Source of the DNA: Caldifarciminota bacterium
GTDB taxonomy: Bacteria > Hydrothermota > Hydrothermia > B15-G9
DNA length: 53,038 nucleotides
NCBI GenBank assembly: GCA_015489175.1
Contig: WGAI01000009.1
Location: forward strand, 1-53,038
Direction of reading: 5' to 3'
Shown: positions 1 through 53,038 of the stretch, in pieces
Position numbering within the stretch: the first letter of the stretch is position 1
Layout of the letters: each line of letters opens with the position of its first letter
Translations under genes and position numbers: made by a program
Notes under the pieces: generated by a model
Databases searched by the model: none
Told to the model about the DNA's origin: nothing
What the model saw: the letters and a program-made list of their open reading frames with translations, nothing else

Positions 1-1986
1 AAGGCATACGGCATAGCACCGGGCACAGGCAACACGGACGGGACAGACGACATTACAAACTTCATGGGAATTTTTAAAGCTACATCTGGCATAGCCCCGT
101 CCCAACATGTAGGAGATACAAACCACATTATGGAGATTTATAGCAACGGCGAGAATGGCAACGGGACACTGAGAGATGCTATCCAGACCGCCAATGGCGA
201 CGCCGACATGGATACGGCTATCTTCTGTGTGGATGCAAATATAACCTTAAACTCAGCATTCCCAAAGATCGTGCACGATATGTACATCTCAGGTGGCAAT
301 AACAGCGTGACGATAGACGGCAACAGCAAGACTTACGATGGCTTTATCGTTTCCACCGATTCACTGAATCAGCCGATCAGCAGGGTGGACATAGAGAATC
401 TGACGGTTCAGCATGCAAAATCGGCGATTAGAATTAGTGTGGCAAATGGTTCGCCGATCGACACGCTTAATATAAACAGTTTTTATGTAGATGGATGTAT
501 CAACGGGATATACACAGGCCTTGCAGATCAAAGTGGCACAAATGGCGGCGCTTATGACAATGTATCCATATTTATCACAGGTGCATATATGACGAATTTT
601 GACGATTACGGCATCTATGCGAGAAACGCTCAGTCTGGCAAGATCGTGCGGCTGAAAGTTGACGATAGTTATGTGGAAGGAGCAGGAGATGCAGACAACG
701 AGGCCGGTCTTGCCGCTATCGACAATGTTGGGCTGACGATAAGCGGCTGGAGCGAATTCAGAGGAAATTATTGGGGAATTTTACTATGGAACACCACATC
801 CGCCGAAGCGCAGTATGACACACTCCAAAATGTTAAAGTCGATACATCTTACTACCACGGCATAGTCGTGAAACGAGAGGCAGGAGATATCCACGCCTAC
901 ATGCTCGGAGATTCGATATTCAACAATGGAGCCATGGGAGGATCGGATGACGCCGGGGTTGTTATATCCGCTTTCTCTGACCTCACAAATGGCAAAACGG
1001 CCGACATAAGGCTCCAATCTTCAGAAATATTTGACGACGCAGGATATCAGGACTACGGGGTGCTTGTCACGGATTGGGTGAGCGCAGGAGACCATGCAAC
1101 CGATGTTCAAATCGGAGACTACAACGAAGGAAATGAGATATTTTTCAATAACATAAACGGCATCCAGATATTAACGGACAGGGCCAGAGGTCTCAACATC
1201 GCCTACAACAACATTCACGATAACGGCACACATGGGATATACATCGCTCAGGCCGACTCGGTTCTCATCGAAAAGGACACAATAACGGACCATTCCGGGA
1301 CAAACCAATACGGTGTTTACATTGACGGTGCAGCTAAGTCCAATTCCGATTACAACAAGATCACACAATGCAAATTCGAGAACAACAGCTACGGGATAAG
1401 ACTTGCAAATAATGCCAATAGCGGCCTATTAGCGCCACAGGTAGTCAAAGCAACCCTTAACACCGCTCAGGATTTCCTTTATGTTGAGGGCAATTATGGT
1501 CCGGCCAACGGGCAGGTCGAGGTCTATATCGCAGATGGGCGCAACGGAAAGACATATCTCGGCACTGCGGCAGCGGATGCGTCGGGTAACTGGAACATCC
1601 AGATAGATAACGCAAGCAGCTACGGGGTAACGGATGGCACTCCTATAACCGCTCTTGGAATCGACAACGATGGAAATACAAGTGAGTTTGCAGCTCCAAC
1701 AAATGCCACTTCGGTTGAGGAAGACGGCAGTGGAGCGGCGAAATTTTCGGTCACGGCATCCATATTCGGAAGCTCTCTTGTCCTCAACTTTAATATCCCT
1801 TCACCGACAGATGTTGACATCTCCGTGATTGATGTATCAGGGCGCATAGTCACAGCGAGGAAACTCGAAAACATCGTTGGACACAACACGCTCAGGTTCG
1901 GTTTGCCTCATAGCGGGGTTTATTTCCTGAGCGTGAAAAGAGATGGGGAGCTTGTCTTGAGTAGGAAGATGGTGGCTTTCCATTGA
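1..1986 (+). CDS. Secreted parallel beta-helix protein with T9SS type A sorting domain (5' truncated)
   Basis: The reading frame is open from base 1, so the N-terminus and any signal peptide lie outside the window. An internal ATG at 64 is not a credible start because the frame upstream reads on in similar low-complexity Gly/Asp/Asn-rich sequence. The body is Asn/Gly/Asp-rich with repeated turns such as NNIHDNGTHGIYIA and CKFENNSYGIRLANN, typical of right-handed parallel beta-helix (PbH1) proteins. The last 75 residues or so form a beta-sandwich ending in GVYFLSVKRDGELVLSRKMV, the T9SS type A C-terminal sorting signature. Inferred role: cell-surface or secreted adhesin or polysaccharide-binding protein exported through the outer membrane. 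Substrate unknown. A hairpin follows the stop. Confidence 0.85.
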   Translation, partial: KAYGIAPGTGNTDGTDDITNFMGIFKATSGIAPSQHVGDTNHIMEIYSNGENGNGTLRDAIQTANGDADMDTAIFCVDANITLNSAFPKIVHDMYISGGNNSVTIDGNSKTYDGFIVSTDSLNQPISRVDIENLTVQHAKSAIRISVANGSPIDTLNINSFYVDGCINGIYTGLADQSGTNGGAYDNVSIFITGAYMTNFDDYGIYARNAQSGKIVRLKVDDSYVEGAGDADNEAGLAAIDNVGLTISGWSEFRGNYWGILLWNTTSAEAQYDTLQNVKVDTSYYHGIVVKREAGDIHAYMLGDSIFNNGAMGGSDDAGVVISAFSDLTNGKTADIRLQSSEIFDDAGYQDYGVLVTDWVSAGDHATDVQIGDYNEGNEIFFNNINGIQILTDRARGLNIAYNNIHDNGTHGIYIAQADSVLIEKDTITDHSGTNQYGVYIDGAAKSNSDYNKITQCKFENNSYGIRLANNANSGLLAPQVVKATLNTAQDFLYVEGNYGPANGQVEVYIADGRNGKTYLGTAAADASGNWNIQIDNASSYGVTDGTPITALGIDNDGNTSEFAAPTNATSVEEDGSGAAKFSVTASIFGSSLVLNFNIPSPTDVDISVIDVSGRIVTARKLENIVGHNTLRFGLPHSGVYFLSVKRDGELVLSRKMVAFH

Positions 1987-1994
1987 TGGATTCC

Positions 1995-2024
1995 GGGCGG
2001 CGCCTTCGGCGCCGCCCAGCTTTA
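1995..2024 (+). terminator. Hairpin terminator between convergent genes
   Basis: Perfect 10-bp GC-rich stem (GGGCGGCGCC at 1995-2004 and GGCGCCGCCC at 2008-2017) with a TTC loop; it can also be drawn as a C(UUCG)G tetraloop. It sits 8 bp after the beta-helix stop. The following tract (CAGCTTTAATT) is only moderately T-rich, so termination efficiency is uncertain. It separates this gene from convergent rimO. Confidence 0.7.
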
Positions 2025-2052
2025 ATTCCTTCCTCTTTTTCCACAGGTTTAC

Positions 2053-3381
2053 TTACAGATCAATGATCAGGTTTTTAACCGAATCTTCTTCGTTATAACT
2101 CTCATCGATGAGGTCAAGATGTTCATCGATCGACACGGGGTGCGCAGTCACGAGGTCGCCTACCTCAAGATCGCCCTGTAAAACGATGGATAGATCAACC
2201 TCAGGTGCATCGTAAACCGTGCGCCCGTAAGCCGTGCGCCCGTGAACATCCTCGATCAGGACATCGATCTCTCTGCCTAAAAGCCTTTTCTGAGCCTTTT
2301 CCATGAGGTGGTAAGAGATGTGTTCGGCGGTCTCCATGCGCCTTTCTATTTCGTCTTCATCAACTTTCGGCTCCATCAGAGCTGATGGCGTGCCCTCTTC
2401 CGGCCAGAACCTGAATATGCCTATGCGCTCAAAACCGATTTTTTGTATGTAATCCATCAACTCGTTGAAATCTTTCTCGCTTTCCCCCGGGAAACCGATT
2501 ATCAGCTCTGTCCTTATAAACGCATCCGGGATCTCACTCCTTACAAGGTCTATCGCCCTTTCAACTGCGGCTCTTCCGCCATCGCGCGCCATCAACTTTA
2601 ATATCCTGTCGGAAATATGCTGGATCGGTATCTCAAAATAAGGAACAATTTTCGGGTTGGAAGTTATTGCATCGACAAGCGCCCGATTTACGCCGGCCGG
2701 ATGCAGGTAAAGGAGCCTGATCCAGTCAACATCGACATCTCCCAACCGCTTTATCAGCTCCGGGAATTTCGGATAGAGAGTCAGATCCTGCGAGATCAAA
2801 ATCAGCTCCATAGCCCCCATTTCGGCGAGGCTGTGCGCTTCTGTGAGGATGTCCTCCATTGGTCTCGCCCTGTGAGCTCCTCTGATGGACGGTATCGTGC
2901 AGAAACTGCACTTCCTGTCGCAACCTTCTGCTATTTTTAAGTAGGCGTAAGGATAGGTAGTCACAAATCGAGGCGCATCAAGCACGGAAAATACACGATG
3001 TGGCGGCTCGTGGCGTATTTCTTTCAAACTCCCTTCCATTATTTCCATTGCGTGGTCAAGTTCATCAGTGCCAATTACAAAATCTATATCGGGAAACATC
3101 TCCAAAATTTTGTCCTTCCTGCGCTCGATCATGCAACCAGCGATCCCGACTGCCGCCAGATTCCCTTTTTTCTTAAGCTCGACGAATTCCTGAATCGTCT
3201 CGATGGTCTCATCTTCTGCAGGTTTTATGAACGCACAGGTGTTGACGATGACGATATCAGCATCATCCGCCTCCACGACTTCATACCCATTTTCCGCAAA
3301 ATCGCCAAGTATAAACTCGGAATCGACAAGGTTTTTGGGGCAACCAAGACTTATGAGGCCAATTTTTTTCTTTTCGCTCAT
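2053..3381 (-). CDS. rimO: Ribosomal protein uS12 methylthiotransferase RimO
   Basis: 442 aa, normal length. RimO is a radical SAM enzyme that methylthiolates the conserved aspartate of ribosomal protein S12. The N-terminal UPF0004 domain carries three cluster-binding cysteines at about 14 (ISLGCPKNLVDSE, the RimO hallmark), 49 (NTCAF) and 83 (AGCM). The radical SAM motif CxxxCxxC is at 154/158/161 (EGCDRKCSFC). A C-terminal TRAM domain covers about residues 375-440. MiaB is the close alternative, but the CPKNLVDSE string favours RimO. The gene starts 4 bp after the rho stop, so the two are very probably cotranscribed. Confidence 0.95.
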   Translation of the reverse strand: MSEKKKIGLISLGCPKNLVDSEFILGDFAENGYEVVEADDADIVIVNTCAFIKPAEDETIETIQEFVELKKKGNLAAVGIAGCMIERRKDKILEMFPDIDFVIGTDELDHAMEIMEGSLKEIRHEPPHRVFSVLDAPRFVTTYPYAYLKIAEGCDRKCSFCTIPSIRGAHRARPMEDILTEAHSLAEMGAMELILISQDLTLYPKFPELIKRLGDVDVDWIRLLYLHPAGVNRALVDAITSNPKIVPYFEIPIQHISDRILKLMARDGGRAAVERAIDLVRSEIPDAFIRTELIIGFPGESEKDFNELMDYIQKIGFERIGIFRFWPEEGTPSALMEPKVDEDEIERRMETAEHISYHLMEKAQKRLLGREIDVLIEDVHGRTAYGRTVYDAPEVDLSIVLQGDLEVGDLVTAHPVSIDEHLDLIDESYNEEDSVKNLIIDL

Positions 3382-3385
3382 GGAG

Positions 3386-4657
3386 TTAGTCCTGGAATTG
3401 CGCAGCGTTGCCGCTCATTGACTTAAGAAATTCCTTGTTTGTGGATGTGAGTTTCATCTTCTGTTGCAGGAATTCCATGGCCTCAACTGGATTCATTTCG
3501 GAAAGCACCTTCCTGAGGATCCATACCTTGTTGAGCACATCGTGGGGCAAAAGCAATTCCTCGCGCCTTGTGCCCGACTTGTTTAGGTCTATTGCCGGGA
3601 ATATGCGCCTGTCAGCGAGCCTCCTGTCGAGCACCAGCTCCATGTTGCCTGTTCCTTTAAATTCCTCAAATATGACCTCGTCCATCCGTGAGCCCGTTTC
3701 GATAAGTGCGGTGGCTACTATGGTGAGGGAACCGCCCTCTTCGATGTTGCGCGCAGAACCAAAGAATTTTTTGGGTTTGATGAGAGCGGTCGAGTCTATT
3801 CCACCGGTTAATGTCCTGCCCGAATGAGGCGTTATCACATTGTAAGCCCTTGCAAGCCTTGTGAGTGAATCCAGCAGAATAACCACATCATGGCCGAGCT
3901 CAACGAGCCGTTTAGCGCGCTCAAGCGTTATCTCGGCCACATGAGTGTGCCTGTCAGCAGGCTGGTCAAAGGTGGATGAGATGACATCTGCCTCAACCTG
4001 CCTCTTGAAGTCGGTGACCTCCTCTGGTCTCTCATCTATCAGCAGAATAATGAGTTTAATCTCAGGATGGTTCTTGGTTATGGAATTGGCGATTTTCTGG
4101 AGCAAAACGGTCTTACCGGCGCGAGGCGGTGAAACTATCAGTCCCCTTTGCCCCTTGCCCATAGGGACGAACAGATCAACGATTCTCATTGAAAGATCGT
4201 CGTTTTCAGGTATCTCCAGATTTATCTTTTCGGTCGGATAAAACGGCGTCAGTTTTTCAAACACAGGTCTGCCACGCGATTGTTCAGGATCCATCCCGTT
4301 AATAGCCAGGACCTTAACGAGAGCCGGGAATCGCTCTCCTTCCTTGGGCGGCCTAACCAGTCCGCCGACAGCGTCACCAACTCGCATCGCAAACTTTTTT
4401 ATCTGCGATGGAGACACATACACATCCTCGGATGATGGCTGATAGTTATGTTCGGGAAATCTCAGGAAGCCAAACCCATCAGGTAAAATTTGCAGGATAC
4501 CCTCGCGGTATGTGAGCCCATCGCTTTGTGCCTGACTTTCAATTATCTTTCTGATAAGCTCCTCCTTTCTGTAAGATGAGTAGTTCGGTATGCCGAGCTC
4601 TTTCGCCATCTCATATAGCTCAGCGATTTTCTTTGCCCTCAGTTCGTTGATGTCCAT
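3386..4657 (-). CDS. rho: Transcription termination factor Rho
   Basis: 423 aa from the ATG at 4657, chosen because an AGGAGG Shine-Dalgarno lies just upstream; an in-frame ATG at 4705 would add 16 unlikely residues and overlap the preceding gene. Order: N-terminal helical Rho_N domain (about 1-45, [14 protein letters not shown]), cold-shock-like RNA-binding domain (about 50-115, [14 protein letters not shown]), then a RecA-type hexameric ATPase with Walker A SPPRAGKT, Walker B VVILLDS and the Q-loop region. RNA-dependent ATPase that ends untranslated transcripts. Downstream of GGGP synthase (44-bp gap), upstream of rimO (4-bp gap). Relevant here because several convergent gene ends lack intrinsic terminators. 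Confidence 0.96.
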
Positions 4658-4701
4658 ATTTTTTTGACCTCCTACCGCCTGGTTGTGTTTTACCAGAGTT
4701 C

Positions 4702-5424
4702 TCAAAGCTCCTCCAGAAATTTTTTGTTTTGTTCGATTGCCGTGCCAACGACGACATACCTGGCGCCAGCATCGAAAGCAGCCTTTATGGAATCTCTATC
4801 TCTCAGACCTCCGCCAACGATAACTGGTATTTTGACGGAGTTGACCACCTCACTTATAAGTTCGGGCGGGACAGGCAGCTTTGCGCCAGAGCCCGCTTCA
4901 AGATAAATCAATTGGAAACCCAGGAGTTCAGCAGCCATTGCGTGCGCAACCGCAATGTCATGCTTATCTCTCGGTATGGGCATAGTGTTGGTTATAAATT
5001 CAACCGATGGCAAACCACCGGATTCGATCAACATGTAAGCTGTCGGTATGGCGTCAAGCTGAAAATGCCTGACGAGAGGCGCCATCCTGACCTGCTCCCC
5101 GATGAGAAGTTCAGCATTACGCCCGCTCACCAGAGACAGGAAAAGTATGCCATCCGCATGTCTGGATACCTGATTGACGCCTCCCGGAAAGAGTATGACG
5201 GGCAATATGGAGTTTTCCTTCACTGATTTTACGAACGCATCAAAATCGTGAGAAAGGAGCAGACTTGTGCCTATAAGTAATGCCTTGACCATTTCCATTT
5301 CCGAAAGTCTCCTCACAAGGTCAGGAAGTTCATCTCTTGACACGCGATCAGGGTCCAGAAGAACCCAGATACCCCTCTCGGCATCATCGGAGAATAATCT
5401 TTTGTATAATTGAGAGTATCCCAT
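4702..5424 (-). CDS. Geranylgeranylglyceryl-phosphate synthase family protein (PcrB-like)
   Basis: 240 aa TIM-barrel prenyltransferase. Family motifs: LLDPDR near residue 22, GTSLLL near 50 (sn-glycerol-1-phosphate pocket), YLEAGSGA near 174, and VGGGL plus VVVGTAIE in the C-terminal phosphate-binding loops. Family reaction: ether-bond formation between sn-glycerol 1-phosphate and a polyprenyl diphosphate (geranylgeranyl in archaea and many group II bacterial homologues, heptaprenyl in Bacillus PcrB); chain length cannot be read from sequence alone. The start (Shine-Dalgarno AAGG) overlaps the 3' end of the GGR-like gene by 41 bp, so the two are translationally linked, which suggests a joint lipid pathway. 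Confidence 0.88.
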
Positions 5425-6577
5425 TTTTGACCTTCCCTTTCAAAATCCTGCGAAACCTGCTATCAAACAGAAGCATCCTTGCCACATTGAATGGACCAAA
5501 ATTGAATTCTGTTTTGTTGCCTGTGTGATCTTCAACGATGTCAAGGAAGGTGTTCCAATCTCTGCCATCCATTTTTTTAAAAACCCCTGCGGCAATTTCC
5601 TCGAGTTGAAACCTTTTCCTGAACTCCGAGTTGACGGATTTCTCATAATCCCGTGACACCTCTTTTTTGTCCCGCAATGCCCCATCATAGAACTTCCCAA
5701 TGGAGTTAGCAGCCATCTGGGCTGACCTTAATGCGCCCCATATCCCGGCATAAGACACTGGCTCAACGAACCCTCCGGCATCACCCACAAATAAAACGCC
5801 GTCAAGCGCAACCGAACTGCGCAAACCACGCGGAATGGTCTTTCGCCCATAAGACAGAATGCTTACATCGCGAAAATTTCTCATCATCGTATTAAATTTA
5901 GCTGTGACATCTTCCGGATTCTCACCCACAACACCCAAATTCGCATATCCGTTACCTTTGGAGAACAACCAGCCATAACCTTCCGTAAACTCACTGCCGA
6001 CGAAGAACCTGATTTCGCCATCGGGCACTGCGTTGCTGTGGATCAAACCGTTAACCCCATAAATCCCACTAAGTTTCTGGAAACCAAGCGCGTTCGCCAC
6101 GCTTGAGGCCATGCCATCAGCTGCAATAACAAAATCACTTTTTATTGTCATCTTTATGCCTCTGTGTATGGCTTTTACACTGAAACCACCATTCACATCC
6201 CTGTCAAGACTGATAAACCTCGTATTTGAGAACCCATTGCCTCCTCCGCGAACAACACGATCTATCAACCATTTAATGACTGCGCTTTTGTTGATAATAA
6301 ACCCGATATCTTGCATATCGATAGAAACTTTTCTGTCTTTGTGAACGATAGAAATGGTTTTAATCTCCTGCGATATGAGATTGGGGCGAGCTGAAATCCC
6401 AAGCTCCTCAACGACCCATTTCTGCACAGCCTCTCCGCAAACTACAAAGTTGCCAAACGCTCTATCTTTTTCCATAACAGCCACAGAGAGCCCCACATCT
6501 ACCAGACGGTTTGCTGCGACCAAGCCCGCAATTCCGCCGCCAACAACCACAACATGGAATGTAAGATTGGCATTCAC
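5384..6577 (-). CDS. Geranylgeranyl reductase family FAD-dependent oxidoreductase
   Basis: About 397 aa from a GTG at 6577 preceded by AAGGGG; an in-frame ATG at 6709 would add 44 non-homologous-looking residues and run toward the divergent gene. Features of the GGR/UbiH-like flavoprotein superfamily: an N-terminal Rossmann fold (VVVVGGGIAGLVAANRL, then acidic MEKD), the GGR-typical CGE near the redox centre, AADGMASSVA in mid-protein, and GDAGGFVEPVSYAGIWGAL for FAD ribityl binding. Family members hydrogenate geranylgeranyl chains of archaeal lipids, menaquinone or chlorophyll precursors. Overlap with the GGGP synthase gene points to saturation of ether-lipid chains, but a quinone substrate is possible. 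Confidence 0.8.
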   Translation of the reverse strand: MNANLTFHVVVVGGGIAGLVAANRLVDVGLSVAVMEKDRAFGNFVVCGEAVQKWVVEELGISARPNLISQEIKTISIVHKDRKVSIDMQDIGFIINKSAVIKWLIDRVVRGGGNGFSNTRFISLDRDVNGGFSVKAIHRGIKMTIKSDFVIAADGMASSVANALGFQKLSGIYGVNGLIHSNAVPDGEIRFFVGSEFTEGYGWLFSKGNGYANLGVVGENPEDVTAKFNTMMRNFRDVSILSYGRKTIPRGLRSSVALDGVLFVGDAGGFVEPVSYAGIWGALRSAQMAANSIGKFYDGALRDKKEVSRDYEKSVNSEFRKRFQLEEIAAGVFKKMDGRDWNTFLDIVEDHTGNKTEFNFGPFNVARMLLFDSRFRRILKGKVKNGILSIIQKIILR

Positions 6578-6738
6578 AATGACCCCTTGTTTTTCAGGAA
6601 CGGCCAGATGCGGGAAGTGGTTAAATGTTAAAAGGAAAGAGTGGATGATGTCAAGTAAAATGGGGCTATTTGCCGTTTTGTTTGTGTGAAATTTTTGAAT
6701 GCCACCCATGTCCGTGCCGAGTATCCCTCAACAAAGCT

Positions 6739-6744
6739 TATAAT
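6739..6744 (+). promoter_or_regulatory. -10 box of likely leaderless radical SAM mRNA
   Basis: Perfect TATAAT ending 7 nt before the ATG at 6752. No Shine-Dalgarno lies between, and no good -35 is seen. The spacing puts transcription start at or next to the A of the start codon. Confidence 0.5.
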
Positions 6745-6751
6745 TTTCAAC

Positions 6752-8047
6752 ATGAGGAAGTTTTTGCTTGTAAATCCTCCGATCTACGACTTTGCAGCTC
6801 ACGATTTCTGGCTGAAACCCTACGGATTGCTCCGTGTGGCATCTTTGATAAAGGCGGCCGGGGGAGAGGTGCTTTTCTTTGACTTCATGGACAGAAACCA
6901 TCCCAATGTTCCCAAAACCAGAACTGACCGCTACGGACGAGGCAAGTTTTTCCATGTCGAGGTGCCTAAACCGCCTGTCCTCGAGTTTGTTCCCCGAAAG
7001 TTTAAAAGATACGGCGTGCCTCAAGAGCACTTTATCAGGTTTTTGAAAGGAACGGGGGAGCTCTACGCTGTTTTGATAGCAACGGGCATGACATACTGGT
7101 ATCTCGGCGTTCTGGAAGTAGCGGAAACGGTCAGGAAAATCCATCCTGAGAGCAAAATCATATTGGGCGGCATTTACACTTCCATCATACCGAGGCACGC
7201 GAAGGAGACGGTTGAGCCTGATTTCATAGATAACCGCAATCCACTGAATCTTCTCGATTACCTTGAGCTTCCAACCGATAACCTCACGCCCGACTTTTCC
7301 CCTGACTGGTCGCTTTACCCTAAACTTGACTATGGAGTCATCAAATTGACCGATGGATGTCCGTTTCGATGCACTTACTGTGCGGTATGGAAATTGGTGC
7401 CCCGCTTCAGGGTCAGGGACATCAATCTCGTCATGAGCGAACTTGATTACTTCGCAAAGAGGGGGATAAAAGACATAGTTTTTTACGATGATGCCCTGCT
7501 CGTGAGGGCGGACAGGGGGTTGTTGCCTTTCCTTGAGAGGATAAAGCCCGGCCGATTTCGATTTCACACCCCAAATGCGCTTCACGCGAGGTTCATCACA
7601 GTAGAGGTTGCGAGGAAAATGAAATCCGCCGGATTTGAGACCATTTACATCGGTTACGAGACAACTGACCCCGTCCGTCAGAAGATAACAGGTGGCAAAG
7701 TCACCTCTGAGGCGTTTTTGAACGCTGTTGAGAACCTCCTTTCGGCGGGATTTAGTCGAGAGCAGATAACGGTTTACCTTTTGATGGGACTGCCCGATCA
7801 GCCGCCCGAAGAGGTGGAAGCCGGCATAAGAGAAGTCGCAAAATTGGGGCTTAAGGTGATGCTTTCGGAATACTCACCGATCCCCGGAACACCAGATGGT
7901 GAGAAAGCGCGTCGTATAATCGACATAAGTGAGCCGTTGCTTCAGAACAATATCGTGTTTCCAATAGCTTACTACGGCATTGAGACGGTGAGACGATTGA
8001 AGGCACTTAAACAGCTTGCCAACGCCGGCAAACTTTCACAGCAATGA
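6752..8047 (+). CDS. B12-binding-like/radical SAM protein
   Basis: 431 aa starting at MRKFLLVNPP. An upstream in-frame ATG at 6686 is less likely, since homologous N-termini begin with a short strand plus NPP. The N-terminal third is a cobalamin-binding-like Rossmann domain (LLRVASLIKAAG, ILGGIYTS), without an obvious DxHxxG base-off motif. The radical SAM CxxxCxxC is at about 203/207/210 (DGCPFRCTYC), followed by the usual barrel (KDIVFYDDALL, IYIGYETTD, VYLLMGLPDQ). No C-terminal SPASM or TRAM domain is recognised. Reaction unknown; relatives include HpnJ-like and anaerobic methyltransferase or cyclase enzymes. The last 12 bp overlap the convergent membrane-protein gene. Confidence 0.85.
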   Translation: MRKFLLVNPPIYDFAAHDFWLKPYGLLRVASLIKAAGGEVLFFDFMDRNHPNVPKTRTDRYGRGKFFHVEVPKPPVLEFVPRKFKRYGVPQEHFIRFLKGTGELYAVLIATGMTYWYLGVLEVAETVRKIHPESKIILGGIYTSIIPRHAKETVEPDFIDNRNPLNLLDYLELPTDNLTPDFSPDWSLYPKLDYGVIKLTDGCPFRCTYCAVWKLVPRFRVRDINLVMSELDYFAKRGIKDIVFYDDALLVRADRGLLPFLERIKPGRFRFHTPNALHARFITVEVARKMKSAGFETIYIGYETTDPVRQKITGGKVTSEAFLNAVENLLSAGFSREQITVYLLMGLPDQPPEEVEAGIREVAKLGLKVMLSEYSPIPGTPDGEKARRIIDISEPLLQNNIVFPIAYYGIETVRRLKALKQLANAGKLSQQ

Positions 8048-8482
8048 GCCGAAAATCCCTTCAGCTGTGAACCTCAGGGATGTGCCTATCAGCATCGCAG
8101 CTATAAAATTTCGGTATGGCACCCTCAAGAATCCCGCTGTGATTGAGCCTTCCCGTAAAGGAATTGGCCCCGCCGAGATGAGCAACAGTCCCGCAAATCC
8201 ATATCGGTTAACCGCTTTTGACAATCTGTCGAGCCACCGGCCTTTCAAACCTGTTGTCCTGAGCGCCAATCTGCCGATGAAAAAGTTTATCGATCCCGAT
8301 ATGCAATAGGCGGTCACCATCAACAGAACCGCTCTCAACGGAAAGCAATGGCATCCCATAGCGCGGGTGATCAGGAATATGTCGGGGCCTATCGGCATGT
8401 AGGTCAGCGGACCGATGAGGCAGTAGAGGAACAACCCGATGTCGCCGTATCCGTGCAGAAGCTGAAAGAGCCAGTCTATCAT
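8036..8482 (-). CDS. SNARE-associated/DedA-like (YqaA-type) membrane protein
   Basis: 148 aa with about four hydrophobic segments and the VTT-domain pattern: a polar re-entrant region (PLTYMPIGPDIFL), an internal GRLAL turn, then FAGLLLISAGPIPLREGSITAG and a final helix. Bacterial relatives are small inner-membrane proteins implicated in lipid scrambling or membrane homeostasis. The start codon overlaps the stop of the upstream dehydratase gene by 4 bp (ATGA), so translation is coupled. The 3' end overlaps the convergent radical SAM gene by 12 bp. Exact function unknown. Confidence 0.72.
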   Translation of the reverse strand: MIDWLFQLLHGYGDIGLFLYCLIGPLTYMPIGPDIFLITRAMGCHCFPLRAVLLMVTAYCISGSINFFIGRLALRTTGLKGRWLDRLSKAVNRYGFAGLLLISAGPIPLREGSITAGFLRVPYRNFIAAMLIGTSLRFTAEGIFGSLL

Positions 8483-9453
8483 AGAATTTCAGGGTTGATG
8501 TAGAGCTCAGGATGTGCTTTTATCCAGTCGATTGTCATCTTAAGCCCGTCCACAAAATCGACCTCAGGCTGCCAACCCAATACCTTGCGGGCAAGGGAGT
8601 TGTCCGATATGAGCCTATCGACCTCGCTTTTGTCTGGCCGCATGCGTCCCTTTTCGATCTCGATCTGAGGCGGGATGCCGAGTATCTGGAAGATGAGCTT
8701 TGCAGTTTCCTCTATCGTGTGGCCCCTGCCCGTCCCGAGGTTCATCTCCGCGCCAACGGCTTCGTCAACGGATGACGGCAGAAAGATGCCTTTCACTGTG
8801 TCGCTGACGAATGTGAAATCCCTCACCGTCCAGATGTTTCCGAGTTTTACCTTGCCTTCTCTCAGCGCACTGACGATTATGTGTGAGATGACAGCCCTGC
8901 GAGACTGACCTGGCCCGAATGTGTTGAAAGGACGGATTATCGTAACGGGCAAACCGTATGTGAGGTGAAAACTTCTCACCAGCTCGTCAGCCCCTGTTTT
9001 CGATGCAGCGTAGGGGGATTGTGCGTGTCGCGGATGCTTCTCGTCCATCGGAGTATAAATCGCCGAGCCGTAAACCTCTGAAGATGAGACCTGAACGAAC
9101 CGCTTTATGTTATTTGCCAGGGCGGCTTCGAGCACGGCCAATGTGCCCATCACATTAACTTCAATGACTTCCCGCGGATGGATGTAGGAGTAAGGCACGG
9201 AGATGACAGCGCCCAGATGGAAAACCGTATCGCAGCCACGCATTGCCTTTGTAAGCCCCGTTACATCTCTCAAATCGCCGAAGACGATTTCGAGGGATGT
9301 GTCGCTTTTGCTTTTCACATACCGCAGCAACCCAATATCGCCGCGTGAGTTGTATCTCACAAACGCAACCACATCTATCGACCGATCAAGCAGATAGCTG
9401 ACAAGGTGGCTGCCGATGAACCCACCTGCACCTGTTACGAACGCTCTTTTCAT
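8479..9453 (-). CDS. NAD-dependent nucleotide-sugar epimerase/4,6-dehydratase (LegB-like)
   Basis: 324 aa extended short-chain dehydrogenase. NAD-binding GAGGFIG is at 8-14, the catalytic SSSEVYG at about 123-129, and YxxxK as Tyr148/Lys152 (SPYAASK). The RPFNTFGPGQSRRAVI string resembles LegB-type UDP-sugar 4,6-dehydratases that feed legionaminic or bacillosamine-type sugars. The ATG at 9453 is chosen because the SDR fold begins immediately (MKRAFVTG); in-frame ATG 9465 and TTG 9489 lie upstream and no strong Shine-Dalgarno decides. Likely makes a surface-glycan precursor. Translationally coupled to the downstream membrane protein. Confidence 0.85.
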   Translation of the reverse strand: MKRAFVTGAGGFIGSHLVSYLLDRSIDVVAFVRYNSRGDIGLLRYVKSKSDTSLEIVFGDLRDVTGLTKAMRGCDTVFHLGAVISVPYSYIHPREVIEVNVMGTLAVLEAALANNIKRFVQVSSSEVYGSAIYTPMDEKHPRHAQSPYAASKTGADELVRSFHLTYGLPVTIIRPFNTFGPGQSRRAVISHIIVSALREGKVKLGNIWTVRDFTFVSDTVKGIFLPSSVDEAVGAEMNLGTGRGHTIEETAKLIFQILGIPPQIEIEKGRMRPDKSEVDRLISDNSLARKVLGWQPEVDFVDGLKMTIDWIKAHPELYINPEIL

Positions 9454-9509
9454 GCCGTTTATCATCGCCCAAATGTTGCCGTCTTTCAAGCTGAACCGTT
9501 GATGGCAGG

Positions 9510-10199
9510 CTATGTGGCAGGTTTCCCGAAGATCAGGTTTTTGATGTAAATCACAAGGTCGATATTTTTATCAAATCCCAGTTTCAGGTATGCCAGAATT
9601 TCGTGGGGTCCTCCGTCAATCAAGGCCAGTATGAGGCCTGTAAAAAATATGTTTCCGAAAATGAACATCGCAGTCGAAAAGAAGTATCCTATTTGTTTTA
9701 TGTCAGGTTGCCGATAACTGAATTCCATCATGTTTGACAGCAGATGGTATGCGAGGGAGAACCCCAGAAGGAGGCCGATGTAAACCTTAAACTTAGGCGA
9801 AGCGATAGCATAAATCGGCAATATCAACAGGGTGAGCGTGGGCAAGAAGTAGGGGGCAAGAAATATTATGAAGTCAGAGGTTCCGCGCTCCGCCATTTGC
9901 ACTACTCCTCCTACATTCTCGACTACGAGAAAAGCTCTTGGTTTTTTGAAAAACATCAGAGCGACAAGCATGTGGGTGAGTTCGTGCTCGAAGATCGTGA
10001 AAAATGAGATTTTCCTGTAAATGAGCGGCAGAATCACAAGGCCGAGCAGAAAGCCATCCACAAACAATCTGATTATGGGCCTGTCGATGTCGCTGAGAAA
10101 GACGCCAATCTCATGCCATGTAGCAACTGCAAATCCGAATGACAACAAAGCCAGCAGAATTGATACGAAGAGTTTGGAGATAAAAGTAACTACCTTCAT
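9510..10199 (-). CDS. M50-like HExxH membrane metalloprotease, putative
   Basis: About 229 aa with five or six hydrophobic segments. One segment contains the zinc-binding HELTH (FEHELTHMLVAL), as in site-2-type M50 and related integral-membrane peptidases; a second FLAPYFLP segment could form the substrate groove. No PDZ domain. I do not see the canonical NxxPxxxLDG third-ligand motif clearly, so catalytic activity is not certain. The ATG at 10199 is preferred because a TATAAT lies at 10215-10210 just upstream; an in-frame ATG at 10229 would precede that box. Divergent from the hydrogenase operon. Substrate unknown. Confidence 0.6.
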   Translation of the reverse strand: MKVVTFISKLFVSILLALLSFGFAVATWHEIGVFLSDIDRPIIRLFVDGFLLGLVILPLIYRKISFFTIFEHELTHMLVALMFFKKPRAFLVVENVGGVVQMAERGTSDFIIFLAPYFLPTLTLLILPIYAIASPKFKVYIGLLLGFSLAYHLLSNMMEFSYRQPDIKQIGYFFSTAMFIFGNIFFTGLILALIDGGPHEILAYLKLGFDKNIDLVIYIKNLIFGKPAT

Positions 10200-10209
10200 T
10201 GCGTTGAAG

Positions 10210-10215
10210 ATTATA
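10210..10215 (-). promoter_or_regulatory. -10 box upstream of M50-like gene
   Basis: TATAAT on the minus strand (10215 to 10210), 10 nt before the ATG at 10199. No Shine-Dalgarno lies between, consistent with a leaderless or very short leader. Confidence 0.45.
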
Positions 10216-10284
10216 AAACCAGACCTCATCCGTTAAAACCCGATGCTAATTGCTTGACGGGAGGTCATTTTGCCACCAAACGGC

Positions 10285-10300
10285 AATGCATTTATGCATT
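10285..10300. promoter_or_regulatory. Candidate operator upstream of hydrogenase promoter
   Basis: Perfect inverted repeat AATGCAT-TT-ATGCATT ending one base before the -35 box of hydB. Size and place suit a dimeric regulator binding site; no regulator is identified in the window. Confidence 0.45.
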
Positions 10301-10301
10301 A

Positions 10302-10330
10302 TTGACAATATTCATTGTTTTATTTAAAAT
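10302..10330 (+). promoter_or_regulatory. Sigma70-type promoter of the hydBGDA operon
   Basis: TTGACA (10302-10307), a 17-bp spacer, then TAAAAT (10325-10330), 5 of 6 to consensus. Transcription should start near 10337, leaving a short leader that carries AAGGAGG before the hydB ATG at 10357. Confidence 0.75.
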
Positions 10331-10356
10331 TATTTGCACATAGATAAGGAGGTGAC

Positions 10357-11418
10357 ATGAGGGTATTCAAGCTGAAGCGAGAAAATTTCATACCCTTCAT
10401 GAAAGGCCTTTCTAAATTTGGAGAGCTGTGGGGGCCTGTCAGGAAAGGGGACAGATATGTGTATGCCAACGAGCCGCCCGAAAAGTTCGTTTTGAACGCC
10501 ATACGAACCATTGTCCCCGCTAAGAAGTTCTTTCTACCGCAAAAATCCACAATTTTGAAGTTCAAAAACAATGAGTGGCGCGAGCATTACGATGTCAAAA
10601 AGAGGGTTATATTTGGACTGCATCCGTGTGACATCCACGCATTGAATATCTACCACAAGTTTTACACGAGGTTGTATCCTGACCCGTATTACCTCAAAAA
10701 CCGGGAGAATACGCTGATTGTTGGGCTTTCATGCCTGCCCGATGAGAACTGTTTTTGCCATCTTACGGATACGGAAACCGTTAACGAGGGGTTTGACCTT
10801 TTTCTCACGGATCTTGGCGACAAGTTTCTTGTCTGGGTCGGCTCGCCAAAGGGCGATGAGTCGTTGAAGCTCGTTAAAGACCTGATTGAGGACACTACTC
10901 AGAAGGACATCGACGAGTATGTCGAGTGGCGCAAGAAACGCCGTTCCATGTTCAAGGTGTCTCTTGATCTCGAAGGTATGCCTGAGATCCTGACCTTCAA
11001 CTACGATTCGCCGATATGGGAACAGATGGGCACGGCCTGTTTGAGCTGCGGGACATGCACGATGGTCTGTCCGAGTTGCACATGTTTCGATGTTGATGAT
11101 GAATTTGATATTCGGACGGATGAGATGAACAGGCAAAGATATTGGTATTCCTGCGTTTTCAGAGAATATTCTATGGTGGCGGGCGGCCATAACTTCCGCG
11201 AGGCGAGAAGCGAGAGGCTAAAACTGTGGTACACGCACAAGCTGGTCGGATTTATGAGCGAATACGGGAGTCCGGCCTGTGTGGGCTGTGGCAGGTGCGT
11301 GGTCAGCTGCCCCGTGGACATAAATGTCATCACCGTGGCGAAAGCGCTTTTGAAGGAGAAGCCGGATGCCTTCTGGGCCCGTATGGCATCATCCAATGTG
11401 GAGGTGCAGCATGCTTAA
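10357..11418 (+). CDS. hydB: Sulfhydrogenase beta subunit HydB (4Fe-4S protein)
   Basis: 353 aa, typical for the HydB/AsrA family. This subunit carries electrons between the [NiFe] module and the flavin subunit and belongs to the sulfur-reducing arm of group 3b enzymes. The N-terminal domain contains GLHPCDIHAL and SCLPDENCFC. Two [4Fe-4S] ferredoxin motifs follow: CLSCGTCTMVCPSC starting at Cys228 and CVGCGRCVVSCP starting at Cys308. A strong AAGGAGG lies upstream. First gene of the operon; its 3' end overlaps hydG by 8 bp. Anaerobic sulfite reductase subunit A is the closest other family, but the hydrogenase subunits downstream settle the assignment. Confidence 0.93.
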   Translation: MRVFKLKRENFIPFMKGLSKFGELWGPVRKGDRYVYANEPPEKFVLNAIRTIVPAKKFFLPQKSTILKFKNNEWREHYDVKKRVIFGLHPCDIHALNIYHKFYTRLYPDPYYLKNRENTLIVGLSCLPDENCFCHLTDTETVNEGFDLFLTDLGDKFLVWVGSPKGDESLKLVKDLIEDTTQKDIDEYVEWRKKRRSMFKVSLDLEGMPEILTFNYDSPIWEQMGTACLSCGTCTMVCPSCTCFDVDDEFDIRTDEMNRQRYWYSCVFREYSMVAGGHNFREARSERLKLWYTHKLVGFMSEYGSPACVGCGRCVVSCPVDINVITVAKALLKEKPDAFWARMASSNVEVQHA

Positions 11419-12298
11419 GGCAAACGCTCCAAAGTGCAACATTAGGGGAAATGTTGTGGTTGAAGAAAACCCTTATCTTCCTGAGAGAGCGAGAATTGTC
11501 AGAAAGTTCGACCTGACGCGGGATGTCAGGTTCTTTCAGGTCAGGATTTGTGATCCTGATAAAGTTATGACATGGACGACTAACTACAAGCCCGGCCAGT
11601 TTATGATGGTCTCGCTCCCAAACGCTGGCGAAGCGCCCTTTTCTATAACTTCCACTCCTTCACGCCCCGGGCTGTTCGAGTTCTGCATACGAAAGGTCGG
11701 AAGATTGACGAGTAAGCTCTTCGAGTTGAAAGAAAACGATTACATCTGGCTGAGAGGGCCGTTCGGAAACGGATTCCCTGTTGAGATGATGTATGGAAAG
11801 GATCTTCTGTTTGTGGCAGGTGGGCTTGGTGCCGCTCCGCTGCGCTCGGTCCTCCTATATGCGCTCGATTACCGAGACAGGTTCGGCAAGATTTTCTATC
11901 TCTACGGTGCCAGAACGCCGGACGATATGCTCTTTCGCGAGGAGTTCTTCCGCATGAAGGAGAGGGACGATTTTGAATGTTACCTCACAGTCGATGCCGA
12001 TCCGACCGGTCTTTGGCCTTTCGACATCGGCGTGGTTACATCGCTTTTCAAGTATGTGAATGTCGATGCAGACAACACTGTTGCCATCGTGTGCGGCCCG
12101 CCTGTCATGTATAAATATGTCGTGGACGAATTCCTCAAAATTGGCATCCCCGACGATCACATCTTCATGACGCTCGAACGGAAGATGAAATGCGGCATAG
12201 GCAAATGCGGACAGTGTGTAGTCGAACACAAATACACATGTGTCGATGGGCCTGTCTTCACCCTGTGGGATGTCAAAAACATCAGGACACTTATTTAG
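11411..12298 (+). CDS. hydG: Sulfhydrogenase gamma subunit HydG (FAD/NAD(P)H oxidoreductase)
   Basis: 295 aa from the ATG at 11411, which has GGAGGTG upstream and overlaps the hydB stop. It is the diaphorase subunit where NADP(H)/NAD(H) reacts. Domains: N-terminal ferredoxin-reductase-like FAD barrel (APFSITSTPS near 75-85), an NAD(P)-binding Rossmann domain (LLFVAGGLGAAPLRSVL, CGPPVMYK), and a C-terminal [2Fe-2S] dihydroorotate-dehydrogenase-B-type motif (CGIGKCGQC followed by a fourth Cys in YTCVDG). AsrB is the paralogous family. Cofactor preference cannot be read with confidence. Cytoplasmic. Confidence 0.92.
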   Translation: MLKANAPKCNIRGNVVVEENPYLPERARIVRKFDLTRDVRFFQVRICDPDKVMTWTTNYKPGQFMMVSLPNAGEAPFSITSTPSRPGLFEFCIRKVGRLTSKLFELKENDYIWLRGPFGNGFPVEMMYGKDLLFVAGGLGAAPLRSVLLYALDYRDRFGKIFYLYGARTPDDMLFREEFFRMKERDDFECYLTVDADPTGLWPFDIGVVTSLFKYVNVDADNTVAIVCGPPVMYKYVVDEFLKIGIPDDHIFMTLERKMKCGIGKCGQCVVEHKYTCVDGPVFTLWDVKNIRTLI

Positions 12299-12307
12299 GA
12301 GGAGATT

Positions 12308-13105
12308 ATGGGTAAGCCCAAAATTGGCATCTATGGACTCACCGGCTGTGCCGGTGACCAGTTGAACATCATAAACTGCGAAGACGAGCTCCTTAAACTG
12401 TTCGACATTTTCGAGATAAAGTCGTTCGTCATGGCTTCCAGCGCCAAAGATGAAGAGATAGAGCTGGATGTCGCTTTCGTCGAGGGTTCTGTCTCCACCG
12501 AGAAAGACCTTGAACACCTCCAGGAGATCAGGAAAAAGAGCAAAATCCTTGTTGCGATAGGCCATTGTGCCGTTTACGGAGGCGTTCAATCGATGTTCAT
12601 GGGGAATGAGGAGTGGATGGAGCGCTACAAACGGGTCTATGGCAAAGAAAGTGCCGTCACGCTAACTCCGCCTCTCGAACCGAAGCCTCTGGCGGCTTAT
12701 GTCAAAGTCGATGCTGTGTTGCCCGGTTGCCCCATCGAGAAAGAACCGTTTCTGAAACTCGCTGGCAAGCTCGCACATGGCGTCGTGCCGAGAGTCCCAG
12801 ATTATCCCGTGTGTGCGGAATGCAAATGGAAAGAAAATGAATGCCTCCTGCTCAAAGGCGAGATCTGCCTCGGCCCATTGACCAATTCGGGGTGCGGAGC
12901 GATATGCCCGTCGATGAACATAGGCTGCATAGGTTGCTGGGGCCCGATAGCAAAGGAAAACATGAAATCCGAAGCTATGCTCTTGATGGAGAAAGGATTT
13001 GACATGGATGAGGTGGCTAAAAGGTTCGCCATATTCGGCGGCGTGGAAAGGGCAGAGGCTTTGAAATCGCTGGTTTCATCTTCAACAAAGGAGAGTGGAA
13101 AATGA
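12308..13105 (+). CDS. hydD: Sulfhydrogenase delta subunit HydD ([NiFe] hydrogenase small subunit)
   Basis: 265 aa, close to archaeal HydD. It passes electrons from the NiFe site through three [4Fe-4S] clusters. Proximal-cluster ligands are Cys14 (LTGC), the position three residues on, the Cys of GHCAVYGG and the Cys of LPGCPIEK. In this protein the position usually Cys (GCxGCQL) is Asp17 (GAC at 12356-12358). The medial and distal cluster cysteines are present (VCAECKWKENECLLL, ICLGPLTNSGCGAICP, IGCIGCWG). GGAG Shine-Dalgarno just after hydG; the stop overlaps hydA by ATGA. No twin-arginine signal, so cytoplasmic. Confidence 0.93.
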   Translation: MGKPKIGIYGLTGCAGDQLNIINCEDELLKLFDIFEIKSFVMASSAKDEEIELDVAFVEGSVSTEKDLEHLQEIRKKSKILVAIGHCAVYGGVQSMFMGNEEWMERYKRVYGKESAVTLTPPLEPKPLAAYVKVDAVLPGCPIEKEPFLKLAGKLAHGVVPRVPDYPVCAECKWKENECLLLKGEICLGPLTNSGCGAICPSMNIGCIGCWGPIAKENMKSEAMLLMEKGFDMDEVAKRFAIFGGVERAEALKSLVSSSTKESGK

Positions 13106-14382
13106 ACCGTGAGATTTTCATTGAACCTGTTGCAAGGGTTGAGGGACATGGCGGCATTGAGGTCATCATAGAAAACGATCGCGTAAAGGATGTGAAAGTT
13201 GACATATTTGAGGGGCCGCGCCTGTTCGAACAGCTTGTGGTGGGCAAATCGCCTGAGGAATCTGTGTCCATCACATCCAGAATTTGCGCGATATGCTTCG
13301 CATCGCACAGGCTGGCTGACATCTACGCCCTTGAGCGCGCACTTGGTGTCGAACCATCGCCAAAGACGAAGCTTCTGAGGCGGTTGCTACATTACGGAGA
13401 AATGATTGAAAGCCATGCGCTCCATTACTACCTGCTCGCCCTACCTGATTATTTCGGCTACCCGGACGCCATCTCCATGATCAACAGGTTCCCGGACGAG
13501 GTGATGGGGGGGCTGGAGCTTAAAAAATTCGGCAATTTGGTGATGGAAACCGTGGCCGGCAGGCGAATTCATGGCGAAAACATGTTGATAGGCGGGTTGG
13601 GGAAGCTTCCGTCTGACGAGGACCTCGACATGTTGAAGGCCAAAGCGTTGCAGCTAATTCCGACCATCGAGCGTGGCATCCAGCTATGGAACGAGATAGA
13701 TGTGCCCGCATACATGGAAGAGGAGACGATGTTCGTTTCTGTCTGGCCAGAAGACGGCTCTTACGGGTTTGAAGCTGATACGATTTATGTGTCCACAGGC
13801 GAGACATTTCCGGCAGACGATTACAAAAAGGTTACCAATGAGAGGGTTGTCGCACACTCGTTCGCCAAAAGGTGCAGATACAAGGGGAAACCCTACACGG
13901 TTGGCGCCCTTGCGAGAATCCTCAACATGGCCGACCGTCTGGACGGATTGGCAGCCGATTACTTCAAGAAGTTGTATAACGAGAGATGGCGCAGGAATCC
14001 TCATTACAACAACATAGCGCAGGCCATTGAGATCTTGTTCTGCCTCGAAAAGATGCCGTCCCTCATCGATGCCATCAAAGAGGCAAAATACGAGCCTGTA
14101 AAACCTACAAGAAAGGACGGTAGCGGGACAGGCCTCGTTGAGGCGCCGCGCGGGCTGTTGATTCACCACGCGGAGGTCAAGGACGGGCTTGTGAGTTACG
14201 CCGATTATGTGATTCCCACAACCCAGAACCTTGACGACATTGAGAAATACATCAGGAACGCAGCAGAAGCGCTTTTGAAACAGAAAGTTAGTGAAATGGA
14301 GCTGCCGCTTGAAATGATACTGCGCGCTTACGACCCATGCATAAGTTGTAGCGTGCATCTCGTGAAGGTAATCAGAAAATAG
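13102..14382 (+). CDS. hydA: Sulfhydrogenase alpha subunit HydA ([NiFe] hydrogenase large subunit)
   Basis: 426 aa group 3b catalytic subunit. N-terminal NiFe ligands Cys62 and Cys65 (RICAICFASH, with His69 behind them) and C-terminal ligands Cys413 and Cys416 (DPCISCSVH). His419 is followed by a short tail (LVKVIRK) that a maturation endopeptidase should remove. The usual Gly after the first Cys is Ala. Binds NiFe(CN)2CO and cycles H2 with protons. The start overlaps hydD by 4 bp. No hyp maturation genes lie in the window except the endopeptidase downstream. Together hydBGDA forms an NAD(P)H-linked bidirectional hydrogenase and sulfur or polysulfide reductase. Confidence 0.96.
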   Translation: MNREIFIEPVARVEGHGGIEVIIENDRVKDVKVDIFEGPRLFEQLVVGKSPEESVSITSRICAICFASHRLADIYALERALGVEPSPKTKLLRRLLHYGEMIESHALHYYLLALPDYFGYPDAISMINRFPDEVMGGLELKKFGNLVMETVAGRRIHGENMLIGGLGKLPSDEDLDMLKAKALQLIPTIERGIQLWNEIDVPAYMEEETMFVSVWPEDGSYGFEADTIYVSTGETFPADDYKKVTNERVVAHSFAKRCRYKGKPYTVGALARILNMADRLDGLAADYFKKLYNERWRRNPHYNNIAQAIEILFCLEKMPSLIDAIKEAKYEPVKPTRKDGSGTGLVEAPRGLLIHHAEVKDGLVSYADYVIPTTQNLDDIEKYIRNAAEALLKQKVSEMELPLEMILRAYDPCISCSVHLVKVIRK

Positions 14383-14415
14383 CTCCATCTTACCTGCTGG
14401 TCCTCACAGCGATGG

Positions 14416-14449
14416 CCGGGGGAGTGGCCTCACTCCCCTGGTTGTTTTA
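14416..14449 (+). terminator. Rho-independent terminator of hydBGDA
   Basis: Stem of about 11 bp (GGGGAGTG at 14419-14426 and CACTCCCC at 14431-14438, extended by CC/GG and a G-T pair) with a GCCT loop, followed by TTGTTTTAT. It lies 33 bp after the hydA stop, and its T-rich tail merges into the -10 box of the next gene. Confidence 0.8.
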
Positions 14450-14453
14450 TGAT
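14448..14453 (+). promoter_or_regulatory. -10 box of the hydrogenase endopeptidase gene
   Basis: TATGAT 6 nt before the ATG at 14460 with no Shine-Dalgarno; implies a leaderless message. It lies within the T-rich tail of the operon terminator. Confidence 0.4.
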
Positions 14454-14459
14454 TGGGCA

Positions 14460-14888
14460 ATGCAAAAGAAGATCATAATCTGCGGGATAGGAAATCCATA
14501 CCGTTCAGACGATGGGGCGGGTGTCCATGCCGCCAGAATGCTTGCGTCGGATTTCGCCTCATACATCTGCGAAACCACGCCCGAAAGGTTTATCGATGAA
14601 ATCTGTGAGCACGAAGCCGAAACCGTTATCATAATCGATTCCGCCAATTTCGATGGAAAGCCCGGCGAATACCGCAAACTTGATGTCGAGGAGGTCGAGA
14701 ATTACACCATCACAACGCACATCATACCCATCCCCTTGATCGTCAAGATGCTTGAGCAGTGTGGCAAAAAGGTGGAAATATACGGAATTCAGTTTGGTGA
14801 CATATCTTTCGGCGACAGGCTCACTTCTGAAGTGGAAAAAGGCGTCGAAAGGCTGATAGCTGAATTAAGGTCAAAATTCAGCCGATGA
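14460..14888 (+). CDS. Hydrogenase maturation endopeptidase (HycI/HybD family)
   Basis: 142 aa. The start at MQKKIIICGIG matches the family N-terminus; an ATG at 14412 would add 16 residues encoded by the terminator hairpin. Motifs: GIGNPYRSDDGAG with the nickel-sensing acidic residue in the DDG, the second acidic region DSANF, and ITTHIIPI, equivalent to the conserved His region. It should cleave HydA after His419 once Ni is inserted. Probably expressed from its own promoter. The 3' end overlaps the convergent Mrp-like gene by 11 bp. Confidence 0.9.
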   Translation: MQKKIIICGIGNPYRSDDGAGVHAARMLASDFASYICETTPERFIDEICEHEAETVIIIDSANFDGKPGEYRKLDVEEVENYTITTHIIPIPLIVKMLEQCGKKVEIYGIQFGDISFGDRLTSEVEKGVERLIAELRSKFSR

Positions 14889-15612
14889 GCTCGGCGATCT
14901 TTTCAGCAGGTCTCCGCAGGTGTTCTATGAATTCCGACGAGGAGAACTTCTTGCAATCGCCTATGTAAGCATCTATGTCATTTATAATCGGGATGTTGCC
15001 GAGATGCCTGATGCCCTGCTCATCGAGGAATCCTCTGAGGGAGTTTTGAGAGCTCATGTTCTCCACCACGCCGACTATGTGGATCTTTTGCTCTTTCAGC
15101 ATGTGTATCGTGTTTTTCAACGCCATAACGGACAGCGGCGATGGGGTAGTGACGACTACATAATGCCCCTTGCGGAAAAAGCTGGTCAGGTTGAGGAACG
15201 GGTCGCCAAGTCCGGGCGGCATGTCTATGACGAGATATTCCACATCGTCCCAGCGCGTGACAGCCATGAGTTCGAGCAACGCATCGGTATATTCTGAGCC
15301 GCGCATGGGAAGCGGCTGATTTCTGGTGTAAAACGCCACCGACATGAATTTCAGCCCGCATTTGGGCACGGGCAGAATTCCTTTGTCCTCTTCCGGGAAT
15401 TCATCGACAGGCACTCCCAGAATTATGTGGTCAGATGCTCCCCAGAAATCTAAATCCAGAAGCCCGACCTTCCTGCCCATCTGAGAAAAAATGACAGCTA
15501 TCCCGGTGGATGTTAGTGACTTGCCTACGCCGCCTTTGCTGCTCAGAACGGGTATGACATGGGGTATCCGACTTATCCTTTCGATGACTGCCTCTCTTCT
15601 CGGATCGATCAT
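14878..15612 (-). CDS. Mrp/NBP35-type (MinD-like) P-loop ATPase
   Basis: 244 aa from the ATG at 15612 (MIDPRREAV), which follows GGAGGG; an in-frame ATG at 15657 is not needed. Deviant Walker A SSKGGVGKS near 24-32, DLDFWGASDH near 54-63 and DMPPGLGDP near 125-133, all diagnostic of the Mrp/ApbC/NBP35 branch. The C-terminal CxxC that bridges a [4Fe-4S] cluster in scaffold members is missing; only isolated cysteines are seen. Possible role: Fe-S cluster carrier or ATPase helping to mature the adjacent hydrogenase, by neighbourhood only. The gap to the upstream DUF1175 gene suggests its own promoter. Confidence 0.82.
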   Translation of the reverse strand: MIDPRREAVIERISRIPHVIPVLSSKGGVGKSLTSTGIAVIFSQMGRKVGLLDLDFWGASDHIILGVPVDEFPEEDKGILPVPKCGLKFMSVAFYTRNQPLPMRGSEYTDALLELMAVTRWDDVEYLVIDMPPGLGDPFLNLTSFFRKGHYVVVTTPSPLSVMALKNTIHMLKEQKIHIVGVVENMSSQNSLRGFLDEQGIRHLGNIPIINDIDAYIGDCKKFSSSEFIEHLRRPAEKIAELIG

Positions 15613-15685
15613 AGTTCCCTCCGTTTGGCTATTATGATAAAACATGCACGATTGCATTTGAGCATGTCACACAAATGCGCTGCTT

Positions 15686-16384
15686 TCACTCCAGTATGTG
15701 CCAGCGATAGACACCTATAAACGACGGGTTCGTTTCCGTCACATGCCATGACGGGTCTGGATGCCTGTTGAGGAGCGATATCGGGATGATGCGGTACTCG
15801 CCTCCGGGCCCCGTGTGATACACGACCATGTTCCTCAATCCGTCCCTGAAAAATATCATCAGGTGATACGGCATCCGACTGTTGCCGTGGTAGAAAACCA
15901 GAATGTCGCCGGGAGCGGCGTCCTCGATGTCTCTGCTCACGAACTGCAGGTTGTATTTGACGAGATATTCTCCCGTGGCGGATTCGCCAAAGTCTTCCGC
16001 GATGTTATCGCTGTCGATTGGTGGAGTCTTGACCCTGAAGATTCGCTTTCCGATCAGCGGCACATCTGGGTAGTAATAGTGCCTTCTGTCAGGGATGGGC
16101 GGCACGGCTGACAGGCCGTGTCTGCGTGCCCATCTAAAAGTGTGGCGTTTCAGGGCTTCACGGTAAGATGTCGCCACCAGACTGGCGCAGTCGTCAACGC
16201 TGCCGACACGTAGTTTCCCATAAGCTATCTGCAGGGCGATCCATGTGAACCATTCCCTGAACGACCGCCGCTCAGCTGCGGTGCTGAGTTCGACTGCATC
16301 GGGGAAGCCGTCACTATCAGCGTCGTGTATCCCTGTTCTGTTAGCTGCGATGAGTGCCAGTAAAACGCTAAAATAGCTTAACAT
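15686..16384 (-). CDS. DUF1175 (YfaT-like) family protein
   Basis: 232 aa. A short hydrophobic N-terminus (MLSYFSVLLALIAA) looks like a signal sequence. It is followed by a calcium-loop-like DADSDGFPD, then DDCASLVATSYREAL and a late PYHLMIFF, the Cys and His arrangement expected of an NlpC/P60-like fold. E. coli YfaT is encoded beside an alpha-2-macroglobulin-like protein and its function is unsettled. Here the gene overlaps the mlaD-like gene by 17 bp, which places it in an envelope-associated operon. Catalytic activity is inferred only from residue pattern. Confidence 0.7.
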   Translation of the reverse strand: MLSYFSVLLALIAANRTGIHDADSDGFPDAVELSTAAERRSFREWFTWIALQIAYGKLRVGSVDDCASLVATSYREALKRHTFRWARRHGLSAVPPIPDRRHYYYPDVPLIGKRIFRVKTPPIDSDNIAEDFGESATGEYLVKYNLQFVSRDIEDAAPGDILVFYHGNSRMPYHLMIFFRDGLRNMVVYHTGPGGEYRIIPISLLNRHPDPSWHVTETNPSFIGVYRWHILE

Positions 16385-17144
16385 GCAGATTCACATATCT
16401 TTCCGGGTGCTCCTTGATGTCGTTTATCAACTTTATTAGCTCCACCAGGGAGGAATCCGCTCTCCTGTAAAGCGAATCGGAAGCCACCAGCTGTCCGACC
16501 GTGCCGCTGCCGTGCAACAGACTGTCCGTAAGCTCCTGAATCCGCTCAAGGGATGCAATTATCGCCCTCTGGGTCGAATCTACATTCTTTTTCTCACTGG
16601 CAAGCAGCAGTCTGACTGTGTCGAGTGTGATGTTGAGCGACCTTGTAAGGGTATCTATGGAACCTGTTGATGTCTCAACCAATATGTGCGTCTCATGGAT
16701 CACTTCCTGCAATGTGTCCATAACCCTGCCGAGATCGGCTATTATCTCGCCGAGGCTCCGTTCTTTCTTGCCCTCCAGCGTTGACCAGTCGGGTAGCGGT
16801 TCCCCGTGCCCCATCGACACATTGACCCTCATCTGGCCGACTATGCCTGAGGAGACCAATTTCGCCGTGGCTCCCTGACGAAGCCGGATGTCCTCAAGCA
16901 CAATATCGACTATAACGCTGTCAGGATAGAACTTTATGTCTTTGATGAAACCCTTGGTGACACCCTTCACAAGCACCGGATCGCCCTTGTTCACCCATCC
17001 GAGCTCGGCGAATTTTATGTGGTAGTAGTGTTTTTCTTTGCTTATCCTGTTTTTTGTGAGCCAAGAGTAGCTTACGAAAAGTATGACGAAAACAAGCGTT
17101 ACGGTAACGCCAATCCTGATTTTGACCGCAGTTGTAGCTCTCAT
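16368..17144 (-). CDS. MCE/MlaD-domain lipid transport protein
   Basis: 258 aa with one N-terminal membrane anchor (about 8-28), then one MCE domain (about 38-115: FAELGWVNKGDPVLVKGV, AKLVSSGIVGQMRVNV) and a long helical C-terminal part (about 125-250). MCE proteins form hexameric rings that shuttle phospholipids across the periplasm. No MlaE permease or MlaF ATPase gene is adjacent, which is unusual, so partners must be elsewhere. The start codon overlaps the htrA stop by one base (TAATG). Confidence 0.85.
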   Translation of the reverse strand: MRATTAVKIRIGVTVTLVFVILFVSYSWLTKNRISKEKHYYHIKFAELGWVNKGDPVLVKGVTKGFIKDIKFYPDSVIVDIVLEDIRLRQGATAKLVSSGIVGQMRVNVSMGHGEPLPDWSTLEGKKERSLGEIIADLGRVMDTLQEVIHETHILVETSTGSIDTLTRSLNITLDTVRLLLASEKKNVDSTQRAIIASLERIQELTDSLLHGSGTVGQLVASDSLYRRADSSLVELIKLINDIKEHPERYVNLHVKLF

Positions 17145-18592
17145 TAGAACCCTATCACCGTTCTGGAGATCTTCATTCCCCCGCGATCTATTTCGACGGA
17201 GAGCACGCCCCTTCGACGGGCGAACTTGTAAGCTTTCTTAAAGTCTTCCGCGGAAACTATTGCTTTGCCGTTTATTGACACCACCACATCGCCCGGCTGT
17301 ATGCCGAGCTGGTAAGCCACGCTGCCATCTGCGACTTTTTTCACCAGTATGCCGTGTGCGACTTTAAGTCCTTCGTGCATTGCGACATCAGGTGTGACCT
17401 CCACCCCTGTGATGCCCATCGGCAGCTTGACCCGTTTCTCATGGTATTCCCCTGCTTGAATCACGATGTCCTTCTCCTTGCCATCATGCCAGACTTTGAG
17501 ATGGAGTTTCTCACCCGGCACAACGGCATAAGTTACATCCTCCCAGTCGCCTTCGTTGAAGAGACGGCGGCCGTTGACCGTTTCGATCACATCGCCTTCC
17601 TTGATTTTGCCGCTGGAAGGACTACCGGGAACCACGCTTGATACAAGAACGCCGTAAGTCAGCGGATAATCCAGTGCGGAGCGCAGGTCCTCGGTCAGGG
17701 ATTGGACTGTTATGCCTATGTTCCCCGACCTGAACTGGCCGTATTGCACGATTTCGTTGATGAACTTCTTGACGGTGTTGACCGGAATCGCGAATCCGAG
17801 CCCGATGTTGCCGCCCGACGGCGTGAAGATAAAGGTGTTTATACCGACCACCTGACCAAGCGCATTCACGAGCGGGCCGCCTGAATTCCCGGGGTTGATG
17901 GCGGCGTCAGTCTGAATCATGTCCCGATACATTCGGTCCTTAACGCCGAGTATCGTCCTGTGCAATGCCGAGACGACACCAGCTGTGACAGTGGGTTCGG
18001 GGTCTTCCATCAGGTATCCGAACGGGTTGCCGATAGCGACGCACCATTCACCGATCATCAGGCTGTCGGAATTGCCAAGCACAGCAGTGTAGAGGTCTTT
18101 GGGCGGTTCTTTCAGTTTGATGAGTGCGAGGTCGAGGCGGGGACTTGTCCCGACCACTTCCGCATCGAATATTCGACCATCCGTCAATGTGACCTTAATC
18201 TCAGCAGCGTCATGCACCACATGCTCGTTTGTTACTATGTAGCCGTCCTTGTTGATCAGAACGCCTGAGCCGAGCGATTTAACTTTCTCTTTGAAATACC
18301 GTTTCGGGAAGAAATCGCCCCAGAAGTCGCCGAAAAACGGGTTGAAGAAATCGTTTGCCACGGTTCTGACGGATATAACCGACACCGAGACGACAGCCGG
18401 GCCGGCTATACGGGCGGCGTTCACGATTGCGGTTTGCCTTGATGTCGAGATCGCTCTGGATGTCTGCGATGCCCACGCCGTATCGATCATCCCCTCGGTG
18501 TAGATCGACCTTTTCCCTCCTTTGCTCATGAGCACAATGAGCGTGGCACCGACGATTATGGCGAGGAGGGACAGAAACAGCTTTTTCATCAT
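17144..18592 (-). CDS. HtrA/DegP-family periplasmic serine protease
   Basis: 482 aa S1C protease. N-terminal signal anchor (about 3-24), then a trypsin-like domain with triad His (NEHVVH), Asp (LDLALIK) and Ser (INPGNSGGP), followed by two PDZ domains (about 285-370 and 385-475; GVLVSSVVPGSPS and GILVKKVADGSVA). Degrades or refolds damaged envelope proteins. Shine-Dalgarno AAGGAAG in the tail of the transaldolase gene, only 3 bp away, so coexpressed. The family also includes DegQ and DegS; two PDZs favour DegP/DegQ. Confidence 0.93.
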   Translation of the reverse strand: MMKKLFLSLLAIIVGATLIVLMSKGGKRSIYTEGMIDTAWASQTSRAISTSRQTAIVNAARIAGPAVVSVSVISVRTVANDFFNPFFGDFWGDFFPKRYFKEKVKSLGSGVLINKDGYIVTNEHVVHDAAEIKVTLTDGRIFDAEVVGTSPRLDLALIKLKEPPKDLYTAVLGNSDSLMIGEWCVAIGNPFGYLMEDPEPTVTAGVVSALHRTILGVKDRMYRDMIQTDAAINPGNSGGPLVNALGQVVGINTFIFTPSGGNIGLGFAIPVNTVKKFINEIVQYGQFRSGNIGITVQSLTEDLRSALDYPLTYGVLVSSVVPGSPSSGKIKEGDVIETVNGRRLFNEGDWEDVTYAVVPGEKLHLKVWHDGKEKDIVIQAGEYHEKRVKLPMGITGVEVTPDVAMHEGLKVAHGILVKKVADGSVAYQLGIQPGDVVVSINGKAIVSAEDFKKAYKFARRRGVLSVEIDRGGMKISRTVIGF

Positions 18593-18595
18593 TTT

Positions 18596-19249
18596 TTACT
18601 TCCTTGCTTTGACTTTTTCCCAATCAGCAAGGAACCTTTCAATTCCGATGTCCGTGAGCGGGTGTTTGACGAGTGCGCGCAGCACTTTCGGCGGCACAGT
18701 TGCGATGTGTGCCCCAAGCTTGGCGGCCTCCAACACATGCATCGGGTGGCGGATTGAGGCCACGATGACCTCTGTTTCTATCTCCGGGTAGTTCCCGAAT
18801 ATCGTGACGATGTCCTCGACGAGGCTCATTCCGTAAGAGGAGATGTCGTCAAGTCTGCCGACAAACGGCGACACGAAGCTGGCACCTGCCTTAGCGGCGA
18901 GAAGCGCCTGAACAGGACTGAAGACAAGGGTGACATTAGTCCTGATGCCCTCTTTGCTCAGCTGTTTGACGGCTTTGAGCCCTTCCGCGGTCATCGGAAT
19001 TTTTATCACGATGTTTTCGTGAATTTTTGCAAGATCACGCGCCTCCCTGACCATGCCCTCGGCGTCCGTTGATACCACTTCAGCCGAGACAGGCCCGTTC
19101 ACTATCTCGCAGATCTCGCGCAGTATCTCGATAGGATCACCTTCCTGTCTGGAGAGTAGCGTTGGGTTTGTTGTGGCTCCCTCGATTATACCCCACTCAG
19201 CGAGCTCACGAATTTCTTTAAGATCAGCGGTATCGATGAAAAATTTCAT
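18596..19249 (-). CDS. Transaldolase (TalC/fructose-6-phosphate aldolase-like)
   Basis: 217 aa, the short transaldolase type. N-terminal [23 protein letters not shown] near 26-33, Schiff-base Lys83 in VIKIPMT, and the C-terminal [16 protein letters not shown] tail. Transfers dihydroxyacetone between sugar phosphates in the non-oxidative pentose phosphate pathway; some family members are fructose-6-phosphate aldolases and the residues visible here do not separate the two with certainty. AAGGAGGAG precedes the ATG. First gene of the transaldolase-htrA-mlaD-DUF1175 run. Confidence 0.93.
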
Positions 19250-19313
19250 AACTTCTCCTCCTTTTTGTGAAAATCGTTTATATATCAGCTTCTTAAGTGT
19301 GGCTGAGATTATT

Positions 19314-19333
19314 ACATAACACAGTTGTTATGT
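19314..19333. promoter_or_regulatory. Perfect inverted repeat, candidate operator
   Basis: ACATAACA and TGTTATGT separated by CAGT. The form suits a helix-turn-helix dimer site (CRP/FNR-like spacing) for the transaldolase-htrA operon or the divergent PSP1 gene; no T-tract follows, so a terminator is unlikely. Confidence 0.4.
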
Positions 19334-19500
19334 CGAGGCTTCCGACTCATAGCCCTGTTTTCGTTGACCCGTTGCTGGGGTGGAGATTTAGTTTTTGGAA
19401 CGGTTAGGTATGACACATGCGACAGTTTCCCGTTTTGCCAGAGTGAATGATTGAAGTTCCATATCTCCAGCCGTCAAATGCGACTGTCCCCTTTGAGCCA

Positions 19501-19506
19501 TATAAT
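19501..19506 (+). promoter_or_regulatory. -10 box of the PSP1 gene, likely leaderless
   Basis: TATAAT with 9 nt to the ATG at 19516 and no Shine-Dalgarno between; no convincing -35. Confidence 0.45.
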
Positions 19507-19515
19507 TAGCTCCCT

Positions 19516-20352
19516 ATGATACATGCAGGAAGAAAGAGTAATCGCAAAAGGGTTCCCGAGCCTCCGGTCTATTCTGTAGAGGTTTCGGTTGTTGGAGGCG
19601 GATTTGAACGATACCAATTGCCCTACAAGATGGATATTCCTCGTGGGGTTTTCCTTTTTGTTAAGCCCGACAACATGGAGCATGAGGTTCTTGTGAAGGC
19701 AAGGCATGTGGTCCCGAGAAGCGCTGATGTTAAGGCGGAGATAGTCAGGCCTGCGGCGCGCACTCATGTAATCCAGATACTCAAAAACATGGCGAGAGGT
19801 GTCATCTGGGAGAATAAGATCAACGACTTGAAGATTGTGGATGCAAAGCTTGACCTCAAAGTAGGTCATATCAATTTCATCTACATAGCGGAGAAGCGCT
19901 ACAATCTGGCCAGACTCGCGATAAAACTTGCCCACCTTCTACACCTCAAAGTCGAGTTTACCCAGATAGGAGCGAGAGATTATGCGCGAAATATCGGAGG
20001 CGTCGGCGTGTGCGGACGCGAGATCTGTTGCAGGACATTTCTAAAGGAAATCCCGGCCATCACGCTTGACATGGCGAGGCAACAGTATCTTTTCGCTGTG
20101 CCCGAGAAACTTTCGGGCATCTGCGGCCGATTGATGTGCTGCCTTCGCTACGAACTGCCGATGTATGAGATACTTTCAAAATACATGCCTTCCACAGGCA
20201 CTTATGTGATCACAGAGAAGGGGAAAGGGCGCGTCGTGGAAGTTAACATCCTCAAACAGACTTACAAGCTCCGTTATGAAGACGGGAGCGAAGATGTGGT
20301 CACACTGCAAATCCCGGAGTTTTCAGGATATGAAGGTGAGGCTGGAGAATAA
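19516..20352 (+). CDS. PSP1-domain protein (RicT/YaaT-like)
   Basis: 278 aa. A PSP1 C-terminal domain spans roughly 70-190, with the family's cysteine-rich tract GVGVCGREICCRTFL followed by SGICGRLMCCLRYE. In Bacillus, RicT works with RicA and RicF in a [4Fe-4S]-bearing complex that controls RNase Y-dependent mRNA processing. In many bacteria the gene sits near DNA polymerase III delta-prime or metG, which are not seen here. Overlaps the ThiS-like gene by 23 bp. RNA-processing role inferred from family only. Confidence 0.85.
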   Translation: MIHAGRKSNRKRVPEPPVYSVEVSVVGGGFERYQLPYKMDIPRGVFLFVKPDNMEHEVLVKARHVVPRSADVKAEIVRPAARTHVIQILKNMARGVIWENKINDLKIVDAKLDLKVGHINFIYIAEKRYNLARLAIKLAHLLHLKVEFTQIGARDYARNIGGVGVCGREICCRTFLKEIPAITLDMARQQYLFAVPEKLSGICGRLMCCLRYELPMYEILSKYMPSTGTYVITEKGKGRVVEVNILKQTYKLRYEDGSEDVVTLQIPEFSGYEGEAGE

Positions 20353-20518
20353 AGAGATTGAAATCCCCGGCAGAAAGAGAGTGCGCCATATTCTCAGGGA
20401 ACTGGATTTAAATCCTGAGGAAGTTGTTGTTCTCAAGGACGGCGAACCCATCACAGAAGATACCATGATTCGCGAAGATGAAGAGATCGAGGTCCTCATC
20501 GTGGTATCCCGTGGTTGA
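20330..20518 (+). CDS. ThiS/MoaD-like ubiquitin-fold protein with Ser-Arg-Gly terminus
   Basis: 62 aa starting at MKVRLENKEIEIPG, inside the 3' end of the PSP1 gene. Beta-grasp pattern of sulfur carriers: RVRHILRELDL, EEVVVLKDGEPITED, EEIEVLIVVS. Sulfur carriers normally end in Gly-Gly, which E1-like enzymes adenylate; here the codons read TCC CGT GGT TGA (Ser-Arg-Gly), so the penultimate Gly is Arg. No E1-like ThiF/MoeB gene is in the window. It may be non-conjugating or use another mechanism. Confidence 0.7.
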   Translation: MKVRLENKEIEIPGRKRVRHILRELDLNPEEVVVLKDGEPITEDTMIREDEEIEVLIVVSRG

Positions 20519-20533
20519 AATCAGGAGGTAAAA

Positions 20534-21313
20534 ATGCATCCAATACTGTTCAGAATTGGGACATTTGAGATACGGACATGGGGTGTGCTGGTGCTCACAG
20601 CCCTCCTTGCTGGCATCTTCTGGGTTGCGCGTGAGGCTAAGAAGAGCGGTTACAATCCCGACGACATCATAGACATAGGCACATGGATCGTCATAATGGG
20701 AATTGTTGGGGCCAGGGTGTTCTATGTGCTCTACCACCCATCGGAATTTGCAGACAACCCGTTGCTGGCTTTTGCCGTCTGGCGTGGCGGTATGGTCTTC
20801 TTCGGTGGCTTCCTGTTTGCTCTGGTGACCGGCATCATCCTGATTAAAAAGAAGGGGTTGCCTCTGTGGCAGGTGGCCGATTGGACAGCTCCGGCTTTCG
20901 CACTCGGCATGTTTATCGGTAGATGGGGCTGTTTCTTCAACGGCTGTTGCTATGGCCATCCGACTGGTTCCGCATGTGGCGTCTCCTTCAAACCCGGCTC
21001 CCCCGCTTTCGCAGAATACGGACCGATGAGGTTGCATCCAACGCAGCTCTACGAGTCGTTCGGCAACCTAATAATCCTTTTTATTCTGCTCTTTGTGCGG
21101 AAAAAATACAGGCTGCATGATGGCGCCCTGTTCGGACTTTACATGATCCTTGGCCCGATGGTCAGGTTTATCGATGATTTCTTTAGGGCCTATGACCCCG
21201 GTGCATACCTCTTTGGCCTGCCACTAACGGTAAATCAATGGATTTCGATTGGGCTGATGATATTTGGTGCATGGCTGCTCTTCTTCAAAAAGGACACACA
21301 AACGGAGCAATGA
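20534..21313 (+). CDS. lgt: Prolipoprotein diacylglyceryl transferase Lgt
   Basis: 259 aa polytopic inner-membrane enzyme that transfers diacylglycerol from phosphatidylglycerol to the lipobox Cys of prolipoproteins. Hallmarks: WGVLVLTALLAG near the start, GARVFYVLYH, the GRWGCFFNGCCYG signature and RLHPTQLYES. In WRGGMVFFGGF the second F occupies the place of E. coli His103 (from memory; this position varies between phyla). AGGAGG precedes the ATG. The stop overlaps the next gene by ATGA. Fits the presence of Lol-type transporter genes in the window. Confidence 0.95.
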   Translation: MHPILFRIGTFEIRTWGVLVLTALLAGIFWVAREAKKSGYNPDDIIDIGTWIVIMGIVGARVFYVLYHPSEFADNPLLAFAVWRGGMVFFGGFLFALVTGIILIKKKGLPLWQVADWTAPAFALGMFIGRWGCFFNGCCYGHPTGSACGVSFKPGSPAFAEYGPMRLHPTQLYESFGNLIILFILLFVRKKYRLHDGALFGLYMILGPMVRFIDDFFRAYDPGAYLFGLPLTVNQWISIGLMIFGAWLLFFKKDTQTEQ

Positions 21314-21576
21314 CGCCCAATGGGGGCGTGAAATCTGAACCGCCGATCTCAGACGATACGCCTGTAAAAGTTGAGTGTTACGCAGGCGGGAACTGGTGCG
21401 ATCATCCGACTCGCGTGATTATGGGTAACACCTCTTACCGTGTTATGAAGTGGATTCCTGTGGCCAGAACGCCGAGGCGCATCATATTCATGGTTGAACT
21501 TGAGGGCGGTTTTGGTCTTAAATTGATATACGACGAGGAGGTGGAAAGATGGATCGCAACTACATGGAGCTCATAG
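21310..21576 (+). CDS. Small hypothetical protein (DUF6504-like)
   Basis: 88 aa from an ATG overlapping the lgt stop (ATGA); a longer frame from 21238 would lie inside lgt. After a Pro/Gly-rich N-terminus it shows a beta-rich pattern (PTRVIMGNTSYRVMKWI, IIFMVELEGGFGLKLIYD, ERWIATTW) that resembles small DUF6504-type proteins of unknown role. No signal peptide or membrane segment. Its 3' end overlaps cdd by 28 bp. Translational coupling on both sides supports a real gene. Confidence 0.55.
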   Translation: MTPNGGVKSEPPISDDTPVKVECYAGGNWCDHPTRVIMGNTSYRVMKWIPVARTPRRIIFMVELEGGFGLKLIYDEEVERWIATTWSS

Positions 21577-21953
21577 AGGCAGCGAAAGAGGTTAGAAAGA
21601 ACGCTTACGCCCCGTTTTCAGGATTTGCGGTTGGAGCCGCTGTGATCGCATCGAGCGGTAAGATTTACACAGGAGTCAATGTCGAAAATTCATCTTACGG
21701 ACTGACGATATGTGCTGAACGGGTGGCCGTCTTTAAAGCGGTGTCCGAAGGCGAGCGTGAGCTGAAAGCTGTTGCGATTTACACGGATACGGAGAATACG
21801 GTTTGGCCGTGTGGTGCTTGCCGTCAGGTTCTATACGAGTTCGCTCAAGATGGCGACATGGATGTCATATCCTCAACCTCCAGCGGAAAGGTTGAGGTGA
21901 GGAAGCTAAGCGAGCTGTTGCCCAAAGGCTTCAAATTCCGTCCTGGGATGTGA
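21549..21953 (+). CDS. cdd: Cytidine deaminase
   Basis: 134 aa homotetrameric type. Deaminates cytidine and deoxycytidine to uridine in pyrimidine salvage. Substrate-binding FxVGAA region (YAPFSGFAVGAAV), zinc-binding CAERVA (catalytic Glu) and PCGACRQ. Slight C-terminal extension (KLSELLPKGFKFRPGM) is normal for the family. GGAGG lies before the start, inside the preceding gene. Confidence 0.95.
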   Translation: MDRNYMELIEAAKEVRKNAYAPFSGFAVGAAVIASSGKIYTGVNVENSSYGLTICAERVAVFKAVSEGERELKAVAIYTDTENTVWPCGACRQVLYEFAQDGDMDVISSTSSGKVEVRKLSELLPKGFKFRPGM

Positions 21954-22071
21954 TGCTGAGCATGTGGGTAAGAAGCGTGGGGAAGGTAGCAGGTTCTTGA
22001 GATTTTCATGAAATGCCCCCTTTCTTGATCTAATCTTATGTCTGTGTGATGTGTTCCTTTCCCTCCGTGAA

Positions 22072-22100
22072 TTGACGGAGCCGATGCGAGTGGATATAAT
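22072..22100 (+). promoter_or_regulatory. Sigma70-type promoter of tRNA-Pro
   Basis: TTGACG (22072-22077), 17-bp spacer, TATAAT (22095-22100). Start of transcription near 22107, about 18 nt before the mature tRNA. Confidence 0.8.
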
Positions 22101-22124
22101 ATCCACCGAATTAGCGAGTTTGGT

Positions 22125-22202
22125 CGGGGCGTAGCGCAGCTTGGTTAGCGCACCAGCATGGGGGGCTGGGGGTCGGTGGTTCGAGTCCACTCGCCCCGAC
22201 CA
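22125..22202 (+). tRNA. tRNA-Pro (anticodon GGG)
   Basis: Acceptor stem CGGGGCG/CGCCCCG with discriminator A and an encoded CCA (22200-22202). Anticodon stem CCAGC/GCTGG encloses a 7-nt loop whose positions 34-36 are GGG, reading CCC and CCU. T-arm GGTTCGAGTCC is canonical. 78 nt with CCA. Only 14 nt separate it from the downstream glycosyltransferase start, and no terminator lies between. Confidence 0.95.
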
Positions 22203-22216
22203 TTTCAACTGAGATT

Positions 22217-22894
22217 ATGAGTCGAAACATTCTGGTCGTTATTCCCGCCTTTAACGAGGAGAAGTTCCTCGATGAGTTAATCAAAAGGATTGAGCGGCAT
22301 TTCCCTCCTCAAAACATCCTCGTGGTTGACGATGGCTCGACGGACAACACCTACGAAATAGCAAAAAAACTTGGCGTTCTTACCCTGCAAAACCAAACCA
22401 ACAAGGGGAAGGGCTTTTCATTGAACAGGGGATTTCAGTTTGCCGTCGAGCATGGATTTGACGGTGTCATAACGATGGATGCTGACCTGCAACATGATCC
22501 TGATGAGATACCGCTCTTCCTCGATGCTCACAATAGGGGCTGTGATGTGGTGATAGGAAGTAGATGGCGCGATCTGGAGAATATGCCGCTGGATAGATAC
22601 CTGTCTAACCGCCTGACCACCACTATCATAGACACACTTGCTGGCTGTCGCGTGGAGGACACTCAGAGTGGCTATCGTCTCATAAAGTCCGATGTGTTGA
22701 AAAAGGTCAGGATTAAAGCAACCCATTATGATGCAGAGTCTGAGCTAATAGTCAAAGCTGCAAGGGCGGGCTTCAAAATCTGCAATGTGTCGATAAAAAC
22801 CATTTATGGTCAGGAAGAAAGCTCGATAAACAAGTTTCTGGATACCTACCGCTTTATAAAACTCGTTTTTAGGCTTATATTTTTCCCGTCATGA
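22217..22894 (+). CDS. Family 2 glycosyltransferase (DPM1/dolichyl-phosphate mannosyltransferase-like)
   Basis: 225 aa GT-A fold. VVIPAFNEEKFLDELI at the N-terminus, VVDDGSTDNT, the MDADLQHDP DxD motif near 92, and GSRWRD then DTQSGYRLIK, all as in polyprenyl-phosphate mannose or glucose synthases. No C-terminal membrane domain. Likely transfers a sugar to a lipid carrier. No Shine-Dalgarno is visible and the gene begins 14 nt after tRNA-Pro, so its mRNA probably arises by tRNA processing. The stop overlaps surE by ATGA. Confidence 0.88.
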   Translation: MSRNILVVIPAFNEEKFLDELIKRIERHFPPQNILVVDDGSTDNTYEIAKKLGVLTLQNQTNKGKGFSLNRGFQFAVEHGFDGVITMDADLQHDPDEIPLFLDAHNRGCDVVIGSRWRDLENMPLDRYLSNRLTTTIIDTLAGCRVEDTQSGYRLIKSDVLKKVRIKATHYDAESELIVKAARAGFKICNVSIKTIYGQEESSINKFLDTYRFIKLVFRLIFFPS

Positions 22895-23631
22895 AAAAGC
22901 CTTTCATACTTGTCTCAAATGACGACGGAATTGAAGCGCCCGGAATAAAGGTGCTGGAGGAAGCGGTTTCCGGGTTTGGCGATGTCATGGTGATTGCTCC
23001 GGCAGAAGAACAGAGCGCCAAAAGCCATTCCATAACCGTCAGGAAACCGATAAAAGTTAATCGTTTGTCGAAAAATCGGATAGCGATCGGTGGCACACCT
23101 GCCGATTGCGTGCTGCTTGCCATGCGCGGCTTCCTTCACAGGAAACCTGACCTTGTGGTATCCGGGATAAATCACGGGCTAAACCTTGGCAGCGATGTGG
23201 TCTATTCGGGCACCGTTGCCGCTGCGCGCGAAGCAGCCATCATGGGTGTGCCCGCATTCGCTATCTCCATAGATGCATTCTCAGGCGAGCCAATCCACTG
23301 GGAGACTGCGGCTTATTTCGCTCAAAAAATAACTCTGCTCTGGGTCGAAAAGCGTATCGAGTTTAACCTTTTGAACATCAATGTGCCCAACCTTCCGCTC
23401 GAAAAGATCAAAGGCGTGAAATTTGTCAAGCTCGGAGACATGAGATACAGGAATCCGATAGAGAAGTTGGACGAAACCACATTCATGATCAAAGGCGAGC
23501 CGATAAAGGATCTTAGCGGAGAGACCGATGTGAGCGCAGTCTATTCGGGATATGTGTCAATAACCCCATTAATCCTTGAACTTACGGATTTTGAATGGCT
23601 TGAAAAATATGAGGCAGAGAGAGAACTTTGA
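22891..23631 (+). CDS. surE: 5'/3'-nucleotidase SurE
   Basis: 246 aa. Metal-binding SNDDGIEAPGI at 9-19, the second Asn region SGINHGLNLGSDVVYSGTVAAA, and IGGTPADCV. Hydrolyses nucleoside monophosphates, survival-related. Overlaps pcm, a pairing seen in many bacteria including E. coli. The start overlaps the GT2 stop. Confidence 0.95.
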   Translation: MKKPFILVSNDDGIEAPGIKVLEEAVSGFGDVMVIAPAEEQSAKSHSITVRKPIKVNRLSKNRIAIGGTPADCVLLAMRGFLHRKPDLVVSGINHGLNLGSDVVYSGTVAAAREAAIMGVPAFAISIDAFSGEPIHWETAAYFAQKITLLWVEKRIEFNLLNINVPNLPLEKIKGVKFVKLGDMRYRNPIEKLDETTFMIKGEPIKDLSGETDVSAVYSGYVSITPLILELTDFEWLEKYEAEREL

Positions 23632-24256
23632 GGAATTAAGGCGGAGGATGGTGAAGACTCAGATAAAAATGCGAGGGGTCAAAGACCCGCGCGTCCTTCA
23701 GGCTATGCTAAAGGTGCCAAGACATCTCTTTGTGCCTGAAGAATATCGAAATCATGCCTATAACGATTACCCTCTGCCCATCGGTTACGGACAGACCATA
23801 TCGCAGCCTTACATCGTGGCGGCGATGACCGAGCTGCTTGATCTTAAAGGCGATGAAAAGGTTCTCGAGATCGGCACAGGCTCAGGCTACCAGACGGCGC
23901 TCCTGGCAGAACTGGCAGGTGAGGTTTACACGGTGGAACGCATACCGCAGCTGCTTGAACGGGCAAAACAGGTTCTTTCATCGCTGGGATACACCAACAT
24001 CTACTTCAAACTTGCGGATGGCACTCTTGGATGGCCTGAAAATGCGCCATTCGACCGCATCATGGTGACAGCGGCGGCGCCTGACCTGCCTCAACCTCTC
24101 ATAGACCAGCTCGCAGAAGGGGGCATCATGGTCATTCCTGTCGGCAGCAGATACCTTCAAACATTGAAAGTGGTTGTCAAAACCGGTGACAAACTGCGAA
24201 TTAAGAGGGTCATGGAGTGCACTTTTGTCCCTCTGATCGGGGAGTATGGATACTGA
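23609..24256 (+). CDS. pcm: Protein-L-isoaspartate O-methyltransferase
   Basis: About 215 aa. Class I SAM methyltransferase that repairs isoaspartyl residues. Motifs: PRHLFVPEEYRNHAY, GYGQTISQPYIVAAM, SAM motif I VLEIGTGSGYQTALLA, and FDRIMVTAAAP. The start at 23609 (MRQRENFEELRRRMV) keeps the conserved helix before MV; the ATG at 23648 has a better Shine-Dalgarno (AAGG, 6 nt) and is an alternative. The C-terminus overlaps rlmB by one base. Confidence 0.93.
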   Translation: MRQRENFEELRRRMVKTQIKMRGVKDPRVLQAMLKVPRHLFVPEEYRNHAYNDYPLPIGYGQTISQPYIVAAMTELLDLKGDEKVLEIGTGSGYQTALLAELAGEVYTVERIPQLLERAKQVLSSLGYTNIYFKLADGTLGWPENAPFDRIMVTAAAPDLPQPLIDQLAEGGIMVIPVGSRYLQTLKVVVKTGDKLRIKRVMECTFVPLIGEYGY

Positions 24257-24975
24257 TGGTGATTTACGGTAGGAACGGAGTCAGGGAAGCAGTGAGGTCA
24301 GGCCTTCCCGTCCAGAAAATCTATATCGCCAGAGGCAGCAGGCTGCCGAGAGACCTGGAGCGGCTTATAAAAGCGTCTCACATACCCCTGAAAATCGTAT
24401 CGCGCGAAAAGCTCGACACGATAGCCAATGTTCAGAACCATCAGGGTATCGCTGCGGTCATTTCACCGGTCGAATTTGTGCCTCCTGAGGAGATCATAGG
24501 CAGGACGGTCGAACATGCAGGTATCATCTTGATACTCGACCACATCGAGGATCCGCAAAACCTTGGGAACATTATCAGAACCGCCGAAGTGCTTGGTGTA
24601 GATGGCGTGGTGATACCCAAAGACAGGGCGGCGACGATAACCGAAAGCGTCGTGAAAGCATCGGCAGGCGCTGTTTTTCACATACCTATCTCAAGGGTTC
24701 CTAACATCCGCAATGTCATCCGCGACTTTAAGGATGCAGGTGGGTGGGTGGCCGCTGTTGAAGTTGGCGGGGAAAATATTTACAATTTCCAGCCGCCTTT
24801 CCCTCTCGCACTTGTGCTCGGCTCTGAGGGGCATGGCATTTCAAAATCCGTTCTGAAGGATTCGGATTTCGTCGTATCGATATCCATGAGCGGCAGGGTC
24901 AACTCTCTGAATGTTTCATCTGCCGCAGCTATTGCGATGTTCATGGCTGTTATGAAGAGGATGGAGAAAAAATGA
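24256..24975 (+). CDS. 23S rRNA 2'-O-methyltransferase (RlmB/TrmH family, SpoU)
   Basis: 239 aa from an ATG overlapping the pcm stop (TGATG). N-terminal L30e-like substrate-binding domain (IYGRNGVREAVRSG, VQNHQGIAAVIS) then a SPOUT knot: motif 1 DHIEDPQNLGNIIRTAEVLG, motif 2 LVLGSEGHGIS, motif 3 MSGRVNSLNVSSAAAI. RlmB (Gm2251) is the nearest named member, but other TrmH-family targets are possible. Confidence 0.88.
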   Translation: MVIYGRNGVREAVRSGLPVQKIYIARGSRLPRDLERLIKASHIPLKIVSREKLDTIANVQNHQGIAAVISPVEFVPPEEIIGRTVEHAGIILILDHIEDPQNLGNIIRTAEVLGVDGVVIPKDRAATITESVVKASAGAVFHIPISRVPNIRNVIRDFKDAGGWVAAVEVGGENIYNFQPPFPLALVLGSEGHGISKSVLKDSDFVVSISMSGRVNSLNVSSAAAIAMFMAVMKRMEKK

Positions 24976-25391
24976 AGATGATGATGTTGTTTATGTATTT
25001 TTTATTGGCTCAAAGTGATAGATTTCAGTCGATCCACCAGTTTTCGCTTGAGCAGTATTGGGAGGGCGTGAGATTCAGAAACGATAGCCTTGTGTTCAGG
25101 TATGCGCTTGACGCCTCGGATGTTTCGGTGGTGGGCGATTTCAACGATTGGGACATCGAGAAGGGAAGGATGGTGCGCGATTCTGTCGGCCTGTTTTACA
25201 GAGCGTTCAGGGTTGAGCCTGGTGTTTACCGTTACCGGCTCATAGTCGATGGTAAGCCGCAAATTGATCCCACAACGATGCTTAAGGTTTCGTGCCCGTT
25301 CAGATGGTTCTCTGCTGTTAAGGTCGAAGATGGCGAGGTTAGCTTCAAATTCGGTGGATTTGAAAAACTCCTGATGTGCATAAAGCCATGA
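24972..25391 (+). CDS. Small exported CBM48/AMPK-glycogen-binding-domain protein
   Basis: 139 aa. The N-terminus (MKMMMLFMYFLLAQS) looks like a signal or lipoprotein-free secretion signal. After about 40 residues comes an isolated early-set domain: LVFRYALDASDVSVVGDFNDWD, then GVYRYRLIVDGKPQIDP, the classic glycogen-binding beta-sandwich (CBM48). No catalytic domain. In the same family, isolated modules bind alpha-glucans. Couples by ATGA at both ends. A cell-envelope starch or glycogen ligand is inferred. Confidence 0.7.
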   Translation: MKMMMLFMYFLLAQSDRFQSIHQFSLEQYWEGVRFRNDSLVFRYALDASDVSVVGDFNDWDIEKGRMVRDSVGLFYRAFRVEPGVYRYRLIVDGKPQIDPTTMLKVSCPFRWFSAVKVEDGEVSFKFGGFEKLLMCIKP

Positions 25392-25912
25392 AATTTTTTT
25401 CGCGCATTGTGAAGTTGTGGCAGAGGCTGTTTCGGAAAAGGCAGCCTTCTGGTGAGGAGGACGCGCTTGTTGCCATTGAGCATGCGGTTGATCGGTTCAA
25501 GTCTGCCGATGACGAAGGCAAGGGCGCGATCCTGCGGTTTTTGATAACTGCTCTTGAGGACGATAACCCTGAGCTGAAGGAGAAAGCGTTTAATGCGCTT
25601 GTCGCTCTTGACGCTGAGGCAGTTCCTGAGCTTCTTCGCGCGCTCCGCGAGAACGAGGCGCTCAGGCGTGATATTGCGATAATCCTTGCGGAGATAGGAG
25701 ATCCTGCTGTCGAGGGGCTGCTTGCCCTGCTCGATGCACAGGATGAGATGGTTAAATGGGCTGTCGTGTGGGCTCTCGGCGAGATAGGTGATCCGAGAGC
25801 ATACAGGCCCCTGATGAAGCTGCTTGGAGAGGAGGGCAGTTTGTTTTTCCTCCAGACCGTGCAGGAGGCAGTCGAAAAGATTATGCAGAAGAACGACTTG
25901 AGTTACCCATGA
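25388..25912 (+). CDS. HEAT-repeat protein
   Basis: 174 aa from ATG 25388, overlapping the previous stop. A basic N-terminus (MKFFSRIVKLWQRLFRKRQP) could be membrane-associating. From about residue 45 there are three to four HEAT-type helical repeats (GAILRFLITALEDDNPELKEKAF, LRRDIAIILAEIGDP, VKWAVVWALGEIGDP), which suggest a protein-protein scaffold. No catalytic motif. Function unknown. Confidence 0.8.
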   Translation: MKFFSRIVKLWQRLFRKRQPSGEEDALVAIEHAVDRFKSADDEGKGAILRFLITALEDDNPELKEKAFNALVALDAEAVPELLRALRENEALRRDIAIILAEIGDPAVEGLLALLDAQDEMVKWAVVWALGEIGDPRAYRPLMKLLGEEGSLFFLQTVQEAVEKIMQKNDLSYP

Positions 25913-27345
25913 TGATAATCAACATCAACAATGAACTGAAAGAATTAACAGTGCCATACGAGGCCCTATTCCCTGAAAACTCCTTCATAGTTGGAGGGAG
26001 TGTGAGGGATTTCCTTCTCGGACGCAGCTTTCAGGACTGGGATGTGGTGGTTCCGTCCGATGCCATAAAGCTCGCCTTTAAGCTCAGAAGGGAGATCGAA
26101 GGCAGTTTCGTCGTGGTGCTGTCGGAAGAAGATGACGAGGCGCGGTTAATTCTCCCCGAAAGTGGTTGGATGGACATTACATCTTTCCGCGGCAATGACA
26201 TCGACGAAGACTTGAAGAAGCGGGACTTCACAATCAACTCCATCGCAGTTCCTTTGCGGTCGAAGGACAGGTTGATAGACCCGACCAATGGTTTGGATGA
26301 CCTGCAAAATGGGCTTATCCGTTCGTTCAGCATCGAGAACCTCGAGGATGACCCGCTGCGCATCTTGAGGGCATTCAGGTTCGTTTCAACGCTCGGTTTC
26401 GACATCGAGAAAGCGACCTACGGGTGGATATCTCAGCTCGCTGAAACGCTGAGACAGTCAGCGCCCGAACGCATCCGATATGAGCTTACCAGACTTTTCA
26501 ACGGTGACTATATCTTCAAGGCCGTCAAACTGATGGCGGAAAGCGGTGTCCTGTTTGTCCTGTTTCCGGAACTTAAGGAGCAAAAGTCGCTCGTGCAAAA
26601 ATACATTGTTGAACAGAATGTATTTGAACATACCCTTCTCGTTATCAAATATCTTGAGGAGCTTGTCAAACAGGTCATGAAGGGCGAAGGTGTGATGGGG
26701 AAATTCGCCCATCGAATTGTGCCGTTCCTTGAGCATGAGGGCAGGCGGATGGCGTTCTTTGTCGGTGCGCTGCTGCACGATGTGGCGAAACCGAGAACAG
26801 TCTTTCGCGATGAGGAAGGGAGAACGCATTTTCACGGCCACGATCGACTTGGAGCCGAGATCGCAGCCAGACGGGTAGAAGTTTTGAGGTTCTCTACCGA
26901 GGAGCAGGACATAGTTAAGCTTATCGTGGAGGCGCACATGCATCCTCACCTTCTGGCGCGGGAACATGAGGATGTCACCCCGCGCGCGCTCAACAGATAC
27001 CTGAGGCGCACAGGCGAACTCGCTTTCCCACTGATACTTTTCGCTGTAGCTGACGCAATGGCCACTCCGCCCATAGGCGGTGGCGCGGAGTGGCAGGTCT
27101 ATCTGGCAGAGCGGCTTGAGCAGCTCATCAGGCAAAAGGAAGCACGTAAGAAAAAGCGGCTCGTTACAGGATATGACATCATCGAGCTCGGCCTCAAACC
27201 CGGCCCCACCTTCAAACGGATTCTGGATGAGATCGATGACCTTGAGGCGGAAGGTGTTGTCAAAACGCGCGAGGAAGCGCTTGCCAAACTCAGGGAGATT
27301 GTGGAACTTGTGAAAGAAGGCAAATGGCCGCCCCCTTCCCAATGA
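25909..27345 (+). CDS. CCA tRNA nucleotidyltransferase/poly(A) polymerase with HD domain
   Basis: 478 aa. Class II nucleotidyltransferase head: VGGSVRDFLLG, DWDVVV (metal-binding Asp pair), RDFTINSIA and EDDPLRILRAFRF. The C-terminal half has an HD phosphohydrolase domain (FVGALLHDVAKPRT). Adds or repairs CCA at tRNA 3' ends; the HD domain recalls the E. coli-type CCA enzyme with phosphatase activities. The neighbouring tRNA-Pro has encoded CCA, so repair or split activity is possible. Overlaps the HEAT and YfiM genes. Confidence 0.9.
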   Translation: MMIININNELKELTVPYEALFPENSFIVGGSVRDFLLGRSFQDWDVVVPSDAIKLAFKLRREIEGSFVVVLSEEDDEARLILPESGWMDITSFRGNDIDEDLKKRDFTINSIAVPLRSKDRLIDPTNGLDDLQNGLIRSFSIENLEDDPLRILRAFRFVSTLGFDIEKATYGWISQLAETLRQSAPERIRYELTRLFNGDYIFKAVKLMAESGVLFVLFPELKEQKSLVQKYIVEQNVFEHTLLVIKYLEELVKQVMKGEGVMGKFAHRIVPFLEHEGRRMAFFVGALLHDVAKPRTVFRDEEGRTHFHGHDRLGAEIAARRVEVLRFSTEEQDIVKLIVEAHMHPHLLAREHEDVTPRALNRYLRRTGELAFPLILFAVADAMATPPIGGGAEWQVYLAERLEQLIRQKEARKKKRLVTGYDIIELGLKPGPTFKRILDEIDDLEAEGVVKTREEALAKLREIVELVKEGKWPPPSQ

Positions 27346-27713
27346 TTCCGCTGCTTTGCTTCGCAATAGTTTCGAGCACACCTCTAACTTTCAATCAGGG
27401 AGCTATCGGGAGTTTTTATGCAGTCCGAGCTGACACTGCACGGCCGTTCTTCCTGCCATCTTATCGGGATCCATTGTGGGGCAAAGATAAGGCCTACCAC
27501 TTTTCTGCATCTTTCTTCATCTGCACCGCGATCCTGACCATGAGCCGAACTGATGAGCCCCGTGCATTCGCCATAACCGTTGGGATTGGCGTTTTGAAGG
27601 AATTTTATGATTGGGGCGTGAAAAGGACGGGATTTAGCCTCAGGGATCTTGCGTATGACATACTCGGTGCGGCGTCATCTTGCGTATTCCGAAAGCCAAT
27701 TTTGAAATATTGA
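27324..27713 (+). CDS. YfiM/DUF2279-like predicted periplasmic protein
   Basis: 129 aa, beginning in the cca 3' end. Hydrophobic N-terminus (MIPLLCFAIVSSTPL from residue 7) as a signal peptide or anchor. Motifs of the YfiM/DUF2279 family: WGKDKAYHFSASFF (Asp, Lys, His), GVLKEFYDWG and FSLRDLAYDILGA. A small envelope protein, function unknown. It ends the overlapping chain that starts at the GT2 gene. Confidence 0.65.
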   Translation: MAAPFPMIPLLCFAIVSSTPLTFNQGAIGSFYAVRADTARPFFLPSYRDPLWGKDKAYHFSASFFICTAILTMSRTDEPRAFAITVGIGVLKEFYDWGVKRTGFSLRDLAYDILGAASSCVFRKPILKY

Positions 27714-27723
27714 AATTCTCATG

Positions 27724-27752
27724 TTGACATTTTGAAAATTGAGTTTCATAAT
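27724..27752 (+). promoter_or_regulatory. Sigma70-type promoter of the LiaX-N/DUF4097 gene
   Basis: TTGACA (27724-27729), 17 bp, CATAAT (27747-27752). The -35 begins 11 bp after the YfiM-like stop; transcription starts near 27759 and GGGAGGTG precedes the ATG at 27777. Confidence 0.75.
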
Positions 27753-27776
27753 TTGGCAGTAACGGGAGGTGATAAA

Positions 27777-28589
27777 ATGGATGATGCAAGACTCAAAATC
27801 CTCAAGATGCTGGAGGATGGCAAGATAACGGCCGACGAGGCCGCCAAGTTGCTTGAGGCGCTCGATAAATCTTCTCACAAGGCAGAAACTACCCGTCCAA
27901 AGTCGGAGCAGCCGTCAAAACAGAAGCTCTTCGGGTTTGGTGACATGCTGTTTGAGATAGGCGAAATCGTGAGAGAATCGGTGACCGCTGCCCTTTCGAC
28001 GGTCCCATCTGCCATTCGGGCGGCCATGAGCGGCTCCATCTCCGAGGAGGTCGATGAGACGATGGAAGTCGAAGACGGGGTGCCGATCTCGCTTATGCTG
28101 AGCGCTGGCGATGTGAATATTGAGTGCAAGGATTCAAATCAGCTCGTCATTCATGGCGACATCGTGCCTGAGGGTCTGGACATAAACGAACAGGGTGGTG
28201 AAATCGCCATCAAGCTCTCAGGTGGGGATCTCGACATGGAGGTGCCCAAAAGCAGCCCTCTCGATGTCAGTGTGACGGCCGGCGACCTCGACATCCGTGA
28301 TGTCAGCAGCGACCTGAAACTTTCGGTCTCGGCCGGAGATGTGGATGTCTCGTTTGCGAAGGTCGCCAATGTGGATATGTTCGTCAAAGCGGGCGATCTT
28401 TCGATAAAAGTGCCTTCAGATGCGGATTTTGAGGCTGAAATTGACCTGAAGATGGGGGATTTGAGAGTTCCGAGCGGCGTGTCCGTGACACGCTCAGGCG
28501 GAAAGCACATCATCAGGTTCGGCACAGGCACAGGCGGAAAACTCAAAGCCACAGTGAAATTCGGAGATATGAAAATCAGCTTTGCGTGA
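27777..28589 (+). CDS. LiaX-N/SHOCT-like plus DUF4097-type beta-solenoid protein
   Basis: 270 aa from ATG 27777 (GGGAGGTG upstream). The first 30 residues (LKILKMLEDGKITADEAAKLLEAL) are the YvlB/LiaX N-terminal domain. From about 100 onward repeated short strands (VTAGDLDIRDVSSDLKLSVS, AGDVDVSFAKV, AGDLSIKV) form a DUF4097-like beta-solenoid. No signal peptide or membrane span is seen. In Firmicutes such proteins act in cell-envelope stress responses; the role here is inferred and uncertain. A symmetrical hairpin follows. Confidence 0.75.
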   Translation: MDDARLKILKMLEDGKITADEAAKLLEALDKSSHKAETTRPKSEQPSKQKLFGFGDMLFEIGEIVRESVTAALSTVPSAIRAAMSGSISEEVDETMEVEDGVPISLMLSAGDVNIECKDSNQLVIHGDIVPEGLDINEQGGEIAIKLSGGDLDMEVPKSSPLDVSVTAGDLDIRDVSSDLKLSVSAGDVDVSFAKVANVDMFVKAGDLSIKVPSDADFEAEIDLKMGDLRVPSGVSVTRSGGKHIIRFGTGTGGKLKATVKFGDMKISFA

Positions 28590-28600
28590 AATGATAGGTC

Positions 28601-28626
28601 GGCCGTCGGGGTTAACCCCGACGGCC
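28601..28626. terminator. Perfect palindromic hairpin between convergent genes
   Basis: GGCCGTCGGGG (28601-28611) pairs with CCCCGACGGCC (28616-28626) around a TTAA loop. It lies between the convergent DUF4097 and lolD-like genes. No long T-tract on either side, so it may act as a bidirectional 3'-end stabiliser or terminator. Confidence 0.6.
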
Positions 28627-28646
28627 TTGTGCCCATATCACCGCTT

Positions 28647-29333
28647 TTAAAAGGCCATTAGCCTGCCTTCTACCAATCTGAACGATCTCTGAAAATACGG
28701 CCTGAACCCCTCGTTGTGCGTAACCATTATGAATGTCGTGTTAAGGCTCTCGTTGAGGCTCATCATGAGATCCATAAGCCTCTGGCTGTTTTCGCTGTCG
28801 AGGTTGCCTGTGGGTTCATCCGCAAGTATCAAGACGGGCGACGGCGCTATTGCTCTGGCGAAAGCGCCCCTCTGACGCTCGCCGCCAGACAGTTCATCGG
28901 GATGATGTTTCCACCTGTCTGCCAGGCCGACATCCTCAAGTGTTTTCATGGATATCCGAAACGCCTCTTTCCGCTTCATCCCTCTCAAAAGCAGAGGAAG
29001 TGCCACATTTTCAAGAAGATTAAGCTCAGGTATAAGATAATGGAACTGGAAGACAAATCCTATGAGCCTGTTGCGCAATTTTGATAGCTCCCTGTCGCTC
29101 ATATCGTTCAATTTCCTGCCCTCAAGCTCGATGTTACCGGATGTGGGGCGATCGAGCGTCCCAAGAATGTGCAGAAGTGTTGATTTCCCGCTTCCGGACG
29201 GCCCAAATATGCCAATCGTTTCGCCCCTATTCACGGTTATGTTCACTCCCCTCAGGACAACAAGTTCCTCTGCCTCTGTGACATAAACCTTCACGAGGTT
29301 TGTTGCCCTGAGCAGCGGTTTCGCTTCATTCAT
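28647..29333 (-). CDS. LolD-like ABC transporter ATP-binding protein
   Basis: 228 aa. Walker A GPSGSGKST near 43-51, Q-loop FQFHYLIPELNLLENV, signature LSGGERQR, Walker B VLILADEPTGNLD, and H-loop VTHN. MacB/LolD class. With the adjoining FtsX-type permease it should form a complex that extracts lipoproteins from the inner membrane (LolCDE). It overlaps the permease gene by 8 bp. A generic MacB-type exporter is the alternative. Confidence 0.9.
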   Translation of the reverse strand: MNEAKPLLRATNLVKVYVTEAEELVVLRGVNITVNRGETIGIFGPSGSGKSTLLHILGTLDRPTSGNIELEGRKLNDMSDRELSKLRNRLIGFVFQFHYLIPELNLLENVALPLLLRGMKRKEAFRISMKTLEDVGLADRWKHHPDELSGGERQRGAFARAIAPSPVLILADEPTGNLDSENSQRLMDLMMSLNESLNTTFIMVTHNEGFRPYFQRSFRLVEGRLMAF

Positions 29334-30564
29334 ACCTTATCGCCTCCACAGGTGTCAGTCTGGAAGCCCTGAGCGATGGATAGAGAGTCGATAAAACAAC
29401 GATGAGGAATGTCACGATGATGATAATCAAAGAATTGCCGAAGCTGAGCTTGAAAGGCAGATAGTCGATCATATAAACCTCCGCCGGGAGCCGAATAATG
29501 TGGTATTTCTCGATAGCCATCCCAATGGCGATCGAGACGGCGCCCCCCAACACTGCTCCGATCCCGCCAATCATCGTCCCGACAAGCATGAAAATCCTCG
29601 TTATCCCGTTGGATGTCACGCCGAGCGACCTCAAAACCCCAATCTCGCGCGTCTTCTGAAGTATCAGGATGCTCAGCGTGGCTATAATGCTGAAGGATGC
29701 TATTATCACCATCAGGGTCATCACAAGGAACATCGCCAGTTTTTCCAACTTCAGTGCGGAGAAGAATGTCTTGAACATGTTTGTCCAGTCAACCGCGAAC
29801 ACGGGGAATGAGATAATCCCTTCTTCCTCGATTTTTCTTGCTATCTGAGGCGCTTTGTAGGGGTCTTTGAGCCATACCTCGATGCCTGTAACGCCGCTGG
29901 CCTGTGTAAATTCCTGAGCCTGTTTGAGGTTTGTGTAGGCGATCACGGCGGCATTCACGCTCACATTCTGCGAAAATATGCCTGTAACATGGAATTTCCT
30001 CTTTTCAACCGAGTAATCGAATGGCGGCGGGGCTCCTGTCTGGACTATTGTAAACAGCTGGATGTAGTCGCCGACCTTGATGCCGAGCTCCTGAGCTGTG
30101 AACGAGCTCAGGACGATCCCACTATCGGAAATGTCCATTTCCCCCGAAAGGATATGCCCTGAGAGCGCCTGAACTTCGCGATTGTCTGGCGTAACACCTC
30201 GCAGTATCACCGCATCCCATGTCCCGCCTTTTCTGACGATGCATTTTACTTCGATGTAAGGCGAAACTGAGCTCACCTCTGAGATCTGGTGTATCCTGGA
30301 GATGATGCTCTGATAGTCGATTATGGTTTCGGACGGGTATTTCCTGATATCGATGTGCGGCTGGAGGTAAAGCAATCTGCGCTGTATCTCATCCTGAAAG
30401 CCCGACATCAGGCCGATGACGAGTATAAGCGCAGCCACACCGAGAAAAATCGAAAGGATGGAGAACGCAGTCAGAAACGAGAGGCGACCGCGAGAAGTGG
30501 CTTTTATGTATTTTCGAGCGATAAAAAGCTCAAACTCCGTAAATATCTTGAGTTTTCTCAGCAT
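29326..30564 (-). CDS. LolC/LolE-type ABC permease (FtsX family)
   Basis: 412 aa. A transmembrane helix near 22-50, a large periplasmic MacB-like domain (about 50-265), then three C-terminal helices (about 270-400; FtsX domain with TREIGVLRSLG). FELFIARKYIKATSRGRLSFLTAFSILSI is the N-terminal Lol signature region, read in shorter segments here. One permease only is seen, so a homodimer is implied, as in one-permease Lol systems. 18 bp after the upstream dehydrogenase. Confidence 0.88.
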   Translation of the reverse strand: MLRKLKIFTEFELFIARKYIKATSRGRLSFLTAFSILSIFLGVAALILVIGLMSGFQDEIQRRLLYLQPHIDIRKYPSETIIDYQSIISRIHQISEVSSVSPYIEVKCIVRKGGTWDAVILRGVTPDNREVQALSGHILSGEMDISDSGIVLSSFTAQELGIKVGDYIQLFTIVQTGAPPPFDYSVEKRKFHVTGIFSQNVSVNAAVIAYTNLKQAQEFTQASGVTGIEVWLKDPYKAPQIARKIEEEGIISFPVFAVDWTNMFKTFFSALKLEKLAMFLVMTLMVIIASFSIIATLSILILQKTREIGVLRSLGVTSNGITRIFMLVGTMIGGIGAVLGGAVSIAIGMAIEKYHIIRLPAEVYMIDYLPFKLSFGNSLIIIIVTFLIVVLSTLYPSLRASRLTPVEAIRYE

Positions 30565-30582
30565 TATCTCCTCAAGGAGGGG

Positions 30583-31905
30583 TCAGAGGACGCCGGCCTC
30601 TTTGAGATGTTCCAGAAGATACCTGTAATCTTCCGTCAGCTCGCCGTGATACACTATGATTGCCCGTTTGACAACGGGTGAGAGCTTAAGTTCGTCGAAT
30701 TTCACGGAATAGTCGGCCGTAGCTATTTCCGGAACATAAGGCTTTAATGCGTGGCTGAACGCCTCTGAGGAATCCCTTGGCAACTCGCAGGGCAGGTTAT
30801 CGACTGCAAGAATCAGCGGGCCCTTGCCGTCGAAGCTGTCAACAGGCTCTCCCTTCTCAACATCATAAACATACACCGGATTGCCGGGGTCGGTGGCTTT
30901 AACTGTAACCTCTATGGCCCCCTCGATATCACAGCTTATGTCGCCAATCACAAGAAGTTTTGGAAGCGATTCACCGCCATACATCTCCTTCGCTTTCTCT
31001 TTTGTTAAAAGTCTCGGATACCGCTCATCCCAGTATATGGCGTTGACGAGAACAGTCATGAACGGCAGGTATTTCTCGAAGACGGAACGATATTTCTCAG
31101 GATGCTGGTAGTAATCCATGAGCTCAAACCTTGCGTTGGCGTCGATCGGCTCGACAATGTGTTCCTCTTTGAAGATGACCTTATAAATCCGGCGGTTTGA
31201 TGACTCAATTTTGTCGATGTTCAGGAGTTCATCGGGGGTGATTTCCTTTACGGGGAACAGATCAAGGATTTCTTGAGCTCCACGCGAGACATTGCCGTAG
31301 CCAGCTATTCCTATCACAAGCGGCGTCACGCTCTCAGGAAGCCCCTTCTCCTCCACTTCTTTTCCGATCGCCGAAAGCTCCTCTTTGAGATGTTTTACAT
31401 CGAAATATTTGTAAGCCTGCTGCACCTTTGAAAACGGGGTCTCGATGCCGAGTGCCTGGAGCCTCCTGCCGAGCGCCCACAATGTATCGGTCATGCCAGC
31501 AAGTCCTGCAAACCTGCCGAAGAATACCACCCGTCTGCCCTTTTCGTCGGTCATCTTTTCGTAGTCTATGAGGTTGTCCTTGAGATCCATCAGGCGTTTG
31601 AGCATGGGCATGTTGTGACGCTGACCTTTTATAGTGTGCGAGAAGAACACATAAGTTTTTTCGGGCTCGAAAAACTCCTCGGGCATCTCCTTTACTCCAA
31701 ATATTACAGTAGCTTCGCTCATATCTTCTTTGATCTCAGCGCCCGCCTCTTTGTATTCGTCATCCGTAAAAGCCCTAATGGACGATGGCTGAACGATAAC
31801 CCTTATCCTGTGCTTTTCGATAAGCTCTTTGACATCGTCTGGTGTAATAGCCACCCTGCGTTCCCACTCATTCTTGTCCTCGCGACGGATTCCTATCACT
31901 ACCAT
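30583..31905 (-). CDS. Lysine-ketoglutarate reductase/alanine-dehydrogenase-like protein (AlaDh/PNT N domain)
   Basis: 440 aa. The N-terminal AlaDh/PNT-like domain (IGIRREDKNEWERRVAITP) is typical of saccharopine dehydrogenase (lysine-forming) and LKR proteins. Next come SHTIKGQRHNMPML near 89-102, the GRFAGLAGM region and a Rossmann segment PLVIGIAGYGNVSRGAQEIL. The C-terminal half holds VIGDISCDIEGAIEVT. Likely role is NAD(P)-dependent oxidation in lysine (saccharopine) or related amino-acid metabolism; substrate not certain. AGGAGG Shine-Dalgarno, 14-bp gap from the regulator. Confidence 0.8.
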   Translation of the reverse strand: MVVIGIRREDKNEWERRVAITPDDVKELIEKHRIRVIVQPSSIRAFTDDEYKEAGAEIKEDMSEATVIFGVKEMPEEFFEPEKTYVFFSHTIKGQRHNMPMLKRLMDLKDNLIDYEKMTDEKGRRVVFFGRFAGLAGMTDTLWALGRRLQALGIETPFSKVQQAYKYFDVKHLKEELSAIGKEVEEKGLPESVTPLVIGIAGYGNVSRGAQEILDLFPVKEITPDELLNIDKIESSNRRIYKVIFKEEHIVEPIDANARFELMDYYQHPEKYRSVFEKYLPFMTVLVNAIYWDERYPRLLTKEKAKEMYGGESLPKLLVIGDISCDIEGAIEVTVKATDPGNPVYVYDVEKGEPVDSFDGKGPLILAVDNLPCELPRDSSEAFSHALKPYVPEIATADYSVKFDELKLSPVVKRAIIVYHGELTEDYRYLLEHLKEAGVL

Positions 31906-31919
31906 CAGATTTTCCTCCT

Positions 31920-33458
31920 TTAGCTTAAATCTACGCCTACATCGATGTTTTCTATGAGTTCGAGGGCCTTATCTGCAAGCTCACCCCTCAAAATCTTGCC
32001 ATAAGCTGGCGCTATGACCTCTATTTTCTCAAATTTTTCCTTTATCCTGCCGACACAATCTTTGATGTTGTTCTTGCTCGGCATGTAAATCTTCATGAAT
32101 TTCTCTATACCCTGAAGGTCATTTTCGTCGGCGAACAGTGGATTTTCCTGCTCATTTGCGGACAGCAACCCGCTGAACAAAATTCCGGGTATCAGGACAT
32201 TTCGAGATGGTATTCCGATCGCAAGCGAGCCTCTGAGCGGGCAGTATGGAGTTGGTATGAACCTCAGCAGGAATTCTTCACCTTCTGCGCATCCAAGTTG
32301 AAGGTGAATCGGACGGCCAGAGAAATCGACTGGTTTGAACCTGTCTTTAGGAATATTCATGTGAGCCATCATGCGGATGTTCTCGAATGTCGAGAGGAGG
32401 TAAATCTCGGAGTTAATCTCGAGAAGCTTGTTGATGTTCATGGTCATATCGGGCAGAGGATTGGTGACTACCATAAACTTGAGTTTCGAGAAGTCGTTTT
32501 CCATTATCTCGCCGACCTTTTGCAGAATGACATCGAAGTAGGAAATCGGCCCCGGGTCTACGAGAATAAAGGTCTCATCGCATCTCAACAGGTAAGTGTT
32601 GGGTTGCGAATCTATGCCGCTTTCTCGGCTTGAGACCCAGTAAAGGTCCTTTGTTATCTCCACGGCAGAGACAAGCAGCTCCTCAGGTGGCTCATACTCC
32701 TGAAGCGAAAAACTATCAATATCCTGTAACTCAACGCCCATTGTGGATTCCGCGCTTGCCATTTCTTCGTCGAGTTCACGCATAAGGTCAAGGATAAGTT
32801 GTGTGGTGGAAATGTTCTCTACTGTTGCGACATCGGTTTTGACATCCGGGATGAATTCAAACAGGCCGCCCTGAGACCTGAGCATCTGTTTCAAGGCCTC
32901 CCGTCCGACGAGATCGTTGAGTGTAGCATGGTAGATCTGGCCATTGTCGAAATACACTTCGCCGTTTCCCTCTTTAAGTTTCAGTGTCAGCATGCCTGTC
33001 GAACCGCGGGATTCCAGAAGCTGAAGGACATCAACGATGGAGATCTCGGAAAGCGAGCCGTGAAGCGCATTCATCATAGCTTCTCTGCGTTTAAGGATAT
33101 TGTTGATGCGCATGATCAGCTCTTGTGGATTGAAAGGCTTGCTGATGTAGTCATCGGCACCCAGCCCAAGCCCTTTAAACTTGTTTTCCTGATCCGAAAG
33201 CGCTGTGAGGAAGACAAATGGGACTGTCCTGAGTTTCGGGATGCTCCTTATCTTGGAGAACATCTCAAACCCATCCATACCGGGCATAAGTATATCGGCA
33301 AGAATAAGATCAGGCTCGAAATCCTTGAGTATTTCAAGCGCTTCTTCACCGTTCTGAGCAGTTACCACAAAAAAGCCGTTGTTTTCAAGAAGGTCCTTGA
33401 GTATCTCACTCAGGTTAGTATTATCCTCGACAACCAATATTTTCCTTTGTGCTTCCAT
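31920..33458 (-). CDS. Response regulator: REC + PATAN (DUF4388) + degenerate flavodiiron/ODP metallo-beta-lactamase domain
   Basis: 512 aa. REC domain 1-122 with Asp12, phospho-acceptor Asp55 (LADILMPG), Thr85 and Lys107. PATAN/DUF4388 domain about 133-215 (YFDNGQIYHATLNDLVGREAL). The C-terminal half (about 262-500) follows the ODP/flavodiiron MBL fold (NTYLLRCDETFILVDPGP), but the usual iron ligands are altered: HxExDH reads NPLPDM (333-338), the later His is Cys406 (TPYCP), FSxD is FSGLL (431) and PxHG is PAYG (Tyr486). Only Asp337 remains. Probably a non-metal signalling domain. No kinase adjacent. AGGAGG Shine-Dalgarno. Confidence 0.78.
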   Translation of the reverse strand: MEAQRKILVVEDNTNLSEILKDLLENNGFFVVTAQNGEEALEILKDFEPDLILADILMPGMDGFEMFSKIRSIPKLRTVPFVFLTALSDQENKFKGLGLGADDYISKPFNPQELIMRINNILKRREAMMNALHGSLSEISIVDVLQLLESRGSTGMLTLKLKEGNGEVYFDNGQIYHATLNDLVGREALKQMLRSQGGLFEFIPDVKTDVATVENISTTQLILDLMRELDEEMASAESTMGVELQDIDSFSLQEYEPPEELLVSAVEITKDLYWVSSRESGIDSQPNTYLLRCDETFILVDPGPISYFDVILQKVGEIMENDFSKLKFMVVTNPLPDMTMNINKLLEINSEIYLLSTFENIRMMAHMNIPKDRFKPVDFSGRPIHLQLGCAEGEEFLLRFIPTPYCPLRGSLAIGIPSRNVLIPGILFSGLLSANEQENPLFADENDLQGIEKFMKIYMPSKNNIKDCVGRIKEKFEKIEVIAPAYGKILRGELADKALELIENIDVGVDLS

Positions 33459-33502
33459 AACTCGATGCCTCCTGTAAACGCCTCTCGGCGTAAGTCGATA
33501 TT

Positions 33503-34249
33503 TTAAGCCAAATTCAAAATATGCTTCAAAATAGGAATTTGTTCCAGCTGTTTGTCGGTCAATTTATCCCTATAAATACCAGACGGTTTTGGCAGCGTCG
33601 TGTCTGTTTCTATTATCTCGTCGGGCGTAACGATTAGGTCAACGGGTATGTCATGAGGCTCCCACGGGAAATCCTGCTCCAGTATCTGAATAGGGTGCAC
33701 CGTGGTCAGCACAGGCGTATCTTCGCCGATAAGCCCATAGTGGCGCGCTATGGCGAATTCGAGGTCTGAGTAGCCACCTCCTTTGCCGATGCGCTGCCCC
33801 TTTCGATTTACTGCAACTGAACCGGCTATTACAAGATCAACCTTTTTCATTTCCCATGGCCCGACTGTTTCACCGTAAGCAAATGCTCCCTTTATTGTTG
33901 CCGCCTTCGAAAACAGATATTCAGGGATGGCATAAGGATCGAGTTTTACGAAACATTTGAGTGACCTAAGTCTTGGAACGGCCATATATATTACCTTTCC
34001 CCGTCTCAATGCCAGATACCTTAGCCTCTTTTGTGGCGAATCCGGATTCGCTTTAATCACTCTCGCCTCCCTGAAGACATCCGTGTCGGCGGCGAGCTCA
34101 GCGGCATTTTCGGCTCCCACGAAGTTGGGGATTCTGCCCCATGCGCCTGGGAACCTATCAACCCCCGCCTGCTGTAAGTTTTTCCATACCCGCTCTCTAA
34201 TTTGCTGCTTCTCAGGATGAGGTTTATGCCCAAAATCGGTGTAGCTCAT
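33503..34249 (-). CDS. 5-formyltetrahydrofolate cyclo-ligase-like protein (MTHFS family)
   Basis: 248 aa. N-terminal KQQIRERVWKNL and a later VAVNRKGQRIGKGGGYSDLEFA, the ATP-binding GKGGGYxD motif of 5-FCL-type enzymes, followed by VHPIQIL. The family ATP-dependently converts 5-formyl-THF to methenyl-THF. Sequence is longer than canonical FCL and resembles the MTHFSD branch, so substrate is not certain. First gene of the minus-strand run down to lolD. Divergent from the nucleoside kinase gene. Confidence 0.8.
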   Translation of the reverse strand: MSYTDFGHKPHPEKQQIRERVWKNLQQAGVDRFPGAWGRIPNFVGAENAAELAADTDVFREARVIKANPDSPQKRLRYLALRRGKVIYMAVPRLRSLKCFVKLDPYAIPEYLFSKAATIKGAFAYGETVGPWEMKKVDLVIAGSVAVNRKGQRIGKGGGYSDLEFAIARHYGLIGEDTPVLTTVHPIQILEQDFPWEPHDIPVDLIVTPDEIIETDTTLPKPSGIYRDKLTDKQLEQIPILKHILNLA

Positions 34250-34393
34250 TAGAACTTAATGATATGGCACTGGTAATCGGGTATCAAATTGCCGTGAGAA
34301 TTTGCAGAGGGTGGGGTCGGCAACTTCAACATTACGGAGACCATCTGCCTCTTAACCTTACACAAAAATTCTGGATTCTGAGATGCTTGTCTG

Positions 34394-34399
34394 TATAAT
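34394..34399 (+). promoter_or_regulatory. -10 box of the nucleoside kinase gene
   Basis: TATAAT 34 nt before the ATG at 34434; a weak TGGATT lies 16 bp upstream as a possible -35. GGAGGTG precedes the start. Confidence 0.5.
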
Positions 34400-34433
34400 C
34401 GATAACTTCCCAAAAACATGGAGGTGAAAAATC

Positions 34434-36113
34434 ATGACAACAACGGATAAATTCGTCATTAAGGTCGAAAACGGTGGGGATTTTGAGTATCATGCTCCGA
34501 TTTCTCTTATAGATTTCATCAAAGAGCATCCTGAGACCGTGGACAGATACGAACACCCTGTTATCGCCGCACATGTGGATAACAAGCTGGTCAGTCTTCA
34601 TTACAGGATAGTCAGGGATGTAAATGTCAGGTTCATTGATCTGTCTCATCAGGATGGCCAGCGTGTTTATGAGCGCAGCGTGGCTTTCATCATGACATAC
34701 GCAGCGCATCAGGTATTGCCGGAGGTTAGAATCAATGTGCTGCACTCATACCGGAACGGCATATACTGCGAGGCAGCGCGCGAAGAGCCTTTAACAAGGG
34801 AAGAAATAGCCAAGATAAAGGAGAAGATGATCGAAATCATCGAGCAGGACCTCCCGATTTTGCCTGAGGCGATAGACGAGGAAACAGGCATCAAGTTGTT
34901 CCAACGCATGGAAGACAGAACCGATGTCATAAGGCTGTTCAAGTATATGCCTGAGCACCAGAGAATTTTCATTTATCACATAGGCGATTATATCGATTAC
35001 GCTTACATCCCGCTTGCACACAGAACCGGCGTTCTGGATAGGTTCGACCTTGTTCCTTACGGGGACGGCATGGTGATTTTGCTGCCTGAAAGGTTGGATG
35101 TATCAAAGGTGGCTAAGCTTGAGGAACAACCCAAACTGTTCGCCACATTCAAGGAATCGGCAAGATGGGCGCGCGTGCTCGGAGTTAAGGATGTCGGCTC
35201 TCTAAATCAGGTTATAGCATCGGGTCATGTATCGGATTTTGTGAAGATATCGGAGGCATTTCACGAAAAAAAGGTTGCCCAGATCGCCGATGAGATAACA
35301 TCGAAGGACAGACGCGTCAAAATAGTCCTGATAGCAGGGCCTTCTTCGTCTGGAAAAACGACTTTTTCCAAGAGGCTGGCCATCCAGTTAAGAGTTAACG
35401 AAAGAAGCCCCATAACCATTTCACTGGACGATTATTTCGTTGATAGGGAGAGGACACCTATAGGAGAAGATGGCAAGCCGGATTTCGATTCGATTGATGC
35501 TATCGATGTCGCACTTTTTAACGAAAACATCGAAGACCTTCTAAAAGGCAAGGAGGTCGAAATACCCAAGTTTAACTTCAAGGCCGGCAAACGCATGCCC
35601 GGCAGGAAACTGAGAATGAAGCCAGATGATATCCTCATAGTCGAGGGAATACACGGGATAAACCCAAGGCTTGTATCTTCGATTCCTGTTGAGCACACCT
35701 ACCGAATTTATGTGAGTGCACTTACCCAGATCAGTATTGATGGGCATAACAGAATCTCGACATCTGACACGAGGTTGATTCGCAGGCTCGTGCGGGACAA
35801 GTTCTTCCGTGGCCATTCCGCACTGACCACGCTCAGCATGTGGCCAAATGTCCGCAGAGGCGAGGAGAAACACATATTTCCATATCAGGAGAACGCAGAC
35901 ATCATGTTCAACTCGGCGCTTCTTTACGAGCTGGCGGTGTTGAAACTTTATGTCGAGCCAATGTTGGAGGAAGTCAGTCCTGATGTGCCAGAATATGCCG
36001 ATGCTGTGCGCCTGATATGGTTGCTTTCCCACATCCTTAGTATGCTGCCCAACGAGGTGCCCCCCACCTCTATTCTAAGAGAATTTATTGGAGGTAGCAG
36101 CTTCAAGTATTGA
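34434..36113 (+). CDS. Nucleoside (uridine-like) kinase with N-terminal TGS/threonyl-tRNA-synthetase-like domain
   Basis: 559 aa. Residues about 1-65 are TGS-like; 65-200 resemble the second additional domain of ThrRS (YERSVAFIMTYAAHQVLPE) but with no tRNA synthetase catalytic core. The kinase domain starts near 295 with Walker A IAGPSSSGKTTFSKRLA, then SLDDYFVDRERTP and VEGIHGINPRL as in uridine/phosphoribulokinase-type enzymes. The fused type is common in Bacteroidetes and Clostridia. Substrate nucleoside not proven. Shine-Dalgarno GGAGG. Confidence 0.88.
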   Translation: MTTTDKFVIKVENGGDFEYHAPISLIDFIKEHPETVDRYEHPVIAAHVDNKLVSLHYRIVRDVNVRFIDLSHQDGQRVYERSVAFIMTYAAHQVLPEVRINVLHSYRNGIYCEAAREEPLTREEIAKIKEKMIEIIEQDLPILPEAIDEETGIKLFQRMEDRTDVIRLFKYMPEHQRIFIYHIGDYIDYAYIPLAHRTGVLDRFDLVPYGDGMVILLPERLDVSKVAKLEEQPKLFATFKESARWARVLGVKDVGSLNQVIASGHVSDFVKISEAFHEKKVAQIADEITSKDRRVKIVLIAGPSSSGKTTFSKRLAIQLRVNERSPITISLDDYFVDRERTPIGEDGKPDFDSIDAIDVALFNENIEDLLKGKEVEIPKFNFKAGKRMPGRKLRMKPDDILIVEGIHGINPRLVSSIPVEHTYRIYVSALTQISIDGHNRISTSDTRLIRRLVRDKFFRGHSALTTLSMWPNVRRGEEKHIFPYQENADIMFNSALLYELAVLKLYVEPMLEEVSPDVPEYADAVRLIWLLSHILSMLPNEVPPTSILREFIGGSSFKY

Positions 36114-36480
36114 TGAGGGAGAGTGAAGAGATTGAGGAAATGGGGGGATATATTATTCCTCTCAGAAATGTAGGAAGATAAATTCTCCTCCACTAATAGA
36201 CGGTTTTGAGCGAGTGAACTGCGGAAGGAGCATTGAAGAGAAAAATATCGCAAAGCAACCTGTTATAAGCTGTGTAGATGCAAAATCTGGTTTATGGGGA
36301 TGTAACACATTATTTCCCATAAATGTCTATCCGAAATTTAGATGTGAAGCGGCCATCTCTTAATCCATGGTCCCCTGATAGAAGGTGTGCGTTTAGCTTC
36401 CGTCAGCGAATGCGTCGCTTGAAACATCCGCCAAATCGGATTTAAACTCTAAGTCTCAAAACACATATAAGGAGGCCAAA
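36114..36480. other. Gene-free region upstream of gcvT
   Basis: 367 bp with no credible long gene. It holds an 8-bp inverted repeat at 36291-36323, a TATAAG at 36264-36269, and a 14-codon frame at 36278-36322 (MQNLVYGDVTHYFP). Near the end AAGGAGG lies before gcvT. Glycine-riboswitch hallmarks are not convincing. Confidence 0.5.
36291..36323 (+). other. Hairpin in the gcvT upstream region
   Basis: TTTATGGG (36291-36298) pairs with CCCATAAA (36316-36323), extendable by a G-T and an A-T pair, with a 13-nt loop containing TGT and ACA. No T-tract follows. Possibly part of a structured leader. Confidence 0.4.
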
Positions 36481-37575
36481 ATGCTTAAAAGGACGCTACT
36501 TTACGACGCACATGTAAAACTCGGAGCGAAGATGGTAGAGTTTGGCGGCTTCGAGATGCCGGTTCAATACACATCCATCCTTGAGGAGCACAGATGGGTT
36601 CGCTCAAAAGCCGGCCTTTTCGATGTATCTCACATGGGCGAGATAGAGGTCACAGGCCCGAGAGCGCTTGAGTTTGTGAGCTACATCACGGCCAACGACC
36701 CAGCTCGGCTCGATGTCTTTCAGGTTCAATACTCGGCTTTTCTCACGGAAAAAGGCACATTCGTAGATGACATACTCGTTTACAGGCTTCCCGACAGGTT
36801 TCTGCTCGTCGTGAACGCATCGAACACCGACAAAGATTTTGAATGGGTCAAATCCCATCAGTTCAAAGATGGCGTGGAGGTGAAAAACCTCAGCAGTGAT
36901 TACGGAGAGCTCGCACTTCAGGGGCCTGTTGCAGAGAAGGTTTTGCAGAGGATCACGGACATCGACCTCTCGAAGATGGGCTATTACTGGGCTGGCTTCG
37001 GGAAAGTGCTCGGCAAGGATGCCCTGATTTCGAGGACAGGTTACACCGGCGAGGACGGTTTCGAAATCTATCTGCCTCCATCCGAGGTCGAGGAGGTTTT
37101 CTGGAAATTGCTGGACATGGAGGAGGTTAAGCCTGCGGGACTTGGTGCAAGGGACACGCTCAGGCTTGAGATGGGGTATTGCCTTTACGGAAACGATATC
37201 GATGAGACCACAAATGCGCTTGAGGCTGGTCTGAAATGGATAGTCGGGTTCCACAAGCCCGATTTTATCGGCAAAAAAGCGCTGCTCGAGATCAAAGAGA
37301 AGGGCATCACGCGCAAAAGAGTTGGTTTCGAGACGGAGCGCAGGGGCGCTGTGCCGAGACATGGGCAGAAAATTCTTGATGCAGATGGAAACGAGATCGG
37401 ACATGTGACAAGCGGCACATTTTCGCCTTCACTCCGCAAGGGGATTGGCATGGGATATGTCAAAAAGGAATTCGCCCGTCGTGGAACAGAGATAAACATT
37501 GAGATCAGAAACCGTGCTGAAAAGGCCGTTATCGTCAGGATGCCGTTTTACAAAGAAGGAACGGTCAAGAAATAA
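36481..37575 (+). CDS. gcvT: Glycine cleavage system T protein (aminomethyltransferase)
   Basis: 364 aa, normal length. N-terminal FGGFEMPVQY and GLFDVSHMGE, mid-protein SRTGYTGEDGFEIY and ARDTLRLEMGYCLYGNDID, and C-terminal OB-like GHVTSGTFSPSLRKGIGMGYV. Transfers the methylene of glycine to tetrahydrofolate, releasing ammonia. AAGGAGG Shine-Dalgarno. gcvH and gcvP are not in the window. 15 bp before the cysteine desulfurase. Confidence 0.95.
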   Translation: MLKRTLLYDAHVKLGAKMVEFGGFEMPVQYTSILEEHRWVRSKAGLFDVSHMGEIEVTGPRALEFVSYITANDPARLDVFQVQYSAFLTEKGTFVDDILVYRLPDRFLLVVNASNTDKDFEWVKSHQFKDGVEVKNLSSDYGELALQGPVAEKVLQRITDIDLSKMGYYWAGFGKVLGKDALISRTGYTGEDGFEIYLPPSEVEEVFWKLLDMEEVKPAGLGARDTLRLEMGYCLYGNDIDETTNALEAGLKWIVGFHKPDFIGKKALLEIKEKGITRKRVGFETERRGAVPRHGQKILDADGNEIGHVTSGTFSPSLRKGIGMGYVKKEFARRGTEINIEIRNRAEKAVIVRMPFYKEGTVKK

Positions 37576-37590
37576 TCAGGAGGAATTAAA

Positions 37591-38733
37591 ATGAAAAAGG
37601 TTTATCTGGACTACAACGCCACCACGCCGACCGACAGGCGGGTGCTTGAGATAATGCTGCCGTATTTTTCGGAGAAATTTGGAAACCCGTCGAGTGTGCA
37701 TGCGTTCGGTCGCGAGACGAGGGAAGCGGTCGAAAACGCCAGAAAGGTTGTCGCACAGTGCCTCAACGCAGACCCGGAGGAGATCTTCTTCACATCGGGC
37801 GGCACGGAATCCGATAACTTCGCCATCCGTGGTGTCGCCTATCGCCTTAAAGACAAGGGAAAACACATAATCACCTCGCCCATCGAGCACAGCGCTGTCT
37901 TGAAGACCGTCTATGACCTCGCTGATTTCGGGTTTGAGTTCACCGTGTTGCCAGTTGACCAGTATGGCCTGGTTGATCCCGACGAGTTCAGGAAAGCCAT
38001 CAGGCGGGACACCATAGTTGCGTCGATAATGTTCGCCAACAACGAGATAGGCACAATTCAGCCGATCAAGGAGCTGGCGGAAATAGCCCACGAACACGGC
38101 GTTGTGTTCCACACGGATGCAGTTCAGGGCGGCGGCAAGGCAAAATTGGATGTGCAGGAGTTAGGTATCGATCTGCTATCACTTTCAGGACATAAATTTT
38201 ATGCGCCAAAAGGCGTCGGTATCCTGTATATCAAAAAGGGCACTCCGATCAACAAAATTCAAACGGGCGGAAGCCATGAGAGGAACATGAGGGCAGGCAC
38301 CGAGAATGTGCCCGGAATCGTCGGGATTGGCGAGGCCTGCCGTCTGATAATGGAAGAGCTCGATGAACAGAATGTGCGCATCAAAAACCTGAGGGATAAG
38401 CTTCAGGAGGCAATCCTTTCTAACGAGGCGTTGAAAGCAAAGTTGAACGGTCACCCGACGAAGCGTGTTGTCAACACGCTCAATGTGCTCTTTGAGGGGA
38501 TAGATGCCGGTGATGCGGTGCTTGAATTTGACAAGAAAGGCATTGGCGTGTCGGCGGCATCAGCCTGCAAAGCGGGCAGCAGGACACCTTCACATGTGCT
38601 GATGGCGATAGGCAGGACGCCTGAGGAGGCATACAGCTCAATCAGGTTCTCTCTTGGCAAATACACCACAGAGGACGAGATCGACTATGTGATTTCCGTG
38701 ATAGAAGATGTGATCTCGGCCTCAAGGAAGTAA
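37591..38733 (+). CDS. Cysteine desulfurase (NifS/IscS family)
   Basis: 380 aa PLP enzyme that supplies sulfane sulfur for Fe-S clusters and thiolation. N-terminal YLDYNATTPTD, His-containing SPIEHSAVLKT, NNEIGTIQP, PLP Lys202 in LSLSGHKFYAPKG and the active-loop Cys326 in SAASACKAGSRTPSHVL. Group I type. AGGAGG upstream. No iscU/nifU gene follows; the next gene faces it (cas1). The hydrogenase and [4Fe-4S] proteins in the window are likely clients. Confidence 0.93.
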   Translation: MKKVYLDYNATTPTDRRVLEIMLPYFSEKFGNPSSVHAFGRETREAVENARKVVAQCLNADPEEIFFTSGGTESDNFAIRGVAYRLKDKGKHIITSPIEHSAVLKTVYDLADFGFEFTVLPVDQYGLVDPDEFRKAIRRDTIVASIMFANNEIGTIQPIKELAEIAHEHGVVFHTDAVQGGGKAKLDVQELGIDLLSLSGHKFYAPKGVGILYIKKGTPINKIQTGGSHERNMRAGTENVPGIVGIGEACRLIMEELDEQNVRIKNLRDKLQEAILSNEALKAKLNGHPTKRVVNTLNVLFEGIDAGDAVLEFDKKGIGVSAASACKAGSRTPSHVLMAIGRTPEEAYSSIRFSLGKYTTEDEIDYVISVIEDVISASRK

Positions 38734-38745
38734 CATAGCACATGA

Positions 38746-38771
38746 GGCGGGGGCTTAAAACTGCCCTCGCC
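38746..38771. terminator. Hairpin between convergent nifS-like and cas1 genes
   Basis: GGCGGGGGC (38746-38754) with GCCCTCGCC (38763-38771), 9 bp with one G-T pair and an 8-nt A/T-rich loop. No T-run follows on either strand; 3'-end structure or weak terminator. Confidence 0.5.
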
Positions 38772-38772
38772 C

Positions 38773-39768
38773 TCACCATCTCGCAACAAACGGCTTGTAT
38801 TCGACCCCTTCTATCAGGTGGCGCTGAAGTTTATACAGCTCAAGGCGGATTAGTCGCCGATAGCTGACATTCCGCCGTAACCCTCTGTGTCTTATCGTAG
38901 ATTGGAGCTTTTTCTCCCACTCCTCGATGAATAACTTCCTGCCATTGTCCGTGAGATAAATCCCGCCCAAGTCTTCCCTGAAATGTGATTTTTTGATGAC
39001 TTTGCGGTTCAGCAACGAGAAGATCGTCCGATCCACAAGTATTGGCTTAAATATCTCGGCCACATCGAGGTTCAGAGTAAATCTCCTGAAATTCGTGGCA
39101 TGCAGATAGCCTATTCTTGGGTCGAGATGGGTTTTGTAAATCTCGGATAGCACAGTCACATAACACACGCTGTTGCCGAAGCTTACAAGGGCGTTAAGCC
39201 GATTGCGAGGTGGCCTGCGCGTGCGCCTTTCAAATCCGAAATCCGGGTCGCCGATGATCCTGTCAAATCCGTTGTAATACACTTCCCTGAGATTCCCCTC
39301 CAGAGCCATCAGCTCGTTGATGTCCTCAATATCGTCAACCTCATCAAGCCTTCCTGTCAGATGGGAGATTATGTCGGCAAGATCAACATCCCTGTTGTGA
39401 TAATATGACAGCACCTTGAGCATGTTTCTGACGGCACCTTTCACGAAAAGTCTGGCAAGGGTAAGCCGTTTTTCATTGTCTATGTAGTGCTCGGCCTGCT
39501 TCAGAATCACCATGCCTGAGTTGTAATGCTCTCGTGGATAAAAACTTCCGATGTAATAGCCTCGATGGTTGAAAAAGTGCAGGATGATCTCTTTCTGCGA
39601 AAGATACTCCAACACCCGTTTGTTAACGGTAATCTCTCCAAACAGGTATATTTCCGATGTTGTTTCGACGGGGATGTATTTGGAATTTTTACCTTCACGC
39701 TCAAGGTAAAGCGTATTCTGCTTCCTTCTTAGAGTTCCGTCTGAAAAAACATAGCGTGCTCTTTTCAT
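38773..39768 (-). CDS. cas1: CRISPR-associated endonuclease Cas1 (type I-B-like), isolated
   Basis: 331 aa, full length. N-terminal MKRARYVFSDGTLRRK and HFFNHRGYYIGSFYPRE as in type I-B/HMARI Cas1. Catalytic residues are intact: Glu157 (LMALEGNLRE), His223 (YLHATNFRRF) and Glu238 (LDVAEIFKP). Family function is spacer integration with Cas2. No cas2, other cas gene or repeat array is visible on either side; neighbours are a convergent cysteine desulfurase and a ClpB-like gene whose terminator lies 17 bp upstream. A TAAAAT at 39783-39778 lies 9 nt before the ATG, with no Shine-Dalgarno. Confidence 0.92.
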   Translation of the reverse strand: MKRARYVFSDGTLRRKQNTLYLEREGKNSKYIPVETTSEIYLFGEITVNKRVLEYLSQKEIILHFFNHRGYYIGSFYPREHYNSGMVILKQAEHYIDNEKRLTLARLFVKGAVRNMLKVLSYYHNRDVDLADIISHLTGRLDEVDDIEDINELMALEGNLREVYYNGFDRIIGDPDFGFERRTRRPPRNRLNALVSFGNSVCYVTVLSEIYKTHLDPRIGYLHATNFRRFTLNLDVAEIFKPILVDRTIFSLLNRKVIKKSHFREDLGGIYLTDNGRKLFIEEWEKKLQSTIRHRGLRRNVSYRRLIRLELYKLQRHLIEGVEYKPFVARW

Positions 39769-39777
39769 AGCTATGCA

Positions 39778-39783
39778 ATTTTA
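39778..39783 (-). promoter_or_regulatory. Candidate -10 box of cas1
   Basis: TAAAAT on the minus strand 9 nt before the cas1 ATG, right after the T-run of the upstream terminator; no Shine-Dalgarno between, so leaderless or read-through initiated. Confidence 0.35.
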
Positions 39784-39784
39784 A

Positions 39785-39814
39785 AGAAAAAGGGGCCCGA
39801 TTTCTCAGGCCCCT
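39785..39814 (-). terminator. Rho-independent terminator of the clpB-like gene
   Basis: On the minus strand AGGGGCC, a 10-nt loop, GGCCCCT and then TTTTTCTTT. It starts 29 bp after the clp stop and ends just before cas1. Confidence 0.88.
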
Positions 39815-39843
39815 ACTCATAAGCGTCCGCAAGACTGAAGCGT

Positions 39844-42800
39844 TTAATTGCCTTTCTTCACCTCGAACTTGTAGTTGCCGTCCTCGGCATCGATGACGAT
39901 AGTGTCGCCCTCTTTGACCTCGCCCTTGAGAATTAGCTCTGAGAGTTTGGTCTCTATCGATTTCTGGATAGCTCTGCGCATCGGTCTGGCTCCGTAAAGT
40001 GGATCAAATCCTTCGCTCATCAAGAGCTCCTTTGCTCGCTCCGTAAGTTCGATTTTGATGCCCTGCTCAGCGAGACGCGCGTTTAGACGATTGATCAGGA
40101 GGTCGATGATTTTGAAGACATGCTCGCGCTTAAGCGGGTGGAACACAACGATTTCATCTATCCTGTTCAGGAACTCAGGTCTGAAGTAGGACTTGACCTC
40201 GTCGATAACCTTCTGCCTTGCCTCTTCAAATCTCCTGTCGAATTCCTCTTCGAGGCGTTTCTCCTCCTCTTCGAGTTTTTCGAGCTCTGCCTTGCGCTGC
40301 TCTTCAGGCAGGCTTTCAATCTCACGGCGACGGCGAGCGAGCTCATCAAATCTCGGTTTGAACTCGTCCATCAGGCTCGTCAGGTATCTGCTTCCGAGGT
40401 TGGAAGTCATTATGATAACGGTGTTTCTGAATGACACCGTGCGGCCTTTGGAATCAGTCAGACGGCCATCATCGAGTATCTGGAGCAGGATGTTGAACAC
40501 ATCTGGATGAGCCTTCTCGATCTCGTCGAACAGGATGACGGAGTAAGGTTTACGGCGCACTTTCTCGGTCAGCTGACCGCCCTCTTCGTGCCCCACATAG
40601 CCCGGAGGAGCGCCGATGAGCTTGGCCACAGAGTGCTTTTCCATGAACTCGGACATGTCTAACCGGATCACGGCATCCTCGTCGTTGAACAGGAACTCCG
40701 CAAGCGCTTTGGCCAGCTCAGTTTTACCCACACCAGTAGGCCCGAGGAACAGGAATGAACCGAGCGGTCTTCTCGGGTCTGACACACCTGCGCGCGCCCT
40801 CCGTATGGCCTCGGAGACAGCTTTAACAGCATGCTCCTGTCCGACAATGCGTTTGTGAAGGGCATCTTCCATCTCGAGAAGCTTCTTTCTCTCCTCCTCC
40901 ATCATCTTGGATACCGGAATGCCAGTCCATTCGGCCACAACCTCAGCCACATCCTCGGCAGTAACAACAAGGTCTCCGCGCTGAATTTTCTCCTCTTTCT
41001 CCTTCTTGCGAAGTTTCTTGATCTCAACTTCAAGTCTGGCCTTTTCGGTCTTGAGCTGAGCCTCCTTGTCAAAGTCCTCAGCCTCCTCGGCCTTCTTGAT
41101 TTCCGCCTCAAGCTCTTTGATCCTCTCCTCAATCTGGCGGATTTTGTCCTCTATGCTCGCAGGACCGGATTTGAGCTTCTCGTCTATCATCTTCTTGATC
41201 TTCTCACGCTCAGCCTTCAGCTCTTCTATGCGTTTCTCGTCCTTGTCGGCCTCCGCGCGCTTGATCTCCTCATCAATTCTGGCAAGCTTCTCCTTGAGCG
41301 ATGTCACTTCAGGTGACTCATAAGCTGCCTTGAGTTTCTTCCTCGCAGCCGCCTGATCCAGTGCGTCAATAGCTTTATCAGGCAATTTCCTGTCCTGGAC
41401 ATACCTGTGGGTGAATTTGGCCGCTGCCTCTATCGCCTCATCCGAAATCTTGACGCCATGATGCTGCTCATAGCGGGGCCTCAACCCTTTCAAAATCTCG
41501 ATTGTCGTCTCGACATCGGGCTCAGTGACCCACACAGGCTGGAATCTTCGCTCAAGTGCCGAATCCTTCTCGATGTATTTACGATACTCGTCAACGGTTG
41601 TTGCGCCTATCACCTGAAAATCACCTCGTGCAAGTGCGGGTTTCATCATGTTTGCGGCATCCATTGAGCCCTCAGCACGGCCTGCTCCGACAACATTGTG
41701 TATCTCGTCGATGAAGAGGATGACATCACCCGCCTTTTTGACCTCATCGAGCAGCTGTTTCAGCCTCTCCTCGAACTGGCCACGGAACTTTGTTCCAGCG
41801 ACAAGTCCGCCCATGTCAAGCTGCAGCACGCGCTTGTTCTTGAGGTTGTCGGGCACATCGCCTTTTGCTATCCTCTGTGCAAGTCCCTCAACGATTGCGG
41901 TTTTACCGACGCCAGCCTCACCGACGAGCACTGGATTGTTCTTCTGACGGCGGGACAGGATCTCGATGACCTGCATGATCTCCTTCTCGCGCCCGATTAC
42001 TGGATCAAGTTTGCCCTCGCGAGCAAGTTTCGTAAGGTCAATGGCAAATTTTTCAAGAGCCGATTTTTCCTCTTCTTTTATTTCAGAACCAATACCTTTG
42101 TGTCTCATATCCTCTTTTCCTCCTTCCGATGTAGTTGCGCCCGTTATAGCTGAAACGAGCTGATTTAGAATCTGGCCGCCAATAGCCCGTGGATGCTCCA
42201 GCATGGCATCGACGACCTCGGCCACGCCGATCTCATTTGCGGCGCGCTGCGATGCGTTGTCCAGAATCTCCTCGACGAACACCGAGGGGACCACATCACC
42301 CGGCTGTTTGCCGAGCAGTGCGCGCTCAAGCTCGACGATCACCCTGCGCGGGTCGATACCGGCATCGGCGAACCTGACCAACACGCTCCTGAGCTTGTCC
42401 TCTAAATCGATAAACTCAAGCAGGAGTTGATTTTGCTCGTTTTCGCCGATCGGATACCGAGCCAGTGTGGACTTGATATCCTCAACCAGTTTGCGCGGTG
42501 CCTGAACAACCTCCTCACGAAGCACCCAGTCAGCAGTGTGGCCTCCATAACCGAAGAATTCTCTTATGATGTCGGAGAAGAAACCCTCCTCAAAGAAGTC
42601 CTCGAAAGGATGTCTTGAGCGCGGAACCCATCTTTTGACCCGAACCTGAGCGTAGTCTCGGTTGCGCACATTTTTCACATCGTCGATGACTGTCAATTTC
42701 AGGTCGTAGAGCAGCGTGGAGAACAGATCGTCGATCAAGCCGCGCGGGTAAGAGCGTGCATACTGCGACATCCGCTGCTTGAGTGTGGACTGGTAGGACT

Positions 42801-43047
42801 TTATCGCCTGATCTATCTGATTGTAAAAATCGTTAAGCGTGCGGTTGATCTGCGTGACCGCCTGATTGGGATCGACGCCGCGGTTTTCGAGCCACCTGCG
42901 GAAAGGGTTTCCCTCTTCGGTCTCAAGGAGAGCACGAAGGAGATGGTCGGTATCGACAAACCCTTCCCCGGCGGCATATTTCGCGGCCTTAGCAAATACA
43001 TTCTCTAAAGCAGAATTAAATTTTTTGTTTTTCCAATCCTTTATCAT
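39844..43047 (-). CDS. ClpB-like AAA+ disaggregase with long N-region and charged D2 insert
   Basis: 1067 aa, about 200 longer than typical ClpB. The N-terminal region (1-310) has a first Clp-N-like half ([20 protein letters not shown]), an acidic/aromatic insert and a second helical half. D1: Walker A Gly376-Thr383, Walker B FIDE (447-448). Coiled-coil M domain about 575-690. D2: Walker A Gly769-Thr776, Walker B LFDE (841-842). After sensor TSNLGS (881-886) a charged helical insert fills about 890-945, where ClpA/C carry the ClpP-docking loop. No IGF/VGF motif, so ClpP-independent action is likely. AGGAGG upstream; a terminator follows. Confidence 0.87.
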
Positions 43048-43152
43048 AGGCTACCTCCTGTTAAAGGTTTATGTTTAAATCTTCTGAAGGTATCTCCGAG
43101 AAGCAGAGACAAAAATAAATTGAAATTTCCCTTTCCGCAAGGGGTATTTTAC

Positions 43153-43671
43153 TCAGCGGTGGGGGACAGCTACGATGAAGAAAGAACTATCAATTGCAAA
43201 AGATTCCGTGATGTCATACCATGGAGTGAGCATGTCGTGGACCTCATCGGCTGAAAAGTAGTGTTCTGGCACACCGGTTTTAGCGCCTTTCTCCCAGTCA
43301 ACCACGATCAGCTTGCCAGCAGGCTTTAATTTTTTGACGGCCAATTTGAAAAATTTTTGGGGGTCGTCAAAATGGTGGAGCGAGTGAACAGTGTAAATCA
43401 CATCGAAATTGATCTTAATTCTGTCTATCTCTTCTGCCGCAAAAGGCCTGCATCGGTTGTGATAGACAGCAAACGGATCGATGCCGTATCCGTCGGCGGA
43501 TGTGCGGGCGATAAGCTCGTCTATCATCCAGCCGCTCCCGCACCCTACATCCAAAAATCGTGCATTTTCATCGTGGGGGATCCTTCTGGCAAGCTCTTCA
43601 ATGATCTTCTCATGTTTCATAGCGATTTTATTATGCCAAGACGGAGCACATGTTTCAACACCGACATCCAT
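43153..43671 (-). CDS. Class I SAM-dependent methyltransferase
   Basis: 172 aa. Motif I FLDVGCGSGWMIDELI near 39-54, acidic end YGIDPF, and motif IV region FDVIYTVHSLHHFDDP, as in methyltransf_11/25 families. C-terminal LIVVDWEKG. No target can be read. The start is uncertain: ATG 43620 (MKHEKIIEELA) fits the fold as well as 43671. A weak GC hairpin (43121-43139) follows. Confidence 0.78.
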   Translation of the reverse strand: MDVGVETCAPSWHNKIAMKHEKIIEELARRIPHDENARFLDVGCGSGWMIDELIARTSADGYGIDPFAVYHNRCRPFAAEEIDRIKINFDVIYTVHSLHHFDDPQKFFKLAVKKLKPAGKLIVVDWEKGAKTGVPEHYFSADEVHDMLTPWYDITESFAIDSSFFIVAVPHR

Positions 43672-43719
43672 GAAGGCGAAAACGGCTCGTCTTAGGCTTT
43701 CGAGCGATTTTCAGTCAAT

Positions 43720-43748
43720 TTGACCGAGAAAAAACCCAACATTATAAT
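43720..43748 (+). promoter_or_regulatory. Sigma70-type promoter of the PATAN-roadblock gene
   Basis: TTGACC (43720-43725), 17 bp, TATAAT (43743-43748). Start near 43755, short leader with TAGGTAGGTG before the ATG at 43770. Confidence 0.8.
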
Positions 43749-43769
43749 TCTCCAATAGGTAGGTGCGAA

Positions 43770-44489
43770 ATGCTTGATGGCATCAAACTTAAAGGCATAC
43801 CACTGAAAAATATGTTACAGGTTTTGGGTGATTCCAGAAATAGAGTATGGTTAAAGGTCATTTTGAAAGATAAAAGGGAGGGGAATATCTGGCTCGATAA
43901 AGGCAAGATATTGCATGCTGTTTTAAATGATCTATTTGGAGTTGAAGCATTGAGGGAGATGCTGAGTTCTGAATATTCAGAGGTCATTATTTTCAAGGAG
44001 TTTAGCGGCAGTGTTGTTAATAGCATCAATGAGCCGGTTGAAGATGTTCTTAAAGATATCGTTAAGGAGTTAGTCAGGAAAGAAAGGGAAGAACTGATTA
44101 AACAAGGAAGGGATAAAATGATCGAACAAATCCTTAAAAAGCTAAAGACGGATATACCTCATTGTCTTGGTGTGGGTGTTTTCCACACCACGGAGGGGCT
44201 CATGATCGGAGCCGTCACTGATATCCCCAATTATGACCACGATGTCGCCGGTGCCGCTTATTCAACGATGATGAGCTCAATAAAGAAAGCACTCTCCATC
44301 AGAGGAGAAGGCATTTATGTGAACATACGGGATGTGCTTGTGGAGACAGATGACAAATATCTGTATGTTCGCACGCTGGGCAACACGGATTACGCAATCG
44401 TTGTTGCAATGTCAAAAGAAGGGAATCTTGGGTATCTGCGAGCGATGTTGAAAAAAGTTGAACCTGATCTTGTGAAGGCGCTTGCTTGA
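43770..44489 (+). CDS. PATAN/DUF4388-roadblock/LC7-like protein
   Basis: 239 aa. N-terminal PATAN domain (about 5-85; IWLDKGKILHAVLNDLFGVEALREML), a highly charged helical linker (about 95-125), then an alpha/beta roadblock/LC7-type domain (about 127-235; GVGVFHTTEGLMIGAVTD, YAIVVAMSKEGNLGYLRAML). Such pairs regulate small GTPases or motility and polarity in other bacteria. The PATAN half shares pattern and key Gly/His residues with the REC-PATAN protein at 31920-33458. No GTPase adjacent. Role inferred. Confidence 0.72.
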   Translation: MLDGIKLKGIPLKNMLQVLGDSRNRVWLKVILKDKREGNIWLDKGKILHAVLNDLFGVEALREMLSSEYSEVIIFKEFSGSVVNSINEPVEDVLKDIVKELVRKEREELIKQGRDKMIEQILKKLKTDIPHCLGVGVFHTTEGLMIGAVTDIPNYDHDVAGAAYSTMMSSIKKALSIRGEGIYVNIRDVLVETDDKYLYVRTLGNTDYAIVVAMSKEGNLGYLRAMLKKVEPDLVKALA

Positions 44490-44512
44490 TCCCAATCTGA
44501 GCACGGTTTTCA

Positions 44513-46435
44513 TCAAAATCCGATTGAAATCATAACAAATCTTGTCAGAAGGGCAATTATCGTGGCAACCACAAGGTGCAAAACCAGCGATGTGGCTGCT
44601 AATTTACCGTTGAACTCTCTCCACATCACGGCTATAGTGGACACACATGGGACATAGAACACCACGAACATGGTGAATGTCATCATCTGAGCATAGGTCA
44701 AAGCGGCACCGAAGTCGGTGGTGCCAAGTGCTTGTGCCATCATGATCAGCGTCAGTTCCTTCCTGAGGATTCCGAATATCAGCGTGACGCCGAGCTTATC
44801 CGGCAGTCCGAGTAGCCCTTTTGTGAACGGAGCAAGCCACAGGTTTAGATGCTCCGTGATCCCGACCATGTCCATGAGACCGAGGAACAGGCTTGAGAAT
44901 ATCAGAACTGGCCATGCAAATGTTACAAATCCCTTTATCTGAACCCATGTCTTTTTGAGTGTTATGGAGAGGGATGGCATCTTGTATGACGGCACCTCCA
45001 TGACGAGCCCGGCCGATGGGGTTGGTGTCAACGAAGCCAGGATGCGGCCGAGTATCGCCACCACGAAGATGTTAATTATATAGATCAAAAGCGCCCATGC
45101 AGGCCCCATGAAGTAGCCCACGAGGGCGAGTATCACGGTGGTCCGAGCCGAGCATGGCACGAACGGCGCAAGAAGGGCGGTCAAAACCCGATCTCTTTCG
45201 GACGAGATGATACGAGTGGCTACGATTGACGGAACATTACAGCCGTAGCCCACGAGCAAAGGCACAACCGATTTGCCATGCAGCCCTATTTTGTGCATGA
45301 AAACATCCAAAAGGAATGCAGCTCTGGCCAGATAACCGAGGTCTTCCAGAAGAGACATAAGAAATATCAGCGGCACGAGGTATGGGAGAACTATGCCGAT
45401 GCCGCCGCCTATCCCGGATATGAGACCATCCACGAGAGGGAGCCATCGGGTTGACATGTGTGATGCAAGATATTCACGAAGTGAATCGAAGGGGGAAAGG
45501 ACAAGATCCTCAAGGTAACCCCCAATCGAGAAAGCCACATAAAACATGCCTAAAAATACGAGGGTAAGTATTAGGTAACCGAAAATCGGATGCATTACCG
45601 TGCGGTCGATGCGTTCCTCTGAGGATACCCCGCTTCCGTGTGTTATCGTTGCCACCTGCTCGAATATCCGCATTGCGGTGTGATGCCGCTCTTGATGGAT
45701 GGTTTCGTAGCAATCCCGATCAAACTCTTCCTCCAGGGCATTACATAGTTGTTTCGCTTTTTCGATAAGTTCTTGGTTCCCGATGAATTTTATAAATTCG
45801 GGGTGGCCCTCCATGAGTTTGATGGCGACGAGGCGCGGCGGTAGGTTTATGTTTTGTGCGCTGACCATTGCGGCCAGCTCTTTTATGGCGTTTTCAACCG
45901 GTTTGGAACAGCGCGGAGGGGTGGGCTTCCGCCAGTTTTTCAGGACTTCAAAGACCTTTTTCATTAGCGTGTAGATGCCCTTGCCGTGCACGGCGATCGT
46001 GGCAACAACCGGAACACCAAGTATTTTTTCGAGTTTGGCGATGTCGATTTTTATACCCTTCCTTTCGGCCTCATCAACCATGTTGAGGGCGATTACCATG
46101 GGCTTTTCCAATTCCATAAGCTGGAGAGTGAGTTCGAGACCGCGCGACAGGAGCGAGGCGTCTATCACATTGATTATAACATCGATGTTTTCGGACAGCA
46201 GGTATTTGAGCGTTTCCCGTTCCGCAAGGTCGGTTGTGGCAAGTGAATAGATGCCTGGCAGGTCAACGATGTCCACAACCCGTCCGTCCACCTTCACGCG
46301 AGAGCTGAGAAATTCGACTGTGGTGCCTGCAAAGTTGGATGTCTGAGCTTTGAATCCCGCTATTGCGTTGAAAAGTGTGCTTTTACCACAATTGGGCTGC
46401 CCGACAAGCGCTATTCGCGGAATGTGATCCATCAT
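44513..46435 (-). CDS. feoB: Ferrous iron transporter FeoB
   Basis: 640 aa from the ATG at 46435, whose ATGATG also holds the feoA stop. N-terminal G domain: G1 GQPNCGKST (about 12-20), G3 DLPGIYSLA, G4 NMVDE. A helical regulatory domain covers about 165-270. The membrane part begins near 285 and has the Gate motifs (GYGCNVPSIVATR, FVPCSARTTVILAL, two Cys). Imports Fe2+ under anoxia, coupled to GTP hydrolysis. An upstream in-frame extension to 46729 overlaps feoA in another frame and is rejected. Confidence 0.96.
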   Translation of the reverse strand: MMDHIPRIALVGQPNCGKSTLFNAIAGFKAQTSNFAGTTVEFLSSRVKVDGRVVDIVDLPGIYSLATTDLAERETLKYLLSENIDVIINVIDASLLSRGLELTLQLMELEKPMVIALNMVDEAERKGIKIDIAKLEKILGVPVVATIAVHGKGIYTLMKKVFEVLKNWRKPTPPRCSKPVENAIKELAAMVSAQNINLPPRLVAIKLMEGHPEFIKFIGNQELIEKAKQLCNALEEEFDRDCYETIHQERHHTAMRIFEQVATITHGSGVSSEERIDRTVMHPIFGYLILTLVFLGMFYVAFSIGGYLEDLVLSPFDSLREYLASHMSTRWLPLVDGLISGIGGGIGIVLPYLVPLIFLMSLLEDLGYLARAAFLLDVFMHKIGLHGKSVVPLLVGYGCNVPSIVATRIISSERDRVLTALLAPFVPCSARTTVILALVGYFMGPAWALLIYIINIFVVAILGRILASLTPTPSAGLVMEVPSYKMPSLSITLKKTWVQIKGFVTFAWPVLIFSSLFLGLMDMVGITEHLNLWLAPFTKGLLGLPDKLGVTLIFGILRKELTLIMMAQALGTTDFGAALTYAQMMTFTMFVVFYVPCVSTIAVMWREFNGKLAATSLVLHLVVATIIALLTRFVMISIGF

Positions 46436-46671
46436 GGCAGAGCCTCCACCATAATCTTTGCAGCTATACCGCGGTTTATGGCAACCTTCACGCCTGTCGT
46501 TTCGTCGTGTATGTAAAGAGGACCTCCCCAGGGCGATGCCATAACCACCCTTACCACATCGCCGGGCTGAACACCGAGAGAGTAAAGCTTTGTGTGGACA
46601 CCACGCCCACCGCGAATAGCTACAATTTTCCCTCTTTGATTGGGTTTTAATGTGAGCAATGAAGTCATCAT
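46432..46671 (-). CDS. feoA: Ferrous iron transport protein FeoA
   Basis: 79 aa SH3-like beta-barrel. GKIVAIRGGRG, LYSLGVQPGDVVRVVM and GGPLYIHDETTGVKVAINRGIAAKIMV match the family. Cytosolic partner of FeoB, overlapping it by 4 bp. Promoter TTGACA-18-TAGACT upstream; leader only about 3 nt, so probably leaderless. Confidence 0.9.
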   Translation of the reverse strand: MMTSLLTLKPNQRGKIVAIRGGRGVHTKLYSLGVQPGDVVRVVMASPWGGPLYIHDETTGVKVAINRGIAAKIMVEALP

Positions 46672-46680
46672 AGGTGGTTA

Positions 46681-46710
46681 AGTCTAATGGGGCTAAAATA
46701 TTTCTGTCAA
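46681..46710 (-). promoter_or_regulatory. Promoter of feoAB
   Basis: TTGACA (46710-46705), 18-bp spacer, TAGACT (46686-46681) on the minus strand. The feoA ATG follows 9 nt after the -10, without a Shine-Dalgarno. No clear Fur box is seen. Confidence 0.6.
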
Positions 46711-46751
46711 GTTTGAGAAACAATCGCATTAACGGGATGGAAACACTGATT

Positions 46752-46780
46752 TTACAGCAATATAGGCTTGTGTTATACCA
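46752..46780 (+). promoter_or_regulatory. Candidate promoter of the cupin-DUF4416 pair
   Basis: TTTACA (46752-46757), 17 bp, TATACC (46775-46780). An alternative TTGACA at 46799-46804 has a poorer -10. Ribosome binding site AGGAGG precedes the ATG at 46852. Confidence 0.35.
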
Positions 46781-46851
46781 TGATTACCCTGTCGCGCCTT
46801 GACACTCCGTGAAATTAGCTAAAACATTCGATGGCAATCAGGAGGATTAAA

Positions 46852-47193
46852 ATGACAAGATACGGTAAATCCACGGAGTTGCCGGAAGAGAAGGTTGAGA
46901 TGGAAGGCGCAAAGGACGCCACAATTCAATGGCTCATAGCAAAAGAGCATGGTGCCCCTAATTTTGCGATGCGCAGGTTCAGGGTAAAACCCGGAGGATA
47001 TACACCTTACCATACCCATGATTACGAACATGAGGTTTATGTGCTTGATGGCAAGGGCGTTGCGATTATTGAAGGTGAAGAGTATCCGCTCGAAAAGGAT
47101 TCGTTCATCCTCGTTCCGCCCAATCTGAAACACCAGTTCAGGAACACAGGAGATACTGACCTTATCTTCCTTTGCGTTATTCCGATAAAGTGA
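46852..47193 (+). CDS. Cupin-domain protein
   Basis: 113 aa from ATG 46852 (AGGAGG upstream). Single cupin: motif 1 GGYTPYHTHDYEHEVYVLDGKG (metal ligands His, His, Glu/His), and motif 2 ILVPPNLKHQFRNTG (His). Metal-binding beta-barrel, possibly an oxygen- or sugar-related enzyme or sensor; function unassigned. One base separates it from the DUF4416 gene, so the two are likely cotranscribed. Confidence 0.85.
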   Translation: MTRYGKSTELPEEKVEMEGAKDATIQWLIAKEHGAPNFAMRRFRVKPGGYTPYHTHDYEHEVYVLDGKGVAIIEGEEYPLEKDSFILVPPNLKHQFRNTGDTDLIFLCVIPIK

Positions 47194-47194
47194 G

Positions 47195-47746
47195 ATGGGC
47201 AAGGTAAAAGAGATCCTGCCTGCCAAACTTATAGTTGGAATCATTGCGAGAGGCGACGCTCTCGACATGGCATTGAACGAGATCGAGAGGGCGTTCGGCA
47301 GTGTGGATGCCAGAAGCGAAATCGTGCTGTTCGACTGGACAGATTATTATCGCGATGAGATGGGCGACGGGCTGTTGCGACAATGGGTCTCTGTGGAAGG
47401 CGTTGTCGAGCAAGATAGATTGCCAGATATCAAGTTGTTGACCAACGAAATAGAGCTCAAACATGCGATCGATGGCAAGAGGGTTTTCAATCTCGATCCG
47501 GGGTTTATCCTCCATTCAAAACTCATACTCGCCACCACAAAGGACTACTCGCACCGCATTTACATTGGTAAAGGCATATTTGCCGAAGTGACCCTGATTT
47601 ACAAGAAGAAAACCGGATATGAACCCCTGCCCTGGACATACCCGGATTACAGGAGCGAAATTGCACGCGGATTTTTCCGGAAAGTCAGGGAAATCTACAT
47701 GGAAGAGTTGAAGGATTACCTCGCCAGAAAGGCCAATCTGATTTGA
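47195..47746 (+). CDS. DUF4416 family protein
   Basis: 183 aa. Pattern ILPAKLIVGIIARGDAL, FDWTDYYRDEMGDGLLRQWV, PGFILHSKLILATTKDYSHRIYIGKGIFAEVTLIY and CxxC-free C-terminus (PLPWTYPDYRSEIARGFF), matching the DUF4416 family of Aquificae, Thermodesulfobacteria and FCB genomes. No known reaction. No signal or membrane segment. The 3' end is 7 bp from the convergent nth stop, with no terminator. Confidence 0.8.
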   Translation: MGKVKEILPAKLIVGIIARGDALDMALNEIERAFGSVDARSEIVLFDWTDYYRDEMGDGLLRQWVSVEGVVEQDRLPDIKLLTNEIELKHAIDGKRVFNLDPGFILHSKLILATTKDYSHRIYIGKGIFAEVTLIYKKKTGYEPLPWTYPDYRSEIARGFFRKVREIYMEELKDYLARKANLI

Positions 47747-47753
47747 TTTCGGC

Positions 47754-48410
47754 TTAATTTTGCGTTTTTCTGTAATCACATATCGCTTCAATCGGGCATG
47801 TTTCGCACTTTGGTTTTCTTGCGTGGCAGATCTCGCGCCCAAGTCGGATTATGTTGAGATGGAGCACATCGGCGATTTTGGGTGGTATTAGCTCGTCCAC
47901 GATCGCATGAGCCTTTTCTCTGCTGGCGTTTGGAGGTATCACACCCGTCCTTTTCAGCACCCGGTAGATGTGCGTGTCAATCGGGAAGCTGTCATGTTGA
48001 CAGCCGAAAAGCAAGGTTACCCTCGCTGTCTTGATACCGACACCTTTTATCGATGTGAGCTTTTTTTCGGCCTCTGGATCTCCGCATAGGTCGGTCAGGT
48101 CAAATTTGCCGAATTTTTCCTTCACCCACTTCAGAGTTCTTTTGATGGTTGCTGCTTTCTGTTTCGCCAGCCCTCCAACTTTGATGGCCTCTTCGATCTC
48201 GGCAATATCCGCTTTCATGATTTTTTCAAAACTTCCGCCGAATTTCTCCATAAGCGCATGGTAGGCGCGGTCGCGGTTGAGGTCGCTGGTGTTCTGCGAC
48301 AGGATGGTTTTTATCAGGATTGACAACGGATCCTTATCCCCGATTTGTGGTTTGCCGTATTTTTCGAGAAGCAGCTTGTGTATTTTTGCGAGTTTTTCCG
48401 ATGGCGTCAT
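47754..48410 (-). CDS. nth: Endonuclease III (Nth)
   Basis: 218 aa. HhH-GPD DNA glycosylase/AP lyase for oxidised pyrimidines. Helix-hairpin-helix with catalytic Lys (LTSIKGVGIKTA), catalytic Asp in FPIDTHIYRV, and the C-terminal [4Fe-4S] motif C-x6-C-x2-C-x5-C (ICHARKPKCETCPIEAIC). The start overlaps the buk stop by ATGA. Normal length. Confidence 0.94.
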   Translation of the reverse strand: MTPSEKLAKIHKLLLEKYGKPQIGDKDPLSILIKTILSQNTSDLNRDRAYHALMEKFGGSFEKIMKADIAEIEEAIKVGGLAKQKAATIKRTLKWVKEKFGKFDLTDLCGDPEAEKKLTSIKGVGIKTARVTLLFGCQHDSFPIDTHIYRVLKRTGVIPPNASREKAHAIVDELIPPKIADVLHLNIIRLGREICHARKPKCETCPIEAICDYRKTQN

Positions 48411-49486
48411 GATTTGGGATATTTTTTAGGTCGTTCCTGTCCTGAAAGTGCCCTGAGTGCGCCGTAAGCGAGTGCCTCCATCTCGAATTCGCCGGGATAA
48501 AACTTCACTCTCGCAATCCATTCGATGTAAGGGAGCAGCTCCTGACACAACCGTTCGGATCTCGCCATGCCGCCCGTCACGACGATGAGGTCAACATTAC
48601 CAAGTAAAGCGGCCGCATACGCCCCGATCTCCTTGCCGATCTGGTAAATCATCGCACTGTAAATGAGTTCGGCCTCAGGATCGCCCTCTTTAAATGCGCG
48701 TTTCTCAACCTCGCGAATGTCGTCCGTGCCGAGGTATGCGACGAGCCCGGCGTTGCGGGTCACCTTCTTGAGCAGCTCTTTCTCCGTGTATTTGCCCGAA
48801 AACGCCAGTTTTATCAAGCCGGTTGTGGGCAGCGAGCCAGCCCTTTGAGGTGAGAACGGGCCGCCGTCGTTGGCGTTGTTCACATCGATTATCCTGCCTT
48901 TTTGATGGGCGGATATGGAAATGCCGGTGCCAAGATGGGCCACGACCAGATTTATGTCCTCGTATCGAACTCCGAGCTCCTCAGCGGCTTTTCGCGCCAC
49001 ATATCGGCTGTTGAGCGTGTGGAGCAGGCTCCTCCTCGGCAGCTCAGGCAGCCCTGACGGACGGGCAAGATCGTGGAACTCGTCAACCGACACCGGATCC
49101 ACGAAATAAGCCGGTATGCCCAGCGGCTCAGCTATCTCGTAGGCGATAAGTGCGCCGAGATTGGATGGATGATCCGCCTGCACATTGCCGTTCATTATGT
49201 CATCGATCACATCTTTGTCCACCGTGTAAACTCCACCCTCAAGGGGTTTGAACGCCCCGCCACGCCCTACAACAGCATCCAGTTCGTTCGGATCAACGCC
49301 AATTTCCTTCAAAAAATTCATCACCGCTGCCCTGCGCAGCGGCAACTGGTCTATCGTTGTGTCGTATTTGTTGAGCTCATCGGGCGAGTGGCGAAGCTCC
49401 TTTTTGGCTATAAGCTTTTCGTCCTCAAAAAGCGCGACTTTCGTTGATCCTGCACCAGGATTTATGACAAGGATTTTGTAACCCAT
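48407..49486 (-). CDS. buk: Butyrate kinase
   Basis: 359 aa ASKHA-fold acyl kinase. N-terminal VINPGAGSTKVALFEDEK, AVVGRGGAFKPLEGGVYTV, VAHLGTGISISAHQKGRIIDVNN and DLIVVTGGMARSERL. Converts acyl phosphate and ADP to butyrate (or branched acid) and ATP. Phosphotransbutyrylase (ptb) is not in the window. Leads nth in a coupled pair. AGGAGG (AAAGGAGG) before the ATG. Confidence 0.93.
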   Translation of the reverse strand: MGYKILVINPGAGSTKVALFEDEKLIAKKELRHSPDELNKYDTTIDQLPLRRAAVMNFLKEIGVDPNELDAVVGRGGAFKPLEGGVYTVDKDVIDDIMNGNVQADHPSNLGALIAYEIAEPLGIPAYFVDPVSVDEFHDLARPSGLPELPRRSLLHTLNSRYVARKAAEELGVRYEDINLVVAHLGTGISISAHQKGRIIDVNNANDGGPFSPQRAGSLPTTGLIKLAFSGKYTEKELLKKVTRNAGLVAYLGTDDIREVEKRAFKEGDPEAELIYSAMIYQIGKEIGAYAAALLGNVDLIVVTGGMARSERLCQELLPYIEWIARVKFYPGEFEMEALAYGALRALSGQERPKKYPKS

Positions 49487-49507
49487 AAAAACCTCCTTTA
49501 CATGGGG

Positions 49508-50293
49508 TTAATCAAGGTTTTTCACGGCATCTACGAGTTTTTTAACCCGCTCCTCATCGACGGGATTGGTTACAATTCCGTCCTTTTTGAAGTATGTGCC
49601 GACTATGAACCCATTGGCACAGCTAAGCAATTGGATGTTTTCGGGTGTTACACCGCTTCCGATGATGATGGGCGCTTCAGGCAAGGCTTCCCTGAGTGTT
49701 TTTAGATCCTCTGGACTTGTTGGAGCGCCAGTTGCCGCGCCGGTCAGTATCAGGGCGTCGGCGCCACCCCTCCCATAGGTATCCTTAGCTGCCTGAACGA
49801 GATCGTAGCCGTATCCGAGCGGGTAGGCGTGCTTGACTGCGACATCTGCGAAGATGGCGATCCTGTCGTCGAACCCTATCTCGCGGCGGTAACGCAGCAC
49901 CTCATAAGCGTTGCCCTGAACAATCCCCTGGTCAGTGACCATAGCCCCCGTAAGGACATTGATGCGGACGAAGCGTGCGTTTGCAGCAGCGGCAACGGCT
50001 ATCGCAGAAACGCCGTCGTTCCGCAGCACATTTATGCCGACGGGGAGCCCGAACTCATTCGAAATGCGGCGCGCTATCACCGCCATGAACGCCACGACAT
50101 GAGGCCTGACATGTCCGCCTGTGAAAGGCGCATCTCCCAGATTTTCAACGATGATGCCGTCCACACCGCCGTTTTTCAGCGCAGATGCGTCCTCAAGCGC
50201 ACGGTCGAAGATGGCTTTGACATCGCCGTCGAACGACGGGCTTCCGGGCAGTGGCAGCAGGTGCGCCACACCGATAACGAATTTGTGAGACAT
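49508..50293 (-). CDS. BtpA/SgcQ-family TIM-barrel protein
   Basis: 261 aa from ATG 50293 (MSHKFVIGVAHLLPLPGSP); the longer frame to 50380 overlaps the HAD gene. BtpA pattern: GVDGIIVENLGDAPF near 45-60, VGINVLRNDG, FVRINVLTGAMVTDQG, YGRGGADALILTGAATG and IIIGSGVTPENI, the phosphate-binding end of the barrel. BtpA aids photosystem I assembly in cyanobacteria, but bacterial homologues are sugar- or thiamine-like enzymes of unknown role. 21 bp before buk. Confidence 0.85.
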   Translation of the reverse strand: MSHKFVIGVAHLLPLPGSPSFDGDVKAIFDRALEDASALKNGGVDGIIVENLGDAPFTGGHVRPHVVAFMAVIARRISNEFGLPVGINVLRNDGVSAIAVAAAANARFVRINVLTGAMVTDQGIVQGNAYEVLRYRREIGFDDRIAIFADVAVKHAYPLGYGYDLVQAAKDTYGRGGADALILTGAATGAPTSPEDLKTLREALPEAPIIIGSGVTPENIQLLSCANGFIVGTYFKKDGIVTNPVDEERVKKLVDAVKNLD

Positions 50294-50297
50294 GAAA

Positions 50298-51029
50298 TCA
50301 GGCTTTCTCGATAAATTCGATGGCATCTTTGAGCTCCTTCGCCTGAAAATCAGGCTTATATTTCGGTTCAGGGCTATCATCTGGGTAGTGCACTAAAACG
50401 GCTTTCAGCCCCGCGCTGTGCGCTCCATGAACATCGTGCAGCGGAGAGTCACCGATCATGACCCCTCTGGATGCGTCCCTTCCAAGTTCTTCAAGCATTT
50501 TCTGGAATATTATAGGGTGAGGTTTACGCAAACCGAAGCCAGCCGAGCTGTAAACGAGGTCGAAATAATCAGCAAGGCCATATCTTTCAACCAGTTGGAC
50601 GACAACACTGTGCGAAGTAGCATTCGAGATTAGCCCCAGTGTGTAGTCTTCCTTTTTGAGGTATGAGAGTGTTTCGTGAGTGTCTTCATACGGGCTGTAA
50701 CCTGCCACCTCAGGCTCAAAAAAGATATCGATGGCCTTTTGAATGATGTCCTCCTGCGGATCTGAGATGCCGAGTTCGTTCAAAACGAGCTTCAATGTCT
50801 GTTCTGCGGTGATCTCCTTCATGGTTTTTTCGGCCTGCTCGAACCCTTTTAGCCTAAATTCAACCCACTTCTGGTAGAGATCATCTAAATCGACATCGAT
50901 GCCCTGAGATGACAGGAAGGCGTGCATCAGGCGCACGCCTTCTCTATTGGCTTCAACGAAATCTCCCGTGAAGTGAAGCAGGGTGTTTCCAAGATCGAAG
51001 ATGATTATGTCAAACTTTTTCTGGTTCAT
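50298..51029 (-). CDS. HAD superfamily hydrolase (YjjG-like)
   Basis: 243 aa. Motif I FDLGNTL near 10-16 (nucleophile Asp11, with Asn rather than the second Asp), helical cap domain (about 20-110), motif II LISNATSH, and GDSPLHDVHGAHSAGLKAVL as motifs III/IV. The nucleophile motif matches the YjjG-type DLGNTL pattern. Phosphatase, substrate unknown. Its stop is 4 bp from the BtpA-like start and its start overlaps the secreted unknown by ATGA. Confidence 0.85.
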   Translation of the reverse strand: MNQKKFDIIIFDLGNTLLHFTGDFVEANREGVRLMHAFLSSQGIDVDLDDLYQKWVEFRLKGFEQAEKTMKEITAEQTLKLVLNELGISDPQEDIIQKAIDIFFEPEVAGYSPYEDTHETLSYLKKEDYTLGLISNATSHSVVVQLVERYGLADYFDLVYSSAGFGLRKPHPIIFQKMLEELGRDASRGVMIGDSPLHDVHGAHSAGLKAVLVHYPDDSPEPKYKPDFQAKELKDAIEFIEKA

Positions 51030-51865
51030 GGTAGTGGTGGAATCACACGAACGCCTCTGCCTTCCTTCTCCGGCGTGTTGTTATAGACCTCAATTACATG
51101 GTAGATGACCGTTATGAACATGGGGAATTCGCCGTGGAAGTAGCTGTGTATCAGGTTCCCATACTTCACGACCTTCTTTTCGTAATCCGTGAGGTTCGGG
51201 TCGTTCCAGTGGAGCAGTTGAGCGATTGCCTTCACTTCATAGCTCGGATAATCGAGGTAAACGATGGCTACTGCAGGGTTTACCATTTCATTGAGAAATG
51301 TGCCGGTCTCAAATTCCGGCTTTGTGTAAAGCTCGAGCGAGAGGATTTTCGTCCTGTCGAACCATCGGTCAGGCTCTTCGTAGAGGGATTGCAGGACACG
51401 AAGTTTTTGAATCACAGGCGAGTCTTTCGTGGATTCGAGCAGTTGGATGAGCGTGTCGATGGTCTCGGGTTTCGGCATAAACCCTGTTCCTTTCACTGCA
51501 TTGTTGATGCGGAACTGGCTATCCATCCTTCTTATGCCGCATGAAGCTACCATTGCGTTGTGAGGGCCTGCAAGGCCGGGCATTTTGCCCTTTTCCATGT
51601 CCTTCAAGTAGTTGAGCCTGCTTTCAGAACTCCATTTGAAAAATCCGTCTGGCAGAGCTCTGACATGGAAATCCTGCCACTCGCCATCAACTCTGGCTCT
51701 GATGATCGAATCTGTAAACAGTTTTGACGCATCAACGGTTTCCTGATGAAAATACGGCCCGTTTGGCCCTTCCTTCCAGACATTCAGACCACGAGCGTGT
51801 TCGAGATTGCCGCCTGATGCGGCTGACAGTGCCGCCACCATTATCATCACTCCCTTTTTAAGCAT
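51026..51865 (-). CDS. Secreted hypothetical protein
   Basis: 279 aa from the ATG at 51865, which has GGGAGG six bases upstream; another ATG at 51871 directly abuts the Shine-Dalgarno. N-terminal signal peptide MLKKGVMIMVAALSAASGG. The rest is rich in Trp, Asp and Tyr (DGEWQDFHVRALPDGFF, FITVIYHVIEVYNNTPE) without a recognisable catalytic motif or repeat. I do not recognise the family. It sits next to a T9SS cargo gene and may work with the HAD or BtpA proteins, by position only. Confidence 0.65.
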   Translation of the reverse strand: MLKKGVMIMVAALSAASGGNLEHARGLNVWKEGPNGPYFHQETVDASKLFTDSIIRARVDGEWQDFHVRALPDGFFKWSSESRLNYLKDMEKGKMPGLAGPHNAMVASCGIRRMDSQFRINNAVKGTGFMPKPETIDTLIQLLESTKDSPVIQKLRVLQSLYEEPDRWFDRTKILSLELYTKPEFETGTFLNEMVNPAVAIVYLDYPSYEVKAIAQLLHWNDPNLTDYEKKVVKYGNLIHSYFHGEFPMFITVIYHVIEVYNNTPEKEGRGVRVIPPLP

Positions 51866-51884
51866 GGTCATCCTCCCTGAAATG

Positions 51885-53038
51885 TTATTTGAAAATCACA
51901 ACTTTATGGCTTTTGCTGATGGAACTATATTTCATAACGACAAAATACACGCCCGAATGGACCGGGGAAAAATCCGATACAATCGGACGAGATGAGGGAT
52001 AAAAATCCTTTTCCATCACCGTTCTGCCGGCCGCATCGAAGATTTTGATAGTTAATTCCTCGCTGTGAGGCGGAATCTGCAGCCTCAACCCCTTATGAGC
52101 GATGTGGGGTATATGAAGCGTTAAGGCAAATGACGATGGTATGCTGTCCTTCTCCACACCTGTCAGCAGGAAACTCATTCCCCGTGCGTAGAACTCGCCC
52201 ATGTCATTACCGCTCAAGAACTCCATAGGGGAGAACCAGAACGCCGCTGCATTTGACATGGAATCCTGATAGCAGATCGCCATAATAGAGTCGTTCTCCG
52301 ACACGAGAAGCGGCCTTGAGTGGACGGAATCGGTTATGTTCAGGACGATAAGCTGCGTTACGGAAGGAGAGAAAGAAAGACCTTGAGAGAAGGTGCCAGG
52401 CACTCCCATTATGGTTGTGGAGTTGTCACGATGCAGCATAGAGATGGCTCCAAGTCGATTCCTGAGAAGGTTATCAAGCACCCAGAAGTTCAAGCCTGCT
52501 TCCAGCCACAGCTTTCCGCCATGGTTGAGATAATCCACTAAGTAAGGAAGCGCAGAGCTGTAATTCAGCACATGGGCCGTGCTTGCAAAGAGGAAAACGG
52601 TCTGGAAGTCCCTGAGGTGGTTCAGGTATCGTCTTGTAAGTCCGACAGTTGTCATCCCCTTATAGCCGTGGACTTTCAAAATTGAATCGACTTTGTGCGC
52701 AGATTCCGTGTCGCTGTTCAATACCGATATGGCGAGATATTCTCTTCCGTTAATAGGCATATCAACTGCGGAGATTTGCGTTAGTGGAGGGGACGAGAAG
52801 AAAACCTCAAAGTTAAGCGTGTCCCCGTATTGGAATTCAGGCGAGAGGATTATGGTAAAGTGGTGAGTGGTGTCGGTGTAATCTCTACCGTCGAAATAGA
52901 TGTCGTCTATGACAGAATCCACGACCGTGACATCCTGATTGCTGCAGCGCAGCGCCACACGGGCGTGCGGCCCGAAAGGCAACATGCCGTTCCTGTGGAA
53001 GCGAAGGAACAAAGCCAGTGTATCACCGGGATCAATGA
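51885..53038 (-). CDS. Secreted protein with T9SS type A sorting domain (5' truncated)
   Basis: At least 384 aa; the reading frame is open to the window edge (upstream residues IDPGDTLALFLRF), so the start is outside. The middle part has a flavodoxin-like or glutamine-amidotransferase-like stretch (FLFASTAHVLNYSSALPYLVDYLNHGGKLWLEAG). The C-terminal 85 residues or so are a T9SS type A domain (LTIKIFDAAGRTVMEKDF, HSGVYFVVMKYSS) ending in a short basic tail. The whole resembles large peptidase C25-like or reprolysin-like surface proteins of FCB bacteria, but no catalytic residues are visible in the window. Cargo for T9SS. Confidence 0.82.
   Translation of the reverse strand, partial: IDPGDTLALFLRFHRNGMLPFGPHARVALRCSNQDVTVVDSVIDDIYFDGRDYTDTTHHFTIILSPEFQYGDTLNFEVFFSSPPLTQISAVDMPINGREYLAISVLNSDTESAHKVDSILKVHGYKGMTTVGLTRRYLNHLRDFQTVFLFASTAHVLNYSSALPYLVDYLNHGGKLWLEAGLNFWVLDNLLRNRLGAISMLHRDNSTTIMGVPGTFSQGLSFSPSVTQLIVLNITDSVHSRPLLVSENDSIMAICYQDSMSNAAAFWFSPMEFLSGNDMGEFYARGMSFLLTGVEKDSIPSSFALTLHIPHIAHKGLRLQIPPHSEELTIKIFDAAGRTVMEKDFYPSSRPIVSDFSPVHSGVYFVVMKYSSISKSHKVVIFK

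Follow-up and report, generated by a model that had tools for sequence, protein, structure and literature searches.

A REC-PATAN response regulator of a WOR-3 bacterium with an ODP domain that appears to have lost its metal ligands

The regulator gene, its neighbours and its domains

The window analysed here, a stretch of 53,038 nucleotides, is a contig of the 2.06-Mb, 96%-complete genome of an uncultured WOR-3 bacterium. A 512-aa response regulator is encoded on its minus strand by an open reading frame running from an ATG at 33458 to a stop at 31920, with coordinates and strand as originally predicted (Table 1). The gene stands in a run of minus-strand genes separated by short gaps, which continues beyond the AlaDH/PNT gene with lolC/E-like and then lolD-like genes; no kinase gene lies next to the regulator in the window. 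A gene of the 5-formyltetrahydrofolate cyclo-ligase family is found, by sequence, directly 5' of the other-genus orthologue as well (L045 931-1719). Its counterpart in the window scores 41 bits, far under the NCBIfam equivalog cut-off of 85, and adjacency to the regulator is seen in two genera despite this sub-equivalog score. For the downstream AlaDH/PNT protein, both the N- and the C-terminal domain were found, with a score far under the alanine dehydrogenase equivalog cut-off; we take it to be, possibly, a saccharopine-dehydrogenase-like enzyme. A second PATAN-like protein is encoded elsewhere in the window (43770-44489, plus strand), with weak matches to DUF4388 and Roadblock/LC7, both slightly under the Pfam cut-offs, and possibly bears on pilus or polarity control.

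Table 1. Positions of the regulator gene, its parts and its immediate neighbours in the window
Feature	Position	Strand	Basis or remark
REC-PATAN-pseudo-ODP response regulator, 512 aa	31920..33458	-	ORF, three Pfam domains, two orthologues
Ribosome-binding site AGGAGG, short distance 5' of the regulator ATG	33468..33473	-	sequence
REC domain, residues 7-118	33105..33440	-	PF00072, E 1.5e-29
PATAN/DUF4388 domain, residues 133-232	32763..33062	-	PF14332, E 3.3e-21
ODP domain (flavodiiron-like MBL fold), Pfam residues 285-487	31998..32606	-	PF19583, E 5.5e-24
Predicted former ligand motif 1, residues 333-338 (NPLPDM)	32445..32462	-	HQDPDV in ODP, HAEQDH in flavodiiron; D337 alone kept
Predicted former ligand 5, Pro407 for His (PLRGS vs HFRGA)	32238..32240	-	profile and MAFFT alignments
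Predicted former ligand Asp, now Ile426 (PGI vs TGD)	32181..32183	-	profile and MAFFT alignments
Predicted former last ligand, Tyr486 for His (APAYG vs APQHG)	32001..32003	-	profile and MAFFT alignments
Upstream gene, 5-formyltetrahydrofolate cyclo-ligase family	33503..34249	-	PF01812, E 2.5e-28
Downstream gene, AlaDH/PNT-domain protein	30583..31905	-	own AGGAGG; 14 bases past the regulator stop

The original prediction placed REC and PATAN domains before an ODP/flavodiiron-like MBL fold, and the three Pfam matches, all well over their cut-offs, agree with this. The REC domain keeps all of its characteristic residues (E11/D12, the phosphoacceptor D55, T85 and K107); since it is complete, control by phosphorylation is likely. 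The adjoining PATAN/DUF4388 domain scores 76 bits against a cut-off of 25, and the ODP domain 85.6 bits against a gathering cut-off of 27.2. The ODP fold spans about residues 262-512, wider than the Pfam limits, and no C-terminal flavodoxin domain was detected by Pfam in the 512 aa.

An HMM comparison with ODP families and a structure prediction had been proposed as checks, and both support the assignment. Besides the PF19583 match, a phmmer search of the PDB with residues 256-512 returned ODPs only (6qrq, E 4.8e-17; 6qnm, E 9.4e-5). The AlphaFold2 model of the domain (pLDDT 87, pTM 0.89) gave 6qwo and 6qrq as top Foldseek matches (TM 0.78-0.82 on the query), the closest being the T. maritima ODP 6qwo at 0.82, with flavodiiron proteins and the T. 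denticola ODP ranked below. The full-length model reached a pLDDT of 84 but a pTM of 0.52, so that the placement of the domains relative to one another is not fixed by it.

Ligand columns of the ODP domain

Ligand equivalence was taken from a HMMER profile alignment to 6qrq and from a MAFFT alignment of 22 ODP and flavodiiron domains, and the two agree. In the window protein, the ligand columns are occupied by N333, L335, D337, M338, P407, I426, and Y486. All intact ODPs checked have H D D V/L/I H D H in these columns, and all flavodiiron proteins checked have H E D H H D H; in one partial ODP row (L051), the last two columns were unreadable. Thermodesulfobacteriota contributed over 30 further relatives, all with an intact ODP or flavodiiron ligand set. 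Neither His nor Cys is present in any ligand column of the window protein in either alignment. Because intact ODPs already carry Val, Leu, or Ile where M338 stands, a fair count is that five of six ODP ligands have been lost.

The residues quoted in the original prediction are all found at the numbers given. Of the equivalences that it drew by eye, those for N333, L335, D337, M338, and Y486 hold; Cys406 and Leu431 were rejected as ligand equivalents, being 1 and 5 residues off in the 6qrq profile and MAFFT alignments, and give way to Pro407 and Ile426. The correction leaves unchanged the claim that Asp337 is the sole ligand left, and no other His or Asp residue was placed at a ligand position by the sequence and profile alignments. 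As judged from these alignments, the metal site of the domain has been lost, with Asp337 as its only remaining ligand.

Orthologues, selection and phylogeny

The full REC-PATAN-ODP fusion is present in 3 of the 147 WOR-3 genomes, all of one family and spread over two genera. A same-genus orthologue (L043, genome G018) is 96-97% identical to the window protein, and an orthologue from the other genus (G017) is 45% identical overall and 37% identical across the ODP domain. The fusion had no match in a fourth genome of the family, G019, which is 85% complete. A scan of genome contigs with peptide patterns returned one orthologue (L009, on the same contig as L043) and three REC-only matches. No such fusion, and no ODP lacking its ligands, was seen among the best-scoring matches examined from 395 Thermodesulfobacteriota genomes, and the viral contigs searched contained no relatives.

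In the G017 orthologue, the ligand columns read Q L D M P F Y. Up to 5 residues from an old ligand column, this protein and the window protein share 55% identity, compared with 33% elsewhere (Fisher p = 0.0036), with the stretches TxPLPDM, STFEN, PLRGS, and IAPAYGK conserved. Between the window and same-genus proteins, dN/dS across the ODP domain is about 0.03-0.04, close to that of the neighbouring enzyme gene. Sharing of the pattern with the other genus, together with purifying selection, argues that it reflects neither chance nor decay. On sequence grounds, we regard the domain with high confidence as a conserved metal-free pseudo-ODP.

The phylogeny was examined with a tree of 57 rows, rooted on flavodiiron proteins, in which the pseudo-ODP domain clusters with ODPs and apart from flavodiiron proteins. 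The three pseudo-ODPs form one clade (support 100/99) within a 24-row ODP subclade (100/98), whose remaining 21 rows are intact. The tree indicates that the ligand loss is derived, was a single event in an ancestor of this WOR-3 family, and took place among the ODPs rather than among the flavodiiron proteins; it has been maintained since. The original description of the domain as a pseudo-oxygen sensor stands as far as ancestry is concerned, the clade being nested among intact ODPs; that the intact members of the subclade sense O2 is itself extrapolated from the T. denticola ODP.

ODP domains are also joined to GGDEF domains. In another WOR-3 family, three such proteins (L046:2556-4256 in G025, L047:4759-6459 in G022, and L048:4529-6223 in G024) have ligand columns reading S/T N E H N P T, so that their ligands are lost too. 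These proteins form a lineage separate from the pseudo-ODPs, and the tree therefore needs two losses; the lineage sits on a long branch whose exact place is unsure, and its loss is apparently independent of that in the window protein. ODP-GGDEF proteins of Thermodesulfobacteriota (L089, L090, L093, L094) likewise join an ODP to a signalling output domain, but unlike the window protein they keep the full set H D D I H D H.

An intact ODP paralogue is present in all three genomes that encode a pseudo-ODP. That of the window genome (L003:1336-2487; contig C20 of G000, about 7.0-8.2 kb) has the columns H D D L H D H and lies on a different contig from the pseudo-ODP gene, with no shared operon; its ODP domain is extended by some 110 residues without a Pfam match. 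Intact ODPs also occur where there is no pseudo-ODP, for example in G019 and in genomes of other families. One intact ODP (L050:5118-6719, G045) has a 534-aa frame with a long C-terminal part lacking a Pfam match.

Gene neighbourhoods elsewhere bear on the signalling context. In G017, the end of the cyclo-ligase gene runs into the fusion gene, after which come a stand-alone REC gene and a histidine kinase gene, an arrangement that supports a two-component role; a full-length orthologue of this kinase was not found in the window genome, where similarity was confined to the kinase core. In the Thermodesulfobacteriota genome G201 (L124:5203-7137), a REC-PATAN gene begins at most 4 bases after an intact ODP of the same subclade; this pair corresponds to an unfused form of the domain set of the window protein. 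In G265, also from Thermodesulfobacteriota, an intact ODP lies between the end of a histidine kinase and two REC genes. Given these two cases, in about a dozen neighbourhoods, it is plausible, though not proven, that ODP and REC-PATAN proteins are functionally linked. A Treponema-like chemotaxis partner was sought in the window genome and no CheW match was found; a gene cluster resembling pilB-pilT-pilC-pilS-pilR is present.

Possible roles and relation to known systems

Because relatives in two genera keep the ligand loss, it is probable that the domain is not decaying but has taken on a new use, as a metal-free part in docking or control. Our working interpretation, which we hold with moderate confidence, is that the protein is a REC-PATAN regulator in which the diiron site was lost once and the metal-free ODP module serves in docking or dimerisation. 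A histidine kinase would phosphorylate D55, phosphorylation would alter the surfaces of the PATAN and ODP domains, and the ODP part would offer a dimerisation or docking face in place of O2 binding; the likeliest partners would be the intact ODP paralogue of the genome or a PATAN target such as PilB. In cyanobacteria, the PATAN domains of regulators bind PilB, the motor of type IV pili (PMC10519157, PMC7690835), and the flavodiiron proteins Flv1 and Flv2 lack the canonical ligands, with Flv2 pairing with the intact Flv4 (PMC4390876). We favour a docking or dimerisation module on account of these two precedents, the complete REC domain, and the presence of a pil cluster without CheW.

The main rival, a possibility that we rate lower, is that the old active site is now a ligand pocket, in which metal-free binding or sensing of a small molecule tunes the output of REC-PATAN. 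Between genera, conservation within the domain is highest in the loops of the old active site, where the polar residues D337, E359, R362, R409, and Y486 are fixed, and a similarly dead ODP occupies the N-terminal sensor position of the GGDEF proteins in the other WOR-3 family. Loop conservation is, however, also expected from fold constraints or from a docking face, and two of the polar residues, R362 and D337, do not vary in intact ODPs either.

A specific form of the docking explanation would have the pseudo-ODP and an intact ODP form a mixed dimer, in which the REC-PATAN protein would be controlled by the O2 state of its intact partner. In keeping with such a dimer, all three genomes have an intact paralogue, a REC-PATAN gene is found elsewhere directly after an intact ODP, and the Flv2/Flv4 pair offers a precedent. 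Set against these, the two genes are not operonic, intact ODPs occur without a pseudo-ODP, and co-occurrence within one family is weak evidence; we consider the mixed dimer rather unlikely. More speculative again is the extension that a REC-PATAN regulator controlled by phosphorylation pairs, through its dead ODP subunit, with the live ODP of the cell, and that oxygen or iron status reaches the motor of the type IV pilus in this way, with no part played by chemoreceptors or CheA. If true, a split between dead and live diiron subunits of the Flv2/Flv4 kind would have been transferred into two-component signalling.

It is improbable that metal is still bound through D337 and other, non-equivalent residues. 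D337 remains, Y486, E359, and D378 are conceivable ligands, and the window protein has Cys293, Cys390, Cys406, Cys468, His366, and His385; these His and Cys residues are not conserved in the other-genus orthologue (C406 is Leu and H366 is Lys), no His or Cys is common to the pseudo-ODP orthologues, and the ligand columns are devoid of both. That the ODP part is a decaying remnant, as the loss of most catalytic residues and the single-family distribution might suggest, was rejected as very improbable given a dN/dS as low as that of the neighbouring enzyme gene, a full-length frame in two genera with the old site selectively conserved, and a high-confidence predicted fold, provided that these orthologues are correctly assigned.

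In this protein, an oxygen-sensor domain appears to have lost its cofactor site and yet to have remained subject to selection as part of a two-component regulator; a second loss of this kind is seen in the phylum, in a GGDEF fusion. The protein offers a clean system for asking what a sensor fold does after losing its sensing chemistry. It also calls for caution, in that Pfam ODP matches in WOR-3 signalling proteins need a check of their ligands before annotation as oxygen sensors. No useful account of ODP domains in response regulators, or of dead MBL sensors, was found in the literature searched, which covered few subscription journals; a known fold, a known type of regulator, and a known dead-diiron precedent are here found in a combination without description in that literature.

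Among known systems, the ODPs of T. maritima (6qrq, 6qwo) and T. denticola (6qnm, 6r9n) share the Pfam family, fold, and signalling context of the window domain, and the end of the domain is similar; they differ in the five of six metal ligands that the window domain lacks and in working with an MCP/CheA system, whereas the window domain sits behind REC-PATAN. Flavodiiron proteins, including the cyanobacterial Flv1 and Flv2, have the same MBL core, and Flv1 and Flv2 are likewise without canonical ligands; the window protein has no flavodoxin domain and is a signalling fusion, not an enzyme. The Synechocystis PATAN regulators PixG, PixE, LsiR, and TaxP2 combine REC and PATAN as the window protein does, with PATAN at the N terminus in PixG, PilG, and TaxP2 (PMC10519157); in the window protein, by comparison, there is no chemotaxis-type operon, the REC domain comes first, and an ODP domain has been added.
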